Shown here: positions 1 to 64,000 of the stretch, in pieces
Numbering within the stretch: position 1 is the stretch's first letter
Layout of the letters: each line of letters opens with the position of its first letter
DNA from: Zhongshania aliphaticivorans
GTDB lineage: Bacteria > Pseudomonadota > Gammaproteobacteria > Pseudomonadales > Spongiibacteraceae
Reading direction: 5' to 3'
DNA length: 64,000 nucleotides
Assembly (NCBI RefSeq): GCF_902705855.1
Contig: NZ_CACSIJ010000015.1
Location: forward strand, 66,670-130,669
Position numbers and translations under genes: made by a program
Notes under the pieces: model-generated
Seen by the model: the letters and a program-made list of their open reading frames with translations, nothing else
What the model was told of the DNA's origin: nothing
Database searches by the model: none

Positions 1-465
1 CGTTATAAAGACGAAACTTTCCAAATCACCGCCATCAGCATCACGCGTTTTTGCTATGCGGCTCTCATCCCACTGCACGGTAATAGTATATATAGAGCCA
101 TCACGCACTATCGAACCGTCACCGCTAGGCAAACGCAATGCCAGCTCTGACAACCAATCACGCCTATCTATATCTTCTATCGTGTCGCCATCTGGAGCAT
201 CTGCGCCTAACGCTAGATCATAGTTTCCCGTTCCCGCTCTTTCTCTGTTCGCTCGTAAACGATCAGCCATATCATTGGCAAGAAAAACAGCCGCCGAACG
301 GGTATTTGCTACTTGATTAAACTTCGTAGAATTCAGCTGCAAGGCCGCCGCGCCAAGAACACCTGTCGCGGTAATTAATACCGCCACAAGCACCTCTACC
401 AACGTCACCCCAGACTGCATGCTAAGACTAACACTCCGCACAAATCGCGTTTTTTTCATTCTCAT
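1..465 (-). CDS. PilV-like type IV pilus minor pseudopilin (partial)
   Basis: Partial gene whose 3' end lies beyond the left edge; 155 codons are visible. It encodes a minor pseudopilin that is expected to be cleaved by the PilD peptidase and to help prime type IV pilus assembly in the inner membrane. The N-terminus shows a class III prepilin signal, basic residues (MRMKKTRFVRS) followed by SGVTLVEVLVAV, with cleavage after Gly and Glu at position +5. A hydrophobic helix and an ALQLNSTKFNQ segment typical of PilV follow. The ATG overlaps the stop codon of the upstream FimU-like gene (ATGA), so the two are translationally coupled. A second ATG lies two codons in. Family assignment is good; the exact minor-pilin name is inferred from motif and order. 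Confidence 0.8.
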   Translation of the reverse strand, partial: MRMKKTRFVRSVSLSMQSGVTLVEVLVAVLITATGVLGAAALQLNSTKFNQVANTRSAAVFLANDMADRLRANRERAGTGNYDLALGADAPDGDTIEDIDRRDWLSELALRLPSGDGSIVRDGSIYTITVQWDESRIAKTRDADGGDLESFVFIT

Positions 466-986
466 GTGCAATCCCGCTCTGTTATTCGTAGCTGTCCACT
501 TGCGCTAATTTCAATATCTCGGTCTCGCGCGCAGTGCTCAGGGGAAGTGCGGTATTGGATTGTTATAGGCTGAAGCCCGCCAACTAATGTACTATTACGA
601 TCAAACGCGAACTCTGTAATCGCACTACCATTGCGGGTTACAGTGAGTCCAGAGCCACTTTTAATAGCCTCGGTACGTTTTAGCACTTCTCCGCCATCGA
701 TAGACCCATTACTGTTCAAATCAATCCAGCTCCGCCAACCTGATTGCCAACTCCCTCCCGTCGCGGTAACAATCACCGTCGCCGCTCGCACTACCGCCTC
801 CGATTTCGCCGTCACAATACTCTGACTCAGCTGCTGGACGTCTGCGCTGGCACGGGAATTTGCAATAAATGTGTTGAAATTCGGCACTGCAATACCAAAC
901 AAAACGGCGACGACGGCCATTGTTGTCAACAATTCAATCAGACTAAAACCCTGCATTGTTATTTTACGTCCCACAAACCGCCCCAT
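462..986 (-). CDS. GspH/FimT-family pseudopilin (FimU-like)
   Basis: 174-residue minor pseudopilin of the type IV pilus or type II secretion class. A prepilin signal is seen around residues 11-18, MQG|FSLIELL, with Glu at +5 and a hydrophobic helix after it (TTMAVVAVLFGIAVP). The rest has the GspH/FimT layout, including SxxxTAKSEAVVR and a late Cys pair (EHCARD, ERDCT) that could form a C-terminal disulfide. The internal Met at residue 11 gives a short leader and may be the real start. It overlaps the next gene (PilV-like) by four bases and is the first gene of a minor-pilin operon that continues out of the window. It is divergent from a second GspH/FimT gene at 1184. Confidence 0.85.
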   Translation of the reverse strand: MGRFVGRKITMQGFSLIELLTTMAVVAVLFGIAVPNFNTFIANSRASADVQQLSQSIVTAKSEAVVRAATVIVTATGGSWQSGWRSWIDLNSNGSIDGGEVLKRTEAIKSGSGLTVTRNGSAITEFAFDRNSTLVGGLQPITIQYRTSPEHCARDRDIEISASGQLRITERDCT

Positions 987-1183
987 TTCTAACAGTGCCT
1001 AAAGTTTCCACGCCCGCTGCATAACCATTTATGCGACTTTGAACACTAGCGTAAAGCTCTGGCAAGATCAGCAATCCCCAGACATACGGTAGCGATATCA
1101 CGACCAACGGTAAGTGCCCTACCAATTAGACACAGCCCAAGTTCCCTTTTATGATTACCCTGAGTCATAGAAAGGAGTCTGTG

Positions 1184-1687
1184 ATGAAAACTCAGGGAAT
1201 GACACTCATTGAGCTATTGTCGGCACTGGCGGTTTCGGCCGTTCTTGGCCTTGTTGCCGTGCCATCGCTTTACGAGACACTACAAAACCATCGTCTGCGC
1301 TCATCTGCACAGACACTATTTCAGGTACTAAGCAGCGCCAGAGCAAGTGCCGTGATGCGTAGTAGCCATGTCAGCGTGTGGAATACCGATGGTGATTGGC
1401 GAAACGGTGTTGAGATTTTTTTAGATGACAATAAGGACGGCGAGCTAAATCGCGGTGAGCAACTTCTTTACCGCGCAGCACCGCAAAATCATATCCAGAT
1501 AAGCGGTAACCGCTGGGTTGCAAACTATGTAAAATTTCATGCTGACGGCAGTGCTCACACAGCAAGTGGTGCCTTTCAAGTTGGCACCATTACCGTGTGC
1601 TCAGATCAACTCGATAGGGGATATCACATTATTTTAAGTATTGGCGGGCGTCTGCGTATGGTTAAAGTAGATATTGACGAGTGCTAA
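1184..1687 (+). CDS. GspH/FimT-family pseudopilin (FimT-like)
   Basis: About 167 residues. Begins MKTQG|MTLIELLSALAV, a class III prepilin leader with Glu at +5 of the mature protein and a hydrophobic helix. The body follows the GspH/FimT pattern (LRSSAQTLFQVLSSARASAVMR, then a beta-rich part, and two Cys near the end). The start at 1184 is preferred over an ATG at 1151 because AAAGGAG at 1171-1177 sits six bases upstream and it gives a normal short leader. The gene is single, divergent from the FimU-like gene and convergent with ispH, whose stop is five bases away. It probably acts as a minor pilin in pilus biogenesis; the duplicate GspH-type genes match the fimT/fimU pair of pseudomonads. 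Confidence 0.85.
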   Translation: MKTQGMTLIELLSALAVSAVLGLVAVPSLYETLQNHRLRSSAQTLFQVLSSARASAVMRSSHVSVWNTDGDWRNGVEIFLDDNKDGELNRGEQLLYRAAPQNHIQISGNRWVANYVKFHADGSAHTASGAFQVGTITVCSDQLDRGYHIILSIGGRLRMVKVDIDEC

Positions 1688-1692
1688 TCCAC

Positions 1693-2661
1693 TCAAGAAA
1701 CCTCAACTAAACGCAGCTCCTTAGGCAGAGAGAAGGTGATGTTTTCTGGGCGGCCATCTAGCTCTACAGGGGCAGATGCGCCTAGTTCACAAAGGCGCTC
1801 TATGACGGAACTCACAAGTACTTCAGGCGCAGATGCACCGGCGGTAATACCAATTCTCGGATTACCCTTTAACCACTCTGCATTGATATCTTCTTCGCTA
1901 TCAATCAAATAGGCGCGGCAGCCAATACGCTCCGCCAATTCACGTAGACGATTAGAATTCGAGCTATTGGGTGAGCCGACCACCAACACAACATCAACCT
2001 GCTCCGCCAAGGTTTTTACTGCGTCTTGGCGATTTTGGGTAGCGTAGCAAATATCGTCTTTGCGGGGCCCTTCAATATTAGGAAATTTACTGCGCAGTGC
2101 TTTAATCACGGCGGCGGTATCGTCCATAGACAGCGTTGTTTGCGTCACGTAAGACAAATGATCCGGGTCGTTCACGTCTAAAGCCAGCGCTTGTTCAACA
2201 TCTTCAACAAGATAAATACCGCCACCTTGTGAGGCGTCGTATTGCCCCATCGTACCCTCAACTTCGGGGTGGCCTTTATGCCCTATCAGCACGCATTCTC
2301 GGCCGGCACCACTGAAGTTCACAACCTCCATGTGGACTTTAGTCACTAGCGGGCAAGTGGCGTCAAATACTTTTAGGCCACGGTGGTCTGCCTCATTACG
2401 TACCGCTTTTGATACTCCGTGGGCACTAAAGATAACGATTTTATCGTCTGGCACTTCGTCCAGCTCATCAACGAATATGGCGCCGCGTTGACGCAAATTC
2501 TCTACTACAAATTTGTTGTGGACTACTTCGTGACGCACGTAAATCGGCGCGCCAAATACATCCAAAGCGCGATTTACAATTTCGATGGCGCGGTCAACAC
2601 CGGCGCAAAACCCGCGAGGGTTGGCCATTTTGATTTGCATTTTGTCGCTAGCGCCACTCAT
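1693..2661 (-). CDS. ispH: 4-hydroxy-3-methylbut-2-enyl diphosphate reductase IspH
   Basis: Last enzyme of the MEP isoprenoid pathway: reductive dehydration of HMBPP to IPP and DMAPP in the cytoplasm with a [4Fe-4S] cluster. Cluster cysteines are visible in [24 protein letters not shown] and [11 protein letters not shown], as are the conserved [35 protein letters not shown] and ITAGASAPE segments. The length of 322 residues is slightly above the usual 316. Starting at the internal Met (base 2640) puts the first cluster Cys at position 12 as in E. coli, but the upstream ATG at 2661 has the better ribosome site (AGGGTGA). It ends a minus-strand run ileS-lspA-fkpB-ispH, a standard gammaproteobacterial order. 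Confidence 0.98.
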
Positions 2662-2699
2662 TACTTCACCCTGTGCAAGCTACTCACTTGCAGACCTCA

Positions 2700-3161
2700 T
2701 TATGACTTTGTATCAGCCTGCGCGCTGACACTTAAAATTTCAACGCGGAAGGCCAAATTTCTTCCCGCCAAAGGATGGTTAAAGTCTACCATCACGTGGT
2801 CTTCACCCACTTCACTCACCACACCAGGTAACTCTGCGCGCGCAGCATCAGCAAAGGAGATAACCAAACCTTCTTCTAAAACCATATCTGCAGCAAATTG
2901 ACTGAGTGGAAAGCGTTGGATATTGCCTGGGTTACGCTGCCCAAAACCATCTTGTGGCTCCAGCGTAAACGTCTCTTTTGCACCTGCGGTCAAACCCAGT
3001 AATTTTGCTTCTACGCTGGGAAGTAAACTGCCATCGCCGAATACAAATGTGGCGGGCTTACCGCCAAACGTAGAATCGACCTCGTCGCCATCAATAATAC
3101 TAAGGGAGAAGTGCAAACTAATTTCAGTACCGGGTGCTACGCTAATATTCGTCATGATCAA
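2700..3161 (-). CDS. fkpB: FKBP-type peptidyl-prolyl isomerase (FkpB/SlpA)
   Basis: 153 residues matching the SlpA/FkpB class of small cytoplasmic FKBP prolyl isomerases with an inserted IF (insert-in-flap) domain. Seen: LHFSLSIIDGDEVDSTFGGKPATFVFGDGSLLPSVEAKLLGL at the N-terminus (FKBP part, given here as a range of residues 15-56 read in pieces), then the DGFGQRNPGNIQRFPLSQF insert and a C-terminal DFNHPLAGRNLAFRVEIL strand typical of the family. The probable start is the second Met (MTNISVAPG). It lies between lspA and ispH, the usual position of fkpB, and likely shares their transcript. Confidence 0.95.
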   Translation of the reverse strand: MIMTNISVAPGTEISLHFSLSIIDGDEVDSTFGGKPATFVFGDGSLLPSVEAKLLGLTAGAKETFTLEPQDGFGQRNPGNIQRFPLSQFAADMVLEEGLVISFADAARAELPGVVSEVGEDHVMVDFNHPLAGRNLAFRVEILSVSAQADTKS

Positions 3162-3180
3162 TACAATTCCACACAGCCAC

Positions 3181-3702
3181 TTAGGCTGATTTTTTCGATT
3201 CGGGGTTTACGACCATATCGAGCAATAACAGGCAGGCGCCCACGCTGATACCCGCATCGGCAATATTAAAGGTGGGGAAGTAACTTGCCCCCCAGTGCAC
3301 AGATATAAAATCGACAACATGACCAAAATACATACGGTCCCACAGATTGCCCAGCGCGCCACCAAGTACTAAGGCCAAAGCAAACGACAAGAGCCACTGC
3401 TCACGCTTTAAACGCACCAGCCACACGCCAATATAGGCACTCACAACTAGTGCAATCACCGTAAAAAACCACCGCTGCCAACCACCAGCATCACTCAAAA
3501 AGCTAAATGCCGCGCCGCGGTTATAGTGCAAGGTAATATCTAGCACCGGCAAAATTTCTACCGGACTGGCATAGTCCAAATTGTTATTTGCAAAATATTT
3601 ACTGATTTGATCAAGTACGATCACCGCAACCGCGACCAGCAACCAAAACACACGGCTACGACGCTGTGCAGCAACTTCGCCATCTACCCCAGTCTCATGC
3701 AT
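3181..3702 (-). CDS. lspA: Lipoprotein signal peptidase LspA
   Basis: Inner-membrane aspartyl protease that removes signal peptides from diacylglyceryl-modified prolipoproteins. Four transmembrane helices can be read, with the two catalytic aspartates in [11 protein letters not shown] and [11 protein letters not shown] and the conserved [10 protein letters not shown] motif before them. I use the ATG at 3702, which overlaps the ileS stop by eight bases; an in-frame ATG at 3726 would enlarge the overlap to 32 bases and adds a segment not needed for the fold. About 173 residues, normal for the family. It is translationally coupled to ileS and followed by fkpB. Confidence 0.96.
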
Positions 3703-6517
3703 ATAAACGCACTTCCCCGTCGCCATCGACGTTATCGATACAACGGAAACACAACTCAGGGTGAGCTAATGACTGCCCCACATCTTCGCGATGATGCCAG
3801 CAACGTGTGCACTTGGTGCCATCGCTTGCCGCCAAGCGAACTTGCAAGCCCTCCACATCGGTTGTGATAGCCTCATTGGCTGTCGACAAAGGCGCCAAGC
3901 GCGCGGCGGAGGTAATTAATACAAATCGCAACTCATCGCCCAAGGCATTCAGGGTCGTCATCAAAGATTCATCGCAGAATAAAGTGACCTCTGCCGCCAA
4001 GCTGCCGCCCACAAAGCCGTCTTTTTTCGCGCCTTCTAAGACTTTATTCACCGCTGACTTCACATCCTGCACGGTATCCCAAAATGCATCGCCCATATCG
4101 CCTTCAGCCGACATCTTAGTTAGCCCCGAATACCATTCGGCGGCAAACACAGTGCCGCTATGCTCTCCCGGCAAATGTTCCCACAATTCGTCTGCAGTAA
4201 AGCTCAGAATCGGCGCGACCCAACGAGTGAGCGCCTCCGCAATATGGTACAGCGCTGTCTGCGCAGAACGCCGCGGCAGGCTATTTGCCTTGGTGGTGTA
4301 CTGCCGGTCTTTAATAATATCCAGATAAAAACCACCTAACTCCAACACACAAAAATTATGCAGTTTTTGGTAAACCAAGTGGAATTGATAAGCGTCGTAA
4401 GCCGCAACGATTTCGTCTTGCAACACCGCTGCGCGATGCATAATCCAGCGATCTAGTGCGAGCATTTCTTCCGGTTTAACGCAGTGTTCGGTGGGCTCAA
4501 AACCGGCCATATTGGCGAGCAAGAAACGCGCGGTATTACGAATACGACGATACGAATCGGCGGTGCGCTTGAAAATTTCATCCGATACCGTCATTTCATT
4601 ACGGTAATCTGTTGCGGCCACCCACAAACGTAAAATATCAGCACCCAAAGTATTCATGATTTTTTGCGGCGCAACCACATTGCCCACCGACTTAGACATT
4701 TTTCGACCTTGCGCATCAACGGTGAAACCGTGGGTCAGCACGCCTTTGTACGGCGCCACTCCGCGAGTCGCAATTGACGTCAGCAGGGATGACTGAAACC
4801 AACCCCGATGTTGATCAGAGCCTTCTAAATATAAGTCTGCGGGAAATTGCAAATTCTCTAATTGTGACAAGACCGCGTAATGGGTTACGCCGGAGTCGAA
4901 CCACACATCTAAGGTATCGCTCACTTTACTGTATTGCGCCGCTTCGTCACCCAATAACTCGGCTGCATCCAAATCAAACCACGCTTGAATACCGCCGGCT
5001 TCAACGCGAGTAGCAACTTGTTCTATCAGCTCAGTAGTACGGGGATGCAATTCCGCAGTATCATTGTGGGCAAACAAAGCAATCGGCGCGCCCCAGGTAC
5101 GCTGACGCGAGATACACCAATCTGGCCGTTCCTGCATCATCGACTCAATACGCGCACGCCCCCAGCCTGGCGTCCAATTCACAGTATCGACAGCCGCCAT
5201 CGCCATATCAAGCAAGCCGTTTTGCTTCATGCTCACAAACCACTGCGGCGTCGCGCGGAAAATGATCGGAGTTTTATGGCGCCAGCAATGTGGGTAGCTG
5301 TGCTCAAAATGTTTGCAGTGAAGTAAGCGACCGCGCTCAGTTAGAGTCGCGATCACATTATCATTCGCTTTAAATACGTGCTGGCCTTCAAATAACTCAG
5401 TACCCTCTAAAAAGGTGCCGTTTGCTGCTACCGGGTTATACACTTCCAGGCCGTATTGCTTGCCCACCACAAAGTCATCTTGACCATGTGCAGGTGCAGT
5501 GTGAACCGCGCCGGTACCGGCATCAGTCGTCACGTGATCACCCAAAATAACGGGAACCAGGCGACCATAAAATGGATGCTGTAATTGTAGGTTTTCGAGT
5601 GCTGCACCCTTGCAACGCCCTACAATTTCAAATGTGTCTACACCGTAACGGGCGAGTGTAGATTCGTGTAGCGCCTCAGCTAATAACAACACCGTTGTGT
5701 CGCCACTGTCGCGACTAAAACTCACCCACACATAATCTAATTCGGGATGCAAACACACCGCCATATTGGCGGGCAGGGTCCACGGCGTGGTGGTCCAAAT
5801 GGCTAAGTTTATTTCACCTTCAATGCCTACTGGCAAACCACCTTGGCTAATCGCCGCGTCGCGATCAACCGCCGCAAACGCTACGTCTATCGCCGGTGAA
5901 GTTTTGTCCTTATATTCGACTTCAGCCTCAGCCAAAGCCGAACCGCAATCCATACACCAATGCACTGGCTTAAAGCCTTTGTGCATGTGGCCATTTTCTA
6001 CAATTTTGCCTAGCGCGCGGATAATATTGGCTTCAAAACCAAAATCCATCGTTAAATATGGCTTGTCCCAATCACCAAAAACGCCCAAACGTTTAAAGTC
6101 TTCACGCTGACCGTTGACCTGTTTATAAGCGTATTCGCGACATTTCTCGCGAAAGGTCGCCGCGTCGACTTTATGGCCAGCCTTACCCACTTTCTTTTCT
6201 ACATTCAACTCAATCGGCAAACCATGACAATCCCAACCCGGCACATAGGGCGCGTCAAAGCCGCTCAAAGTTTTTGATTTCACGATCATATCTTTGAGGA
6301 TTTTATTTACCGCATGACCGATGTGAATATCGCCATTCGCATACGGTGGGCCATCGTGCAGAATAAACTTCTCGCGGCCGGCGCGAGCCTGACGAATTTG
6401 CTCATACACACCCTCTTCCTGCCAACGTTTCAGCATGGTCGGTTCGCGTTGCGACAAGTTCGCTTTCATTGCGAAGCTGGTTTCGGGTAAATTTAGAGTG
6501 TGCTTATAATCGCTCAT
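3695..6517 (-). CDS. ileS: Isoleucyl-tRNA synthetase
   Basis: 940-residue class I aminoacyl-tRNA synthetase that charges tRNA-Ile. The HIGH-type signature appears as [13 protein letters not shown] near residue 58 and the KMSKS loop as [10 protein letters not shown] near residue 605. The editing (CP1) domain contains the [13 protein letters not shown] and [17 protein letters not shown] segments. The C-terminus has a zinc-binding [10 protein letters not shown]...CFRC motif, as in bacterial type 1 IleRS (E. coli 938 residues). It lies 51 bp downstream of ribF and overlaps lspA, which reproduces the classical ribF-ileS-lspA order. Confidence 0.99.
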
Positions 6518-6568
6518 ATAGCTGTACTAACTATTCCAAAGTAATCGGTATTTCATTGAAGGGGCGGG

Positions 6569-7498
6569 CTAGAGGTCAAAATAACGTCGCGCCTGTTCAA
6601 CATCCCGCGCAATTTGCGCCTTTAGGGCGTCAAGCCCATCGAATTTGTGTTCTTCCCGCAGTTTTTTACGGAATACGACCTTAATGTTGCGGCCATAAAT
6701 ATTTTGCTTAAAATCTAATATATGGACTTCTAAAATCGCCTTAGATAAATCGCCCACCGTGGGCCGCACACCCACATTAGCAACACCTGGGCGCATGACT
6801 TTATCCGCGCCATACACTTCCACCGCAAACACACCCGACAAAGGTGAGCGCAGGCGATGTAATTCCATATTGGCGGTTGGCGTACCAATGGTACGACCCA
6901 ACTGCTGACCGACAATAACACGCCCAGAAATACTATAAGGCCGTCCCAATAGGCGTTCAGCCATGTCAAAATTAGCGCAGGCCAAGACCTCGCGAATGCG
7001 CGTACTGCTTACCCGCTCGCCAGTAACCTCCAAGGTTGAAGTATCAACAACTTCAAAGTCGTCAATTTTTCCAAACTTACGTAGCAAATCAAAATCGCCG
7101 CTGCGATTACGGCCAAATCGCAAATCATCGCCGACTACAATATATTTCACGCCCAAACCGGCAACGAATAATTTATGGATAAACTCGTTCGCGGTCATAT
7201 CGCGGAAATCGGGTGTAAAGCGGATTCGCATCACTCGATCAATACCCAGATCCCGCAGCGCAATAAACTTCTCGCGGAAGCTCATTAGCCGCGCAGGCGC
7301 CTCATCGGGCGAAAAAAACTCTCTAGGCAGTGGTTCAAAAATGACCACGGTCGACGGTAAGCCCATTTCCCGACCTTTCGCAATTAACTGGCGCAACACC
7401 GCCTGATGCCCTAAATGCACACCGTCAAAAGCCCCAATCGTAGCCACACAGCCACGATGACGGGGGCGAAAATGTTGAAATCCGCGAATTAACTCCAT
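6569..7498 (-). CDS. ribF: Bifunctional riboflavin kinase/FAD synthetase
   Basis: 309 residues. The N-terminal FAD synthetase (nucleotidyltransferase) half carries GAFDGVHLGHQAVL near residue 23 and VGDDLRFGRNRSGD near residue 125; a SSTRIREVL motif follows. The C-terminal riboflavin kinase half shows GRVIVGQQLGRTIGTPTANM and GVANVGVRPTVG. The enzyme converts riboflavin to FMN and then FAD in the cytoplasm. It sits upstream of ileS as in most gammaproteobacteria and downstream of murJ, with 127 bp between them that hold no recognisable gene (rpsT, often found here, is absent). Confidence 0.98.
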   Translation of the reverse strand: MELIRGFQHFRPRHRGCVATIGAFDGVHLGHQAVLRQLIAKGREMGLPSTVVIFEPLPREFFSPDEAPARLMSFREKFIALRDLGIDRVMRIRFTPDFRDMTANEFIHKLFVAGLGVKYIVVGDDLRFGRNRSGDFDLLRKFGKIDDFEVVDTSTLEVTGERVSSTRIREVLACANFDMAERLLGRPYSISGRVIVGQQLGRTIGTPTANMELHRLRSPLSGVFAVEVYGADKVMRPGVANVGVRPTVGDLSKAILEVHILDFKQNIYGRNIKVVFRKKLREEHKFDGLDALKAQIARDVEQARRYFDL

Positions 7499-7625
7499 GC
7501 GACCGTCTATTTGCTCTGCAAAGCGAGGGATTATAGCCTAGTGTTGTGCCCGACTAAAACGCCAGTGTTCGTGACTCTTACCGCTGGCAGGGAATACCCG
7601 CCAAAGCCAGCGCAATAAAACCTTC

Positions 7626-9260
7626 TTAATGTGCCGCACTGCCCTTTATATCGCGCAAACGTAAACCACAGATCAGCATCACCGCTACATAGGCAACGCC
7701 GCCGGCTAAGCACAGGACTAATAAGTGAAGGGCTCGCTCCCAAACACTCCAGCCCTGCCAGCCGTCGAACCACTGCAAGCCAAAATACAAGCAAGCACTC
7801 ATCGCCGCCACCGCACACAGCAGCTGCAGATAATAACGCCCCCAACCAGACAGAGGTTTAAATCCAGCGGCGCGGCGCAGACCACGGTACAACAGCCCTG
7901 CATTGAGCCACGCCGAGCCGGCGGTGGCGAGGGCCAAACCCGCATGCCCCACCTGCCAATAATGATGCAGAGGAATTACCAAGGCGATATTCATCACCAT
8001 ATTCGCGACCATCGCAATTATGCCTATGCGCACCGGGGTTTTCGTATCTTGGCGAGCATAAAACCCAGGCGCCAATACTTTAATCAGCATAAAGGGAATC
8101 AAGCCCAAGGTATAAGCACGCAAACTTAAAGCTGACATTTCCACATCACGCATTTGCAGCTCGCCGTACTGAAACAAAGTAATTAAGATGGGTTCAGCGA
8201 GTAACATAAGTGCAACAGCAGCAGGCACCGCCATAAGTAAAACACTACGCAAGCCCCAATCTAACGTTGACGCAAATGCGGCCTCGTTACCACCGGCGCG
8301 CTGCCGAGACAAATTAGGCAGCACAACAGTCGCAATCGCAATCGCAAATACGCCCAAGGGCAACTCCACTAATCGGTCAGAATAATACAGCCAAGAAATA
8401 CTACCGGTGGGTAGAAAGGACGCCAATATCGTATCGAGCAATAAATTAATCTGGCTAACCGACACCCCGAACAAGGCCGGAATCATTAGCGTAACAATCT
8501 TTTGCACACCCTCGTTATGCCAGTCCCAGCGTGGCCGAGGCAGCATTTGAATTCGCTGTAAAAATGGCAACTGAAATACCAGCTGCACAGCACCCGCCAT
8601 CAACACTCCCCACGCCAAGGCCATCGCTGGCTCTGCGAAATAGGACGACATGTAAAGTGCAGAAACAATCAGGCAAACATTCAATAGCACCGGCGTAAAG
8701 GCTGGCACCGCATAGCGACCAAAGGTATTTAAAATACCGCCAGCAAAGCCGGTCATTGAAATTAAAAATAGATACGGAAAGGTGATCCGAATCATATCTG
8801 AGGTCAGTTGGAACTTGGCCGGATCGTCGCGAAAGCCAGGAGCGAACAAGGTAGCCACGACCGGCGCGGCAATCACAGCCACCGAGGTCACGAGTAACAA
8901 GACCCCGCCCAGCGCCCCCGCCGTGCGATCAATCAATAATTTAACCGATTCCTTACTGCCGTTTTCATGGTATTCGGATAGCACCGGCACAAAGGCCTGC
9001 GAGAAAGCGCCTTCGGCAAACAAGCGCCGTAAGAAATTAGGAATTTTAAAGGCAACAAAAAAACAGTCGGCATTGCTGCTGGCGCCTAAAAATATGGCGA
9101 TCACAACATCACGAATGAGACCTAACACTCGTGACAATAGGGTCATCACGCTAACCAATAAGCTAGAACGCAATAAGCCGCGTTGCTTTACCGGCTTTAC
9201 CACTGCATCACTCACACCAGCCACCGCTGCCGCAGCTCGTCGCGGTGTTGGCGTAGCCAC
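7626..9260 (-). CDS. murJ: Lipid II flippase MurJ
   Basis: MOP-superfamily membrane protein with about 14 hydrophobic segments that flips lipid II across the inner membrane for peptidoglycan synthesis. Family signatures: MTLLSRVLGLIRDVVIA near residue 39, ADCFFVAFKIPNFLRRLFAEGAFSQAFVPVL, and INLLLDTILASFLPTGSISWLYYSDRLVELPLGVF read as consecutive pieces around residues 268-302. The first start is a GTG at 9260. A GTG at 9215 overlaps the stop of the upstream Nudix gene in a GTGA tetranucleotide and would give about 529 residues with a more normal N-terminus, so it is a serious alternative. Essential gene; high confidence in the family. Confidence 0.96.
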   Translation of the reverse strand: MATPTPRRAAAAVAGVSDAVVKPVKQRGLLRSSLLVSVMTLLSRVLGLIRDVVIAIFLGASSNADCFFVAFKIPNFLRRLFAEGAFSQAFVPVLSEYHENGSKESVKLLIDRTAGALGGVLLLVTSVAVIAAPVVATLFAPGFRDDPAKFQLTSDMIRITFPYLFLISMTGFAGGILNTFGRYAVPAFTPVLLNVCLIVSALYMSSYFAEPAMALAWGVLMAGAVQLVFQLPFLQRIQMLPRPRWDWHNEGVQKIVTLMIPALFGVSVSQINLLLDTILASFLPTGSISWLYYSDRLVELPLGVFAIAIATVVLPNLSRQRAGGNEAAFASTLDWGLRSVLLMAVPAAVALMLLAEPILITLFQYGELQMRDVEMSALSLRAYTLGLIPFMLIKVLAPGFYARQDTKTPVRIGIIAMVANMVMNIALVIPLHHYWQVGHAGLALATAGSAWLNAGLLYRGLRRAAGFKPLSGWGRYYLQLLCAVAAMSACLYFGLQWFDGWQGWSVWERALHLLVLCLAGGVAYVAVMLICGLRLRDIKGSAAH

Positions 9261-9823
9261 TGCATCGCAATTATGCTGTGCGCATTATTTATTTTGCCAG
9301 CGTCAAGCATCGTCATCGCGTCAGCAAAGGAAATAACTTGGGCATGAATATCTTCACCTTCGGCGGCCAAACCGAAATAACCGCCCGCCACGCTCAAGTC
9401 GGCACGGCCACAAAATAGATAAAAATATTCATCACTACCGCCCGGCGAAGAATAATACTCGGCAATGGACTCCATCTCGCCAATATCCAAACCCGCCTCT
9501 TCTTTTGCTTCACGGCGCGCTACTTCAGCAGGGCTTTCATCGGTGTCGATAATGCCGGCAACCAATTCTAATAACCACGGGCTTTGGGCGCGACTAAGCG
9601 CGCCAATCCGAAATTGTTCCACTTTAAGAATGCAGTCGTTAACGGGATCATAGGGTAGTAAGCCCACTGCGGGGCCACGCATAAATAGTTCGCGGCTCAG
9701 CCAATTACCCCAGCCACCGCCAAACAGGCGATGACGCAAACGCAGTTCGCGCACCTGAAAAAAACCGCGCCATGCCGCGCGGTCTTCGTCAACTTCTACA
9801 TCTTTGCGTTCAAAGTCTGCCAT
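9212..9823 (-). CDS. nudF: Nudix hydrolase, ADP-ribose diphosphatase type
   Basis: 203 residues, with the complete Nudix box G-x5-E-x7-REUxEExGU (GIIDTDESPAEVARREAKEEAG) near residues 87-108, given as the pattern rather than in full because it is a single motif. The N-terminal VRELRLRHRLFGGGW and the late YYSSPGGSDEYFYLFCGRADLS segments are those of the NudF/TrgB ADP-ribose pyrophosphatase group. It hydrolyses ADP-ribose to AMP and ribose-5-phosphate, probably as a housekeeping detoxification step. It overlaps murJ and follows pyrB by 45 bp. Confidence 0.9.
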   Translation of the reverse strand: MADFERKDVEVDEDRAAWRGFFQVRELRLRHRLFGGGWGNWLSRELFMRGPAVGLLPYDPVNDCILKVEQFRIGALSRAQSPWLLELVAGIIDTDESPAEVARREAKEEAGLDIGEMESIAEYYSSPGGSDEYFYLFCGRADLSVAGGYFGLAAEGEDIHAQVISFADAMTMLDAGKINNAHSIIAMQWLRQHRDELRQRWLV

Positions 9824-9868
9824 TCAAAATATCCGCTGCCCTTGGAGCCACACTAAAAAAACCAAAAA

Positions 9869-10885
9869 CTAAAAGCGCCTTTCGGTATACCAATTCACAT
9901 CGCGAGCCGCTTTATCAACCTGATCGGCAACGTCCAGTGTCAGTGCGAACAAGGCCATACGAACCAGCACGCCGTTATCCGCTTGGCGGAATATCGCCAA
10001 ATTAGGATTATCGTTCAGGTCATTATCCAGCTCATTGGCCTCAGTGCGCGAATCACGCGGCAGCGGATGCATAATCACCGTGTTCGGTTCGCAATAGCGG
10101 GTATAAATAGCTTGATTCAAGCGGTAGCGACCACGGTATAAATCTGCCTCGGCGGGGCTGGCAAACCGCTCTTCTTGGATACGCGTGGAATAGGCAATAT
10201 CGACTTTTGAAATACTGCCTTCCATCACATCGGATTCTTGTACGGTGTGACCCGCTTCGCGCAACTGCTCGACAATCGCTTCCGGCATTTTTAATTCATC
10301 GGGGGAGATCAGCGTCACCGTCACGTTTTTATACAAGCACAGTAATTTACACAGCGAATGCACGGTACGGCCATATTTCAAATCGCCAATCATCGCTATC
10401 CGCAGGCCGTCCAAATCACTGCGACCCTGATGCTGTAATTCTTTACGGATGGTATACAAATCTAACAAGGCTTGGCTGGGGTGTTCGTTAGCACCGTCGC
10501 CACCGTTCATCACCGGCACTCGGCTCGCCGCTGCAAACTCGGCCACCGAACCCGACACCGGATGTCGCATTACAATCACGTCGCTATAGCCGCTAAGTAC
10601 CCGTGCGGTGTCATACAGTGATTCACCCTTAGCAATGGCCGAGGTTTCAAAACCTGTGGTTTCACGCACTTCGCCACCCAGCAAATTAAAGGCGCAACCA
10701 AAACTTACCCGCGTTCGGGTAGAGGGTTCAAAAAACATATTGCCGAGAATGGCGCCATCGAGCACCTTAGTCACGCGCTGCCGATGCGCGTAGGGCACCA
10801 TGCGATCTGCAACCTCAAACACGCGCTCAATATCGTTGCGATCAAACTGACTTATAGAGAGAATATGACTACCGGAAAATTTCAC
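9869..10885 (-). CDS. pyrB: Aspartate carbamoyltransferase catalytic subunit
   Basis: 338 residues. Commits carbamoyl phosphate and aspartate to pyrimidine synthesis. The carbamoyl-phosphate motif FFEPSTRTRVSF is near residue 53, and DGANEHPSQALLDLYTI and MHPLPRD give the remaining active-site segments. The start is GTG, supported by GGAGAGG a few bases upstream. It is longer than E. coli PyrB (311) and lacks a neighbouring pyrI or pyrC-like subunit gene. It sits 18 bp downstream of the ABC exporter gene and upstream of nudF, so it may be carried on a transcript with unrelated functions. Confidence 0.96.
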   Translation of the reverse strand: MKFSGSHILSISQFDRNDIERVFEVADRMVPYAHRQRVTKVLDGAILGNMFFEPSTRTRVSFGCAFNLLGGEVRETTGFETSAIAKGESLYDTARVLSGYSDVIVMRHPVSGSVAEFAAASRVPVMNGGDGANEHPSQALLDLYTIRKELQHQGRSDLDGLRIAMIGDLKYGRTVHSLCKLLCLYKNVTVTLISPDELKMPEAIVEQLREAGHTVQESDVMEGSISKVDIAYSTRIQEERFASPAEADLYRGRYRLNQAIYTRYCEPNTVIMHPLPRDSRTEANELDNDLNDNPNLAIFRQADNGVLVRMALFALTLDVADQVDKAARDVNWYTERRF

Positions 10886-10903
10886 TACTGCCTCTCCGAA
10901 TAA

Positions 10904-12709
10904 TTAAACCGTCGCCAACACATCTGGGGTGTTCGCGCCTTCATCAAATTGCAGGCTAGCCCAACGAGCATAGAGCGGCGAACTTTGTAAAAGTTCGGTG
11001 TGGCTGCCCGTCGCCACCAACTTACCGTGATCTAAGACCGCGATAATATCAACATCTACCACCGTGGCTAAACGGTGGGCAATCACGATAGTGGTACGCC
11101 CCTTCATTAATAACTCAAGGGCTTGCTGCACCTGAAACTCGCTCTCCGCATCCAGCGCGCTAGTCGCTTCATCCAATAGCAATAAGGTAGGGTCAGCCAA
11201 TATCGCACGGGCAATCGCAATACGCTGGCGCTGGCCACCCGATAAACGAATACCACCCTCGCCAACGAAGCTGTCGTAGCCATCTGACAAGCGCTCAATA
11301 AATTCATGGGCGTAAGCTGAGCGCGCCGCCGCTTCAATTTCTGCCAGACTCGCACTGGGTTTGCCGTAGCGAATATTATCGGCCACGGTGCCGGTGAACA
11401 ATACGGGTTGCTGGGGCACCATGGCGATTTGACTGCGAAGATCCTCAAGGCTGAGTTCGCGAATATCAATGCCATCAAAGCGGATTGCGCCGCCCTGCAC
11501 ATCGTAAAAGCGCAGAATTAAATCAACCAAGGTCGACTTGCCCGCGCCGGAGCTGCCGACCAAAGCAACACTACTGCCCGGCGCAATATTCAAATTTAAA
11601 TTATCAATAGCGCGCTGTTCTGGGCGAGACGGATAGCTAAAGCTCACATTTTCGAACTGCAAATTGCCTTCTGGCTCCGCCGGTAATGGCAATGGCGTTT
11701 CTGGCGATGGCACTAAATTCTCAGCGGCCAGCAATTCTAATAATCGCTCAGTCGCTCCCGCCGCACGCTGCAAATCGCCGTAGACTTCAGAGATTGCACC
11801 AACAGACGCCGCCACCATCACCGCGTAAAAAATAAATGCCGCTAACTCGCCGCCACTGATTTTACCGGCCAGCACATCTAAACCACCAACCCATAACATG
11901 GCCGTTACTGCGCCCAGCACTAGTGTAATCACCACAGTAGAGAGCCATGCGCGCTGCTTTATGCGAACAATCGCGACGGAAAACGCCGACTCTACATGGC
12001 CATCAAACACGTTTTTATCTAGCGTCTGATGATTAAAAGCCTGCACCATTTTAATATTTTTAACGGCCTCGCCAACAAAGCTACCCACCCCAGCAATGCG
12101 ATCTTGACTGGTGCGCGACAGGCTGCGAACGCGGCGCCCAAACACAATAATCGGCACCACCACCAGCGGCACACTCAACATCACCAAACCGGTTAACTTG
12201 GGGTTGGTGATAAACAATAAAATTAAACCGCCAATAAACATTAAGAAATTGCGCAGCGCGATAGATACCGACGAGCCAATCACCGTTTGCAGTAAGGTCG
12301 TATCCGTGGTGATACGCGACTGAATTTCGCCGCTGAGATTGGTTTCAAAATAACCGGGGTGGAGGTGGACCACATGAGCAAACACCGCTTTACGCAAATC
12401 TGCGCTAACCCGTTCGCCAATCCAAGATACTAAATAGAAACGCACAAAGGTGCCTGTCGCCAAAAGCAGGATCATCACCATAAACAGCAGCAATGCCTGA
12501 TTTAACGCGTCTACCGAAGCATTACTAGAAAAGCCCTGATCGACCAACATCCGCAAACCTTGGCCAATCGACAGGGTGATACCCGCAGTGCAAATCAGAG
12601 CAATACTGGCACCAATCATCTGCCAGCGATAAGGTCGCAAAAAGGCCATCATCGCCTTTAATACGCCGACGTTCGTGCTTTTTTCGCGCTCTGAACCGGT
12701 ATCCGTCAT
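10904..12709 (-). CDS. ABC transporter, fused permease/ATPase (MsbA/MdlB-like)
   Basis: 601-residue half-transporter with six transmembrane helices (residues about 25-310) fused to an ABC ATPase. Walker A GSSGAGKSTL, signature LSGGQRQRIAIARA, Walker B LLLLDEATSALD and switch His in VIAHRL are all present. A homodimer would export a lipid or hydrophobic compound across the inner membrane; the substrate cannot be read from the sequence. A strong ribosome site (GGGGAGAG) precedes the ATG. An MsbA role in lipid A export is possible, but no lpxK or kdsB lies next to it as would be expected for msbA. Confidence 0.88.
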   Translation of the reverse strand: MTDTGSEREKSTNVGVLKAMMAFLRPYRWQMIGASIALICTAGITLSIGQGLRMLVDQGFSSNASVDALNQALLLFMVMILLLATGTFVRFYLVSWIGERVSADLRKAVFAHVVHLHPGYFETNLSGEIQSRITTDTTLLQTVIGSSVSIALRNFLMFIGGLILLFITNPKLTGLVMLSVPLVVVPIIVFGRRVRSLSRTSQDRIAGVGSFVGEAVKNIKMVQAFNHQTLDKNVFDGHVESAFSVAIVRIKQRAWLSTVVITLVLGAVTAMLWVGGLDVLAGKISGGELAAFIFYAVMVAASVGAISEVYGDLQRAAGATERLLELLAAENLVPSPETPLPLPAEPEGNLQFENVSFSYPSRPEQRAIDNLNLNIAPGSSVALVGSSGAGKSTLVDLILRFYDVQGGAIRFDGIDIRELSLEDLRSQIAMVPQQPVLFTGTVADNIRYGKPSASLAEIEAAARSAYAHEFIERLSDGYDSFVGEGGIRLSGGQRQRIAIARAILADPTLLLLDEATSALDAESEFQVQQALELLMKGRTTIVIAHRLATVVDVDIIAVLDHGKLVATGSHTELLQSSPLYARWASLQFDEGANTPDVLATV

Positions 12710-12806
12710 AACTCTCCCCTGCGTAGCCGCGCATTATCGCCTTTATCACCAGCGCGGGAAAGCAACGTTTCAAGGCATTTACTGGCCATAAGGATTAAGG
12801 ATGCAA

Positions 12807-13058
12807 CTATACGATCAAGGATTCTTTTTCACTGCGGCGTAATTTCTTAATTGCCGCTTCACGCTGGGATGCCACTGAGCGATTTTCTGCCGGTTCGCGA
12901 TACACAATAGCCTCGGCGGGGTCGCCTCGAAAGAACCGCGCGCCGCGCCCACCCTCGCCACAATGCTCTCTAAAACGGCGCTCTGGATCTGTGCTAATAC
13001 CGGTATACAGTTTGCCGCTGCGACTGCGCACCATATAAACCCACCACGCCGGACTCAC
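12807..13058 (-). CDS. GIY-YIG domain protein (YhbQ type)
   Basis: 83 residues. A single GIY-YIG nuclease-like domain starts with VYMVRSRSGKLYTGIS, carries the conserved Arg in DPERRFREH and ends with KLRRSEKESLIV. Small stand-alone members of this family are presumed DNA structure-specific nucleases, but most are uncharacterised. The GTG start overlaps the sbcB stop in a GTGA tetranucleotide, so it is translationally coupled to exonuclease I, which hints at a shared role in DNA processing. Confidence 0.85.
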   Translation of the reverse strand: MSPAWWVYMVRSRSGKLYTGISTDPERRFREHCGEGGRGARFFRGDPAEAIVYREPAENRSVASQREAAIKKLRRSEKESLIV

Positions 13059-14494
13059 AAACCTTCTTGTTCCAAGGCGTCGGCGTAATCGTTTAACTCA
13101 CTTAAAATCATTACATCTTTACTTGAGCTTCGCTCACCTGCAAGCTCAACTAAGCGCTGACGAAATTCAGCAAAGCCCAACTGCCCTTGCTCCGGTTCAC
13201 GTAAGCAGCGGCGGCAGAAGCTGCGCCATTTTTCGCGTTCAGAATCAGATAAACTCATGGGGAAGTTTCGAGCACGATAGCGCCACAACAACTCAGGCAG
13301 GCGCGCATCGCTAAAGTGATAACTGTGCATGGCAAGAATGTCTGGCGTCGCACGGCGAACTTCATCCATCATTTTTTTATCATCGCCGCTGAAAAATCCA
13401 CCGCCGTACAGCATCACATCTGGGTCAGTACTTTCGGCAAATTGGCGCGAGCCAAAGATTTTCTGCAATTTTTCAATCACACCGGGCGCTTTGTGGAGCT
13501 GGGCCCAATGGCGGCGACACTGCGCCATATCGATTTGTAAGCGCTGGCTGACCGACTCATCCACCAATTTGGCGGTGGCAATAATAGGAGCGCGATTAAT
13601 GTGGATTTCCTTTAGGGGAATGCGCTCAGTGCCTTCGGGCAAGTCTGCGGTCGCGCTAAATACTCGCGCCGCAATCTCTTCAGCTGACAATTCGATCAAT
13701 GGCGTGGGATCAACACTTAGATCGCAAACAATAACGCTGTTTTTATTCTCTGGATGCAATGCCAATGGCATCATCAAAGCCGAACAAAATTTAGCTGCCG
13801 GTAAACGACCCGACACATGTAAAACCGGCACCTGCTTAACAACGTCGAGCATGGCGGCAACCGTGCGCTTATCACGTAAACTCAAGGCGTAGTCGAATAG
13901 TTTTGGCTGACGCTGTTTTAATAGCTTTGCCAAATCGATAGTCGCATACACATCGGACAAAGCATCGTGGGCAGATTCATGGCTAAGCCCATTGGCCGCA
14001 CTTAACTCTTCCAACCTAAAACTCGGAGTACCGTCCTCGCGCAAGGGCCACTCAATGCCCTCTGGTCGCAGAGCGCGACACAAGCGTGCAACGTCGATGA
14101 GATCCCAGCGCGAGTTACCGTTCTGCCACTCCCGTGCGTAGGGATCATAGAAATTGCGGTATAAGGTGTAGCGAGTCACTTCATCATCAAAGCGAATGCT
14201 GTTGTAACCCACTCCGCAGGTACCCGGCTGCGACAATTCAGCGTGTACCGTGGCAATAAACTCAGACTCAGACACGCCCTCTTGCAGAGCTTGCTGAGGC
14301 GTAATGCCGGTGATTAAACACGCCTCGGGATGGGGAAGATAATCTGGACTGGGGCGGCTATACACCATTAATGGCTCGCCGATAATATTCAGCTCGGCGT
14401 CAGTTCGTACACCGGCGAATTGCACTGGTCGGTCGCGGGCGGGATTCGCACCCCAGGTTTCGTAATCGTGCCAGTAGAAGGTTTGATTGGCCAA
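13055..14494 (-). CDS. sbcB: Exodeoxyribonuclease I
   Basis: 479 residues. A 3'-5' single-strand DNA exonuclease of the DEDDh class used in recombination and mismatch repair. The first motif is FYWHDYETWGANPARDR (Asp and Glu of DEDD), followed by GYNSIRFDDEVTRY (second Asp) and HDALSDVYATIDLAK (His and last Asp). The C-terminal half matches the ExoI SH3-like and helical domains. The start codon is TTG, chosen because GGGGAG lies six bases upstream and no ATG is available near the conserved motif. Followed by a coupled GIY-YIG gene. Confidence 0.96.
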   Translation of the reverse strand: MANQTFYWHDYETWGANPARDRPVQFAGVRTDAELNIIGEPLMVYSRPSPDYLPHPEACLITGITPQQALQEGVSESEFIATVHAELSQPGTCGVGYNSIRFDDEVTRYTLYRNFYDPYAREWQNGNSRWDLIDVARLCRALRPEGIEWPLREDGTPSFRLEELSAANGLSHESAHDALSDVYATIDLAKLLKQRQPKLFDYALSLRDKRTVAAMLDVVKQVPVLHVSGRLPAAKFCSALMMPLALHPENKNSVIVCDLSVDPTPLIELSAEEIAARVFSATADLPEGTERIPLKEIHINRAPIIATAKLVDESVSQRLQIDMAQCRRHWAQLHKAPGVIEKLQKIFGSRQFAESTDPDVMLYGGGFFSGDDKKMMDEVRRATPDILAMHSYHFSDARLPELLWRYRARNFPMSLSDSEREKWRSFCRRCLREPEQGQLGFAEFRQRLVELAGERSSSKDVMILSELNDYADALEQEGL

Positions 14495-14517
14495 AATGTA
14501 CTCCCCTAGATGCTAAA

Positions 14518-14560
14518 CGGGAGACGGGAGATGCAAACGCCATAGCGTTTACCGTCTCCC
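14518..14560. repeat. Compound hairpin in the sbcB-fumarase gap
   Basis: Nested inverted repeat between the fumarase stop and the sbcB start. Outer arms GGGAGACGG and CCGTCTCCC are perfect complements (9 bp), and inner arms AAACGC and GCGTTT flank a CATA loop. It has no T-run, so it is not a textbook intrinsic terminator. Part of the sequence (AGCGTTTACCGTCT and ACGGGAGACG) recurs in the bluB-cobQ gap, which suggests a dispersed repeat family. Confidence 0.75.
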
Positions 14561-14571
14561 ATCAAGCGTCT

Positions 14572-16089
14572 TCAGACTACCTCAATCGCCTGCTCTTCGA
14601 TTTTAGCCTTCCAAATTTGGGGGCCGATTTTATGAACAGACTCGCCGCGCACGTCAACAGCAACGGTTACCGGCATATCTTCAATGGTAAATTCATAGAT
14701 TGCTTCCATACCCAATTCTGGGAAACCAACCACTTCAGACTTTTTAATAGCCTGCGCCACCAAATACGCCGCGCCGCCCACTGCCATTAAGTAAGTGGCA
14801 CCGAACTCTTTAATGGCTTCAATAGCCACATCGCCGCGCTCGGACTTACCAATCATGCCCATTAAACCAGTTTCGGCCAACATAGTGCGGGTAAATTTAT
14901 CCATCCGAGTTGCTGTAGTTGGGCCGGCGGGGCCAACCACTTCGTCACGCACGGGATCAACAGGGCCAACGTAGTAGATAAAACGACCTTTTAAATCGAC
15001 GGGCAGCTCTTCACCACGCGCCAGCATATCCACCATTTTCTTGTGGGCAGCATCGCGACCAGTCAGCATTTTCCCGCTTAGTAAAATGGTATCACCGGGC
15101 TTCCAAGTGGCCATTTCTTCTTGAGTGACGGTATCTAAATTAACGCGCTTTACATCTTCACCCGCTTCACGGGTTACTTCTGGCCACTCGTCCAATGATG
15201 GCGGTGTGAGTGCCGCTGGGCCGCTGCCATCAAGCGTAAAGTGAGCGTGACGAGTCGCCGCGCAGTTTGGAATCATTGCTACGGCTTTGTTCGCCGCATG
15301 CGTTGGGAAGTCTTTTACTTTCACGTCTAGAACAGTCGTTAAACCGCCAAGACCCTGCGCGCCAATACCAAGCTTGTTCACTTTGTCGAATAGCTCTAAA
15401 CGCAGCTCTTCACTGCGGTTACTTGCACCACGCTTCTGTAGATCGTGAATATCAATAGGGTCTAACAAGGCTTCTTTGGCGATAATCATCGCCTTCTCTG
15501 CGGTGCCACCAATGCCGATACCCAACATACCCGGTGGACACCAACCAGCGCCCATCGTCGGTACCATTTTCAACACCCAATCCACCACCGAATCAGAGGG
15601 GTTCAACATGGCAAATTTCGATTTCGCCTCAGAGCCGCCGCCTTTCGCTGCAACGTGAACTTCTACGGTATCGCCAGGAACGATTTCGTAGTGAATAACC
15701 GCTGGGGTATTGTCTTTAGTGTTAGCACGAGCGCCATCTGGGTCGGCCAAAATAGAGGCGCGCAGGACGTTGTCTGGCAAATTGTAAGCGCGACGAACAC
15801 CTTCGTTAACCATATCAGTCACGCCCATTGTGCCTTCCCACTGCACATTCATGCCCACAGTAAGGAATACGGTCACGATACCGGTATCTTGGCAGATCGG
15901 CCGCTTGCCCTCAGCACACATGCGAGAATTAATCAGGATTTGCGCCATCGCGTCTTTGGCAGCGGGGTTTTGCTCGCGCTGGTAGGCTTCATCCATGGCT
16001 CGAATAAAATCGACGGGGTGGTAATAAGAAATATATTGCAGCGCGTCGGCCACACTTTGAATAAGGTCATCTTGACGAATTACGGTCAT
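14572..16089 (-). CDS. Class I (iron-sulfur) fumarate hydratase
   Basis: About 505 residues from the ATG at 16089, which has TGGAG upstream; an open frame extends 31 codons further but that extension has no family similarity. Converts fumarate to malate in the TCA cycle. Class I features: RPICQDTGIVTVFLTVG, GGGSEAKSKFAML, MIPNCAATRHAHF (cluster Cys) and a C-terminal beta domain with LLSGKMLTGRDAAHKKM and GPTTATRMDKF. This two-domain fused form corresponds to FumA/FumB of E. coli. The gene is monocistronic or paired with the downstream hairpin. Confidence 0.96.
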   Translation of the reverse strand: MTVIRQDDLIQSVADALQYISYYHPVDFIRAMDEAYQREQNPAAKDAMAQILINSRMCAEGKRPICQDTGIVTVFLTVGMNVQWEGTMGVTDMVNEGVRRAYNLPDNVLRASILADPDGARANTKDNTPAVIHYEIVPGDTVEVHVAAKGGGSEAKSKFAMLNPSDSVVDWVLKMVPTMGAGWCPPGMLGIGIGGTAEKAMIIAKEALLDPIDIHDLQKRGASNRSEELRLELFDKVNKLGIGAQGLGGLTTVLDVKVKDFPTHAANKAVAMIPNCAATRHAHFTLDGSGPAALTPPSLDEWPEVTREAGEDVKRVNLDTVTQEEMATWKPGDTILLSGKMLTGRDAAHKKMVDMLARGEELPVDLKGRFIYYVGPVDPVRDEVVGPAGPTTATRMDKFTRTMLAETGLMGMIGKSERGDVAIEAIKEFGATYLMAVGGAAYLVAQAIKKSEVVGFPELGMEAIYEFTIEDMPVTVAVDVRGESVHKIGPQIWKAKIEEQAIEVV

Positions 16090-16203
16090 TGGAAGACTCC
16101 AGCTAAATGGTTGGCGACAGCGCCCAGAAAGGCGGCAGAGTATACACCAGCAGGAGTGCGGTAGTGTAGCGCAAAGGGCCACACCACCGCTTATCAGACT
16201 AAA

Positions 16204-16998
16204 TTAACGGGGCGAAGGACTGCCCGAGTGGTACTGGGTCATGGTCTGACGCATAGATTCTATGTCGCGGTTAACTTGCTTGCGGAAGGCATTTACCGAA
16301 TCTAACCACTCTTCATTTTGTGCGATACGACGCTCAACATCCTTAACTCGCGCATCCAAACCGCCACCAGACGCCACTTGTTTGCCCATATTAAGGAGTT
16401 CTTTACGGTTCACTTCAGACTGCGCAATCACTCTGTCCAATTTACCCGACATTGAAGTAATCGACTCGCGGTCGCTGTTATACGACTTCGAAATTTTACT
16501 CAAAAGCTCATCACTGGTTTTAAGCTTCGCCTCTAAGGCCACAACGCGCTTGACCGCCGCATCCATCGCAGATTGCTGCTTGCCTAAAGTGGCCTCGTGC
16601 TTGGCTAGCTCGTCCTGCTGCTTTTTCCAAACATTGTCCCACAGCTTACGAACCTCCAGATCCAGCTCTTTTAACTTAACCGAGGTGGTCACAGTGCTTT
16701 CGCTAATGCTTTCATCTGCCGATGAAAGGCGCATTTCCAAGGCATCTAAGCGATCCTGGCCTGCCAGTAGCTGCGTCTGGGCCGCAGTTAACTGGTCGTA
16801 CAAATAGTAAGAAACACCAGAGAGCAGTAAAACCAGCGCCGTCAGCATAAACATGACGAAACCGCCGCTACCGCCTTTAGGTCCGTCTACTTGTTGTGGC
16901 GGTGGTGGCGGCGCGCTTTTTTTCGCCGCAGCGGGCCGCACGATATCCTCATCATCTATAGAGAGTGAAATACTTGGTTCCTGTCTGTCCGTGCTCAC
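16204..16998 (-). CDS. Membrane-anchored coiled-coil protein, unknown function
   Basis: 264 residues with no family I can name. An acidic N-terminus (SLSIDDEDIVRP) leads into a proline run (PPPPPQQ) and a Gly-rich stretch, then one transmembrane helix near residues 47-67 (FVMFMLTALVLLLSGVSYYL), then a long heptad-rich coiled coil from about residue 70 to 255. The topology is probably N-in with a periplasmic coiled coil. The start is GTG. It lies just upstream of the fumarase gene in the same direction. The layout resembles proteins that span or tether envelope structures, but no function can be claimed. Confidence 0.7.
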   Translation of the reverse strand: MSTDRQEPSISLSIDDEDIVRPAAAKKSAPPPPPQQVDGPKGGSGGFVMFMLTALVLLLSGVSYYLYDQLTAAQTQLLAGQDRLDALEMRLSSADESISESTVTTSVKLKELDLEVRKLWDNVWKKQQDELAKHEATLGKQQSAMDAAVKRVVALEAKLKTSDELLSKISKSYNSDRESITSMSGKLDRVIAQSEVNRKELLNMGKQVASGGGLDARVKDVERRIAQNEEWLDSVNAFRKQVNRDIESMRQTMTQYHSGSPSPR

Positions 16999-17240
16999 GG
17001 TTATTAACTCACTGTATTCGAAAGAGGTAAAAGAAGCGGCATTATGACACTGGCATGTCGGGGGTTAAAGCACCTGCTGGGTCATTTGAGTCTTATTCAC
17101 TACCCAAGTTCATATGCTTTGCTATACTTTAGCGGTTTTAGTGTTGCGCATTATGCTCAAACCGCATTAAGCGCGATATTTGAGTACGATAACAACAATA
17201 AAAACCTGACAAAACCAACACGCAAAATGAGGGTAATTTA

Positions 17241-17894
17241 ATGGATGCATTTATTTCACCAGATTTGTTACTTCGCTGGTTACACGTCCTGTTCGGCATC
17301 ACTTGGATAGGCCTACTTTACTATTTCAACTTTGTACAAACAGAATACTTTAAAGAAGCCGAAGCCTCTGCCAAAGCAGATGCAGTGAAAAAATTAGCTC
17401 CCAGAGCACTCTGGTGGTTCCGCTGGGGCGCTATGTTCACCTTCCTGACTGGCCTTGGTTTATTGCATTTCACCATGGCTCGCGGCCTGAACGGCTATAT
17501 TATTATCGGCGCGCTGATGGGTACTTTAATGTTCCTAAACGTGTGGTTGATTATTTGGCCAAACCAAAAAATCGTCTGCGGCATTGTACCGGGTGACGCG
17601 GCAAAAGCAGCCCCTAAAGCTGGCTTAGCATCACGCACTAACACTTTATTCTCTGCGCCTATGCTCATCGGCATGTTAGGCTCATTCCACGGCGCTGGCG
17701 CGGCGGGTGCAGCGGCAGTAAGTAAAGCAGGCACATCTATCAGCCTAGGCCTGTGGATTTGCATCGGTTTAATTGCGCTGCTCCAGCTTAATGCCATGTT
17801 TGGTAAAACTGGCCCAATGACAACGGTGAAAGGCGTTGTGCATTGCAGCATCGCCCTGGCAGTGGCTATGGTTGCCCTACTGCAATTCGTTTAA
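17241..17894 (+). CDS. PuuD-like (urate hydroxylase N-terminal domain) membrane protein
   Basis: 217 residues with about six hydrophobic helices. The N-terminal segment LLRWLHVLFGITWIGLLYYF is characteristic of the membrane domain of PuuD urate hydroxylases. Full-length PuuD carries a C-terminal cytochrome c domain; here no CxxCH motif exists and the protein ends after the last helix, so it cannot act as the complete enzyme alone. No other purine catabolism genes are nearby. Role therefore unknown; possibly a haem- or quinone-associated membrane subunit. GAGGGT precedes the ATG by six bases and a clear terminator follows. Confidence 0.65.
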   Translation: MDAFISPDLLLRWLHVLFGITWIGLLYYFNFVQTEYFKEAEASAKADAVKKLAPRALWWFRWGAMFTFLTGLGLLHFTMARGLNGYIIIGALMGTLMFLNVWLIIWPNQKIVCGIVPGDAAKAAPKAGLASRTNTLFSAPMLIGMLGSFHGAGAAGAAAVSKAGTSISLGLWICIGLIALLQLNAMFGKTGPMTTVKGVVHCSIALAVAMVALLQFV

Positions 17895-17910
17895 GAAGAT
17901 TTTAAACATG

Positions 17911-17938
17911 AAAAGGGAGCCAAATCGGCTCCCTTTTT
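17911..17938 (+). terminator. Intrinsic terminator after the PuuD-like gene
   Basis: A perfect stem AAAGGGAGCC / GGCTCCCTTT around a five-base loop (AAATC), with the stem ending in a T run (TTTTT). It begins 16 bases after the PuuD-like stop and just before the IS element. Confidence 0.9.
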
Positions 17939-17943
17939 CATTT

Positions 17944-17946
17944 CTA
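17944..17946. repeat. Left target-site duplication of the IS3 element (CTA)
   Basis: CTA directly abuts the left inverted repeat and recurs at 19248-19250 directly after the right one. Three-base duplications are normal for IS3-family insertions. Confidence 0.8.
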
Positions 17947-17972
17947 TGACCCGTCCTGAATAGAGTTGACAC
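17947..17972 (+). repeat. Left terminal inverted repeat of the IS3 element
   Basis: 26 bases starting TGAC; aligned with the complement of the right end they share the GTCCTGAA core and the terminal TTGACAC, with mismatches near the tip and in the middle. Confidence 0.85.
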
Positions 17973-17988
17973 GTTCTAGTCCCTTTCA

Positions 17989-18390
17989 TTGGAGAACGTG
18001 ATGAATCAACGAGTTAAGAGAACGCAAAAGGATTACACGCTGACTTTTAAACAAACGGTCGTGGATCAAGTTGAGCGTGGCGAGATGACTTATACCCAGG
18101 CTCAGAGTCGTTATGGTATTCAAGGCAACTCAACCGTATTAAAGTGGCTTCGTCGATATGGCCATCAGGACTGGGGTTCTGGTGCGTCCAAACCATCTGG
18201 ATGGAGCCCTAGCATGCCTTCGCCCCTTACACCCGAGCAGCGGATTAAAGAACTTGAAGAGAAGCTCAGGCTTGCTGAGCAAAAAGCCAGATTCTTCGAA
18301 GCTGTCGTCGACGTTATGGAGAAAGATTACGGGGTAACGGTAAAAAAGCAGTCCGGCAAGTCCTCACGCAAATACGCGTTGCCGGATTAA
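17989..18390 (+). CDS. IS3-family transposase OrfA
   Basis: 133 residues. Helix-turn-helix protein (YTLTFKQTVVDQVERGEMTY followed by AQSRYGIQGNSTVLKWLRRYG) that binds the IS ends, with a C-terminal leucine-zipper-like coiled coil (RIKELEEKLRLAEQKARFFEAVVDVME, residues about 83-109, read in parts). The slippery A AAA AAG sequence lies in its 3' part so that some ribosomes shift to orfB. The frame is intact. GGAGAACGTG precedes the ATG. Confidence 0.92.
   Translation: MENVMNQRVKRTQKDYTLTFKQTVVDQVERGEMTYTQAQSRYGIQGNSTVLKWLRRYGHQDWGSGASKPSGWSPSMPSPLTPEQRIKELEEKLRLAEQKARFFEAVVDVMEKDYGVTVKKQSGKSSRKYALPD
18342..18348 (+). promoter_or_regulatory. Programmed -1 frameshift heptamer
   Basis: A AAA AAG in the orfA frame (codons GTA AAA AAG CAG). 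Slippage by one base moves ribosomes into the orfB frame, which is open from here to 19046. This is the standard IS3-family way of making the OrfAB transposase. Confidence 0.85.
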
Positions 18391-19211
18391 CGACAAGCAG
18401 GGCATGTCAATTTCTGGGAATCAGTCGCCAAGCTTGGTATCAAGCCCAGCAGCGCCAACAAATTCACGACGCTCGCGAACAGCAGGTTGTCGGCTTTGTT
18501 AAAGAGATTAGACTCTCTCAGCCTCGGATCGGCACTCGCAAACTCCACTATCTACTGCACAATCAACTAGAGCAGCACTTGCACTTGGGGCGGGATCAGC
18601 TGTTCCGGTTGCTCCGTGCTCACCGGCTTCTGGTGCCCAGGCGGCGGGCTTACCACAAGACGACACACAGCCATCATCGCTTCCGTAAGCATCCAAACCT
18701 CCTGAAACCAGGGCCAGAACAAGTTATCGCTCGTCGCCCCAATCAGGTTTGGGTGGCCGACATCACCTATCTACCAACTCGCAATGGAATGAGTTATGTC
18801 AGCTTGGTCACTGATGCCTACTCGCGAAAAATTGTCGGGCACCATGTTCATGAGAGCTTGCGTAGCGATGATGTAGAACAGGCCTTGCGCGAAGCGCTTC
18901 GGCAGCGATCAGGCCGCGAGCCATTAATCCATCATTCGGATCGAGGTGTTCAATACTGTTGTTACAGCTACCAGCGAATACATCAGAAGCATGGTATTCA
19001 ATGTTCAATGACTGACGGGTATGACTGCTATCAGAATGCGCTGGCATAGCGGGTGAACGGGATATTAAAAACGGAATTCCTATTAGTGCAACCAAGAGAT
19101 GCGGAGCAAGCCTGTAAGATGGTTAACGAGTCGGTCAAGATTTATAACAGCCAGCGGCCGCACTTGGCGCTAAAATACAAAACGCCCGATGCTGTGCACC
19201 GGGCGTTTTGA
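18348..19211 (+). pseudogene. IS3-family transposase OrfB with a nonsense mutation at the catalytic Glu
   Basis: The -1 frame after the slippery site encodes a normal OrfB: SRQAWYQAQQRQQIHDAREQ, then KEIRLSQPRIGTRKLHYLL, then the rve integrase core. The first catalytic Asp is in VWVADITYLPT and the second in IHHSDRGVQY. The third acidic residue, normally Glu in NALAE, is replaced by TAG at 19047-19049 (a single G to T change from GAG). Past it the frame reads on as RVNGILKTEFLLVQPRDAEQ to TPDAVHRAF and stops at 19209-19211. The truncated product lacks the E of DDE and cannot transpose unless the stop is suppressed. Confidence 0.92.
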
Positions 19212-19221
19212 GGTGAAATAG

Positions 19222-19247
19222 GTGTCAACCTATTTCAGGACTAGACA
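19222..19247 (-). repeat. Right terminal inverted repeat of the IS3 element
   Basis: 26 bases whose complement starts TGTCTAGTCCTGAA and ends TTGACAC, matching the left end with several mismatches. Followed directly by the CTA target duplication. Confidence 0.85.
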
Positions 19248-19250
19248 CTA
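19248..19250. repeat. Right target-site duplication of the IS3 element (CTA)
   Basis: CTA adjacent to the right inverted repeat, identical to 17944-17946. Confidence 0.8.
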
Positions 19251-19256
19251 CTTAGC

Positions 19257-19622
19257 TTAATACTGCCCAGTTCGCAGCAAGACCAAAGTACAGGCTTCTT
19301 CTACTTCAATTCCCGCACTTTCCAAGCGCTCAGTCATCTCATCTGACTCGGTACCGGGGTTAAAGATAACGCGGCGTGGCGCCAGACTAATCAGCTGATC
19401 AAGGTCGTTTTTCAATAACTCTGGTCGAACGTAAATCGTGGCCGTATCTACTTTTTCACTCACACCTGCAATTGAGGCAAGACACGCCACACCGCTAACT
19501 GTTGGATGATATGGATTTACCGGCAAGACCTTATGACCATACTCGGTCAACATTTGTACCGCCTTAAATGAATACCGCTCAGGCTTAGGACTTGCTCCCA
19601 AAACTAATACTGTTTCTGTCAT
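19257..19622 (-). CDS. CoA-binding domain protein (YccU type)
   Basis: About 121 residues from the ATG at 19622. Rossmann-type CoA-binding fold: VLVLGASPKPERYSFKA at the N-terminus with the conserved GASPKPxRYS motif, PVNPYHPTVSG, and RRVIFNPGTESDE near residue 90. Small proteins of this family (YccU) bind CoA in the cytoplasm, but their role is unknown. An upstream ATG seven codons earlier is less likely because GGGGA lies just before the chosen one. The stop is six bases from the IS target duplication, so the element inserted immediately beyond this gene without cutting it. Confidence 0.88.
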   Translation of the reverse strand: MTETVLVLGASPKPERYSFKAVQMLTEYGHKVLPVNPYHPTVSGVACLASIAGVSEKVDTATIYVRPELLKNDLDQLISLAPRRVIFNPGTESDEMTERLESAGIEVEEACTLVLLRTGQY

Positions 19623-19687
19623 TTTCAATCCCCATATGCGCAAAAACCGGGCGACAAGCGCCCGGTTTTCCGATCGTCTTGCTCGAT

Positions 19688-20233
19688 CTATTTGCTGCTT
19701 TTACCCATCCAGCGACGCAGAGTAGAAGCTAACTCTTGCGCATTATAGGCCTCTGCATCATCAGGCATAGGGTCTTTACCCATTTTAATTTCTAAAGACG
19801 CCTGATAATTGGTGCGCGTAGTCGTTGACGCCACTCCGCCACTCAAGCGCGATGGCGTTTGAGTTACAACCGTATCGCAACTCACTAGACCACAGCGCTG
19901 ATAAACTGCAGTATGACCACCAAAGTCATTTACACCTGAAATGCTGGTGCTACTGCGGCTTTTACTTTCTGTGTCGCGATTTACCAAATGAAACCAGTTA
20001 TAGCCGTTCTGCAAGGTTAACTCAGCGGCGCGAAGCATGGCGTAGTCGTTTACGGTTTCTTTGTCAGTACGGCTATTACCAGTAAAGGTGACACGATAGC
20101 GATCACTACCCAGCTCCTTTTCAGTATAACCATAAGCACCGCGCTCATCAGCCGGTTGATATGTAGTACCAGTGCTACTGCAGCCAACAACAAGGCCAGA
20201 TAACATAACGGCAAAAATCCACTGCAAACGCAT
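19688..20233 (-). CDS. CC0125/CC1285-family lipoprotein
   Basis: 181 residues. A lipoprotein signal peptide ends with lipobox LVVGC (Cys at residue 18). The mature part shows YGYTEKELGSDRYRVTFTGN and YAMLRAAELTLQNGYNWFHL, the hallmark of the CC0125/CC1285 lipoprotein family, known from Caulobacter and widespread in proteobacteria but without an assigned function. A low-complexity Ser/Thr stretch and a QRCGLVSC Cys pair follow. It is predicted to be anchored in the outer membrane or periplasm. Single gene with its own upstream region. Confidence 0.8.
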   Translation of the reverse strand: MRLQWIFAVMLSGLVVGCSSTGTTYQPADERGAYGYTEKELGSDRYRVTFTGNSRTDKETVNDYAMLRAAELTLQNGYNWFHLVNRDTESKSRSSTSISGVNDFGGHTAVYQRCGLVSCDTVVTQTPSRLSGGVASTTTRTNYQASLEIKMGKDPMPDDAEAYNAQELASTLRRWMGKSSK

Positions 20234-20365
20234 AATATTCCCCTTAAAAAAACTCTAAATCGTGACGGTTCTATCTAACTGCCGTCACTTACCTTTTACG
20301 GGGTTTATCATACGCCTTGGAGCTGAACTGAAGCTGAACGGCAACACAAGACAAGACAAGAAGGC

Positions 20366-20794
20366 TTAACGAATATCTCGCCAATTATTTTGCATTTCCA
20401 TATACATAAAGGAAGCCGACCAAGCGATCATCACCAAACCGATCAGGGACTCTAATCCACATAAAAACCGGAGATCACCGACCGGAACAATGTCGCCGAA
20501 TCCCAATGAGGTGTACACCGTGAATGAAAAATAAGCACAATCGAGCAAACTATCTGAAAAATTGCCTGTTAAGGCTCCGAAACCACCGTCGGCGTTCAGA
20601 AGATAATACGCCACCGAAAAAATCCACACCTCAACAGCATGCGCGAATAGCACCGCAATTAATGCGACCAAAACTCGGTAGCGCGGTAACGAAAATCGCG
20701 GCAGAAATTTTGATAAGGTAAATAATGTCTCGTAATGTACCAGCACAGCTAGTGATATTACGACGGTGTTAATCACACAAAGAAGAGCAAACAT
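20366..20794 (-). CDS. Small ion channel-like protein with K+ selectivity-type filter
   Basis: 142 residues. Three hydrophobic helices flank a pore loop: SFTVYTSLGFGDIVPVGDLRF contains TSLGFGD, a variant of the TxGYGD potassium filter, with a preceding aromatic pore helix. This is the Ion_trans_2 (two-TM pore) class in the inner membrane; a tetramer would form the channel. No regulatory RCK domain is present. It lies 18 bp downstream of the mutarotase gene in the same direction and is probably co-transcribed with it. Confidence 0.82.
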   Translation of the reverse strand: MFALLCVINTVVISLAVLVHYETLFTLSKFLPRFSLPRYRVLVALIAVLFAHAVEVWIFSVAYYLLNADGGFGALTGNFSDSLLDCAYFSFTVYTSLGFGDIVPVGDLRFLCGLESLIGLVMIAWSASFMYMEMQNNWRDIR

Positions 20795-20811
20795 AGCAGC
20801 TTAAACCTAGC

Positions 20812-21753
20812 TTAATTAGGCGACAGCTGCATAGTAGCCCGCGCCACGTCACCTGCCGCGAGTTCTAATTCATCACCAAACGCCATGCCCCGCTCAAGAC
20901 AGACGTAGTCGCGGTAATACGAGCCAACATCGGCCATTGTACCTGCCAATGTTTCGCCAGGATTCCAGATCACGACTGTGTCGCAAGCTGAACCGTCTAT
21001 TTTAATTTGACGCGATCCATCAATAATTGCCTGACACCCACCGACGGTTTCATACACACGATCAATTTCACCATCAAATTGCAGACTTTCGTCTTGCACA
21101 AAGCGCGCTAAATCCCGGCAATTATCGAGGTATTCTCGCCCCTCAACACCTTCAATTTTTACTGCGCGGACATCGCTCACTGCAAAATAGCTGTGCATGG
21201 CAAAGCTTAGTGGCATAGCATAAGCGCCCTCATTTTTTATAACTAATGAAAGGCGTAACGCATCCCCCATCGACACGTTCAACTGAGCTGAAAACGGATA
21301 AGGAAACATCTCTAAATCATCGCTACTTGGATTAAACACCAATCGTAAATTTAAGGTTTCGTCATCATCCTGACTCACATCATCTAACGCCCAAAATTGC
21401 GTGCGCGCCACACCATGCTTAGGCAGTTCCGGCTGCCGGCGATTTAGCCCAAACCACGGTAAACACAGCGGAATACCACCACGAATCGCGTCACCAGGTT
21501 TAAATGTCGCTAAAGGACTAAGCCACAATAGCTCTTGTTTTCCCGTTGGAATAAAAGATAAAAGCTGTGCACCCTGCAAAGAAATGACCGCTCGACACTT
21601 TGAAGTAACACACTCTAAAACCGGGTGCTCCGCCGTTGCGGCTAACGCTGAAAAGCCGCCGGAAGGGCTAAAAACTGCCTTTGCAGATCGCAAATAAATA
21701 TGGGCTTTCTTTAATTCTAATACATCTAAATTAGAGGCCAAATCAACCGTCAC
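20812..21753 (-). CDS. D-hexose-6-phosphate mutarotase (YeaD-like)
   Basis: 313 residues, galactose-mutarotase-like beta-sandwich. Typical sequence: GKQELLWLSPLATFKPGDAIRGGIPLCLPWFG near residues 73-104 (read in pieces), PKHGVARTQFWAL, and SFAMHSYFAVSDV with the catalytic His. The late VIWNPG and VCLERG motifs are also conserved. It interconverts anomers of glucose-6-phosphate and related sugars in the cytoplasm. The start is GTG and may be slightly too early. Confidence 0.92.
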   Translation of the reverse strand: MTVDLASNLDVLELKKAHIYLRSAKAVFSPSGGFSALAATAEHPVLECVTSKCRAVISLQGAQLLSFIPTGKQELLWLSPLATFKPGDAIRGGIPLCLPWFGLNRRQPELPKHGVARTQFWALDDVSQDDDETLNLRLVFNPSSDDLEMFPYPFSAQLNVSMGDALRLSLVIKNEGAYAMPLSFAMHSYFAVSDVRAVKIEGVEGREYLDNCRDLARFVQDESLQFDGEIDRVYETVGGCQAIIDGSRQIKIDGSACDTVVIWNPGETLAGTMADVGSYYRDYVCLERGMAFGDELELAAGDVARATMQLSPN

Positions 21754-21800
21754 CGCAGCAACTCCCGATGTCCATCGTCTATAAAAATATCGTACTTGCG

Positions 21801-22505
21801 CTATTTTTTCCGCAAGACCAGCATATCCATCGCGCCTTTCTGGAACTGGTAGGCAACAGGCTTTAACTCAGCAACATAATCACGCTCATTAAAATAACGC
21901 AGGACACCGGGCAAATGCTGCGACACTCGACCATCTAAACTAAGCAGCGGGTAGATGCGCACTTCTTTGGCGACTCGACTCATTTCAGTAAGTGCCTCGA
22001 TGTGCTGCGCCGCGTCGATTTGCTCGCTGTACAAAAATAGCAAGTGAGAGCACAACGCTAAGTCGAACTCTCTATCAAAAAAGGGAAGCTCGGGTATGCT
22101 AGCTTCGATATACCGCCCCTCATCTAAGCCTTTTTCAAAATCATCAAGAAAACGATTCATTGCCGACATGCGAACAGACCCTAAATGACCAGGATCTTTA
22201 AAACTAGTCCAGTAATATTGCTGCGCATTGCGTGCGAGCTCGGCAATCATTCCAGGGTATACGCGCTGAATACGACTACGAATTTCGTCGGCAGAAAATT
22301 TATATATAGGGTCAAAAGACATAATGCGGCCACCATTTTGCGTCAGCTCCGCATTAAAGCTTGCCGGGCCGTCACCGCAACCCAATATATGGCCTTCTAG
22401 ATCTCGCTCTGACAGTGAAAACATACGGCAGTATTCACCGTAAGATCGCCCCCATGGAACAATGGATGACAGCTCCAAAACGTCCTCGCAATATTTATGC
22501 AGCAT
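21801..22505 (-). CDS. SAM-dependent methyltransferase-like protein
   Basis: 234 residues. A degenerate Rossmann methyltransferase: motif I is ILGCGDGPASFNAEL near residue 40 with an acidic motif II (MSFDPIYKFS), and a post-motif region FDREFDLALCSHLLFLY that resembles motif IV. The conserved MSAMNRFLDDFEKG and YIEASIPELPFF segments define an orphan group seen in many bacteria and annotated only as methyltransferase. Substrate unknown. It lies just upstream of the mutarotase gene in the same direction, with 47 bp between. Confidence 0.75.
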   Translation of the reverse strand: MLHKYCEDVLELSSIVPWGRSYGEYCRMFSLSERDLEGHILGCGDGPASFNAELTQNGGRIMSFDPIYKFSADEIRSRIQRVYPGMIAELARNAQQYYWTSFKDPGHLGSVRMSAMNRFLDDFEKGLDEGRYIEASIPELPFFDREFDLALCSHLLFLYSEQIDAAQHIEALTEMSRVAKEVRIYPLLSLDGRVSQHLPGVLRYFNERDYVAELKPVAYQFQKGAMDMLVLRKK

Positions 22506-22710
22506 CGTACTCGGCTGCTATTAAATGACTAAACATACTATGTGAGCGGGGCCCGCGCTTATTAGCACTTTTCTACCTGCCGCCGAAGCCTAATAGTCAC
22601 ACAGAGATTCCAAGCGCAAGTATAGTGACCGTCGCGGCAACAGCACAAACAGTTTGCGTCTGGAGCCAGAAATTTACGCGGAACTCGCTAGGTTTTAATT
22701 GCGTAATACG
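22506..22710. other. Intergenic region, no gene seen
   Basis: 205 bp between the minus-strand methyltransferase start and the terminator of the upstream calcium-repeat hydrolase gene. It must contain the methyltransferase promoter; no RNA gene or repeat stands out. Confidence 0.5.
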
Positions 22711-22738
22711 TAAAAAGGCGGCTTTTCAGCCGCCTTGT
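22711..22738 (-). terminator. Intrinsic terminator of the TSP3-repeat hydrolase gene
   Basis: Perfect stem AAGGCGGC / GCCGCCTT with a six-base loop; on the minus strand it is followed by T residues. It starts 20 bases after the stop of the hydrolase gene. Confidence 0.88.
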
Positions 22739-22757
22739 CAAAATTTAACTCCCATCG

Positions 22758-25550
22758 CTACGGAAACGGGATCCCACCGCCGAGATCCGGTATACCGCCG
22801 ATGGGTAATCCACCACCGCCATCATCAGCCGGCGCAGCTAAGGAACCTGAAACATCCGCTTCAAAATCTGGCTGCCCGTCACCCTTAACAGCAAATAACG
22901 GCAGGCTCAACTTAGCCGCTATATTCACCACGGGTATAGTGACGTCACGTGAGAACGCTTCTAAATACTGGGCATGATAACCGCTTACCCACAAGCCCAA
23001 CTCGTCACCTTGAACAAGCCGCTCTGCGATCCCTACCATATCAATTTCGAGATGTTCGCCAAGACCGCGAACAGGGGCAACTTGATCATCCAATAAACGC
23101 CACTCGCCCCCCGCGCTGCGAATCGCCACACCGGTAAATAATATGGCGTCGCAACCAATACGCAGCGTAGGAATACTGCCCATCGCGCATACGGCATCGT
23201 TGATGAGTTGCGGCGTGCTTATAGTAATATCGAGTTGTGGGATACCCGCGATAATCAAACCATTCTCATCTGCCACGCTCAAAACAGGAACTATCGCCAC
23301 ATCTTGACCAGGTAAATGCGCAACTTGCGCAGCAACACCATTCGGTACATTACTTGCACTTAAATTGTTGTACTCGCTAAAACTTACAACGGTATCGTCA
23401 TTTACTGAACGTCGTGCCTTAAATTTATTTAGCGGAATCATGACGGCGTCATTATCGGCAAGCGATGTGCAAATCTCGTTCTCGCCACTTAAATAATCAG
23501 CGGCGGGCAATCCACGCAATTTTTCATCCAGCCAAGCAATCGTGGCATCGCGCTGATCAATCTCGCCGCAGGCAAAATTACCAGCTGGTGCCTGAAAATA
23601 AAGGGGTTCTGGCGTCTCACCAATAAAGCCAGAAATGATATGACCACTTTCGTGGGTAAATAGCCTCACCTCATGGCCAGTCTCAGCCGCGCGCTCACTT
23701 AAACATTGGAAATTCCACCACGCCTCATTGAAATTAAATAAGGTGTCGCGAATACCTTGGGTAAGCAAAATATCCACCCCCGACTGACTGCTATAGGTAT
23801 TGCTGCCCGGCGCTTCGTTAAACTCACTAGTAATATTGTTATTCAAATCACTGGCGGCGACGCTGTAAGGCATGGTCGCCTGACCATTCAGGCCACACCA
23901 GTAACGTGGGCTGTGATAAGTGAACCAATCTAATGCGTCGCGGGGGAATTCATTGGTCGCTAAGCCGCGCACCAGCGTTTCCAATACAAAAGGATCAAGC
24001 CCTCTTGCCAGCGGCGAATCCTGATTTTCAAATCCTGGTGGATAGCTACCTGCCTCTCCGCCAGCCACCAACAACAAAGACCAAGCAGATTTAACGACGT
24101 CGCCCTGATTCAGACTGTAGGGTAGGTTATGCCAGGTAATATCGGGAATCATGGCATCTAGGCGCTGCTTTTCGTCAACGCCATGAATCAGCATTTGATA
24201 ACCGCCACCGTAGCTTGAACCTACAGAACCGGCTAACAGGTTGACTCCACCAGCTACACTCACCGGTGTTTCTGGCCGAGCGGCAAAGTCGCCACTACTT
24301 TCATCGCGCCACGCTAAATAATCTAAATTCGCTTCGGCCCAATCTAGAATTTGTAATAAATCCAAGCCCTCAACATCAGGATCCAATACCCTCACCGTGC
24401 CACTGCTGTCACCAAAACCGCGCAAATCAATACTGATGACCGGATAGCCACCTGCCACCATGCGACCAATTGCGTTGCCAGTGTATTCGCCACCGGTATC
24501 ACTAACCCTTGCGCCACCGAAGCCATGGCTGTGCAGCACCAATGGATGCGCACCTTGGCTACGTTGCCCACAGTTAATTGTTGCCGGTTCAAAGACTTCA
24601 AAGCTGATATTTTCGCCGCTCGCAGAGGCGATTTTCACCTGATAATGGCGATTAGCCGCTACGTTCGCAAAGCTATCGCCACACGACGCATTGGCTTGAG
24701 CTGCAGCACAACCGTTAGCATCGACATTCGCGCCTGCACCAGTATTTGCACACAAATCAGCTTCATTACCTACCCCGTCAGCATCGCTGTCACGATTGTC
24801 TTCCGGATCACAGGCATCGCCAACGGTATCCTCATCCAGATCCTGTTGATCTGGATTGGCCAACATTGGGCAGTTATCAAGCGTGTTTATTACACCGTCG
24901 CTATCGCTATCCCGATCATCTTGATCGTCGCAGGCGTCACCAAAACCATCTACATCAATATCGTCTTGCCCTGCATTTGCATCAGCGGGGCAGTTATCTA
25001 TTCCATTCGCAATGCCGTCGTTATCAGCATCGTTATCACAGACGTCGCCCTCACCATCATCATCGACGTCTGCCTGCCCCGGATTAGACACACTAGGGCA
25101 ATTATCATTGGCATCAAAAATACCATCCATATCGGTATCTAGCGGCTGCTCACCGCCATCACCGCCATCACCGCCATCACCGCCATCACCGCCATCACCG
25201 CCATCATTATTATTCACTGGATCACAGGCATCGCCAAGAAGGTCGCCATCCACGTCTGCTTGATCAACATTCGCTGTTACTGGGCAGTTGTCATTACCGT
25301 TTAGAGCCCCGTCGTTGTCGGCATCGCTATCGCACGCATCACCAAAACCATCTAAATCAGCGTCTGCCTGCCCCGCATTACTAGCTAATGGACAGTTATC
25401 TACGCTATCACTAATGCCATCTGAGTCCGAATCGAGTACTTGATTGCCGCCGCTATTATTTGGCACGCCAGAACCTGAAACAGAGCTGCCACCACAGGCC
25501 GATAAAACTGTTGCAACAAAAAGGACAAACAAATAACGACTAAAAGACAT
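22758..25550 (-). CDS. Lipoprotein with TSP3 calcium repeats and a CocE/S15-type alpha/beta hydrolase domain
   Basis: About 930 residues from the Met that opens the signal peptide (MSFSRYLFVLFVATVLSAC); an upstream in-frame Met is 18 codons earlier. Lipobox LSAC indicates an outer-membrane lipoprotein. Residues about 35-250 hold five thrombospondin type 3 repeats of the DxDxDGxxDxxDNCP...GDACD type, which bind calcium, interrupted by a GGD tandem run. An alpha/beta hydrolase follows: HSHGFGGARV, SIDLRGFGDSSG, nucleophile in AGSVGSSYGGGY, catalytic His in THESGH. A C-terminal beta domain resembles the jelly-roll of X-prolyl peptidase/CocE hydrolases. It is probably a surface hydrolase for esters or peptides; substrate unknown. 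It ends in a Gly/Pro-rich tail. Confidence 0.82.
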   Translation of the reverse strand: MSFSRYLFVLFVATVLSACGGSSVSGSGVPNNSGGNQVLDSDSDGISDSVDNCPLASNAGQADADLDGFGDACDSDADNDGALNGNDNCPVTANVDQADVDGDLLGDACDPVNNNDGGDGGDGGDGGDGGDGGEQPLDTDMDGIFDANDNCPSVSNPGQADVDDDGEGDVCDNDADNDGIANGIDNCPADANAGQDDIDVDGFGDACDDQDDRDSDSDGVINTLDNCPMLANPDQQDLDEDTVGDACDPEDNRDSDADGVGNEADLCANTGAGANVDANGCAAAQANASCGDSFANVAANRHYQVKIASASGENISFEVFEPATINCGQRSQGAHPLVLHSHGFGGARVSDTGGEYTGNAIGRMVAGGYPVISIDLRGFGDSSGTVRVLDPDVEGLDLLQILDWAEANLDYLAWRDESSGDFAARPETPVSVAGGVNLLAGSVGSSYGGGYQMLIHGVDEKQRLDAMIPDITWHNLPYSLNQGDVVKSAWSLLLVAGGEAGSYPPGFENQDSPLARGLDPFVLETLVRGLATNEFPRDALDWFTYHSPRYWCGLNGQATMPYSVAASDLNNNITSEFNEAPGSNTYSSQSGVDILLTQGIRDTLFNFNEAWWNFQCLSERAAETGHEVRLFTHESGHIISGFIGETPEPLYFQAPAGNFACGEIDQRDATIAWLDEKLRGLPAADYLSGENEICTSLADNDAVMIPLNKFKARRSVNDDTVVSFSEYNNLSASNVPNGVAAQVAHLPGQDVAIVPVLSVADENGLIIAGIPQLDITISTPQLINDAVCAMGSIPTLRIGCDAILFTGVAIRSAGGEWRLLDDQVAPVRGLGEHLEIDMVGIAERLVQGDELGLWVSGYHAQYLEAFSRDVTIPVVNIAAKLSLPLFAVKGDGQPDFEADVSGSLAAPADDGGGGLPIGGIPDLGGGIPFP
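25151..25206 (-). repeat. 9-bp coding tandem repeat (CACCGCCAT unit)
   Basis: About six copies of CACCGCCAT in a row, coding for a repeated Gly-Gly-Asp linker in the TSP3-repeat lipoprotein. In-frame unit changes would alter only linker length. Confidence 0.88.
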
Positions 25551-25733
25551 ATTGAACACCCAATACTTATTTTTATGATCTGGATTACACACAACGACAT
25601 TCACTAAAGCGCACTAATGCACAATATTAAAACAATATGACATCACTATACATGTTAACAATGACTACACAAGGCAAAACTTAGATACCTTGTTAGATTC
25701 AAGTCGACAAATATCACAGGGACAAAATTCAGG

Positions 25734-25762
25734 CATAAAAAAACCCCGCCGAAGCGGGGTTT
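25734..25762 (-). terminator. Intrinsic terminator of groESL
   Basis: Stem AAACCCCGC / GCGGGGTTT with a CGAA tetraloop (TTCG on the transcribed strand); on the minus strand a run of T follows. It begins 25 bases after the groEL stop. Confidence 0.93.
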
Positions 25763-25787
25763 CTAGGTAAAGAGAGGTGGGGCTAAA

Positions 25788-27458
<1,671 letters not shown>

Positions 27459-27504
27459 TTATTAACTAACTCGTTGATTCAAAAGAAACCTTGTGTCGGC
27501 CTTC

Positions 27505-27795
27505 TTAGGCTTCTACCACACCAAAGATTTCTGATTCATTCAGCACGATCAGCTCTTCGCCGTCGACTTTTACAGTGCTACCCGAGTACTGACCAAAAAT
27601 GACTACGTCTCCAGTTTTTACGCCAACCGGACGCAACTCACCGTTTTCAAGCAATTTGCCTTCGCCAACCGCAAGCACTTCGCCTTGGTTTGGCTTTTCT
27701 TTAGCTGAGCCAGGTAACACAATACCGCCAGCACTAGTCTTTTCTTCTTCCTTACGACGGACAACAACGCGATCGTATAACGGACGAATTTTCAT
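27505..27795 (-). CDS. groS: Co-chaperonin GroES
   Basis: About 96 residues from the ATG at 27795 ([16 protein letters not shown]), which lies ten bases after GGAG; a TTG three codons upstream is also in frame. Mobile loop [24 protein letters not shown] is typical (two adjacent pieces). It caps GroEL during folding and is the first gene of the groESL operon. No convincing sigma-32 promoter could be picked out by eye in the 5' region, though one would be expected. Confidence 0.98.
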
Positions 27796-28027
27796 TTTTA
27801 TCAATCTCCATTAAATCAATGATTTAGAATTTTTGACCGGGTAAACCGGCATCAGCCCAAACACCATAGGCTCTTACACCTGCAAGCATTTTGACCTGAA
27901 ACCCCTTTCATACGGATCAGAGCGTTTTTTTGCTCCAACTGGGAAAACCAAGTGCAATCACCAAGTCACCGTGGGCTGTGCTGTAAATGGGGTTGTTGGA
28001 AGGCATTTCAAGAGCCGCCTACTAAAA

Positions 28028-28537
28028 TTATTCTTCTTTTTTATATTCACCTTCAATAATGACCGCATCTGCGCTCTTACTGTCACTAGGCGCACCATAA
28101 ACCCGCGAATCTGGCCCTGCACCAAACTCTTGGTTTGCCGACCCAAACGGGCCCGCGCCGCCGTGAAACTGATTCATTTGCACCTGCATCACACCACGTT
28201 TAATCAAGGCCGCAATCAACAAGCGGCGCAGCGGTGCGATAAGGCACACAAAGCCAATCGCATCAGTTACAAAACCTGGGGTAAGTAGCAACGCGCCACC
28301 AACCGCCAGCATCAGTCCTTCTAATATTTCAGTTGCGGGAACCTGCCCAGAATTCAAACGCTGCTGTGCGCGGGTTAAAGTATCTATCCCCTGCTGTTTT
28401 AACAAGGCCGCACCAATAACAGCCGTAGCAGCCACCATTGCTATGGTCGGAAAGGCGCCAATCACCGTACCCACTTTAATAAGCAGCCACATTTCTATAA
28501 TGGGTAGACCAATAAACATCACGAATAAAAATCGCAT
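28028..28537 (-). CDS. fxsA: FxsA-family membrane protein
   Basis: 169 residues, with three or four hydrophobic helices. The FxsA pattern is clear: IEMWLLIKVGTVIGAFPTIA, GAALLKQQGIDTL, and LLLTPGFVTDAIGFVCLIAP. E. coli FxsA is a small inner-membrane protein next to groES that suppresses F-factor exclusion of phage T7, and its normal role is unknown. The location next to groESL is conserved here. The C-terminal tail is hydrophilic and acidic with no further motif. Confidence 0.92.
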   Translation of the reverse strand: MRFLFVMFIGLPIIEMWLLIKVGTVIGAFPTIAMVAATAVIGAALLKQQGIDTLTRAQQRLNSGQVPATEILEGLMLAVGGALLLTPGFVTDAIGFVCLIAPLRRLLIAALIKRGVMQVQMNQFHGGAGPFGSANQEFGAGPDSRVYGAPSDSKSADAVIIEGEYKKEE

Positions 28538-28713
28538 TACAAACTCACTCAGCTCAGGCTTTCTTAAGATGTTGGGGTATTAGTGACAAATTCAAGCGCC
28601 GCACGGCCAGTATCAGTCTATGTGCAATCGCCTGTAAAAACTCCGTCACAAATCGCGACTTTGGTTTACAATTGGCAGCTGTCATCCGCAGAACATAGGA
28701 GAGTAATAGCCAA

Positions 28714-29724
28714 ATGCGATTCCGTAGCTTATTCGCACTGCTTATGTTCTACGCAGGACTAAGCCACGCTCAAACCGCCGATAGCACCGCCGAATGTTTG
28801 CAACTGGCAAGCCAATCTGCGGCAGAATCCACCACCATTGGCGAACTCCGCACTTTTTGTAGCTCGACCCAAACGTGGACAACGACAGAACCCGAAGTAT
28901 CATTGCAAGACGCCGCCGCCCGCACCCGACACAGCGGTGTGGTTGGAGAGCGCTTCGCCTTAGAACGCTTCACCATCGACAACCCATTTGTGCTCACCCC
29001 ACACCGAACCAATTACATACTACCTGTGTCATATCGCGATGATATTAGTGATTACAGTGGCTTTCTTCCCGACAATAGCGCCGACGCCGACAGTATAGAG
29101 TTGGAGTTTCAGCTCAGTATTAAGGTCACTGTGTGGGAACAAATTTTTGACGATAACGGCTATCTTAGCGTCGGCTATACCAACCGCTCTTTTTGGCAGG
29201 CTTATAATAGTGCGGCGTCTGCCCCCTTTCGGGAAACCAACCACGAACCCGAGTTAATGCTGACCTTTGCAAACGACTGGGAGTGGATGGGCATACGCAA
29301 TGTCGCAAACCAATTTATTTTCAACCACCAATCCAACGGCCGCGGCGAGCCACTGTCGCGGAGCTGGAACCGCATTATGTTAAATATGGTATTTGAACGA
29401 GATCGTTTTGCGATGTCATTCAAACCCTGGTATCGACTGCCTGAATCATCAAAAGATGATGACAACCCAGACATCGAAAAATACCTTGGCCATTTTGAAT
29501 GGATGGGTATTTACCAGTGGCACAATAGAACCCTGAGCGTCATGCTGCGCAACAATTTACGCAGCGAGAGTAAAGGGGCTATTGAACTAGGCTGGAGCTT
29601 CCCTATTAGCTCGCGAGTAAAGGCCTACGTGAAGTACTTTAATGGCTACGGAGAGAGCCTGATTGAATACAATAACGCCATCGAAAGTATCGGTATTGGC
29701 GTACTGATCAGCGACTGGCTGTAA
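28714..29724 (+). CDS. pldA: Outer membrane phospholipase A1 (OMPLA)
   Basis: 336 residues. A signal peptide (MRFRSLFALLMFYAGLSHA) is followed by an N-terminal extension and a 12-stranded beta-barrel. The catalytic His and Ser lie in FNHQSNGRGEPLSRSWNR, with the Asn of the triad downstream in the same stretch, as in E. coli PldA. It hydrolyses phospholipids in the outer leaflet when the membrane is disturbed; calcium-dependent dimerisation activates the family. C-terminal Leu follows Trp rather than the usual terminal Phe. A carbonic anhydrase gene follows 28 bp downstream. Confidence 0.93.
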   Translation: MRFRSLFALLMFYAGLSHAQTADSTAECLQLASQSAAESTTIGELRTFCSSTQTWTTTEPEVSLQDAAARTRHSGVVGERFALERFTIDNPFVLTPHRTNYILPVSYRDDISDYSGFLPDNSADADSIELEFQLSIKVTVWEQIFDDNGYLSVGYTNRSFWQAYNSAASAPFRETNHEPELMLTFANDWEWMGIRNVANQFIFNHQSNGRGEPLSRSWNRIMLNMVFERDRFAMSFKPWYRLPESSKDDDNPDIEKYLGHFEWMGIYQWHNRTLSVMLRNNLRSESKGAIELGWSFPISSRVKAYVKYFNGYGESLIEYNNAIESIGIGVLISDWL

Positions 29725-29752
29725 GCAAACCTCACTTAACGGGAATCTACAT

Positions 29753-30415
29753 ATGATCACAGCACAAGAAGCATTAACGCGATTAAAAGAAGGCAATGCC
29801 CGCTTTGTCAGCAATGTAAATAGCGATGGCGCTAGCGTCATCCACACCAAACGACCTGAGCTTGTTGAAACTCAAGCCCCTCTCGCTATTGTTCTAGGCT
29901 GCTCAGATGCCCGTGTACCGGCAGAGCTGGTCTTCGACCAGGGTTTGGGCGACTTATTTGTTATTCGCGTTGCTGGCAACATCGTCGCGCCATCTGGCAT
30001 TGGTAGCGTCGAATTCGCCGCCTTAAACTTCGGCACACCGCTGGTGGTGGTACTCGGACATTCAAGCTGCGGCGCCATTTCGGCCACTGTTGACGTACTC
30101 ACCGGCAATAGCAAAATCCCGTCGCAAAACCTGCACTCTATCGTGAAACGAATTCGTCCTGCGGTTGAAACCCTGCTTTGCACAGAGCTTCGTCACGATC
30201 ACAAGGCATTAATTGAGCAATCAGTACGCGCCAATGTTAGAGCTTCTGTAGAACACCTCAGCAGCGGCTCATCCACGCTGGAAAATCTCATCAACGAAGG
30301 CAAACTTCTAGTCGTAGGCGCGGAGTATTCGCTAGAAACCGGCGAAGTCGACTTCTTTTATGAAGACTACTGGGAGCGCACCCGCAACCTAGAAGCAGAG
30401 AGCGACGCGAAATAA
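29753..30415 (+). CDS. Beta-class carbonic anhydrase
   Basis: 220 residues. Zinc ligands and active site: LGCSDARVPAE near residue 49 (Cys50, Asp52, Arg54) and GHSSCGAIS near residue 105 (His and Cys). The conserved GDLFVIRVAGN lies between them. No signal peptide, so it is a cytoplasmic enzyme interconverting CO2 and bicarbonate. It follows pldA closely and precedes an alkyltransferase-like gene by about 20 bp, though there is no functional link between them. Confidence 0.94.
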   Translation: MITAQEALTRLKEGNARFVSNVNSDGASVIHTKRPELVETQAPLAIVLGCSDARVPAELVFDQGLGDLFVIRVAGNIVAPSGIGSVEFAALNFGTPLVVVLGHSSCGAISATVDVLTGNSKIPSQNLHSIVKRIRPAVETLLCTELRHDHKALIEQSVRANVRASVEHLSSGSSTLENLINEGKLLVVGAEYSLETGEVDFFYEDYWERTRNLEAESDAK

Positions 30416-30436
30416 ATACCTCCGTTTAATGACACT

Positions 30437-30745
30437 ATGAACGAAGAAGCAATTCAGCAAATTTACGCAGTAATTCACGGCGTCCCTGCGGGGCGCCTGT
30501 GTAGCTACGGCAAAGTAGCTGAACTCGCTGGCCTTGCCGGCAATGCCCGCTACGTAGGCCGCCTACTCAGCCAACTCCCCAAAGACACTCGTCTGCCGTG
30601 GTTTAGAATTGTAAACAGCCAAGGCAAAATCAGCCTGCCACCGAATAGCGAAAGCTACCAACGACAATTAAATCATTTAATTGAAGAATCCAGCGCCGAC
30701 GAATCCGGCCGATTATTTTGGCGGCAATGCCGCTGGCCGGAATAA
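30437..30745 (+). CDS. Alkyltransferase-like protein (ATL)
   Basis: 102 residues of the DNA-binding domain of O6-methylguanine methyltransferase. The active-site motif, PCHR in true transferases, reads PWFRIVN here, so the alkyl-accepting Cys is replaced by Trp. Conserved PAGRLCSYGKVAELAG and GNARYVGRLLSQLP (with the Arg finger) remain. ATL proteins bind O6-alkylguanine and flag it for nucleotide excision repair. The 3' end overlaps the rhombosortase gene, which is convergent, by 33 bp. Confidence 0.9.
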   Translation: MNEEAIQQIYAVIHGVPAGRLCSYGKVAELAGLAGNARYVGRLLSQLPKDTRLPWFRIVNSQGKISLPPNSESYQRQLNHLIEESSADESGRLFWRQCRWPE

Positions 30746-31327
30746 AGCCCCCGCAATTTGCGCAGCGCCAAGTAAAACACCGGCTAACACACCCACAAAA
30801 TGTGCCTCAACGGCGACCGGCACACCGATACGTTCAGACACTGGAAGCACCGCACTCGGAGCAAAATAATCCTGTAGTAGCTTAAGGCTAATTAGCAACA
30901 ATAAGGCCGCGCCAAAAAATGATCGTCTTCGCAACATAGCTATCGCACCGGCAACAAGGATGCCGTAAAGCGCCGCCGACACGCCCAGGTAATAATTATA
31001 AGACGGTAGCAAGACGTGAATTAACAGCCCAGTCATAAGCGCACAACTCAGCAGACTCATAACAAAACTGCGTTCGGTATACACCCGAACGAGCAGAACC
31101 CTACACAGAACTAAGGCCGCAATATTAGACATTAAATGCGAGCTATTATTATGTACAAATTGGCCACTGAAAAGCCGCCACCACTGACCGCCCTCAAGCA
31201 ACTCTCGTTGGTAGGACAAGTTATAAATACGGTGGAAATAATCAATAATAAATAAGAAAAAAATAAGCAGCGCTGTTGGCCAATAATGCAAACAAGCGCG
31301 TCTTATACGAGAATTAGCCTCAGCCAT
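30713..31327 (-). CDS. rrtA: Rhombosortase (rhomboid-family intramembrane protease)
   Basis: 204 residues, six hydrophobic helices. The rhombosortase pattern is visible: GGQWWRLFSGQFVHNNSSHLMSN near residue 46, with the nucleophile in YYLGVSAALYGILVAG and the catalytic His in VEAHFVGVLAG. This family removes the GlyGly-CTERM tail of surface proteins before their type II secretion and lipid attachment. No GlyGly-CTERM protein is visible in this window. The start overlaps the ampG stop by eight bases, so the two are co-transcribed. Confidence 0.85.
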   Translation of the reverse strand: MAEANSRIRRACLHYWPTALLIFFLFIIDYFHRIYNLSYQRELLEGGQWWRLFSGQFVHNNSSHLMSNIAALVLCRVLLVRVYTERSFVMSLLSCALMTGLLIHVLLPSYNYYLGVSAALYGILVAGAIAMLRRRSFFGAALLLLISLKLLQDYFAPSAVLPVSERIGVPVAVEAHFVGVLAGVLLGAAQIAGALFRPAALPPK

Positions 31328-32594
31328 TTTTACCGTTTAATACCGTTTCCTCCGACCACGGCGCCACTTTAAACAACATCACCATACCTGGGATGGCGAC
31401 CGCTGTGCACAGCAGGTAAAAATTAGTCCAGCCCACCGACTCAACAATAATGCCTGTAGTTGCATTGGCGAAGGTACGCGGCAATGCCGCCAATGCTGTA
31501 AACAAGGCAAACTGAGTCGCCGCATACGCCGGCATAGTTGCGCGGGCAATAAAGGCAGTGAAGGCAGCGGTGCCCAAACCTACCCCAAGGTATTCAAAAA
31601 CAATCACACCTGCCAAGGCCATACGGTTTGGGCCGATTTCTGCCAAGGCCGCAAAGCCGAGAATACTCAACACTTGCACCACGCCAAATAACCACAGCGC
31701 GCGATTAATACCGAGGCGGATCATGATCACACCGCCCACCAATCCGCCGATAATCGCCGCTGTTAAGGAGGCGGTTTTAGCAATAGTGCCAATCTCAGTG
31801 AGGGTAAAGCCTAAGTCTAAATAAAATGGCGAGGACAAGGCCGTCGCCATATTGTCGCCAAGCTTGTACAAAAATAAGAACAGCAATAAATACAGGGCAC
31901 TGGCCCAGCCTTTACGGTTTACGAATTCCTTGAAGGGCTCAACCACCGCCGCCCGCAGGCTCAATGGCGCAATACTGGCATCAACCGCTTCATCAATCCA
32001 AATTGTCGCCACCACCGCGATCATCATAAATCCAGCCATGACAATAAAGACCGTACTCCACGGCAAATAGTCGCCCAAAATCACACCAATAGAGCCAGGA
32101 ACTAAACCGGCCAAACGGTAAGCTTGTACGTGGATTGAATTACCCAGACCAAGCTCATCATCGTGCAATAACTCACGCCGATAAGCGTCTAAAACCACAT
32201 CCTGACTGGCGCTGCAAAATGCCACCGCCGCCGCACCATAGGCGACCAAGCCCACCGAAAATACCGGATCAATAAAACCTAATGCCGCAATCGAGATGAT
32301 AAGACCGACCTGAGTAATCAGCATCCAGCCACGCCGCCGCCCTAAAAACGGCGGTACATAACGGTCCATCAGGGGCGCCCAAACAAATTTCCAATTGTAA
32401 GGAAAACCCACCAGCGCGAATAATCCAATTTCCGTCAGCCCCACTCCTTCACTGCGCAGCCACGCGGGAACCAACTGAATAAGAAAATACAGCGGCAGGC
32501 CGGATGCAAAACCGGTCAATACACAAATGAACATGTGGCGATTAAAAATCGCCTTATGCCAAGGCAAAGCCGATATCGGCTGGTGATCACTCAT
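31320..32594 (-). CDS. ampG: AmpG-family muropeptide transporter (MFS)
   Basis: About 424 residues from the Met of MSDHQPISALPW; an upstream extension of 22 codons lacks similarity. A 12-helix MFS permease with the AmpG signature GFASGLPLYFLIQLVPAWLR, FPYNWKFVWAPLMDRYVPPF, and FCSASQDVVLDAYRRELL. It imports anhydromuropeptides from the periplasm for cell-wall recycling and influences beta-lactamase induction in some species. Together with rrtA it forms a two-gene operon. Confidence 0.92.
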   Translation of the reverse strand: MSDHQPISALPWHKAIFNRHMFICVLTGFASGLPLYFLIQLVPAWLRSEGVGLTEIGLFALVGFPYNWKFVWAPLMDRYVPPFLGRRRGWMLITQVGLIISIAALGFIDPVFSVGLVAYGAAAVAFCSASQDVVLDAYRRELLHDDELGLGNSIHVQAYRLAGLVPGSIGVILGDYLPWSTVFIVMAGFMMIAVVATIWIDEAVDASIAPLSLRAAVVEPFKEFVNRKGWASALYLLLFLFLYKLGDNMATALSSPFYLDLGFTLTEIGTIAKTASLTAAIIGGLVGGVIMIRLGINRALWLFGVVQVLSILGFAALAEIGPNRMALAGVIVFEYLGVGLGTAAFTAFIARATMPAYAATQFALFTALAALPRTFANATTGIIVESVGWTNFYLLCTAVAIPGMVMLFKVAPWSEETVLNGKNG

Positions 32595-32703
32595 AGGGGA
32601 TTCCACAATAACGATGGCTTCATTCTGGCTACCGCCAGCAAGATTGCAAGGGCTTATCAATTACTGTGAAGTAATCGCCAGCTAATCGCTAACACTTAAG
32701 CCA

Positions 32704-33186
32704 TTAATCGCGGAAATTGGTGAACTGCAGGGGTTGGTCCAACTCTTCTGCCCGCAATATCGCCATAACCTCTTGCAGGTCATCACGCTTTTTACCTGTC
32801 ACCCGTACTTGCTCGTCTTGAATTTGGCTTTGTACTTTTAGCTTGCGGTCTTTAATCAATTTAACGATTTTACGCGCCACATCTGAGGTCAAGCCGCTTT
32901 GCATCGTAACCAGCTGCTTCACCTGCTTACCTGCGCCCTTTACGTCCCCTAGCTCCATCGCCAGCGGGTCGATCTTCACCTTAACTAAGGCGGCGCGCAG
33001 CAGGTCTTCCATTTGCTGCAACTGAAACTCCGCCTCGGCGAACATGGTTACGGTCAGTGCCTCGCGCTCAAACCGCGCATCCACACCCTTAAAATCGAAG
33101 CGCGTCTCAATGACCCGACCAGCCTGATCAACGGCATTGGTAAAGACGTGTAAATCCACTTCTGAGACAATATCGAACGCTGGCAT
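32704..33186 (-). CDS. yajQ: YajQ-family nucleotide-binding protein
   Basis: 160 residues. MPAFDIVSEVDLHVFTNAVDQ at the N-terminus, then TRFDFKGVDA and KVQSQIQDEQVRVTGKKRDDLQ, are the invariant segments of the DUF520/YajQ family. Some members bind cyclic di-GMP and act in virulence control, others associate with tRNA or nucleotides; the role here cannot be assigned. It is divergent from the panE-like gene with 74 bp between. Confidence 0.95.
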   Translation of the reverse strand: MPAFDIVSEVDLHVFTNAVDQAGRVIETRFDFKGVDARFEREALTVTMFAEAEFQLQQMEDLLRAALVKVKIDPLAMELGDVKGAGKQVKQLVTMQSGLTSDVARKIVKLIKDRKLKVQSQIQDEQVRVTGKKRDDLQEVMAILRAEELDQPLQFTNFRD

Positions 33187-33260
33187 AGCCTAATTTCCTT
33201 TGTTATGTTGCGGGCGCAGTTTAGCATTAGCTGCGAAGCGACAAAATGTCTCTTAGATAA

Positions 33261-34235
33261 ATGAAGGCAACTCTCGTGTCAAAAGCCAAGCCACCGTTCA
33301 CATCAGAAAGCCCCCTGTATATTCTGGGCGCCGGCGCAATCGGCAGCCTGTGGGCAAGCTATGGCTATCAAGCGGGTGCCAATATTCGCCTTCTTCTCCG
33401 CAATCAAGCTACTGTAAACAACTACAAAAAACAGGGTGGCATTAGCCTAATACGCGCAAACCAAGCTCTGCTCAGCCCAGTACCGGCAGACTGCCCGCAA
33501 AGTATATCAAGTCCCATTCAGCACTTACTGATCACCACCAAGGCCCAGCAAACGCTGAGCGCATTAATGGCTATCAAACCCCATATTGCCGATAAGGCGG
33601 TATTAGTACTGCTACAAAACGGTCTTGGTATTGCTGAACAAATTCGGCACGAATTCCCACAGGCAACCGTACTACAAGGCTCCACTACCGAAGGCTGTTA
33701 TCGCCAAACCGATTTTGAATTTGTACATGCGGGCCACGGTGACACGTTTATTGGCACTGTTAACAGTAACAACAAGACCGATCTGGCCGTCGTCGCCCAG
33801 CTCGCCGCATCACTATCCTTCCCACCCTTAATGGTAAGTGTCAGCGATAATATCGAGGCCGTGCTATGGCGTAAACTCGCCGTTAATTGTGTCATTAATC
33901 CCTTGACGGTTATTCATCGCTGCCGCAACGGTGAGCTATTAAATACGCCAGAAACCATCACTCAAATGCGGCAAATCGTCGATGAAATATTACACCTCAG
34001 TACCGCCTTGAATCGAGACCATTGGCTAGAGGACCTTCACGAGCACGTCATCAATATCGCCAAAGCCACCGCCGACAATCGCTCTTCCATGCTTCAAGAC
34101 ATAGAAGCAGGCCGCGAAACTGAAATCGACGCTATTAGCGGATATCTTTGCCGGCTGGCCGAAGAGCACAACATCAAGATGCCCTTAAATCAGCAACTAC
34201 TACAAGACATCAAACGCATTTCAGCCACTAACTAG
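33261..34235 (+). CDS. panE: 2-dehydropantoate 2-reductase (PanE-like)
   Basis: 324 residues. NADPH-dependent ketopantoate reductase of coenzyme A synthesis. Rossmann motif YILGAGAIGSLWASYGYQAG near residue 22, catalytic Lys in VLWRKLAVNCVINPLT near residue 210, then a helical ApbA C-terminal domain with DRSSMLQDIEAGRETEIDAI-like residues (here NRSSMLQDIEAGRETEID). The family has many paralogues, so the function is probable but not certain. The cobalamin riboswitch starts shortly after its stop. Confidence 0.85.
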   Translation: MKATLVSKAKPPFTSESPLYILGAGAIGSLWASYGYQAGANIRLLLRNQATVNNYKKQGGISLIRANQALLSPVPADCPQSISSPIQHLLITTKAQQTLSALMAIKPHIADKAVLVLLQNGLGIAEQIRHEFPQATVLQGSTTEGCYRQTDFEFVHAGHGDTFIGTVNSNNKTDLAVVAQLAASLSFPPLMVSVSDNIEAVLWRKLAVNCVINPLTVIHRCRNGELLNTPETITQMRQIVDEILHLSTALNRDHWLEDLHEHVINIAKATADNRSSMLQDIEAGRETEIDAISGYLCRLAEEHNIKMPLNQQLLQDIKRISATN

Positions 34236-34289
34236 TTCTGATCACCACGCCCCGCCCAATTTGACAAAAACCCAACACCGCCTTAGAGT

Positions 34290-34460
34290 GCGCGCCAAGT
34301 AACAGGTGCCCTGCGTCACGTATTTGGTGACAAAGAGTTAAACGGGAAGTCTGGTGCGCGCCCACTCTCACGAGTGCCGCAATGCCAACGCTGCCCCCGC
34401 AACGGTAAGCACATTTCAATTTGAAAGTGCGAGCCCGGAACCGGCCTCTACTGATTCACC
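34290..34460 (+). ncRNA. Cobalamin (adenosylcobalamin) riboswitch
   Basis: The 5' leader of btuB has the conserved cobalamin-aptamer blocks in order: AACAGGTGCC at 34301-34310, TTAAACGGGAAGTCTGGTG at 34338-34356, CGCTGCCCCCGCAACGGTAA near 34389-34408 (the B12-box region), and GAGCCCGGAACCGGCC at 34431-34446. Boundaries are approximate. The aptamer ends about 95 bp before the btuB ATG. AdoCbl binding is expected to switch off the downstream uptake operon. Confidence 0.95.
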
Positions 34461-34553
34461 CGATGAAGCGGAGGGCTCCATCAGCGGTCGTATACTTGTA
34501 TATAACCCCTACCCCTCCCTCATTGCTTCCTTTTATAGCTTTGAGGTTTAACC

Positions 34554-36425
34554 ATGAACAAAACAACTCTTGCTGCTGTTAGCAGTTTTCTTACGCTGGC
34601 AACATCGCCGCTTTTTGCAGCGGATAAATCCCATATTGAAACCACCATTGTCACCGCAACCCGCACCGAGCAGTCGGTGGCAGATATTCTCGCGCCGGTT
34701 ACTGTCTTTGAGCGCGCTGACATTGAGCGTATTCAACCCAACGATTTACAGGAATTACTCTCTCGTGCGGTAGGGGTCAGCTTTGTCCGCAACGGTGGCC
34801 GCGGCGCCAGCACCAGTCTATTTCTGCGCGGCAACCAGAGTAATCACACTCTAGTGATGATCGACGGGGTACGCATCGGCTCAGCGACTAACGGCGCGCC
34901 CGCACTCACCAATTTACCGCCAGAATTAATCGAACGCGTTGAAATTGTGCGCGGCTCACGCTCCAGCCTTTATGGTTCAGAGGCCATCGGCGGCGTCATC
35001 AATATTATTACCCGCAAATACCATGACACTGACGGCATACAGCCCATGCTGCAAGTCGGCGTCGGCACCCAAGGCACTCGTAAAGTGTTGGCCGCCCTCA
35101 GCGGCGGCAATGAGCAAACCCAAGCCAACATCAGTATCTTGCACGAAGAGACCGACGGGGTAGATAACACCTCTAGCAAAGCTGGGGTAGCTGGCGACGA
35201 CGACGCCTTTGAACAAACGGCAATCAACGCGAGTTTCAGTCACAAAATTAATGACGCCGCCGAATTATTCGCACTTTATCAAAACAGCCAAACCAAAAGC
35301 GACTACGACAATAACTGCCGCGCCGGTGGCGTAACCTATACCTGCTCACCCTACACCGACGGCGAAGTCAGCATCGCCAATATTCGGGGTGAATTCCGCC
35401 CGCTAGAAAACTGGTTACTCACCCTTTCTGCTGGCGAGTCCAAAGACGAATCCACCATTGACTATCACTATGTCGATCCGGCGGCTGTCGGCGTCAGTGG
35501 CGACACCTTTGACACAACGCGACGCGTTTACAGCCTGCAAAATGACTGGACTATTGGTGAGCATCACGTGATTACCGCCGGCTATGAGCGCTTCCTCGAC
35601 CACGTTGAAAGCAATCTTAGCTACGGCGAACAAAGCCGGGCGAACAAAGCTTACTTCGCACAGTGGCAGGCAGATTTTGGCCGCCTAAACTTTACCCTTG
35701 GCGGCCGCAATGACGACAACGAGCAATTCGGTTCCAACGACACCGGCAATGCCTCCGTGGGTTTTGATATCAGCGACGCGCTAAAAGTCATCGCCTCCTA
35801 CGGTGAAGGCTTTAACGCCCCGACCTTTAATGATTTGTACTACCCCTTTTATGGTGTGCCTACCCTAGAACCTGAAACATCTGAAAACATCGAATTAGAA
35901 CTGCGCGGCAATCACCAGTGGGGGAGCTGGAGCGTGGCGCGATTTGAAAACGACGTCGATAAACTCATTCAATACAACCCCGCCACCTTTGGCCCAGACC
36001 AAATTGAAGGCGCCGAAATCAAGGGCTGGGAATTCAGCGTAGCAACTGAAATCATGAACTGGAACATAGACGCCAACGTCAGCCTGCTAGACGCCACCGA
36101 CGCAAACAGCGGCTTAGATTTACGTCGCCGCGCCGACAAGCAAGCCAACCTCGACGTCGGCCGCGAATGGCAGCACTGGAGTGTGAGCGGCAGCCTGCGC
36201 TTAGTGAGCAGCCGCTATGAAGACACCGCCAATAACGACGAACTCGGCGGATACGGCTTAGTCGACGGCACCGTGTCTTACCGCGTAAACGAGCAGGTAA
36301 AACTGCAGCTAGCCCTGAAAAACATCTTCGATAAAGAATATGTCAGCGCCCGCAGTTTTAGCTTTGGCGACTACCTTTCAATCGGCCGTGAAGCCATGCT
36401 AAGCATCACTTACACGCCAAAATAA
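34554..36425 (+). CDS. btuB: TonB-dependent vitamin B12 receptor BtuB
   Basis: 623 residues: signal peptide (MNKTTLAAVSSFLTLATSPLFA), TonB box with ETTIVTATRTEQSV, plug domain ending at VINIITRK, and a beta-barrel ending with a short strand SITYTPK. Plug residues LSRAVGVSF, SLFLRGNQSNHTLVMIDGV and RVEIVRGSRSSLYGSEAIGGV are typical of BtuB. Imports cobalamins across the outer membrane. It is the first gene after the cobalamin riboswitch and leads the uptake/salvage cluster. Confidence 0.95.
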   Translation: MNKTTLAAVSSFLTLATSPLFAADKSHIETTIVTATRTEQSVADILAPVTVFERADIERIQPNDLQELLSRAVGVSFVRNGGRGASTSLFLRGNQSNHTLVMIDGVRIGSATNGAPALTNLPPELIERVEIVRGSRSSLYGSEAIGGVINIITRKYHDTDGIQPMLQVGVGTQGTRKVLAALSGGNEQTQANISILHEETDGVDNTSSKAGVAGDDDAFEQTAINASFSHKINDAAELFALYQNSQTKSDYDNNCRAGGVTYTCSPYTDGEVSIANIRGEFRPLENWLLTLSAGESKDESTIDYHYVDPAAVGVSGDTFDTTRRVYSLQNDWTIGEHHVITAGYERFLDHVESNLSYGEQSRANKAYFAQWQADFGRLNFTLGGRNDDNEQFGSNDTGNASVGFDISDALKVIASYGEGFNAPTFNDLYYPFYGVPTLEPETSENIELELRGNHQWGSWSVARFENDVDKLIQYNPATFGPDQIEGAEIKGWEFSVATEIMNWNIDANVSLLDATDANSGLDLRRRADKQANLDVGREWQHWSVSGSLRLVSSRYEDTANNDELGGYGLVDGTVSYRVNEQVKLQLALKNIFDKEYVSARSFSFGDYLSIGREAMLSITYTPK

Positions 36426-36447
36426 AGGTATCATTCACCGCTCAGAT

Positions 36448-36474
36448 AATCTGCGCTGTAAAACAGCGCAGATT
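36448..36474 (+). terminator. Hairpin between btuB and cobO (possible weak terminator)
   Basis: A perfect 12-bp stem AATCTGCGCTGT / ACAGCGCAGATT with an AAA loop. Only TTG follows, so it is probably a partial terminator or an mRNA stability element that sets btuB expression above that of the downstream genes. Confidence 0.6.
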
Positions 36475-36497
36475 TGACTCAGCAATCAGGAGCCACC

Positions 36498-37103
36498 ATG
36501 ACGCTTAATGACGAAGAAAAGCACCAAAAGCGAATGCAGATTAAAAAAGCCATGATCGACGAAAAGGTCGCCAAGGCCACTGAAGAGCGCGGTGTGTTAA
36601 TCGTATTAAGCGGGCCAGGTAAAGGTAAATCCAGCTCCGGTTTTGGCACCATTATTCGCGCCCTGGGCCACGGCTACAAAGCAGCCGTGGTGCAGTTTAT
36701 CAAAGGTACCTGGGACTGCGGCGAGCGTAATTTTATTCAAGAGCGCTGCCCAGAAGTCCCCTTTATTGTGATGGGTTCCGGATTTACCTGGGAAACCCAA
36801 AACAAAGAACAAGATCGCGAAGCTGCTCAGCAAGCATGGCAGCAGACTAAAATATTGCTGCAAGACGAATCCATTCATCTCGTCCTGCTAGATGAACTCA
36901 CCTATATTTTAAAATACGGCTATATCGACGCCGAAGACGTTTACGAGGCACTGCGCAATCGCCCCCGTGAACAAAGCGTGATTATCACTGGTCGCGGTGC
37001 ACCGGTGCCACTCAAAGAATTGGCCGATACGGTGTCGATGATCGACGACAAAAAACACGCTTTTCGCGGCGGCATAAAAGCGCGCAAGGGCGTGGAGTGG
37101 TAA
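36498..37103 (+). CDS. cobO: Cob(I)yrinic acid a,c-diamide adenosyltransferase
   Basis: About 201 residues from the ATG at 36498, which follows AGGAG; an earlier in-frame start at 36474 is possible. BtuR/CobO fold with P-loop VLSGPGKGKSSSGFGTI near residue 38 and the conserved GYKAAVVQFIKGTW, TWETQN and LLDELTYILKYGY. It transfers the adenosyl group of ATP to the cobalt of corrinoids, needed for salvage of imported B12. TAATG overlap joins it to btuF. Confidence 0.96.
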   Translation: MTLNDEEKHQKRMQIKKAMIDEKVAKATEERGVLIVLSGPGKGKSSSGFGTIIRALGHGYKAAVVQFIKGTWDCGERNFIQERCPEVPFIVMGSGFTWETQNKEQDREAAQQAWQQTKILLQDESIHLVLLDELTYILKYGYIDAEDVYEALRNRPREQSVIITGRGAPVPLKELADTVSMIDDKKHAFRGGIKARKGVEW

Positions 37104-37993
37104 TGCGCAGTCCGCTAAAACTCATTCACGCACTACTTCTTGGCTGCGCGCTTTTATCAGCAAACGCGCATTCAGAAATCTGCGTCACTGACGATAGCGG
37201 CGCCCAACTCTGTCTACCCAAAGCCGCGCAGCGAATTATTGCGCTGTCGCCCGGCGCAACAGAATTAGTTTATGCGGCCGGTGCGGGTGACAAATTAGTT
37301 GCTGCGGTTAGTTTTAGTGACTACCCAGAGGCCGCCAAAAAACTTCCCCGTGTTGGCAGCTACAACCGCTTTGACCAAGAGGCTATTCTCGCCTTAAAGC
37401 CGGATTTACTTATTGGCTGGCTCAGTGGTAATCCACGCGAGCAGCTGTCGCAGCTGCAAGCCTTGGGCATGCCAATCTACTACAGTGAACTGCGTGCCTT
37501 TGAAGACGTTGCCAGTAGCCTTGAACGCTTCGGCATATTAGCGGGCACGGCGGATGTCGCCAACGCGGCCGCAACAACATTTCGGATCGGCGTAGACAAT
37601 TTACGTGCGCGCTACAGCGATGCGGCGCCGGTGAGCGTATTTCAACAAATTTGGATCAATCCGCTGATGACCGTTAATAACGAGCACATCATTAGCGAAG
37701 CAACGCGTATTTGTGGCGGCGTAAACGTCTTTGGCGATCTGCCCAATTTAACCGCGCGCATCGACAACGAAGCCGTGCTTGCCGCCAACCCAGAAGCCAT
37801 TATTGCCGGTGGCATGGGCGAAGAAAATCACGATTGGCTCAAAGACTGGCGACGTTTTAGCGGTCTGACCGCCGTGCGCCGCAATAATTTATTCTTTATT
37901 CCACCATCAACTATTCAGCGCCCTACGCCGCGCCTACTACAGGGCACGACCATGCTCTGCGAACATCTGGACACCGCCCGTGGCCGGCGTTAA
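37103..37993 (+). CDS. btuF: Cobalamin-binding periplasmic protein BtuF
   Basis: About 296 residues. Signal peptide (ALLLGCALLSANAHS), then a two-lobe periplasmic binding fold with AAQRIIALSPGATELVYAAGAGDKLVAAV and KPDLLIGWLSGNP segments. Late CGGVNVFGDLPNLTARIDNEAVLAANPE is also family-typical (in pieces). It delivers cobalamin to the BtuCD transporter. The ATG overlaps the cobO stop (TAATG), and the gene overlaps btuC by 14 bases. Confidence 0.92.
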   Translation: MRSPLKLIHALLLGCALLSANAHSEICVTDDSGAQLCLPKAAQRIIALSPGATELVYAAGAGDKLVAAVSFSDYPEAAKKLPRVGSYNRFDQEAILALKPDLLIGWLSGNPREQLSQLQALGMPIYYSELRAFEDVASSLERFGILAGTADVANAAATTFRIGVDNLRARYSDAAPVSVFQQIWINPLMTVNNEHIISEATRICGGVNVFGDLPNLTARIDNEAVLAANPEAIIAGGMGEENHDWLKDWRRFSGLTAVRRNNLFFIPPSTIQRPTPRLLQGTTMLCEHLDTARGRR

Positions 37994-38984
37994 AACCAAT
38001 TCTACCGCTGGCGCACTGCCGCGTTTTTTAACGCCGCTGCTGGTGTTATTTATCTTAACGCTAGGCGCCTTAACGCTGGCCATTACCACCGGCAGCGTAC
38101 ACATTTCTAATCAAGAACTTTGGCAAGTTATCACTGGCGGTGGCGAACCACTGCACCGCACACTGGTTTTTGAATTACGTTTGCCCCGCGCCTTATCTGC
38201 CTTTGCCGCTGGCGGCTTGCTTGCCGTTGCCGGCGCCTTAATGCAAGTGTTGCTACGCAATCCCTTAGCCGATCCCTATGTGCTGGGTTTGTCTGGCGGC
38301 GCGGCGGTTGGTGCATTACTCGCCATGCTCAGTGGCTTGAGCGCAGCGATGGTATCTGGCTCCGCCTTTATCGGCGCCATGATCTCAGCCGTTACCGTGT
38401 TCGGGCTTGCCCACGGCACGGGCAGTTGGACCCCCACCCGCTTATTGCTCACCGGCGTGGTGATCGCCTCCGGTTGGGGTGCAGCGATTACCTTTATGTT
38501 GGCGGTCAGCCCCAGCGACCAACTACCCGGCATGCTCTACTGGCTTATGGGCGACCTCGCCTACGCCCGCTCACCATGGATGGCTCTTACAGTCTTGGCA
38601 ATTATTTCAGTCCTTATGTTGCCGCTGGGCCGTAGTTTAAATGTGCTGGCTCGCGGCCAAATGCAAGCCTCCGCCTTGGGCGTATCAGTTCGGCCGTTAG
38701 AATGGACGATTTATATCTCGGCCAGCTTGCTAACCGCCTTTGCCGTGACCACCGCCGGCAGCATTGGCTTTGTCGGTTTAATTGTTCCCCATATGTTGCG
38801 GCTGGTATTGGGTAACGACCAACGTCTAATTCTGCCCGCTGCCGCATTAGCTGGCGGTGCGCTACTCACGTTAGCCGACACCTTGGCCCGTACCTTAATC
38901 GCGCCGGAACAATTACCTGCCGGGGTCATTACCGCGCTGATTGGCGTGCCTAGTTTCTTATATTTATTACACCGGAGTCGCTGA
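37980..38984 (+). CDS. btuC: Cobalamin ABC permease BtuC (FecCD family)
   Basis: 334 residues, about ten transmembrane helices of the FecCD/BtuC permease family. Signatures: ELRLPRALSAFAAGGLLAVAGALMQVLLRNPLADPYVLGLSGGAAVGA from about residue 62, read in pieces, and GSIGFVGLIVPHMLRL. The start is GTG, inside the 3' end of btuF. It forms the membrane channel of the inner-membrane B12 transporter with BtuD. Confidence 0.93.
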   Translation: MAGVKTNSTAGALPRFLTPLLVLFILTLGALTLAITTGSVHISNQELWQVITGGGEPLHRTLVFELRLPRALSAFAAGGLLAVAGALMQVLLRNPLADPYVLGLSGGAAVGALLAMLSGLSAAMVSGSAFIGAMISAVTVFGLAHGTGSWTPTRLLLTGVVIASGWGAAITFMLAVSPSDQLPGMLYWLMGDLAYARSPWMALTVLAIISVLMLPLGRSLNVLARGQMQASALGVSVRPLEWTIYISASLLTAFAVTTAGSIGFVGLIVPHMLRLVLGNDQRLILPAAALAGGALLTLADTLARTLIAPEQLPAGVITALIGVPSFLYLLHRSR

Positions 38985-38986
38985 GT

Positions 38987-39769
38987 ATGCTGGCCGCGAC
39001 TGATCTCGTCATTGATATTCCCGAGCGTAAAAGTGGCACGCCGCTGTCCTTTGAAGTTAAAGCCGGAGAAATCTGGGGCATACTCGGCCCCAATGGCGCA
39101 GGCAAAACCACCTTGCTACACACCCTCGCGGGGCTTAAAAAGCCGCGCGCTGGTTCGGTGAATTTAAACAAAGATAATATTCAACAATTGCGCCGCAAGC
39201 AGGTCGCTCAACAACTCGCCGTGGTGTTTCAAAACAATGGCGAAGGCTTTCCCGCCACGGTATTAGAAACCGCCATGATTGGCCGCCATCCCTTTATTTC
39301 ACCGTGGGATATTGAAACCGCAGACGATCTCGCCATTGCCCGCAACGCGCTACAAAGATTAGAACTCAGCGATTTAGAACAACGCCTTGTCAGCACCTTG
39401 TCCGGCGGCGAGCGCCAACGGCTGGCCATCGCCACCGCACTTTGCCAAAGCCCCAAGCTATGGCTGGCAGACGAACCCAGCAACCACCTAGACTTGAAGC
39501 ATCAAGTTCAAATTATGGGCCTGCTGGCCGAACAAGCCGATGCGGGATGCGGTGTTGTCCTCTGCCTTCACGATTTAAATTTAGCCGCGCATTGGTGCGA
39601 CAAAATTCTTCTGCTTTACCCCAACGGCGACGCCTGCTGGGGAGACGCCGAGGCGATGCTTACCGTCACCGCACTCGAACGTCTCTACGACCAAGAACTC
39701 AGTATGATCACCAGCGAAGGCCAAACTTATTTTATGCCCGTCAGCAGCAGGAACGCCCGCCGTGACTAA
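38987..39769 (+). CDS. btuD: Cobalamin ABC transporter ATPase BtuD
   Basis: 260 residues. Walker A GPNGAGKTTLL near residue 37, ABC signature LSGGERQRLAIATAL, Walker B LWLADEPSNHLD, switch His in CLHDLNLAAHWCDKI. It energises B12 import with BtuC. It starts two bases after btuC, and bluB starts inside its last codons (8-bp overlap), so the genes are translationally coupled. Confidence 0.93.
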   Translation: MLAATDLVIDIPERKSGTPLSFEVKAGEIWGILGPNGAGKTTLLHTLAGLKKPRAGSVNLNKDNIQQLRRKQVAQQLAVVFQNNGEGFPATVLETAMIGRHPFISPWDIETADDLAIARNALQRLELSDLEQRLVSTLSGGERQRLAIATALCQSPKLWLADEPSNHLDLKHQVQIMGLLAEQADAGCGVVLCLHDLNLAAHWCDKILLLYPNGDACWGDAEAMLTVTALERLYDQELSMITSEGQTYFMPVSSRNARRD

Positions 39770-40421
39770 ATCCAATATCGACGATTTACGCTACAGCGCA
39801 GCAGATCGCGATACCGTCTATCGAGTGATGGCCGAGCGTCGCGACATGCGTCATTTCAGCGGTGGGCAGGTAGATGAATCCACCTTAAAGAAATTGCTGT
39901 CGGCCGCTCACCTCGCCCCCAGTGTTGGCTTTATGCAGCCCTGGCGGTTTATCCGTATTCGCAAAACCGAGCTGCGCGAAAATATTTATCAGCTAATCCA
40001 AGACGAAAGAATTAAAACCGCGCAAGCACTTAATGAGCGCGAAGATGAGTTCATGCGCTTAAAAGTTGAAGGCGTCCGGGACTGCGCCGAGCTGCTGATT
40101 GTCTGTTTAATGGATGGCCGCGAGAAGCATATTTTTGGTCGCCGCACATTGCCCGAAATGGATCTCGCCTCCGCCTCCTGCGCCATTCAAAACCTGTGGT
40201 TGGCCACCCGCGCTGAGGGGCTTGGCATGGGCTGGGTATCGCTATTCGATCCAGATTCATTACAAAGTTTGCTCAATATGCCCGAAGGCAGCCGCGCCAT
40301 TGCCGTGCTATGCCTTGGCCCAGTTGAAGAGTTTTACCCTCGCCCCATGCTGGAAACCGAACACTGGGCCGAGCGCCAAAATATCGACGAATTGATAATG
40401 CAAGATGGGTGGCTGGATTAG
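39762..40421 (+). CDS. bluB: 5,6-dimethylbenzimidazole synthase BluB
   Basis: 219 residues, nitroreductase-fold enzyme that breaks FMNH2 with O2 to make DMB, the lower ligand of B12. Conserved: MAERRDMRHFSGGQV near residue 23, LSAAHLAPSVGFMQPWRFIRI, GRRTLPEMDLASASCAIQNLW and EGLGMGWVSLFDP. The GTG start overlaps btuD. Its presence with cobQ indicates that this organism can at least complete or remodel imported corrinoids. Confidence 0.94.
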   Translation: MTKSNIDDLRYSAADRDTVYRVMAERRDMRHFSGGQVDESTLKKLLSAAHLAPSVGFMQPWRFIRIRKTELRENIYQLIQDERIKTAQALNEREDEFMRLKVEGVRDCAELLIVCLMDGREKHIFGRRTLPEMDLASASCAIQNLWLATRAEGLGMGWVSLFDPDSLQSLLNMPEGSRAIAVLCLGPVEEFYPRPMLETEHWAERQNIDELIMQDGWLD

Positions 40422-40690
40422 GTCTGATGTCGGACGCGGTGGCTGCAGAACGCTGGACGGGAGACGCTAAAACTAGTCGGACGTCAGGCGTCTGATGTCG
40501 GACGTAAGTGGATCGGCCGCGATATATTGCTGCCCCTCAAACGGCCTCCGACCAGTGTTTTAAGCGTTTACCGTCTAGCGTAAAGCATTCTCGGAAGACC
40601 GGAGATGCTAAACAGAAAACGCTAATTAGCTCGTCCGACTTCCGACACCAGACGCCCGACGTCTAACGCCCAACGTCCGACTAATTAAAT
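40422..40690. repeat. Repeat-rich gap between bluB and cobQ
   Basis: Contains a 15-base exact direct repeat GTCTGATGTCGGACG at 40422-40436 and 40490-40504. The 29 bases at 40476-40504 are an imperfect inverted partner of 40632-40681, which holds CGTCCGAC at both ends. It also carries ACGGGAGACG (40457-40466) and AGCGTTTACCGTCT (40563-40576), both also present in the hairpin at 14518-14560. No ORF is supported here. Its nature (mobile miniature element, REP-like unit or regulatory RNA) is undecided. Confidence 0.75.
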
Positions 40691-40704
40691 GAAGTGATAC
40701 AACC

Positions 40705-42144
40705 ATGACCCTAACATTAATGATTCAAGGCACCACCTCAGACGCCGGTAAAAGTGTCACCGTTGCCGGTCTTTGCCGAGTATTTAAACGTCGCGGTCTG
40801 AGTGTGGCACCGTTTAAACCACAGAATATGGCGCTGAACAGTGCCGTCACGCCAGAGGGCGGCGAGATCGGTCGCGCCCAAGCCGTGCAGGCGCAAGCCT
40901 GTGGTTTACTGCCCCACATCGACATGAATCCTGTACTACTCAAACCCAATAGCGACACCGGCGCGCAGGTTATTATTCACGGCAAAGCCTTGAGCAATAT
41001 GGAGGCGCAGGATTATCACAACTATAAAAAACGCGCCATGGGTGCGGTATTAGAATCACACCAGCGACTCAGTGAACAATACGATGTGATTGTAGTTGAA
41101 GGCGCAGGCAGCCCTGCAGAAATAAATTTACGCGCCAACGACATTGCCAATATGGGCTTTGCCGAAGCGGTGGATTGCCCAGTTGTAATTGTCGCGGATA
41201 TTGATCGCGGCGGCGTATTTGCGCATCTGGTCGGCACACTCGATTTACTTTCAGAAACTGAACAAGCCCGAGTTAAAGGTTTTATCATCAATCGCTTTCG
41301 CGGCGATATCGCCCTGCTGCAACCGGGGCTCGACTGGCTAGAAGAACGCACCGGCAAAAAAGTCATTGGCGTGGTGCCCTATATTCATGACCTCCACCTA
41401 GAAGCCGAAGACGCCATCGACAAGCGCCAGCAGGTTTCTGAAAGCGCCATTAAAGTGGTCGTGCCAGTACTAACCCGCATTAGTAACCACACTGACTTTG
41501 ACGTGCTGCGTTTACATCCCCAAGTAGATCTGTGTTTTGTCGGCAAAGGCGAGGCGATCCCTCCCTGCGACTTGATCATTATTCCCGGCAGCAAAAGCAC
41601 CCGCCGCGACCTCGACTATTTACGCAGCAATAACTGGGACGTCGACATCAGCAAACACCTTCGCTACGGCGGAAAAGTGCTCGGTATTTGTGGCGGCTTC
41701 CAAATGCTGGGCAAGGCCGTTCACGATCCAGACGGCATTGAAGGCGACGCCGGCTCAACTACGGGCTTAGGTTTTCTCGACATGGAAACCACCCTCGGCA
41801 GAGATAAGACCTTACGCAGAGTGAGCGGACAACTCATCGGCAGCGGTGCCAAAATCAGCGGCTACGAAATACACGCCGGCATCAGCTCCGGCCCCGCCCT
41901 AGACAATGCCTTCGCAGATTTAAACAGCCATCGCGATGGCTGCCGCAGCGACGACGGTCAAATTATCGGCAGCTATTTACACGGTCTGTTTGATGAAAGT
42001 GAAACCCGCAACGAATTACTAAGCTGGGCGGGCGCTAACGAGGTTGAAGACCTCGACTACGCCGGCATTATTGAAAGCAATATTGACCGCTTGGCTGACT
42101 ACCTTGAAACGCATTTGGATATTGATGCCTTATTAGCACCATGA
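40705..42144 (+). CDS. cobQ: Cobyric acid synthase CobQ
   Basis: 479 residues. Amidates adenosylcobyrinic acid a,c-diamide at four positions. The N-terminal P-loop-like domain begins [20 protein letters not shown]; later [21 protein letters not shown], and the glutaminase domain shows [15 protein letters not shown] with the nucleophilic Cys, plus the GYEIHAG motif. It follows the repeat-rich gap after bluB. Other late B12 genes (cobD, cobP, cobS) are not in the window. Confidence 0.96.
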
Positions 42145-42154
42145 AAGATAAGTA

Positions 42155-43084
42155 CTACCCAAACAAACCAACAAGCACTTCCCGCCCCTGGGGAATATGA
42201 TCAGCAAAGCTGCAAAAGCCGTGAATTTGACCCGCTGCACAGCGATACTCAACAGTGCTACCGGCTGCTTTTAATCTGTCTGCGTACAACTTTCCCTCGT
42301 CGCAAAGGGGATCATATTCCGCCGTCACAATCACCGCCGGCGGTAAGCTGCTAACATCCGCCGCGAGTAGATCCACATAAGGCGTTGATGCCGTCGCTTT
42401 ATCACCGAGATAATGCTGCCAAAACCATTGCATTTGCTCACGGCCTAAAAAATATCCCTCGGCAAATTTATGGTGTGATTCGGTATCGCATCCCGGTGAG
42501 GTTACGGGATATATCAAAATTTGCTTTTGAATTGTCGGGCCTTTCCGATCTCGGGCCAGCAGGCACAAAACCGCAGCGAGATTGCCGCCCGCACTATCAC
42601 CACATACTGATATCGCGTTCGAATTGACACCTAATGTACCGGCCTCTTGATGCAGCCATAACAAGGCGCGGTATGCGTCTTCTGGCGCTGCAGGAAAACG
42701 AGCTTCTGGCGCCAGCCGGTAATCCACTGACACCACGACTGAGCCACTGGCGTTACATAATGTTCTGCACATGCCATCGTGGGTATCGAGGTCACACGCG
42801 ACGAAACCGCCGCCATGAAAAAACAGTATCGCCGGTGATCCGCCGTCAACTTCCTCATAACCTTGAGGATAATATATTCGCGCTGGCAGGGGATCACTGC
42901 TACCTACTTCATTATCTTGCGCAACAAGCGGTATTACAGTGTCGACCACTTTCAATACTGCTTCTATATTTTCAGGCAGTGGCATGGTGCGATCGCGCAT
43001 CATCTCGGGAGTGAGATCCGCAATCGCAACGCTCGGCTGGCTGTTCATAAACTCTAATAAGGCTTTCACTTCTGGGGCTAGCAT
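42155..43084 (-). CDS. Alpha/beta hydrolase, HSL-type esterase
   Basis: 309 residues. Hormone-sensitive-lipase class (bacterial type IV): oxyanion motif FFHGGGFVACD near residue 88, nucleophile in VCGDSAGGNLAAVL near residue 165, VDYRLAPEARFPAAPEDAYRAL, and catalytic His near the end in GQIHGFCS. A cytoplasmic carboxylesterase. It is followed 43 bp upstream on the same strand by an SDR. In this region of the window it fits the hydrolysis step after a Baeyer-Villiger oxidation (inference). Confidence 0.9.
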   Translation of the reverse strand: MLAPEVKALLEFMNSQPSVAIADLTPEMMRDRTMPLPENIEAVLKVVDTVIPLVAQDNEVGSSDPLPARIYYPQGYEEVDGGSPAILFFHGGGFVACDLDTHDGMCRTLCNASGSVVVSVDYRLAPEARFPAAPEDAYRALLWLHQEAGTLGVNSNAISVCGDSAGGNLAAVLCLLARDRKGPTIQKQILIYPVTSPGCDTESHHKFAEGYFLGREQMQWFWQHYLGDKATASTPYVDLLAADVSSLPPAVIVTAEYDPLCDEGKLYADRLKAAGSTVEYRCAAGQIHGFCSFADHIPQGREVLVGLFG

Positions 43085-43127
43085 CGTTGCTCCTTTATTA
43101 TTTCTCTTATAACAAGCACCACATTAC

Positions 43128-43955
43128 TTAATCGCAGATTACTTGCTCAAAAGCCGGATTACGCTCATTGACCAATCCATCTGCCTTAGCAGTGTAAGCT
43201 GGCTTAAAATCAGGATGAGTAAATATCCAAAATGCCTTGCGCTCTATCGCATCAAACACCATGTCGGCCACATCACTCGGCGCCATACCCTCGTTAATAC
43301 CCTGACGTAAAAAATCATTTAGTTGTTCGGCATTATGTTGAGCAGAATCTCCGCCATCAATGGCGTCCATAATATTACTCGCAACCTGCGCAGGGCAGAG
43401 TACCGACACGCCAATATCCGAGCCCATCGCCTGCAAATCATAAAGTAGGGTTTCAGACAGGGACACCAGCGCATGCTTGCTCGCGCTATACGGGCCCATC
43501 ATTGGCGAACTTAGCAAACCAGCCAAAGACGAGGTATTCACAATATGAGCAGGCGATGCTTGCTCTAACATACGCGGTACAAATTCCTGTATGCCATAAA
43601 CAGTGCCCATCAAATTTACATTTATCACTTTCTGCCAATCGGCGACACTACACTGCCAGCTCACACCATTAATCATAATACCCGCATTATTAAACAAGGC
43701 ATTCACAGCGCCGTATTTACTGTAGGCCAAATCAGCAAGTGCTTTTACTTGCGCCGGATCAGCCACATCACAGACCATAATGTGATGTTCAATATTGCGT
43801 TGCTGTAAATCCTGACTCAAGGATTCTAGTCGCGACAGACTAATATCCGCAGCAATAATACGCATATTTCTGGCCGCGCAAGCATTCACAATACCCAAGC
43901 CAATCCCACTTGCCGCGCCCGTGATAAGCGCAACTTGCTGTTCTATTATTTTCAT
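43128..43955 (-). CDS. Short-chain dehydrogenase/reductase
   Basis: 275 residues, classical SDR: ALITGAASGIGLGI near residue 9 (NAD(P) binding), NNAGIM, catalytic Ser in IVNTSSLAG and YSASKHAL with Tyr and Lys. The C-terminus is longer than usual, ending around WIFTHPDFKP, as in SDRs of lipid or steroid metabolism. Specificity unknown. It is divergent from a LuxR-type regulator gene 180 bp away and is in the same direction as the esterase. Confidence 0.92.
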   Translation of the reverse strand: MKIIEQQVALITGAASGIGLGIVNACAARNMRIIAADISLSRLESLSQDLQQRNIEHHIMVCDVADPAQVKALADLAYSKYGAVNALFNNAGIMINGVSWQCSVADWQKVINVNLMGTVYGIQEFVPRMLEQASPAHIVNTSSLAGLLSSPMMGPYSASKHALVSLSETLLYDLQAMGSDIGVSVLCPAQVASNIMDAIDGGDSAQHNAEQLNDFLRQGINEGMAPSDVADMVFDAIERKAFWIFTHPDFKPAYTAKADGLVNERNPAFEQVICD

Positions 43956-44134
43956 TTAACTTCCCCACCACTACTGTACCAAGCGACTTTCCGTGGGCTA
44001 AATTTGCAGCTATTCAGCCGAAATATCATCGTCAAGATGGACTAGTACAAAACAGTAAGATAACGCTATGCTGGAATCCTAATCTGCAATCGCAGCATAA
44101 CAATAATGACAATACACCCACCGGACGAGCGCCC

Positions 44135-45298
44135 ATGGCACATGACCACATCGCCGCATTTAGCTTAAAGACGTTTAGTGAGCTATTAGAAAGCATTTAC
44201 CATGGACTGGACGAGGCACCACTGTGGCAGGGCTTTCTAAATCAGCTGCGCAATGAAATGGATGCCAGTATCTGTTTTCTTATTTTGCGTACCCCGAACC
44301 CCGGCGACGCTGGCTTACTACTCAGCGACGGCCTGCCATCACCCATCTCGGACACGCCCAACAATGTTTATAGCGATGGCCTCTATGCCCTAGACCCCTT
44401 TGTAAACCTACCTGCGGGCAAGGTGGTGTCACTAGAGGAGTTTTTACCTGCAACGCAGCTATTAAATAGTGAGTTTTATCAGCGCTGCATGAAGCCCTTT
44501 GATTTACTCCATATTCTTGGCGTAGATATGCAACTGGCCAACGGGCTTCGAGCAAGTTTGCGCATTACCCGCAGCCCCAACGCATCGTCATTCACCCCCC
44601 AAGATAAGGAAAAAATTGCCTTAATACTTCCTCATCTGGAACGCGCCATCCCCTTGTATGCCCGCCTCCAGCAAATGGAAACCGAAAGAACCCTGCTTGA
44701 CCGTACCGTCTCGCAATTATCATTGGGGACTATCATCCTAGATGACAACCGCCACCTAATGCACTGCAATGCGATTGCTGACCGCATTCTCGCGGAGAAA
44801 AATGGCATTAGCAGTAAAGATCGGCAATTACTGATCACCCAAGGCAGCGAAGCCAGCCACTTTCGGCAATTAATAAACAACGCCATCGACGCTCATCGCC
44901 ACAGCAAGCCTCACATTGTGCAAGCCATGGCGATCACCCGCAGCGCTGGTCACTTGCCGCTTAATATTGTGGTGCGCTCTATGCCGCAAATCAGTCAAAT
45001 GGACGGCCAAACGGTGCCATCTGTTGCGGTATTTATTAGCGACCCCGAATATAAATCACAGACCTCCGCAGAAGTACTAGGTCAGCTCTACGGCTTAACA
45101 CCGGCGGAGTCACGGCTAGCAATGGCGCTAGCCGATGGCCAAAGTTTAGAAGACGCCAGTAATAGTTTACATATTAGCCGCAACACCGCCCGCGCTCATC
45201 TGCGCGCCATTTTTGCTAAAACCGGCGTTACCCAGCAAACCATGTTGGTCAGCTTATTATTAAAGAGTGTAGCGGCGTTTATAGCCAACCCCCGCTGA
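44135..45298 (+). CDS. LuxR-family transcriptional regulator
   Basis: 387 residues. The C-terminal 65 residues form a LuxR-type helix-turn-helix (YGLTPAESRLAMALADGQSLEDASNSL, then HISRNTARAHLRAIFAKTGV, shown in two pieces). The N-terminal 300 residues resemble a ligand-sensor domain, with no clear acyl-HSL signature. It lies between the esterase/SDR pair (minus) and the monooxygenase (plus), a natural position for a local regulator of this catabolic region. Confidence 0.87.
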   Translation: MAHDHIAAFSLKTFSELLESIYHGLDEAPLWQGFLNQLRNEMDASICFLILRTPNPGDAGLLLSDGLPSPISDTPNNVYSDGLYALDPFVNLPAGKVVSLEEFLPATQLLNSEFYQRCMKPFDLLHILGVDMQLANGLRASLRITRSPNASSFTPQDKEKIALILPHLERAIPLYARLQQMETERTLLDRTVSQLSLGTIILDDNRHLMHCNAIADRILAEKNGISSKDRQLLITQGSEASHFRQLINNAIDAHRHSKPHIVQAMAITRSAGHLPLNIVVRSMPQISQMDGQTVPSVAVFISDPEYKSQTSAEVLGQLYGLTPAESRLAMALADGQSLEDASNSLHISRNTARAHLRAIFAKTGVTQQTMLVSLLLKSVAAFIANPR

Positions 45299-45423
45299 CA
45301 AAAAATCTCTCCTATTTTCTCTGCATAGTTTATCTGGACGATTTAAGCCCAACCAAAGCCGCATAGGATAAAACCCATAGCGCAACATGCGCGGCAATAT
45401 TAGCCATACAGGGTGCAGTCCAC

Positions 45424-46884
45424 ATGAACAATAAAAATCAACACCGCTACGTGATTATTGGCGCAGGTATGGCCGGCATTTTAGCCGCCATCAAGTTGCG
45501 TGAAGCAGGCAAACACAATGTTCGCATTTACGAAAAAGCCGATCGTATCGGCGGCACTTGGCGCGATAACAGCTACCCCGGTTTAACATGTGATGTGCCC
45601 TCGCACTCATACACCTACTCCTTTGAACCCAATCCTGAATGGAGCCGCCATCTACCACCAGGGGCAGAAGTGCAGGCCTATTTTGAGTCTGTGGTTGCCA
45701 AGTATCAGCTTGAGGAAATTATTTCTTTTAATGAAGAAATTACCGACTGTAAGTTTATTAATGGGCAATGGCAGATCACAACCTCGTGCGGCAATAGCGA
45801 TTACGCTGACTTTGTTATTGCCGCTACCGGCGTATTACACCACCCGCGCATACCCAATATAAAAGGTATGAGTAGCTTTAAAGGTAAGCTATTTCACAGC
45901 GCCCGCTGGGATCATTCAGTAGAACTAGATAATCAGCGCATCGCCGTCATTGGCACTGGCTCAACCGGTGTACAAATTGTTACTGCCCTCTCAGATCGGA
46001 CGGCTCACTTATGCCATTACCAACGCACCCCGCAATGGATAATGCCCGTGGTCAATGCCGAATTCAGCGAAGCTGAAAAAGCGGTTTTTCGCAACGACCC
46101 CGCTGCATTAAAGCGTATCCAAAATGACCCCGAGCTAGAAGCGAACATTGAGCGCTTCTCGGTCGCGATCACCGAACCCGACTCCATAGCCATGCACGAA
46201 ATTGAAAATATTGTGGCACAAAACTTAGAGCAATCAGTGACCGACCCAGACTTACGGGAACGCCTACGTCCGCAGTATCGCGCGGCCTGTAAGCGGCTCA
46301 TTTACTCAGAAGAGTTTTACCATGCAGCACAAAGTCCCAATGTGGAAATTATAGTAGAGGGTGTCGACTCTATCGAAGAAAGTGGCATACGTAGCGCCGA
46401 CGGCACCCTGCGAGAATTCGATATTATTGTACTCGCCACTGGATTTGAAGCTGACCGCTTTATGCGGCCCATGACAATCACCGGCGAGAACGAAACAACG
46501 CTTGAGCAAGCCTGGGCCAAGCGACCCAGCGCCTATATGTCGGTGTCTATTCCCCAATTCCCCAATCTCTTTATGCTGAATGGCCCCAATGGACCAGTGG
46601 GAAATTTTTCACTTATCGAAATTGCCGAGCAGCAGTGGAATTACATTAGCCAGCTTATGGCGCCAATCGAAAACGGCGAATACAAAAAAGTAAGCGCCAA
46701 GCAATCTGCGCTGGATGAGTTTGATAAAGCCAGAGTCGCCGCCGCCAAAAAATCTATTTTTGGCTCCGGCTGCCAAAGCTGGTACTTAGATTCACAAGGC
46801 ATACCCGCCACCTGGCCGTGGACCCGCGCTCAGTTTAAAGAAGCCATGCAGACACCAAAATTTTCTTCATATGATTTTAGTTGA
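45424..46884 (+). CDS. Flavin-containing monooxygenase, Baeyer-Villiger type
   Basis: 486 residues. FAD-binding GAGMAGILAA near residue 14, second Rossmann motif GTGSTGVQIV near residue 178, and the BVMO fingerprint FxGxxxHxxxW as FKGKLFHSARW around residue 150. Typical N-terminal GGTWRDNSYPGLTCDVPSHSYTYSF follows FAD binding (two pieces). These enzymes insert oxygen next to a ketone to form esters or lactones using NADPH. The substrate is unknown; size is near the usual 500-540. It lies 50 bp upstream of an SDR. Confidence 0.88.
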   Translation: MNNKNQHRYVIIGAGMAGILAAIKLREAGKHNVRIYEKADRIGGTWRDNSYPGLTCDVPSHSYTYSFEPNPEWSRHLPPGAEVQAYFESVVAKYQLEEIISFNEEITDCKFINGQWQITTSCGNSDYADFVIAATGVLHHPRIPNIKGMSSFKGKLFHSARWDHSVELDNQRIAVIGTGSTGVQIVTALSDRTAHLCHYQRTPQWIMPVVNAEFSEAEKAVFRNDPAALKRIQNDPELEANIERFSVAITEPDSIAMHEIENIVAQNLEQSVTDPDLRERLRPQYRAACKRLIYSEEFYHAAQSPNVEIIVEGVDSIEESGIRSADGTLREFDIIVLATGFEADRFMRPMTITGENETTLEQAWAKRPSAYMSVSIPQFPNLFMLNGPNGPVGNFSLIEIAEQQWNYISQLMAPIENGEYKKVSAKQSALDEFDKARVAAAKKSIFGSGCQSWYLDSQGIPATWPWTRAQFKEAMQTPKFSSYDFS

Positions 46885-46934
46885 ATTTATAAATTGGCAT
46901 TTTTTACCAACAATAAAACCGTGAGAATTCAAGC

Positions 46935-47690
46935 ATGAGAAATGTTGCCCTTATTACCGGCGCTTGTTCCGGAATCGGATTCGCCACAGTCACCACCTTA
47001 CTCGCCAGTGGCGCCACCGTTATCGCCTGCGATATCAATTCACCCTCAGCCGCCATTGCTAAACAATGGGAATCTGAAGGCGTGCATTTTCTTCACCTCA
47101 ATGTCGAAAATGAAAACGCCATTCGGACAGCAGTAAATCAACTTGCTGACGAGTTTGCCGGAATAGACTCACTGGTAAATTGCGCAGGCATTAGTGGCTG
47201 GGGTGGCGTCAACGAAGTCGACTTAAGCCAGTGGCAAAAAGTGTTAAACATCAATCTCACCGGCACCATGTTGATGTGCAAATATGTGCTGCCAATCATG
47301 CTCGCACAAGGTGCGGGTAGCATCATTAACGTTGCAAGTATCTTCGGCCTAGAGGCCTGCGACAATAATGTTGCTTATAACGTATCGAAGGGCGGCATTA
47401 TTCAACTTACCCGCAGCATTACTGCGGACTACGCCAGCCAGGGTATTCGCTGCAATAGTGTTGCTCCCGGCCTCATCGAAACCGCCATGACCAAGGACAT
47501 CGCCCTAGACCCGCAACTACACGAAAAATTTATTAGCTGGCATTTGCAAGGCCGGGCGGGTCGCGCCGACGAAGTGGCCAATGTGATCGGCTTTCTTGCG
47601 TCAAGCGCGGCGTCTTTTGTAAATGGCCAAACCATTGCCGTTGACGGCGGCTTTAGTGCTGGTCGCAAATTCGCTCCACATCCCATGTGA
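46935..47690 (+). CDS. Short-chain dehydrogenase/reductase
   Basis: 251 residues. ALITGACSGIGFATV near residue 5, NCAGISGWGG, INVASIFGLEACDNNVAYNVSKGG with catalytic Ser, Tyr and Lys, and the C-terminal VDGGFSAG typical of FabG-like SDRs. It probably oxidises an alcohol or reduces a ketone, perhaps providing the substrate of the preceding monooxygenase (inference from adjacency, 50 bp). A clear terminator follows. Confidence 0.92.
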   Translation: MRNVALITGACSGIGFATVTTLLASGATVIACDINSPSAAIAKQWESEGVHFLHLNVENENAIRTAVNQLADEFAGIDSLVNCAGISGWGGVNEVDLSQWQKVLNINLTGTMLMCKYVLPIMLAQGAGSIINVASIFGLEACDNNVAYNVSKGGIIQLTRSITADYASQGIRCNSVAPGLIETAMTKDIALDPQLHEKFISWHLQGRAGRADEVANVIGFLASSAASFVNGQTIAVDGGFSAGRKFAPHPM

Positions 47691-47697
47691 GTGCTTT

Positions 47698-47725
47698 GGG
47701 CTGTCGCTTGCGGCAGCCCCTTTTT
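47698..47725 (+). terminator. Intrinsic terminator after the SDR gene
   Basis: Stem GGGCTG...CAGCCC (with internal GC pairs) followed by CTTTTTC and a longer T-rich run, starting eight bases after the SDR stop. Confidence 0.85.
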
Positions 47726-47899
47726 CAATTTTTTTCACTGCAGCGCAAGATCCCATCGCGAATAGTCCAAGTCAACGATGCCCACGGTGATTTCTCATGG
47801 CATAAATAGTGTTATGAAAAATGCTGCCTAAGCTATCTAGCTTTGAGTCTCATTTTGCTGCAGTAAAAATAAATAATAACGTTTTATTTGGAGTGAATT

Positions 47900-50116
47900 A
47901 TGTCGTCATTTAGATCCTACGCAATGTCTGCCAGCACGCTGCTTTTAGCGATAACCGTGGTCAACACCAGCTACGCAGAGCAATCTGCCAATGGTTTAAC
48001 ACTAGAAGAAGTGGTGGTCACCGCGCAGAAAAAATCTGAATCCTTACAAGATGCCCCCATTTCTCTGCTCGCCTTCGACAGCGAGAAATTAGAAAAACTC
48101 GGCATCAGCGACGTCGGCGACATTCAAAGCGCCGTGCCAAACTTATCCACAGCGCCACACCCCACCAATCGCAACTCACTCACCGCCTTTATTCGCGGCG
48201 TCGGTAATGCTGATTTGCAAATCACTAAAGACCCCGCTGTCGGCGTGTATTTAGATGGCGTATATCTTGGCCGCTCTGCCGGTCTCACCGCCGACATTGC
48301 CGATGTACAAGCGATTGAAGTATTGCGTGGCCCGCAAGGCACACTTTACGGGCGCAACACCACCGGCGGTGCCATTGCTATTCGCAGCGCGCAACCCGAT
48401 GAAGAATTCAGCCTTAAACAAAAACTGAGCAAGGGTAATCGCGGCTACTGGCGCACACTGACCCAAGCAAACCTTCCAGTAAGCGACACATTGATGTTAC
48501 GTGCCGCGTTTAGCCGCAGCGCCGAAGATGGCAGGGTAGAAAACGCTGGTGCAGGTAAAGATTTTGGTGAACAACAAAAGCAGGCAATGCGTATTGCCGC
48601 TCGCTGGTTAGCCAACGACGATTTAGCGCTGGATTACGCCTACGACCAATCTGAGATTAACGGCGGCCAGCTCGCCTACCAGCTAACTCGCATTACCAAT
48701 GCCAATGGCGCTGGCTTTACACCGTTTGCCCGCGAAACACGCCAATCCACTTTATCCGTCAATAATTTAGAAAGTAGCAGCGACGATGTTAGCGGCCACA
48801 GCCTGACCGCGACGTGGTTTGTTAATGATGAACTCACCATTAAATCGATTACCGCGTATCGCGAACTCGATGAATTTGCCTACCAAGATTATTCTGCCAG
48901 CGCTCACCACTTTAGCGGAGGAACATTCCCATCACTGGTCGCTAGTGGCGCCGAAATTCTCGACACTCGCACCGACAAAGTGCAAGACCAAATATCTCAA
49001 GAGATTCAGTTCTTGGGCACCCTAGCTGACGGCAAAATCGACTATGTTGGCGGCCTATATTATTTCAAAGAAGAAGGTAGCGAAGACCAACTCGCGTCAC
49101 TCAATTTGCTTGCGCTAGGGGGATTTCCTCAAATAGCCGAAGAGTATTATGAAATAGACGCCAGCGCTGAGTCCCTCGCGGCCTTCTCGCAACTGGAATA
49201 CACCCCAGAGATCCTGGAGCAGCGCCTGCACTTAACACTTGGCATGCGCTATACCAGCGACAAACGCGACGCGACTAAATACGATAATTTATATAACAAT
49301 CTAAACGGCGCGACGGTAAGCGGCGATCAAACCTCCAGTAAATTCACCCCCAGCCTTACCGTTGCCTACGATATCAGCGATGACATCAACGCCTATGCCA
49401 AGATTGCCACCGCCTATCGTGCGGGCGGTTTTAATATTCGCGGCACCGAGGCGCGCTTTGCTGACGGTTTTGAGCCCGAGGAATTGCTAGCTTACGAAAT
49501 TGGCAGCAAAGCAGAACTGCTGAATCGCCGAGTAAGACTTAACCTCGCCGCCTTCTGGTATGAATACACCGACTTGCAGGTAGACCAAAGCGATCCAGTG
49601 AACATTATTGCCACCGACACCTTCAATGCCGGTGAAGCAAAAATGTCTGGGGCAGAAATGGACTTGACCGCGCTCCTAAGCCGAGATTTACAGCTGAATA
49701 TTAGCTACGGCTATCTCGATGCCAGTTACGAGTCTTTCATTCAATACGGGCAGGAAGTATCAAATACCAAAAATGTGCCCTCGGCCCCTCAACACAGCTA
49801 TAACATCAGCTTAGATTACGCTCGCCCCCTCTCCGTGGGTGAACTCAATGCCGCGATACATTACAGCTGGGAAGATGAATACTACTTCAGCACCCAAGGT
49901 ATCGCCCGTAAAGACGACGTTGGCCTGCTAGGCGCGACACTCGGCGTCAGTAATATCGCCATTGGTGACAGTGAACTTAGTGTGCAGCTGTGGGGCCGAA
50001 ACCTAGAAAACAAAACCTACGCCGCCCACGAAATCGACTGGGCAGCCAGCGGCTTTGTCACCACTATTTTTGGTGAACCACGCAGCTACGGCATCGATCT
50101 GACCTTATCGTTCTAA
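47900..50116 (+). CDS. TonB-dependent receptor
   Basis: 738 residues. Signal peptide (STLLLAITVVNTSYA), TonB box TLEEVVVTAQKKSES, plug with FIRGVGNADLQITKDPAVGVYLDGVYLGR-type sequence and IEVLRGPQGTLYGRNTTGGAI, then a 22-strand barrel ending with an aromatic residue (DLTLSF). This belongs to the large group of receptors for diverse hydrophobic or carbohydrate substrates in aquatic gammaproteobacteria, with no siderophore signature. The location next to a BVMO and SDR suggests uptake of their substrate (inference). Confidence 0.93.
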   Translation: MSSFRSYAMSASTLLLAITVVNTSYAEQSANGLTLEEVVVTAQKKSESLQDAPISLLAFDSEKLEKLGISDVGDIQSAVPNLSTAPHPTNRNSLTAFIRGVGNADLQITKDPAVGVYLDGVYLGRSAGLTADIADVQAIEVLRGPQGTLYGRNTTGGAIAIRSAQPDEEFSLKQKLSKGNRGYWRTLTQANLPVSDTLMLRAAFSRSAEDGRVENAGAGKDFGEQQKQAMRIAARWLANDDLALDYAYDQSEINGGQLAYQLTRITNANGAGFTPFARETRQSTLSVNNLESSSDDVSGHSLTATWFVNDELTIKSITAYRELDEFAYQDYSASAHHFSGGTFPSLVASGAEILDTRTDKVQDQISQEIQFLGTLADGKIDYVGGLYYFKEEGSEDQLASLNLLALGGFPQIAEEYYEIDASAESLAAFSQLEYTPEILEQRLHLTLGMRYTSDKRDATKYDNLYNNLNGATVSGDQTSSKFTPSLTVAYDISDDINAYAKIATAYRAGGFNIRGTEARFADGFEPEELLAYEIGSKAELLNRRVRLNLAAFWYEYTDLQVDQSDPVNIIATDTFNAGEAKMSGAEMDLTALLSRDLQLNISYGYLDASYESFIQYGQEVSNTKNVPSAPQHSYNISLDYARPLSVGELNAAIHYSWEDEYYFSTQGIARKDDVGLLGATLGVSNIAIGDSELSVQLWGRNLENKTYAAHEIDWAASGFVTTIFGEPRSYGIDLTLSF

Positions 50117-50126
50117 GTCAACGAAT

Positions 50127-50165
50127 ACCCTTAAGTAGCCAGACTAATACTGGCTACTTAAGGGT
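50127..50165. terminator. 16-bp stem hairpin between convergent genes
   Basis: Perfect inverted repeat: ACCCTTAAGTAGCCAG at 50127-50142 and its complement at 50150-50165, with a seven-base loop. It begins 11 bases after the receptor stop and ends about 30 bases before the GFA stop. There is no T-run, but it is suited to a bidirectional terminator or stabiliser. Confidence 0.7.
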
Positions 50166-50195
50166 CACAATCCACACCAATCCCAGCAGTCTTTT

Positions 50196-50552
50196 CTAAA
50201 AACTCTTTCCATCAACATGCTGGCTATTCAAGGCGCGAGAATCTACCCCAGACAGGCAATTCACATTTATCGCGACCGTCTGCGTGCCATCCGGCATTTT
50301 TCCGTAGGCAAAACTTTCGACACCACAGGTTTTACAAAAGAGATGACGTATCGCTTTATTGTTGAAGAGGTACTCCGTCAAATGTCCTTCGCCGGATTTC
50401 AATTGAAAATTATCCACTGACGTAAATGCCAACACAAAGCCCATGCGCTGACACCGGGAGCAGTTGCAGGTAATCGTACTCTCAATATCAACGTCAACTT
50501 CGTAACTAACTGCGCCGCACTGGCACGCACCGTCAAAATGCATTACTGACAT
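50196..50552 (-). CDS. GFA-domain protein (CENP-V/GFA family)
   Basis: 118 residues. Zinc-binding Cys pattern: CQCGAV near residue 10, CNCSRC near residue 29, and FCKTCGVESF near residue 73. Family named after glutathione-dependent formaldehyde-activating enzyme, but most small members have unproven activities, so it should not be called a formaldehyde enzyme here. It is convergent with the TonB-dependent receptor and separated from it by a long hairpin. Confidence 0.88.
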   Translation of the reverse strand: MSVMHFDGACQCGAVSYEVDVDIESTITCNCSRCQRMGFVLAFTSVDNFQLKSGEGHLTEYLFNNKAIRHLFCKTCGVESFAYGKMPDGTQTVAINVNCLSGVDSRALNSQHVDGKSF

Positions 50553-50813
50553 CAGACGCCCTCCTCGATTAAAAGACTCTCATGTAATCCGCAATTTATC
50601 GTGAAGCCCACCCCGCAGCAACGGCGATTTACCACCTCACTAGATCGCCTAAATATGGCGCAGTTATTGCTAAATTATTAAGGCAATGACTAGTCACAAT
50701 TTGATAGCCAGTTCACACGCTTTTGAAATCGCTTGCTCAGTGACATATCGCCGCCACATAAAAGACTTAAGCTGGTCTCGGTATGCACCATCAAAATAAG
50801 GGATCACATCACT
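50553..50813. other. Intergenic region between GFA and WS/DGAT genes
   Basis: 261 bp containing the divergent promoters of the two neighbours. An in-frame extension of the acyltransferase to 50733 is open but not supported by family similarity. No RNA gene recognised. Confidence 0.5.
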
Positions 50814-52262
50814 ATGCAACAACTTGACGGCCTAGATGCTCTCTTCACTCTTAACGAGCGCCAACACGCACCGATGCATATTGCGGCCCTGCTGATTTAC
50901 AAAGCCAAAACCACCAAACACAAAACTTTTTTACAGCAGGAAATACGTCAAAGTATTAGGCAACGCCTGTCGACATCAGCCATCTTTCGGCGACGTTTGT
51001 TTACCGTTGCCTACGGCATGGATCATCCCTATTGGATTGAAGATCAAGACTTTGATTTAGATCAGCATGTGTTCAGCCATTCAATAAAGAGCCACAACGG
51101 CGATCTGCAAAGCCTTTTAACGAGACTGCATGCGCAGTCTATGGATATGAGTCGCCCACTATGGGAAGTACACATTATTCACGGCCTAGGAAATTTAAAA
51201 TGCTACGAAAAAGGCAGCTTTGGCCTGTATATGAAAGTTCATCATGCAGCGATGGACGGAGTATCTGGCACCGACATTCTCGCCGCCCTACACAATTTAG
51301 AACCTATCGCTTTTTCACCGGATCACACGCCATCAAAGATCGACGATTGGCAGGCAGACACGCCACCATCACAGTGGACATTGACTCGCCAAGCCTGTCT
51401 CAACAATCTTCGTAAACCGCTAGATCTGGCATGGCAGACACGCAAACTTATTCCATCTTGGAAGCGCGCAACCCAGCAGGACGATGGCAGCCACCGCCCT
51501 GCGATAAGCTGGCAAAAATCCCCCTTCAACAGCCGCATAGATGCCCAGCGCGATATTTTATTGCTGCGCTTTGATTTTTCTCGGCTGCGTCAAATCCGTC
51601 GCCACTACCCCAAAACCACCGTCAATCATGTCATTCTCAGCATTGTCGGCGGCGCGCTGCGGCGTTATCTCATTGCGCTTAACAGCTTGCCAGATAACTC
51701 ACTGGCATCAATGGTGCCGGTCAATGTACGCGATCGCCAGAGCGGTTCGGCGGGCAATGCCATCAGTATGATGATTTCCAATTTACGCACCGACATTGAA
51801 TGCCCACTCCAGCGCCTACTGGCGGTACGCGACGCCTCAAATAGTGCCAAGCAGGTATCGAGCAGCATTGGCCGCGGCGCTGTTACCTCTCTCGTTAGGA
51901 CGATGCCCAGCGGTTTGGAATCATTTGCCCTGCGCACGCTGTCCGCCTTGTCGTATTGGCCCGGTGGCGTCGCACTACCGGCCTGCACCATTGTTAGCAA
52001 TGTGCCAGGGCCGCCAGTTCCGCTGTATTTTAATGATGCCAAATTGATCGACATGCTCGGCCTTGGCCTTGTTATTGACCATTTAGGCTTATTCCACGTC
52101 GCCATGAGTTACAACGGCGTGATGACCCTGTCGGTGCTCAGCAGCCCTAGCGCACTTAAAGAACCAGAGCTGTACCGACGCTGCTTAGAGGAGTCTTATG
52201 CTGCCTTGGATGAGGCGATCAGCCGCGAACACGCAAACAGTCGCCCCGGCAAGCGAGCCTGA
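50814..52262 (+). CDS. Wax ester synthase/diacylglycerol acyltransferase (WS/DGAT)
   Basis: About 482 residues from the ATG at 50814 (MQQLDGLDALFTLNER), where AAGGGA lies upstream. Catalytic motif HHxxxDG reads MKVHHAAMDGVSG near residue 142. Further typical: RRHYPKTTVNHVILSIVGG, MVPVNVRDRQSGSAGNAISMMI and TIVSNVPGPP. Transfers acyl-CoA to fatty alcohols or diacylglycerol to make storage lipids at the membrane. Suggests wax ester or triacylglycerol storage. Confidence 0.93.
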   Translation: MQQLDGLDALFTLNERQHAPMHIAALLIYKAKTTKHKTFLQQEIRQSIRQRLSTSAIFRRRLFTVAYGMDHPYWIEDQDFDLDQHVFSHSIKSHNGDLQSLLTRLHAQSMDMSRPLWEVHIIHGLGNLKCYEKGSFGLYMKVHHAAMDGVSGTDILAALHNLEPIAFSPDHTPSKIDDWQADTPPSQWTLTRQACLNNLRKPLDLAWQTRKLIPSWKRATQQDDGSHRPAISWQKSPFNSRIDAQRDILLLRFDFSRLRQIRRHYPKTTVNHVILSIVGGALRRYLIALNSLPDNSLASMVPVNVRDRQSGSAGNAISMMISNLRTDIECPLQRLLAVRDASNSAKQVSSSIGRGAVTSLVRTMPSGLESFALRTLSALSYWPGGVALPACTIVSNVPGPPVPLYFNDAKLIDMLGLGLVIDHLGLFHVAMSYNGVMTLSVLSSPSALKEPELYRRCLEESYAALDEAISREHANSRPGKRA

Positions 52263-52464
52263 GGCACAACGTTGCTACGCAAACGGCAACGAACTATCGA
52301 TTTCCAACTAGATATCAGCTTAGACGACGTCACGAGAATATTGAGGTATTTAGAAACGTCGCCGTTCTCTATAAACCCTAAGAAGCAAAGTTGCGGTATC
52401 ATCTACCTCGCGGCTAGACCGTCAGAAATAGCTCTGTGTGTAATAAATTTGAGTTCGCCTAACC
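52263..52464. other. Intergenic region upstream of the LysR-type gene
   Basis: 202 bp with no ORF I can support. It should hold the lysR promoter. No structure stands out. Confidence 0.45.
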
Positions 52465-53373
52465 ATGCCCAGCCAACATCTACCCTCGCTGAATTTAATT
52501 CGTGTTTTTGAAGTGGCGGCACGCCGAATGAGCTTTAAGGACGCGGCGGACGAGTTATGCGTATCGCCACCGGCGGTCAGTCATCAAATTAGAATTCTAG
52601 AAGAAAGCCTAGGGGTCACTTTGTTTAAGCGTGAAAACCGCAAAATATCCCTAAGCGCAGACGGCAAACGCTACTACCTTCACGTAAAGCGAGGCTTGGA
52701 TTTAATCGATACCGCGACCTTGGCGGTGCGCAAAGAAAAAAAGAAGCGGCGTTTTATTATCAACACCTTACCCAATATTGCCAGTCTGCTGCTGTTCCCT
52801 AATATTCACGAGTTTCAGGCCAAACACCCTGAACTAAACATTCAAATCGACTCGGATGTTTCGAGAATTGACCTAGAAAATTCCGAAACCACCGTCGCCA
52901 TTCGCCACGAATGCGGCAATGAGCCAGAGCTGACTTATCACCCACTGGTGCGTATTGCTTTAACACCTATTTGCAGTCGCGGTTACCTAGCGCAACACCC
53001 AAACTTAAAAGACGGCGATTTCAGCGATTGCCGAATTATCAAAATCTCCGGCGACACTTACCAGTGGCCACGCTGGCAAACCCAGTGGAACCTGCTCCCA
53101 GCCATGCCCGATGAGCTCGTTGTCAGCACTGTGCAAGCCAGTATCGAGGCCGTAAAAAATAATATTGGTGTGGCTATGGGCTACCTGCCCACCGCCTACC
53201 AATTTATGCGTAAAGACAGCGATCTTGTGCTGCCCATGCCCAATAAAGTTACTCCCCACGGCGAGTGCTTTCTGACCTACTGCAATAGCAATGCAGACGA
53301 TGAGATCATAATAGCCTTCCATGATTGGGTGGTAGAGATCATCACCCAAGAATGGTCGAATAAGAATATCTAA
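52465..53373 (+). CDS. LysR-family transcriptional regulator (GcvA-like)
   Basis: 302 residues. The N-terminal winged HTH reads VFEVAARRMSFKDAADELCV, then SPPAVSHQIRILEESLGVTLF, typical of the GcvA/LysR group. The C-terminal effector domain has two Rossmann-like subdomains (about residues 92-295). It could regulate the divergent or adjacent WS/DGAT or SDR genes, but no target can be shown. It is followed 86 bp later by a LuxR-type HTH gene. Confidence 0.92.
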   Translation: MPSQHLPSLNLIRVFEVAARRMSFKDAADELCVSPPAVSHQIRILEESLGVTLFKRENRKISLSADGKRYYLHVKRGLDLIDTATLAVRKEKKKRRFIINTLPNIASLLLFPNIHEFQAKHPELNIQIDSDVSRIDLENSETTVAIRHECGNEPELTYHPLVRIALTPICSRGYLAQHPNLKDGDFSDCRIIKISGDTYQWPRWQTQWNLLPAMPDELVVSTVQASIEAVKNNIGVAMGYLPTAYQFMRKDSDLVLPMPNKVTPHGECFLTYCNSNADDEIIIAFHDWVVEIITQEWSNKNI

Positions 53374-53459
53374 ACTGAAAGACGGTATTTTTTCATTTGT
53401 CAGCCCCGTGTTTGAGGGGGAAGATACTTGGCAGTCACAACAGAAAAAGTGGTAGCCAA

Positions 53460-53741
53460 ATGCCTTTAGACAGCCCCAATATTTACCAACTGCACTCTAA
53501 CAGACTGCCTCTCACACCGCGTGAGCATCAGGTACTCAAAGAGCTTGCGCTAGGTAGCAGCAATAAGTTAATTGCAAAAAACTTATCTATCAGCACCTAC
53601 ACGGTTGATGGCTATGTGAAAGAAATCTATAGAAAACTGGGCGTACGCAATCGCTCGATGGCGGCGGTGATGGCACTGCATCACGGAATACTCGACATCA
53701 GCTCTCCGGCAATGGCCAGCAGTCAAAAGAATAGCGCCTAA
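53460..53741 (+). CDS. Single-domain LuxR-type HTH protein
   Basis: About 93 residues from the ATG at 53460. LTPREHQVLKELALGSSNKL, then IAKNLSISTYTVDGYVKEIYRKLGVRNRS, is the full LuxR/FixJ DNA-binding domain, with no receiver or ligand domain. An upstream TTG start at 53397 would add 21 non-conserved residues. Orphan domains like this may be truncated regulators or autonomous DNA binders. It lies next to the LysR gene and shares its direction. Confidence 0.85.
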   Translation: MPLDSPNIYQLHSNRLPLTPREHQVLKELALGSSNKLIAKNLSISTYTVDGYVKEIYRKLGVRNRSMAAVMALHHGILDISSPAMASSQKNSA

Positions 53742-53973
53742 AGTGGGATTAGCGCACAACAAACCAAAGCCGAACGCAGCTGCGCAAAGCGAGGATTTGT
53801 TAGCGATATACGTGTAGCGAGCCACCATTATTGGCGAGAATCTTCTAAAATCCCGCGTATTCCCTAATTAAATGCAGCAAAGCTAAATTTTCCCTTGAAA
53901 TCGCCGAGCAAATCCCCACTTTTAGTGTCACATAAACGAATAAATGACACTCGCTCGGCAAGGGACACCCCCA
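53742..53973. other. Intergenic region before the MoxR operon
   Basis: 232 bp, mostly AT-rich, likely to contain the operon promoter. An open extension of moxR to 53944 is in this stretch. No other feature seen. Confidence 0.5.
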
Positions 53974-54930
53974 ATGACGGAAAAACAATCTATTGGCCAG
54001 TTACGTAACTGGCTGACTTCGCAAATTATTGGCCAGCAAAGCCTGGTAGATCGCCTCCTCATTGCGCTACTGGCCGACGGTCACTTACTCGTCGAAGGCG
54101 CCCCGGGCTTAGCGAAGACCAAAGCGATTAAAACCCTGTCAGATGGTATTGATGCCAGCTTTCAACGCATTCAGTTCACCCCCGATTTATTACCCGGCGA
54201 TGTCACCGGCAGCGATATTTACCGCCCAGAAACCGGCGCCTTTGAATTTCAGTCAGGGCCAATCTTTCACAATTTAGTGCTGGCCGATGAAATTAACCGT
54301 GCACCCGCCAAGGTTCAATCTGCTTTATTAGAAGCCATGGCCGAACGCCAAGTCAGTGTTGGCAGCAACACCCTGCCACTACCGCCACTGTTCTTAGTCA
54401 TGGCGACCCAGAACCCACTTGAGCAAGAGGGCACCTACCCCTTACCAGAAGCTCAGCTCGACCGCTTTTTAATGCACGTCAGTGTGGCCTACCCCAATGC
54501 CGCTGCAGAATTAGAAATTCTTCGCCGCGTGCGCGCTGAAGCAAAAGGTGAAATCGACACCCCCTCACCACTCAGCCAAGAAACGCTACTCACCGCACGC
54601 AAACAAGTATTAGATTTGCACATGGCCGAAGCCGTTGAGGAGTATATGGTGCAACTCGTTGTCGCCAGCCGCGACCCGAAAGCCCTAGATACCGATCTCG
54701 CTAACTGGATCGAAGTAGGTGCAAGCCCCAGAGCAACCATTGCCCTAGATCGCTGCGCCCGTGCCCATGCATGGCTAAACGACAGAGATTACGTCAGCCC
54801 CGACGATGTTCAAGCCGTCGCCCACGACGTATTGCGACACAGGCTAATTTTGAGCTTTGAGGCCGAGGCCGATGGCATCCGCAAAGATGAGATTATCGAC
54901 CGTCTTCTGCAGGTGGTGCCGGTGGCATGA
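53974..54930 (+). CDS. MoxR-family AAA+ ATPase
   Basis: About 318 residues from the ATG at 53974, nine bases after AAGGGA. Walker A is VEGAPGLAKTKAIKTLS (the Ala-Lys form normal in MoxR), Walker B is NLVLADEINRAP, sensor I MATQNPLEQEGTYPLPEAQLDRF, and arginine finger region is conserved. MoxR proteins act as chaperones that assemble or activate partners with VWA domains. It is the first gene of a six-gene operon and overlaps the DUF58 gene in an ATGA. Confidence 0.94.
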   Translation: MTEKQSIGQLRNWLTSQIIGQQSLVDRLLIALLADGHLLVEGAPGLAKTKAIKTLSDGIDASFQRIQFTPDLLPGDVTGSDIYRPETGAFEFQSGPIFHNLVLADEINRAPAKVQSALLEAMAERQVSVGSNTLPLPPLFLVMATQNPLEQEGTYPLPEAQLDRFLMHVSVAYPNAAAELEILRRVRAEAKGEIDTPSPLSQETLLTARKQVLDLHMAEAVEEYMVQLVVASRDPKALDTDLANWIEVGASPRATIALDRCARAHAWLNDRDYVSPDDVQAVAHDVLRHRLILSFEAEADGIRKDEIIDRLLQVVPVA

Positions 54931-55877
54931 GCAGCCCGCTGCGCAGCGACTTTAGTGCGCCGGTAAAAGGTGCCGTAGTTGATCAGCAAGAGCTGATCCA
55001 CACCCGTTTTGCCGCCAGCAAACTAAAGGCAAAGCCACGCCGCCGTCACTTTGCCAAACAGGGTGGCAACCACGCGTCACCCTTTAAAGGTCGCGGCTTG
55101 GCATTTCATCATGTGCGCGAATACCAAGGCGGCGATGAAATTCGCCATATCGATTGGCGGGTCACTGCCCGTACCGCCAAAGCGCACACAAAAATATTTG
55201 AAGAAGAAAAAGAACGGCCAGTTGTACTGTGCCTAGACCAACGCGCCAGCATGTTTTTTGGCAGTCGCCATTGTTTTAAATCAGTGCTCGCCTGCCACGT
55301 CGCCGCCACCCTCGCTTGGGCTGGCCTAGAAAATAACGACCGCGTTGGCGGATTAGTTTTCGCCGACGAACATCACCGGGAAGTCCGGCCTCGGCGTAGC
55401 CACCGCTCAGTGCTAAATTTTATTCACACCGCGGCGGACTACAATCAAAAGCTAACGCAAATCAAGGTCGCGTCAGGCATAGACAATGCCCAAAGCTTAG
55501 CAACCGCATTTGAAGAATTAAGACGTATCACTCGGCCCGGCTCCACCGTCTACATACTCAGCGACTTTGCCGGCTATCAGCATGAGGCAGAGCGTCAGTT
55601 ACATTTAATTGCCCGTCACAACGACGTGATTGCTATTTCGCTTAGCGATCCTATGGAGGGCAGCCTACCCGCAAATGGTAACTACCCAGTGAGCAACGGT
55701 CTCGAACGCTTACAGATGGTGTTAACAAGCTCCCTGCGCCAACAATTTCTAAACCGTCACCAACAGGCCCAGCACGATCTATTGGCCAGCTTTAAGCGCG
55801 GTGGCATTCACCATATCGGCCTATCAACAGACGCGGCGTATTTTCAACGTCTACAACGCGGCATGGGGCAAGGGTAA
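54927..55877 (+). CDS. DUF58 domain protein
   Basis: 316 residues. DUF58 motif RGLAFHHVREYQGGDEIRHIDWRVTARTAKAHTKIFEEEKERPV near residues 50-95, in pieces. A VWA-like fold follows in the C-terminal half (VYILSDFAG). The DUF58 protein is a regular partner of MoxR and Bat proteins. The ATG overlaps the moxR stop (ATGA), and the next gene starts two bases after its stop. Confidence 0.92.
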   Translation: MSSPLRSDFSAPVKGAVVDQQELIHTRFAASKLKAKPRRRHFAKQGGNHASPFKGRGLAFHHVREYQGGDEIRHIDWRVTARTAKAHTKIFEEEKERPVVLCLDQRASMFFGSRHCFKSVLACHVAATLAWAGLENNDRVGGLVFADEHHREVRPRRSHRSVLNFIHTAADYNQKLTQIKVASGIDNAQSLATAFEELRRITRPGSTVYILSDFAGYQHEAERQLHLIARHNDVIAISLSDPMEGSLPANGNYPVSNGLERLQMVLTSSLRQQFLNRHQQAQHDLLASFKRGGIHHIGLSTDAAYFQRLQRGMGQG

Positions 55878-55879
55878 AG

Positions 55880-56380
55880 ATGAATAGCCTTCCTCAAATG
55901 AACCCCGCCGCGTCGCCACTAGATCAGCTTGCGGACATTCATTTACCGCCACCCGTCGCCAGCTTTCCGTGGGCACCGGGCTGGTGGGTGCTACTTGGTT
56001 TATCACTTATTGCCATGGTCGCAGTTCTCCTTTGGCTGCGTAGTCGCCGTCGTAAAAGTGCCTTTCGGCGCGCGGCACTTCTGGAGCTAGCAGAGCTTAA
56101 CGCTATCGCAAGCGATCAGAATTTCGCCCAACAGCTCAATCAATTGCTGCGCCGTGTCGCTTTGCACAGCTTTGCCAAAGACGACATCGCCGGCCTCAGC
56201 GGTGACAAATGGATGGATTTCTTATACCAAAGCTGCGGCGACAAACCGGCATTTAGCGACACAACGTTAACAGCAATGTTAGCCGCAGCTTACCAGCCGC
56301 CTAACGATACCCTCCCTCGCGATGTACTCATTGCCGAAAGTAAGAACTGGATACGTCGTCACCGGAGTCGCCATGTTTGA
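55880..56380 (+). CDS. DUF4381 domain protein
   Basis: 166 residues. A single transmembrane helix near residues 32-51 (WWVLLGLSLIAMVAVLLWL) is followed by a basic stretch (RSRRRKSAFRRAALLEL) and a helical domain with GLSGDKWMDFLYQSCGD. This is the usual small membrane partner between DUF58 and BatA. The following gene starts inside its last codons. Confidence 0.88.
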   Translation: MNSLPQMNPAASPLDQLADIHLPPPVASFPWAPGWWVLLGLSLIAMVAVLLWLRSRRRKSAFRRAALLELAELNAIASDQNFAQQLNQLLRRVALHSFAKDDIAGLSGDKWMDFLYQSCGDKPAFSDTTLTAMLAAAYQPPNDTLPRDVLIAESKNWIRRHRSRHV

Positions 56381-57404
56381 GTTTCAATGGCCATTAATTT
56401 TTTTACTCGTGCCGCTGCCATTACTGGTGCGCTGGCTGTCAAAGCCCCAAAGCCAACACAGTGCCGCCGCATTGCGAGTACCTTTTTTTGCGCAGCTTCG
56501 CAGCCTTAGCGGCGAGCATAGCGGGCCAAATCGCAGCGGCAGTTTTTTCAATCTTATTTTACTATGCTTAGTGTGGTTGACACTGCTTGCCGGTGCCGCA
56601 AGACCAACTTGGATCGGCGAACCCGTCGCTATGCCCACTACCGGCAGAGATCTCATGCTCGCGGTCGACATTTCCGGTTCCATGAACCAAGAAGACATGG
56701 TCATTAAAGACCAAGGTTTGCCACGTATTGCCGTGGTAAAAGCAGTCGTCAATGAATTTGTTCGCCAACGCCAAGGCGACAAACTTGGCTTAATTTTATT
56801 TGGCTCTAACGCCTATATTCAATCGCCACTGTCTTTCGATTTAGATACCCTCAGCACCTTAATGAATGAAGCCCAAGTCGGTTTTGCTGGCAAACAAACC
56901 GCGATTGGCGACGCAATTGGCTTTGCCATTAAACGCCTTCGTCAACGCCCCGAAAATAGCCGCGTATTGATCTTACTCACTGACGGTGCCGACACCGCTA
57001 GCACCTTAAAACCATTAAAAGCAGCGGAGCTTGCCGCCGCTGAAAAAATTAAAATTTACACCATCGGCGTTGGCGCCACCGAAATGAAAGTTCCCGGTAT
57101 TTTCGGCAGCAACTTTGGCGCCCGTACCGTCAATCCCTCCGCCGATCTTGACGAGGGCACTCTAGAAACCATCGCCACTAAAACCGGCGGCGAATATTTC
57201 CGCGCCCGCAATCCGGCCGAGCTGCAAGCAGCCTACGATGCAATTGCAGCACTGGAACCGGTAGAGCAAGAACAGGAAATGCTACGCCCAGAACGCTCCC
57301 TGCTGCACTGGCCATTACTACTCGCAGGCGCACTCATGTTGATATTGGCTCTGAGCCGCAACTGGCCCTTTGGCGGCGGCAACGCGAGTGAGGTGTCTGC
57401 ATGA
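56373..57404 (+). CDS. BatA-like VWA-domain protein
   Basis: About 343 residues from the ATG at 56373 (MFEFQWPLIFLLVPLPLLVRW). N-terminal membrane helices flank a periplasm-facing or cytoplasmic VWA domain with a MIDAS motif LAVDISGSMNQED near residue 91 and ILLTDGADTAS near residue 200. A C-terminal helix (WPLLLAGALMLILAL) returns to the membrane. The start overlaps the DUF4381 stop by eight bases, so the in-frame extension to 56322 is not used here. Bat proteins were named for a role in aerotolerance and stress. Confidence 0.93.
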   Translation: MFEFQWPLIFLLVPLPLLVRWLSKPQSQHSAAALRVPFFAQLRSLSGEHSGPNRSGSFFNLILLCLVWLTLLAGAARPTWIGEPVAMPTTGRDLMLAVDISGSMNQEDMVIKDQGLPRIAVVKAVVNEFVRQRQGDKLGLILFGSNAYIQSPLSFDLDTLSTLMNEAQVGFAGKQTAIGDAIGFAIKRLRQRPENSRVLILLTDGADTASTLKPLKAAELAAAEKIKIYTIGVGATEMKVPGIFGSNFGARTVNPSADLDEGTLETIATKTGGEYFRARNPAELQAAYDAIAALEPVEQEQEMLRPERSLLHWPLLLAGALMLILALSRNWPFGGGNASEVSA

Positions 57405-59428
57405 ATATTGCCGGTATCGAACTCCACTGGATTCGCCCCGAGCTGTTGTGGACAGGTATTCCGCTTGTTATTTGTGCGCTTCTGCTTACCCGCCAAGGCT
57501 TTCAACAACGCAGCTGGCAAAAACACATTGACCCCAGCCTGCTACCTTATTTATTAGACGGTAAACCCAGCGGTAAGCCCCGCCGGTCTGCGCTGATGTT
57601 ATTACTTGCCGCCGTACTAACATGGCTGGCCCTGCTCGGCCCAGCATGGGAGAAAGTCCCCTCGCCGCTGCATAAAAACACAGAAGGTTTAGTCGTCGTA
57701 TTAGACCTATCGCCGTCAATGTTGGCTGAAGACATTCAACCTTCACGTATTCGGCAGGCGCGGTTTAAATTGCGAGATATTTTGCACTCCCGCCGCGACG
57801 GTCAAACCGGCCTTGTCGTTTTTGCCGGCGACGCCTTTGTAGTGACCCCCTTAACTGACGATGTGAACACCCTGCTAACCCTCATTCCTGGGCTTAACCC
57901 CAGCATGATGCCTATGCCCGGCAGCAACCCGCTTGCCGGCATTAGTCTTGCAAAAGAATTGCTAGATAATAGCGGCGGCAATGGCAGCATTCTGCTCATT
58001 AGCGACGGCATCAACAAACAACAACTAAGCAATTTAAAAGATGTGCTTAGCGACATCGACTACCCGCTGTCGGTGCTTGCAGTTGGCAGCGCCGACGGCG
58101 CGCCGATTCCACTGCCCGGTGGCGGCTTTGCCCGAGACAATAGCGGCAATATTATTGTGCCGAGCCTCACCATCAGTGAGTTGCAAGAATTGGCCTCGGC
58201 GGGTAAAGGCAAATACCGCGAACTCAGCCTTGATGACAGCGACATCAATGCGCTGGCGCTAGATACCGCATCGAGCTTGAACAATAGCGACACCGAAGAT
58301 CGCAGCGAACGTCATTACGATCAATGGAAAGACGCCGGCCCATGGCTGGTATTGCTACTGCTTCCCCTTGCGCTATTCGGTTTTCGTAAAAGCTGGCTGC
58401 CCAGTCTATTGCCCTTGCTGCTCCCTGCCTTATTTGCGGTTCAGCCAAATACAGCCAACGCGTTTGAGTTTAATGATCTTTGGCAAACACCAGACCAACA
58501 AGCCGCCGCATTAATGCCAACAGATCCGCAGGCCGCCGCCGACAAATTTGAAGATCCAATGTGGAAAGCAGCTGCACAATACCGAGCAGGTGACTTTGCC
58601 GCAGCAGCAGAGTCTTATAGCCAATTTGATAGCGCCGACGCCGATTACAATCGCGGCAATGCGCTTGCCAAGGCGAATAAACTAGACGAAGCCATCGCTG
58701 CCTACGAGTCAGCTTTGCAAAAAGATCCTACGCTGAGTGACGCCAGAAAAAATAAAAAAATTCTTGAGGATGCAAAAAAATCCCAGGAGCAACAGCAGCA
58801 ATCTGGCGATGACAAGGAAAATCAAAGCGGCGACCAGAGTCAGCAAAATCAGGACTCTCAAAACAATGAGTCACAGAGCGAGCAATCGCAGGATCAACAA
58901 TCGCAAGATCAACAGTCCCAAGACCAGCAATCTCAAAACCAGAATGAGCAATCCCAGCAAGAAGACTCACAAAACCAAGAGCAATCAGATTCTCAAGAAA
59001 ATCAAAATGCCGATCAAGATAGCTCGCAATCTGACGACAATCAGCAAAGCGAGGCTAACGAGGGCGAATCTGAGCAAGGCGACACAGAGCCGGAGAGCGA
59101 GCAAACGCAGGCTGAAAAAGAAGCCGCCGAACAGCGCGACGCCAAATTAGCCGAAGACTACGCGCGCCAAGCCGCTGAACAAAATGAAGCTATGCAAAAG
59201 GCAATGCAAGAAAAACAAGATGCCAAACAGCAAGACGGCGACACCAACGAACAAGCTACTGCCGTTATGCCAAGCGATGAACCGCTTAGTGAAGAAGATC
59301 AGGCCCGTGAACAATGGCTACGCAAAATTCCTGACAACCCAGGCAATCTGCTACGCAATAAATTCCGCTATCAACATCAGCAGCGAAGTGAACAACAAGG
59401 TACTAATGAAGACTATGCACCCTATTAA
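57401..59428 (+). CDS. Fused VWA/TPR protein (BatB-BatC type)
   Basis: 675 residues. The N-terminal half is BatB-like: membrane helices, VVLDLSPSMLAEDIQPSR (MIDAS, near residue 105) and SILLISDGINKQQLS. A further membrane segment near residue 310 is followed by a TPR region (YRAGDFAAAAESYSQFDSADADYNRGNALAKANKLDEAIAAYESAL in parts) and a very long low-complexity tail rich in Q, S, D, N and E (about residues 460-580), ending in a basic/aromatic HQQRSEQQG. It is coupled to batA by ATGA. In other species the VWA and TPR parts are separate batB and batC genes. Confidence 0.93.
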   Translation: MNIAGIELHWIRPELLWTGIPLVICALLLTRQGFQQRSWQKHIDPSLLPYLLDGKPSGKPRRSALMLLLAAVLTWLALLGPAWEKVPSPLHKNTEGLVVVLDLSPSMLAEDIQPSRIRQARFKLRDILHSRRDGQTGLVVFAGDAFVVTPLTDDVNTLLTLIPGLNPSMMPMPGSNPLAGISLAKELLDNSGGNGSILLISDGINKQQLSNLKDVLSDIDYPLSVLAVGSADGAPIPLPGGGFARDNSGNIIVPSLTISELQELASAGKGKYRELSLDDSDINALALDTASSLNNSDTEDRSERHYDQWKDAGPWLVLLLLPLALFGFRKSWLPSLLPLLLPALFAVQPNTANAFEFNDLWQTPDQQAAALMPTDPQAAADKFEDPMWKAAAQYRAGDFAAAAESYSQFDSADADYNRGNALAKANKLDEAIAAYESALQKDPTLSDARKNKKILEDAKKSQEQQQQSGDDKENQSGDQSQQNQDSQNNESQSEQSQDQQSQDQQSQDQQSQNQNEQSQQEDSQNQEQSDSQENQNADQDSSQSDDNQQSEANEGESEQGDTEPESEQTQAEKEAAEQRDAKLAEDYARQAAEQNEAMQKAMQEKQDAKQQDGDTNEQATAVMPSDEPLSEEDQAREQWLRKIPDNPGNLLRNKFRYQHQQRSEQQGTNEDYAPY

Positions 59429-59465
59429 TAACTCTGTTGATCGACCATTTAACGGGAGTGCCGTA

Positions 59466-61202
59466 ATGGCAAATAAATCCCATAGCGTATTTGCTCACTT
59501 CACTACCCTGCTTGCGGTGCTCGTATTACTGATAGGCCAAATAAGCAGTGCACACGCAGAGACAAATGTGCGCGCCACCGTCGATCGCAATCAAGTTTCA
59601 AGTGAAGAATCTTTTACCCTTTCACTCAATGCAGACAGCATATTATTTTCTGGCGAACCCGATGTAACTGCACTCGAAAATGATTTTCATATTATTAATC
59701 GCCAACAGAGCAGTCGCACCAACATTATCAATGGCAAAGTAAATAGCAGCCGCCAGTGGGACTACACCCTAGTACCTAAGCGGGAAGGCATCCTGACCAT
59801 CCCCGAATTGCCTATGGGTAAATACAAAACTCGCCCCATCACTATGACCGTGAGTAAGGCCGCGAAAGCCCAACAGTCCGGCAATGAAAGCCTTTACATG
59901 GAGTCCGACGTCACCCCGCGCACGGCTTATGTACAAGAAGAATTGCAATACACCGTAAAAATATTCACTTCCGTAAACATTTTGGACGCCTCGCTAGACG
60001 CCCCAGAACTAGATAACGCGGTGATCGAAGCCGACGGCGAAGAACGCTATCAAACCTTGATTAATGGCCGCTACTTTCAAGTAATTGAACGGCGCTATTC
60101 CATCTACCCGCAAACCAGCGGCACCCTCACTATTCCGGCCCTCACCTTACAAGCACGGGTTGAAGGGTATCGTCCGTCTATGCTCGACCCAGGCCGCTTA
60201 GTAGTAAAACGCAGCGGTGAACACCGCGTTAAAGTATTACCACCACCAACAGAGTTTAAGGGCTCGGTATGGCTGCCAGCCAAAGAGATCGCATTGGAAG
60301 AAAGCTGGAGTAAAAACCCAGACTCATTAAAAGTGGGCGATTCAATTACCCGCACCGTTAGTATTCAAGCCGAAGGGCTTCTCGGTTCACAGCTTCCTGC
60401 GCTGCCCACTATTACTTTAAACAATGCCAAGCTCTACCCAGATCAGGCAAAAATAGAAAAAGGCGACGACAAATCCCAGTGGACGGGCATTCGCAGCGAA
60501 TCGCTGGCAATTATCCCGACTCGCGCAGGTGAGTTTGTATTACCAGAAGTTCGCATAGCGTGGTGGAACACCGACAGCAATAAGGCCGAGTTTGCAGTGT
60601 TACCTGAGCGCAAATTTACCGTTGCACCCGCTGTAGCCAACGGCGGCGACACACAAATTACCGCGATTGATTCACCTACCCTAAACGACACGGTGCAGCA
60701 AAGTGACGCCGTACTTAGTAGCGAACCAATAGCCAATAAACCCACTCAAGGGCCAAGTAGTGAGCTTGCCAATAATTCAGCGCTATGGGGAGTTATCGCC
60801 GTACTGGTACTCAGTAATATTGGCTTCGCCATAGCATGGTGGCGTGGACGGCATCGGATTTTAGCGGCCCCTGCAACACCGTCGAAAGACGACAACAACG
60901 AACAAAAAGCTTTTAAGTCTTTAGAAAAAAGCCTAAAAACCAAAGCTGATCACAACGAGTTACGTGCTGCCTTAAGCTACTGGGGACTCTGCTATTTTAA
61001 GCGTACGATGACATTGAGCGACTTGGGCAATGCTATTCCCGAATTAAGCCACTTCTGCCAACAGCTAGATGCACATTTGTATTCTGGACAGGGCTTTGCC
61101 ATCGACGCCAGCGCGGTACTAGATGTACTGAAAAAATATCGCAGTAGTACCGGTAAGGAAAAGCCAGCGCAGCCCGCACTGGCACCGCTGTATCAACGTT
61201 AA
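59466..61202 (+). CDS. BatD-like BatD-family protein
   Basis: About 578 residues from the ATG at 59466, with GGGAG seven bases upstream; an open frame starts earlier within batB but is unlikely. Signal peptide LLAVLVLLIGQISSAHAE, then a BatD domain (beta-sandwich repeats such as MESDVTPRTAYVQEELQYTV and SGTLTIPALTLQARVEGY) facing the periplasm, and a C-terminal transmembrane helix (WGVIAVLVLSNIGFAIAWW). The cytoplasmic tail ends with a helical region. Last gene of the MoxR/Bat operon. Confidence 0.93.
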   Translation: MANKSHSVFAHFTTLLAVLVLLIGQISSAHAETNVRATVDRNQVSSEESFTLSLNADSILFSGEPDVTALENDFHIINRQQSSRTNIINGKVNSSRQWDYTLVPKREGILTIPELPMGKYKTRPITMTVSKAAKAQQSGNESLYMESDVTPRTAYVQEELQYTVKIFTSVNILDASLDAPELDNAVIEADGEERYQTLINGRYFQVIERRYSIYPQTSGTLTIPALTLQARVEGYRPSMLDPGRLVVKRSGEHRVKVLPPPTEFKGSVWLPAKEIALEESWSKNPDSLKVGDSITRTVSIQAEGLLGSQLPALPTITLNNAKLYPDQAKIEKGDDKSQWTGIRSESLAIIPTRAGEFVLPEVRIAWWNTDSNKAEFAVLPERKFTVAPAVANGGDTQITAIDSPTLNDTVQQSDAVLSSEPIANKPTQGPSSELANNSALWGVIAVLVLSNIGFAIAWWRGRHRILAAPATPSKDDNNEQKAFKSLEKSLKTKADHNELRAALSYWGLCYFKRTMTLSDLGNAIPELSHFCQQLDAHLYSGQGFAIDASAVLDVLKKYRSSTGKEKPAQPALAPLYQR

Positions 61203-61224
61203 ATCTAAACCTGCCAGCGACTAA

Positions 61225-62115
61225 CTACTTCGTCGCTGGTACTTCCTTATGTTTAAGTACCAAGACCCCGCCTAATACCACGCAGGCAATCCCTACAAGC
61301 GTTATCGTGTCGGGAATATGATCCCACACCAGCCAATCCAACAAGCCACTAAACACCACCCCAAAATAACTGATTGGCGCCAAAGCCGCCGCCGACACAT
61401 AGCGGTAGGCCAAGGTATACATAACAAAACTTAAATAGATCACAACACCCATATACAACAAACCAGGCCAGGCGGACGTTGGTATCGGACTATAATTCCA
61501 AAGAAAAAATGGCAGGCTAAACAGCAAAGAAATACTAAAATAATAAAATAGAATACGACTTTGAGGTTCGTGTTGCGCCAATACTCGGGTGCTCACCATC
61601 GATATAGCCAACCCCAAACCTGACAGCAACGCCAGTAAATGCCATAAGCTTAGGCCCTCAAAATCCGGTTTAAGCACCAAAACTATGCCAACAAACCCAA
61701 CGACAAGCGGTGGCCATGTTTCCTTGCGTACACGTTGACTAAACCACAAGAAAAGAATGAGAGGCACCATCAAGGGCGCAGATGAGCGTAGCAAGGTAGC
61801 TTCTACCAAAGTAATTTTACTAAGCGCGAGGTAATACAAGTAGAAACACGCGCAACCGCTCACACCCCGCACCAGATGCCATCGCGGACGTGACGTTGCT
61901 AAGCCTGAACGACCCGCCCGCAGAATCGACGGCAAGGAAAACAAAAAACTAATACCGTATTGCACAAGCACAATAGTGGAGACATGAACCTCCTGCGACA
62001 CGTGCTTTCCCACCGCTGCTACCGTGCTTGAAAAGAACACCGTCACCAGAGACAGCAATAAGCCCATCAGTAATTGCTTTCTTTCTAGTGTTAATGGCAA
62101 GACAGTCACTCTCAA
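61225..62115 (-). CDS. EamA/DMT-family transporter
   Basis: 296 residues, about ten transmembrane helices in two EamA repeats (drug/metabolite transporter superfamily). HVSTIVLVQYGISFLFSLPS and YVSAAALAPISYFGVVFSGLLDW are family-typical. Probable exporter of small metabolites; substrate unknown. The open start at 62115 is a TTG without a good ribosome site; the internal Met at residue 17 or a GTG at 62109 are alternatives. It is convergent with the BatD gene. Confidence 0.85.
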   Translation of the reverse strand: MRVTVLPLTLERKQLLMGLLLSLVTVFFSSTVAAVGKHVSQEVHVSTIVLVQYGISFLFSLPSILRAGRSGLATSRPRWHLVRGVSGCACFYLYYLALSKITLVEATLLRSSAPLMVPLILFLWFSQRVRKETWPPLVVGFVGIVLVLKPDFEGLSLWHLLALLSGLGLAISMVSTRVLAQHEPQSRILFYYFSISLLFSLPFFLWNYSPIPTSAWPGLLYMGVVIYLSFVMYTLAYRYVSAAALAPISYFGVVFSGLLDWLVWDHIPDTITLVGIACVVLGGVLVLKHKEVPATK

Positions 62116-62285
62116 TAGCGTAAATTCGAGGCAAAGTTCAGGCGTACCGCCATTGCTTTGCGCCGCGACACTATAATGAGCCTAATTGACATTGGCTAGT
62201 AAGTAAGCAAAAAATCAGAACAGGAGGGCGCAGATCCAAACCCCTTTACCGTAGCAAAGAGGCCGGACCTAACGGGGTCTAGCAG

Positions 62286-62495
62286 TTACTTCTTATCGGC
62301 GCCACATTTAGCTTCGCCGCACTTACCTTCTTTAGCTGCTTTGTCTGCTCCGCATTTCGCTTCGCCGCACTTACCTTCTTTTGCTGCTTTATCTGCGCCG
62401 CATTTCGCTTCGCCACACTTACCTTCAGTCGTTTTTTTCTCAGCACCACACTTCGCTTCGCCGCACTTTCCTTCTGCGTCTTTTGCGTAATCAGC
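62286..62495 (-). repeat. 48-bp tandem coding repeats in hvfA
   Basis: Four units of about 48 bp code for EGKCGEAKCGADKAAK-like segments. Units two and three are nearly identical at the DNA level, the outer ones are diverged; this suggests recent expansion by unequal crossing-over. Confidence 0.88.
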
Positions 62496-62615
62496 AAGCT
62501 GATAGCCGCTGCTCATTACTTTCGCCGCAAAGGGGTTGGTATCTGCAACGGCAACGGAAGCCATTGAAGACGCTAGCATGGCCGCACCGAGGGCCGTCAT
62601 CGCAGTATTTTTCAT
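62286..62615 (-). CDS. hvfA: HvfA-family Cys-rich repeat peptide (predicted copper-binding RiPP precursor)
   Basis: 109 residues. A signal peptide (MKNTAMTALGAAMLASSMASVAVA) is followed by a short linker and four tandem units of EGKCGEAKCGA (16-residue period in the central copies), each with two EGKCG/EAKCG cysteines, eight Cys in all. EGKCG repeats are the hallmark of HvfA-type precursors whose Cys are converted to oxazolone/thioamide groups by a DUF692 MNIO enzyme with a partner protein. Here the neighbours are a DoxX/HvfX-like gene and an ECF sigma factor; the DUF692 and DUF2063 genes are not visible and may lie beyond the right edge or elsewhere. Confidence 0.9.
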   Translation of the reverse strand: MKNTAMTALGAAMLASSMASVAVADTNPFAAKVMSSGYQLADYAKDAEGKCGEAKCGAEKKTTEGKCGEAKCGADKAAKEGKCGEAKCGADKAAKEGKCGEAKCGADKK

Positions 62616-62676
62616 TGTGTCATCACCTTATTTATAAATTAAAAGATCAAATTGGCCGCTTTAGTGCGACGCTGCC

Positions 62677-62707
62677 TATAAGAGAATCAACAATCCAAAC
62701 TGTTACA
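62677..62707 (-). promoter_or_regulatory. Putative ECF-type promoter of hvfA
   Basis: On the minus strand TGTAACA (62701-62707) and TCTTATA (62677-62683) are separated by exactly 17 bases, about 61 bp upstream of the hvfA start. The same pair with the same spacing occurs facing the other way in front of the DoxX gene. Confidence 0.55.
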
Positions 62708-62739
62708 TCACATAGAAAATAAATTTATTCCGCGTGATG

Positions 62740-62770
62740 TGTAACAAGATTTATCGCCACACGTCTTACA
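62740..62770 (+). promoter_or_regulatory. Putative ECF-type promoter of the DoxX/HvfX gene
   Basis: TGTAACA (62740-62746) and TCTTACA (62764-62770) are separated by 17 bases, with CG just before the -10-like element, about 75 bp before the DoxX start. It resembles ECF sigma promoters with an AAC -35 and a CGTC -10, and it mirrors the hvfA site. Confidence 0.6.
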
Positions 62771-62845
62771 AGCATGAACATGCACCACGATTACCGTCAG
62801 CAAAGGGCAGTAGCGCAATCGTGACCTCTATACGGAGTAAACTCT

Positions 62846-63457
62846 ATGGTAGATTTTTTCAATAAAATTCGTGGCATCCAGAATGCCCTTGGTCGGCTAG
62901 CGGAGCCCATTGACGGCCTACCGTCACTGGCGCTGCGCCTATATTTAGTACCGGTATTCTGGATGGCCGGCAGCAGTAAAGTGATGCATTTTTCTGATAC
63001 CGTTGAATGGTTTGGTAATAGCGACTGGGGCCTTGGTTTGCCCTTCCCCTATCTAATGGCCTTTATGGCAACAGCGGCGGAGCTCGGCGGCGCCGTGTTG
63101 TTGTTACTGGGTTTGGCGACCCGCTGGATTTCTATTCCACTGGCGGTAACCATGATTGTTGCAGCGACCACTGTACATTGGCATAACGGCTGGCAAGCCA
63201 TCGCCGACGCCAGCGCGCCCTTTGCGAATGAGCGCGTCGTCGATTCTGTTGAAAAGCTATCCGCCGCCCGCTCCCTATTGGAAGCCCACGGCAACTACGA
63301 TTGGCTAAGCTCCAGCGGCAATTTTGTGGTGCTAAACAACGGGATTGAATTTGCCGTCACTTACTTAATTATGTTGTTGGCACTGGTGATGATGGGTGGC
63401 GGTAGATTTGTCAGTGCGGATTATTGGCTGAATCGCGCCTTAGCCAAGGCCAAATAA
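62846..63457 (+). CDS. DoxX-family membrane protein, HvfX-like
   Basis: 203 residues, four or five transmembrane helices. LRLYLVPVFWMAGSSKVMHFSD and FMATAAELGGAVLLLLGLATRW are typical of the DoxX family. The extra-long loop between helices (WHNGWQAIADASAPFANERVVDSVEKLS, about residues 110-140) matches the long HvfX-type members that accompany copper-binding HvfA peptides. It is divergent from hvfA with a shared promoter region of 230 bp. It could help mature or reduce the peptide or the metal, but this is inference. Confidence 0.85.
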   Translation: MVDFFNKIRGIQNALGRLAEPIDGLPSLALRLYLVPVFWMAGSSKVMHFSDTVEWFGNSDWGLGLPFPYLMAFMATAAELGGAVLLLLGLATRWISIPLAVTMIVAATTVHWHNGWQAIADASAPFANERVVDSVEKLSAARSLLEAHGNYDWLSSSGNFVVLNNGIEFAVTYLIMLLALVMMGGGRFVSADYWLNRALAKAK

Positions 63458-63549
63458 GCAATTAATTTGGACGCCAGTGCAGTGAATAGTTGCCTACAGG
63501 CAGGAGGATCAGGGACACTAAGTGCTTAATCATAGTTTGGATTAATCTG

Positions 63550-64000
63550 TGTCACTGCCCGTCGACGATCAACAGCTTATCGCCCGCCTAAAAGCGGGCG
63601 ATAATTTGGCATTTAAAGCGCTTATTAGCAGCTACCATCAAAAGCTGCTCATCGTGGCGAGGGCCATCGCTGGTGACGTATTTGCAGAGGATGTCACCCA
63701 AGAAGCGTGGGCATCGATCTACAAAGCTATTGGCAAATTTGAAGGTCGTTCCAGTCTGTCTACGTGGATGATTCAGATTGTGAGCAATGAGGCAAAGTCG
63801 AGACTGCGCCGCGAAAAGCGTCACAGCAGTTTTGGCGACATCGACGAGGTGCGTCCAGAAATTGATTCGGAGTGTTTTAACAACAACGGCCACTGGGTGA
63901 ACCCACCCTCGCACTGGGATATTAATACACCGGAACTGATGCTTCAGGAGGATCAATTAAGACACTGTATTGAACACACTTTGACGGTATTACCTGAGAA
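63550..64000 (+). CDS. ECF RNA polymerase sigma factor (partial)
   Basis: Runs off the right edge; 150 codons visible from the GTG at 63550. Sigma region 2 is clear: MSLPVDDQQLIARLKAGDNL, then FAEDVTQEAWASIYKAIGKFEGRSSLSTWM (region 2.2 to 2.4), followed by KSRLRREKR. A spacer and the beginning of region 4 (LRHCIEHTLTVLPE) follow. It starts 93 bases after the DoxX stop and is probably co-transcribed with it. As ECF sigma factors often direct their own neighbours, it is the likely regulator of the hvfA/doxX pair. An anti-sigma gene may lie beyond the edge. Confidence 0.92.

Follow-up and report, generated by a model that had tools for sequence, protein, structure and literature searches.

The closest described systems share most of their parts with the locus analysed here. 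The oxazolin/hvf system of nontypeable Haemophilus influenzae is built from the same four families, HvfA, HvfB, HvfC and HvfX (PMC13419390). HvfB and HvfC (HvfBC) modify full-length HvfA better than HvfA without its signal peptide, with a mass change of -4 Da per modified Cys (PMC13419390), and FonBC and HvfBC both produce 5-thiooxazoles (PMC13097082). The distant hvf operon of H. influenzae is controlled by RpoE2/HrsE, an ECF/ZAS pair encoded at a separate locus, and the targets of RpoE2 include a DMT transporter gene (PMC7907618). The present system is like that of H. influenzae in its proposed control by an ECF sigma factor and a ZAS anti-sigma factor from a separate locus and in having a DMT gene near the sigma locus (PMC7907618). 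However, hvf of H. influenzae forms one operon, whereas here hvfX and a second precursor gene lie with the sigma gene and hvfABC lies elsewhere.

The captophorins fontiphorin (FonABC), gonophorin and bulbicupramide (MmrABC) have EGKCG repeats and an MNIO with a DUF2063 (PME1) partner, as is the case here (PMC13097082, PMC12538549). Unlike here, these three are not known to have a second, unlinked precursor (PMC13097082, PMC12538549). The mmrABC cluster of Microbulbifer is flanked by ORFs thought to be unrelated (PMC13097082, PMC12538549), and the words 'doxx' and 'sigma' occur 0 times in the main text of the Microbulbifer paper (PMC12538549). The proteins of this hvfABC-type cluster were undetected even with added copper (PMC12538549).

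The bufferins of Caulobacter belong to the sigma-F regulon, in which one ECF factor controls two separate operons, there through GTAACC-N16-CGAA (PMC3511200); control of two loci by one ECF factor is also proposed for the present system. In CC3254-3257, the precursor, DUF692, DUF2063 and DoxX genes lie together beside the sigma gene (PMC3511200). Caulobacter bufferin precursors are members of a different family, DUF2282. CC2905-2907 of Caulobacter is a bufferin operon as well. Bufferin-type precursors without an adjacent MNIO are noted in a published survey, which allows for modification from another locus or for none (PMC12452194). The individual parts of the system are already known, and unlinked precursors have been noted before. 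Searches of the open-licence part of PubMed Central brought up no account of a two-locus arrangement of this kind, of precursor losses that complement each other or of a promoter common to both loci.

Gene organisation at the end of the window

The locus lies at the right end of the window, the whole stretch of 64,000 nucleotides that was analysed (Table 1). In the ORFs of the last 1.7 kb, hvfA1 and hvfX diverge, and the ECF gene located 3' of hvfX leaves the window and overlaps the anti-sigma gene by seven bases (locus L002). The first-pass annotation had proposed a Cys-repeat precursor facing a DoxX/HvfX-like gene that is followed by an ECF gene, and both the ORFs and the profile matches bear this out. 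An EamA gene is labelled at 12 of the 16 hvfX loci of the genus.

Table 1 Features at and beyond the right end of the window
Feature	Position	Strand	Basis
Orphan precursor gene hvfA1	62286..62615	-	109 aa ORF; NF050137; NPFAAKVMSSGYQLA leader motif; four EGKCGEAKCG units
Putative ECF promoter of hvfA1, TGTAACA-N15-TCTC, weaker variant	62682..62707	-	Relaxed motif match
Putative ECF promoter of hvfX-ECF-anti-sigma, TGTAACA-N15-CGTC	62740..62765	+	Strict motif match
hvfX, DoxX-family membrane protein, 203 aa	62846..63457	+	NF050144; PF07681
ECF sigma gene, 204 aa	63549..64163 (window part to 64000), contig C15	+	TIGR02937
Anti-sigma gene, 83 aa	64157-64408, past window end, contig C15	+	NF052368
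EamA/DMT-type transporter gene	61225..62115	-	PF00892; downstream of hvfA1, same direction

HvfA1 contains 8 Cys residues, arranged in its four repeat units, and matches the HvfA-type repeat model NF050137 with 108 bits (cut-off 19.5), which places it among the EGKCG-unit precursors. It stays below the cut-off of the HvfA equivalog NF050188 (67 vs 95). Because HvfA2, a second precursor of the genome that is encoded beside HvfBC, likewise falls below this cut-off (63.2 vs 95), NF050188 is a narrow model. The N-terminus of HvfA1 looks by eye like a signal peptide, and an NPFxAxxxxSGY motif is recognisable by eye and in the alignment.

HvfX scores 240.9 bits against the family equivalog NF050144 (cut-off 80). 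Its predicted structure, modelled from an alignment of 74 sequences, is helical with a pLDDT of 90.7; an earlier model from 16 sequences was poor (pLDDT 52). A Foldseek comparison of the model with the PDB gave no match at E <= 0.001, and therefore the function of HvfX is not readable from its fold. A second HvfX-family gene, with 202 bits, is located at G000:C11:259227-259778 (L055), and such a second copy is above the cut-off in 16 of the 18 genus genomes. A helicase-like gene is labelled beside the second copy at 11 of 13 loci inspected, and a DEAD-box helicase is confirmed in L055.

The sigma factor matches TIGR02937 with 97.1 bits (cut-off 42.9). The anti-sigma factor matches NF052368 with 56 bits (cut-off 50) and is narrowly below the cut-off of PF13490 (21.2 vs 22.2). 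Its ORF contains C4-X25-H30-X3-C34-X2-C37, in agreement with the definition of the ZAS motif as C/H-X23-26-H-X3-C-X2-C (PMC7907618). Both profile models and the motif spacing thus identify an ECF sigma factor with a ZAS anti-sigma factor.

The only enzyme pair is encoded on another contig

No maturation enzyme is encoded near hvfA1, as the first-pass annotation had remarked. It had left three options for the peptide: an enzyme just outside, a remote enzyme, or no modification. The first is rejected. Neither a DUF692 nor a DUF2063 gene is present in the ~15 kb to the right of the ECF gene, read past the window edge, and so the pair directly downstream that would have made this a standard hvf locus was not found. 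Nor are these families absent from the genome, which would have argued against a RiPP role: a search of the whole genome (3.95 Mb, 18 contigs) gives a single match to DUF692 and a single match to DUF2063, and the two genes adjoin on contig C13. The MNIO is HvfB (NF003818, 427.5 bits over a cut-off of 360; PF05114, 344.4 over 25), and its partner is HvfC (NF050145, 301.5 over 142). The candidate modifying enzyme is remote, not missing.

HvfA2, with 148 aa, is encoded directly upstream of hvfB-hvfC, and a DoxX gene was not seen at this locus. The HvfA repeat model finds only HvfA1 and HvfA2 as precursors in the genome at E <= 0.001. Because contig C13 holds the single enzyme pair together with HvfA2, the window represents only half of a system that is split over two loci. 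Of the three options, the remote one fits the evidence best, with HvfA1 being served by the pair on C13. The -4 Da per modified Cys that the first-pass annotation predicted for an MNIO-processed peptide agrees with the published chemistry of HvfBC (PMC13419390). The NPFxAxxxxSGY leader motif is common to HvfA1 and HvfA2. Because their leaders differ outside this core motif, recognition of HvfA1 by HvfC is putative.

Distribution of the two loci in the genus

The genus survey covers 18 genomes, a set that includes Zhongshania and Spongiibacter; these genomes are related, and the counts given below are not independent events. The hvfX-ECF-anti-sigma genes recur in 16 of the 18 genomes, in 14 of them with hvfA beside hvfX. 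The two genomes without a separate hvfX-ECF locus are G011, which has no HvfX match, and G017, in which ECF, anti-sigma, hvfA, hvfB, hvfC and hvfX form one operon (L015). The hvfBC locus follows hrpA in 17 of the 18 genomes, and mlaA is next at 16 of these 17 loci; at the remaining one, that of G010, mlaA was absent from the DNA that was fetched. Because G011 keeps hvfA2-hvfBC without any HvfX match, HvfX is, as far as gene content tells, not always needed and not indispensable in evolution.

Precursors are encoded at both loci in 10 of the 18 genomes, at the hvfX locus only in four (G007, G008, G012 and G015), at the hvfBC locus only in three (G010, G011 and G016) and in the single operon of G017. 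None of the 18 genomes is devoid of a precursor. In G015, the search with NF050137 gave 0 matches, and the precursor was recovered from its ORF. A tree of the neighbouring MlaA and HrpA requires at least two changes for HvfA2 and two for HvfA1; its support is modest, with 7 of the 17 inner branches starred, long branches are flagged and G017 is left out. Because outgroup genomes carry a precursor beside hvfBC, the changes in HvfA2 are read as losses. In a free tree of the leaders, the long-branch leader of G017 falls among those of HvfA1. A constraint that keeps the HvfA1 leaders together is not rejected (p 0.302), and hence a single origin of HvfA1 is possible. HvfC of G017 is far more divergent (36% identity), and its operon was possibly acquired separately.

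The four genomes with HvfA1 only retain both hvfB and hvfC, with 45 to 160 bp from hrpA to the longest hvfB ORF. In these four hvfBC loci, a scan matched the Cys motif once, in a frame interrupted by many stops, and HvfA1 is the sole EGKCG-type substrate found in the four genomes. If HvfBC were inactive on the remote peptide, they would therefore be left without a known substrate in these genomes, although they could have other, unrecognised substrates. These genomes bear directly on the idea that HvfA1 is an unmodified, metallothionein-like Cys peptide working with HvfX while HvfBC serve HvfA2 only. The absence of a maturation gene beside hvfA1 would fit this idea, and the option was left open by the authors who discussed unlinked precursors (PMC12452194). 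However, HvfBC persist without an adjacent precursor, and with HvfA1 kept, in 4 of 18 genomes through two events on the tree, the pattern is repeated in Methylophaga sp. OBS4 (see below), and HvfA1 retains the KCG repeats and the leader motif. Moreover, genomes with EGKCG precursors and no MNIO are few, 67 of 2583 (PMC12452194). We consider an unmodified HvfA1 unlikely. A family-level survey contributed only three sister-genus genomes, in which EGKCG matches are found only beside an MNIO.

In a tree of HvfB and HvfC, long branches (0.91 and 0.55) are seen in the two lineages without an adjacent precursor; they could reflect adaptation to the remote precursor. G008 encodes a second, more distant MNIO (278 bits; L027, G008:C11), near which there is an HvfX-like match below the cut-off. 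The MNIO at G035:C58:33688-34620 is matched in two pieces within one open frame of 333 aa, as if about 50 residues had been inserted or its middle were poorly conserved.

The layout in other lineages

A scan of named genomes gave 537 confirmed hvfX relatives, of which the best 80 were kept; precursors at these loci were detected by a Cys-motif pattern, by which divergent ones can be missed. Among the best 80 of the 537, there are 27 for which the fetched DNA contains hvfA, hvfB, hvfC, ECF and anti-sigma genes together and 8 in which hvfX is accompanied by ECF and anti-sigma genes only; 26, some on short contigs, have none of the other genes near hvfX, and 14 show other combinations. The arrangement of the window, hvfA-hvfX-ECF-anti-sigma without hvfBC, is found in the remaining 5 of these 80, four of which are from the genus of the window and one from Methylophaga sp. 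OBS4.

The first-pass annotation had regarded a precursor divergent from DoxX as unusual. This is rejected, since hvfX is divergent from hvfA-hvfB-hvfC at 23 of the best 80 of 537 loci, 22 of them titled Acinetobacter, where the layout is ordinary. The Acinetobacter loci resemble the present one in having a divergent hvfX/hvfA promoter region with ECF and anti-sigma genes. In Acinetobacter, however, hvfX diverges from hvfA-hvfB-hvfC-ECF-anti-sigma in one locus, and the strict TGTAAC motif described below is present in 0 of 2 loci scanned.

Sixteen outside genomes were followed, namely all 8 in which hvfX is accompanied by ECF and anti-sigma genes only, that of Methylophaga, 6 of the 26 whose hvfX has none of the other genes nearby, and one in which hvfB alone accompanies hvfX. 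An MNIO is present in all 16, and the precursor adjoins the hvfBC pair in 15. The exception is the draft genome of Methylophaga sp. OBS4, in which L155 contains hvfA-hvfX with a divergent ECF gene, and the hvfBC pair of L183 has no precursor beside it. As its gene arrangement indicates, Methylophaga OBS4 is a second lineage with the split logic of the window.

These outside genomes are informative as to whether the locus is a decaying hvf operon that has lost its enzymes, with the precursor on its way out. The lack of HvfA1 in G010 and G016, 2 of the 16 genomes with an hvfX-ECF locus, would be in line with decay. However, hvfA1 differs from its G009 counterpart by 16 synonymous and 1 non-synonymous codons, and hvfA1 is, on this codon pattern, an intact ORF under purifying selection. 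It is kept in 14 of 18 genomes, and its promoter has a TGTAAC element in 14 of 14. Furthermore, in eight outside genomes no precursor accompanies hvfX and its ECF and anti-sigma genes, and hvfA is located beside hvfBC instead. Therefore, hvfA1 looks added to the hvfX locus, not left behind, and decay is extremely unlikely.

A putative promoter motif shared by the two loci

Two outward elements are located between hvfA1 and hvfX, TGTAACA-N15-CGTC towards hvfX and TGTAACA-N15-TCTC towards hvfA1. A whole-genome search with the strict TGTAACA-N15-CGTC gives 57 matches in the 18 genomes, 15 before hvfX, 11 before the hvfBC locus and 31 elsewhere; the reversed pattern, as a control, gives 47. Twenty-six strict matches have the correct orientation and lie no more than 1 kb from a match to hvfX or hvfB, as compared with 0.008 expected. 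The strict form is found at 16 of 16 hvfX promoters (one with G for the last A), at 0 of 14 hvfA1 promoters and at 11 of 17 hvfBC promoters. The window genome itself combines a strict site before hvfX with a variant, GGTC, before the hvfBC locus.

With the -10 part loosened from CGTC to NNTC, which was done only after inspection of the sequences, TGTAAC[AG]-N15-NNTC is present at 16 of 16 hvfX, 14 of 14 hvfA1 and 17 of 17 hvfBC loci of the genus, G017 being set apart from the hvfBC count (18 of 18 with it). The gene starts behind these promoter counts were placed manually, some of them approximately; the sites of G023 and G024 lie inside the longest called ORF. The N15 match of G017 falls within the sigma gene, 429 bases before hvfA, and the likely site, 67 bases before hvfA, has N16 spacing. 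The background of the relaxed motif is 2 matches in 337 kb on both strands, about 0.001 per region. TGTAAC is present in every genus promoter region tested, as compared with about 1 to 2 regions per set of shuffled sequences. A scan for sigma-70 promoters and terminators showed no excess over shuffles.

Outside the genus, the relaxed motif is present at both loci of each of the 8 genomes in which hvfX-ECF is split from hvfABC, 16 of 16 promoters in all (Simiduia, two Gilvimarinus, three Cellvibrio and two other metagenome genomes). Not every hvf locus has the TGTAAC motif: of 27 named loci scanned with the strict pattern, 10 carry it, and it is absent from both Acinetobacter loci and from all 8 loci that have no ECF gene.

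The motif at hvfBC overlaps the 3' end of hrpA in 16 genomes, where TGTAAC falls within Val-Thr codons. It could accordingly be a by-product of hrpA coding, with HvfA1 modified in trans and the ECF/anti-sigma pair controlling its own locus only; 6 of the 17 hvfBC sites, including that of the window genome, also have no strict -10 element. However, the codons GTA-ACA are invariant in 16 of 16 genomes while the position of the hrpA stop shifts, the -10 element holds its spacing, and the site of G015 is intergenic, which together point to a constraint on the DNA. The motif also stands before hvfABC in 8 of 8 outside genomes. Control of the own locus alone is thus very unlikely, and the shared motif suggests that one stress switch turns on both loci together.

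Proposed mechanism and implications

The best explanation, which we consider likely on the genomic evidence, is a two-locus captophorin system in which the loci would be under shared ECF control and HvfA1 would be matured in trans by HvfB-HvfC of contig C13. Trans maturation and shared ECF control are both strong inferences from the comparisons described above. By analogy with the known captophorins, HvfA1 is probably copper-binding.

In the proposed mechanism, the first locus (contig C15) would supply HvfA1, HvfX and the ECF sigma/ZAS anti-sigma switch, and the second (contig C13) HvfA2 and the only MNIO/partner pair of the genome. Envelope stress or redox/metal stress may free the sigma factor from its zinc-type anti-sigma factor. 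The free sigma factor would bind the TGTAAC motif and, as the matching TGTAAC-N15-NNTC promoters suggest, direct transcription of hvfX-ECF-anti-sigma, hvfA1 and the distant hvfA2-hvfB-hvfC. HvfC would then read the NPFxAxxxxSGY leader of both precursors, and HvfB would convert the Cys residues of their EGKCG/EAKCG units to 5-thiooxazoles in the cytoplasm. We infer this action on both precursors from the chemistry of the family and from the lineages that have yielded no EGKCG-type substrate other than HvfA1. The products would be exported by Sec and bind copper in the periplasm. The published findings on related systems that are outlined at the beginning lend plausibility to these steps. The EamA/DMT transporter gene is a possible member of the ECF regulon.

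A more far-reaching proposal, put forward tentatively and in our view doubtful, is that two captophorins with different functions, encoded at unlinked loci, are served by a single MNIO pair. HvfA2 would be made with the enzyme, whereas HvfA1, made with HvfX and the sigma switch, would be membrane-coupled and loaded or read by HvfX. The trigger would be envelope oxidative stress acting through the zinc anti-sigma factor, not copper as such, and this could explain why the related Microbulbifer cluster is silent under copper.

The HvfA1-only lineages offer a natural experiment on trans maturation that is testable in cultured marine bacteria such as Spongiibacter marinus, for which no EGKCG-type precursor other than HvfA1 was found. 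The promoter signature names a candidate ECF/anti-sigma switch, encoded remotely, for hvfABC clusters with no apparent regulator. By analogy, it suggests where the regulator of the Microbulbifer cluster may be sought and which kind of stress may be tried.
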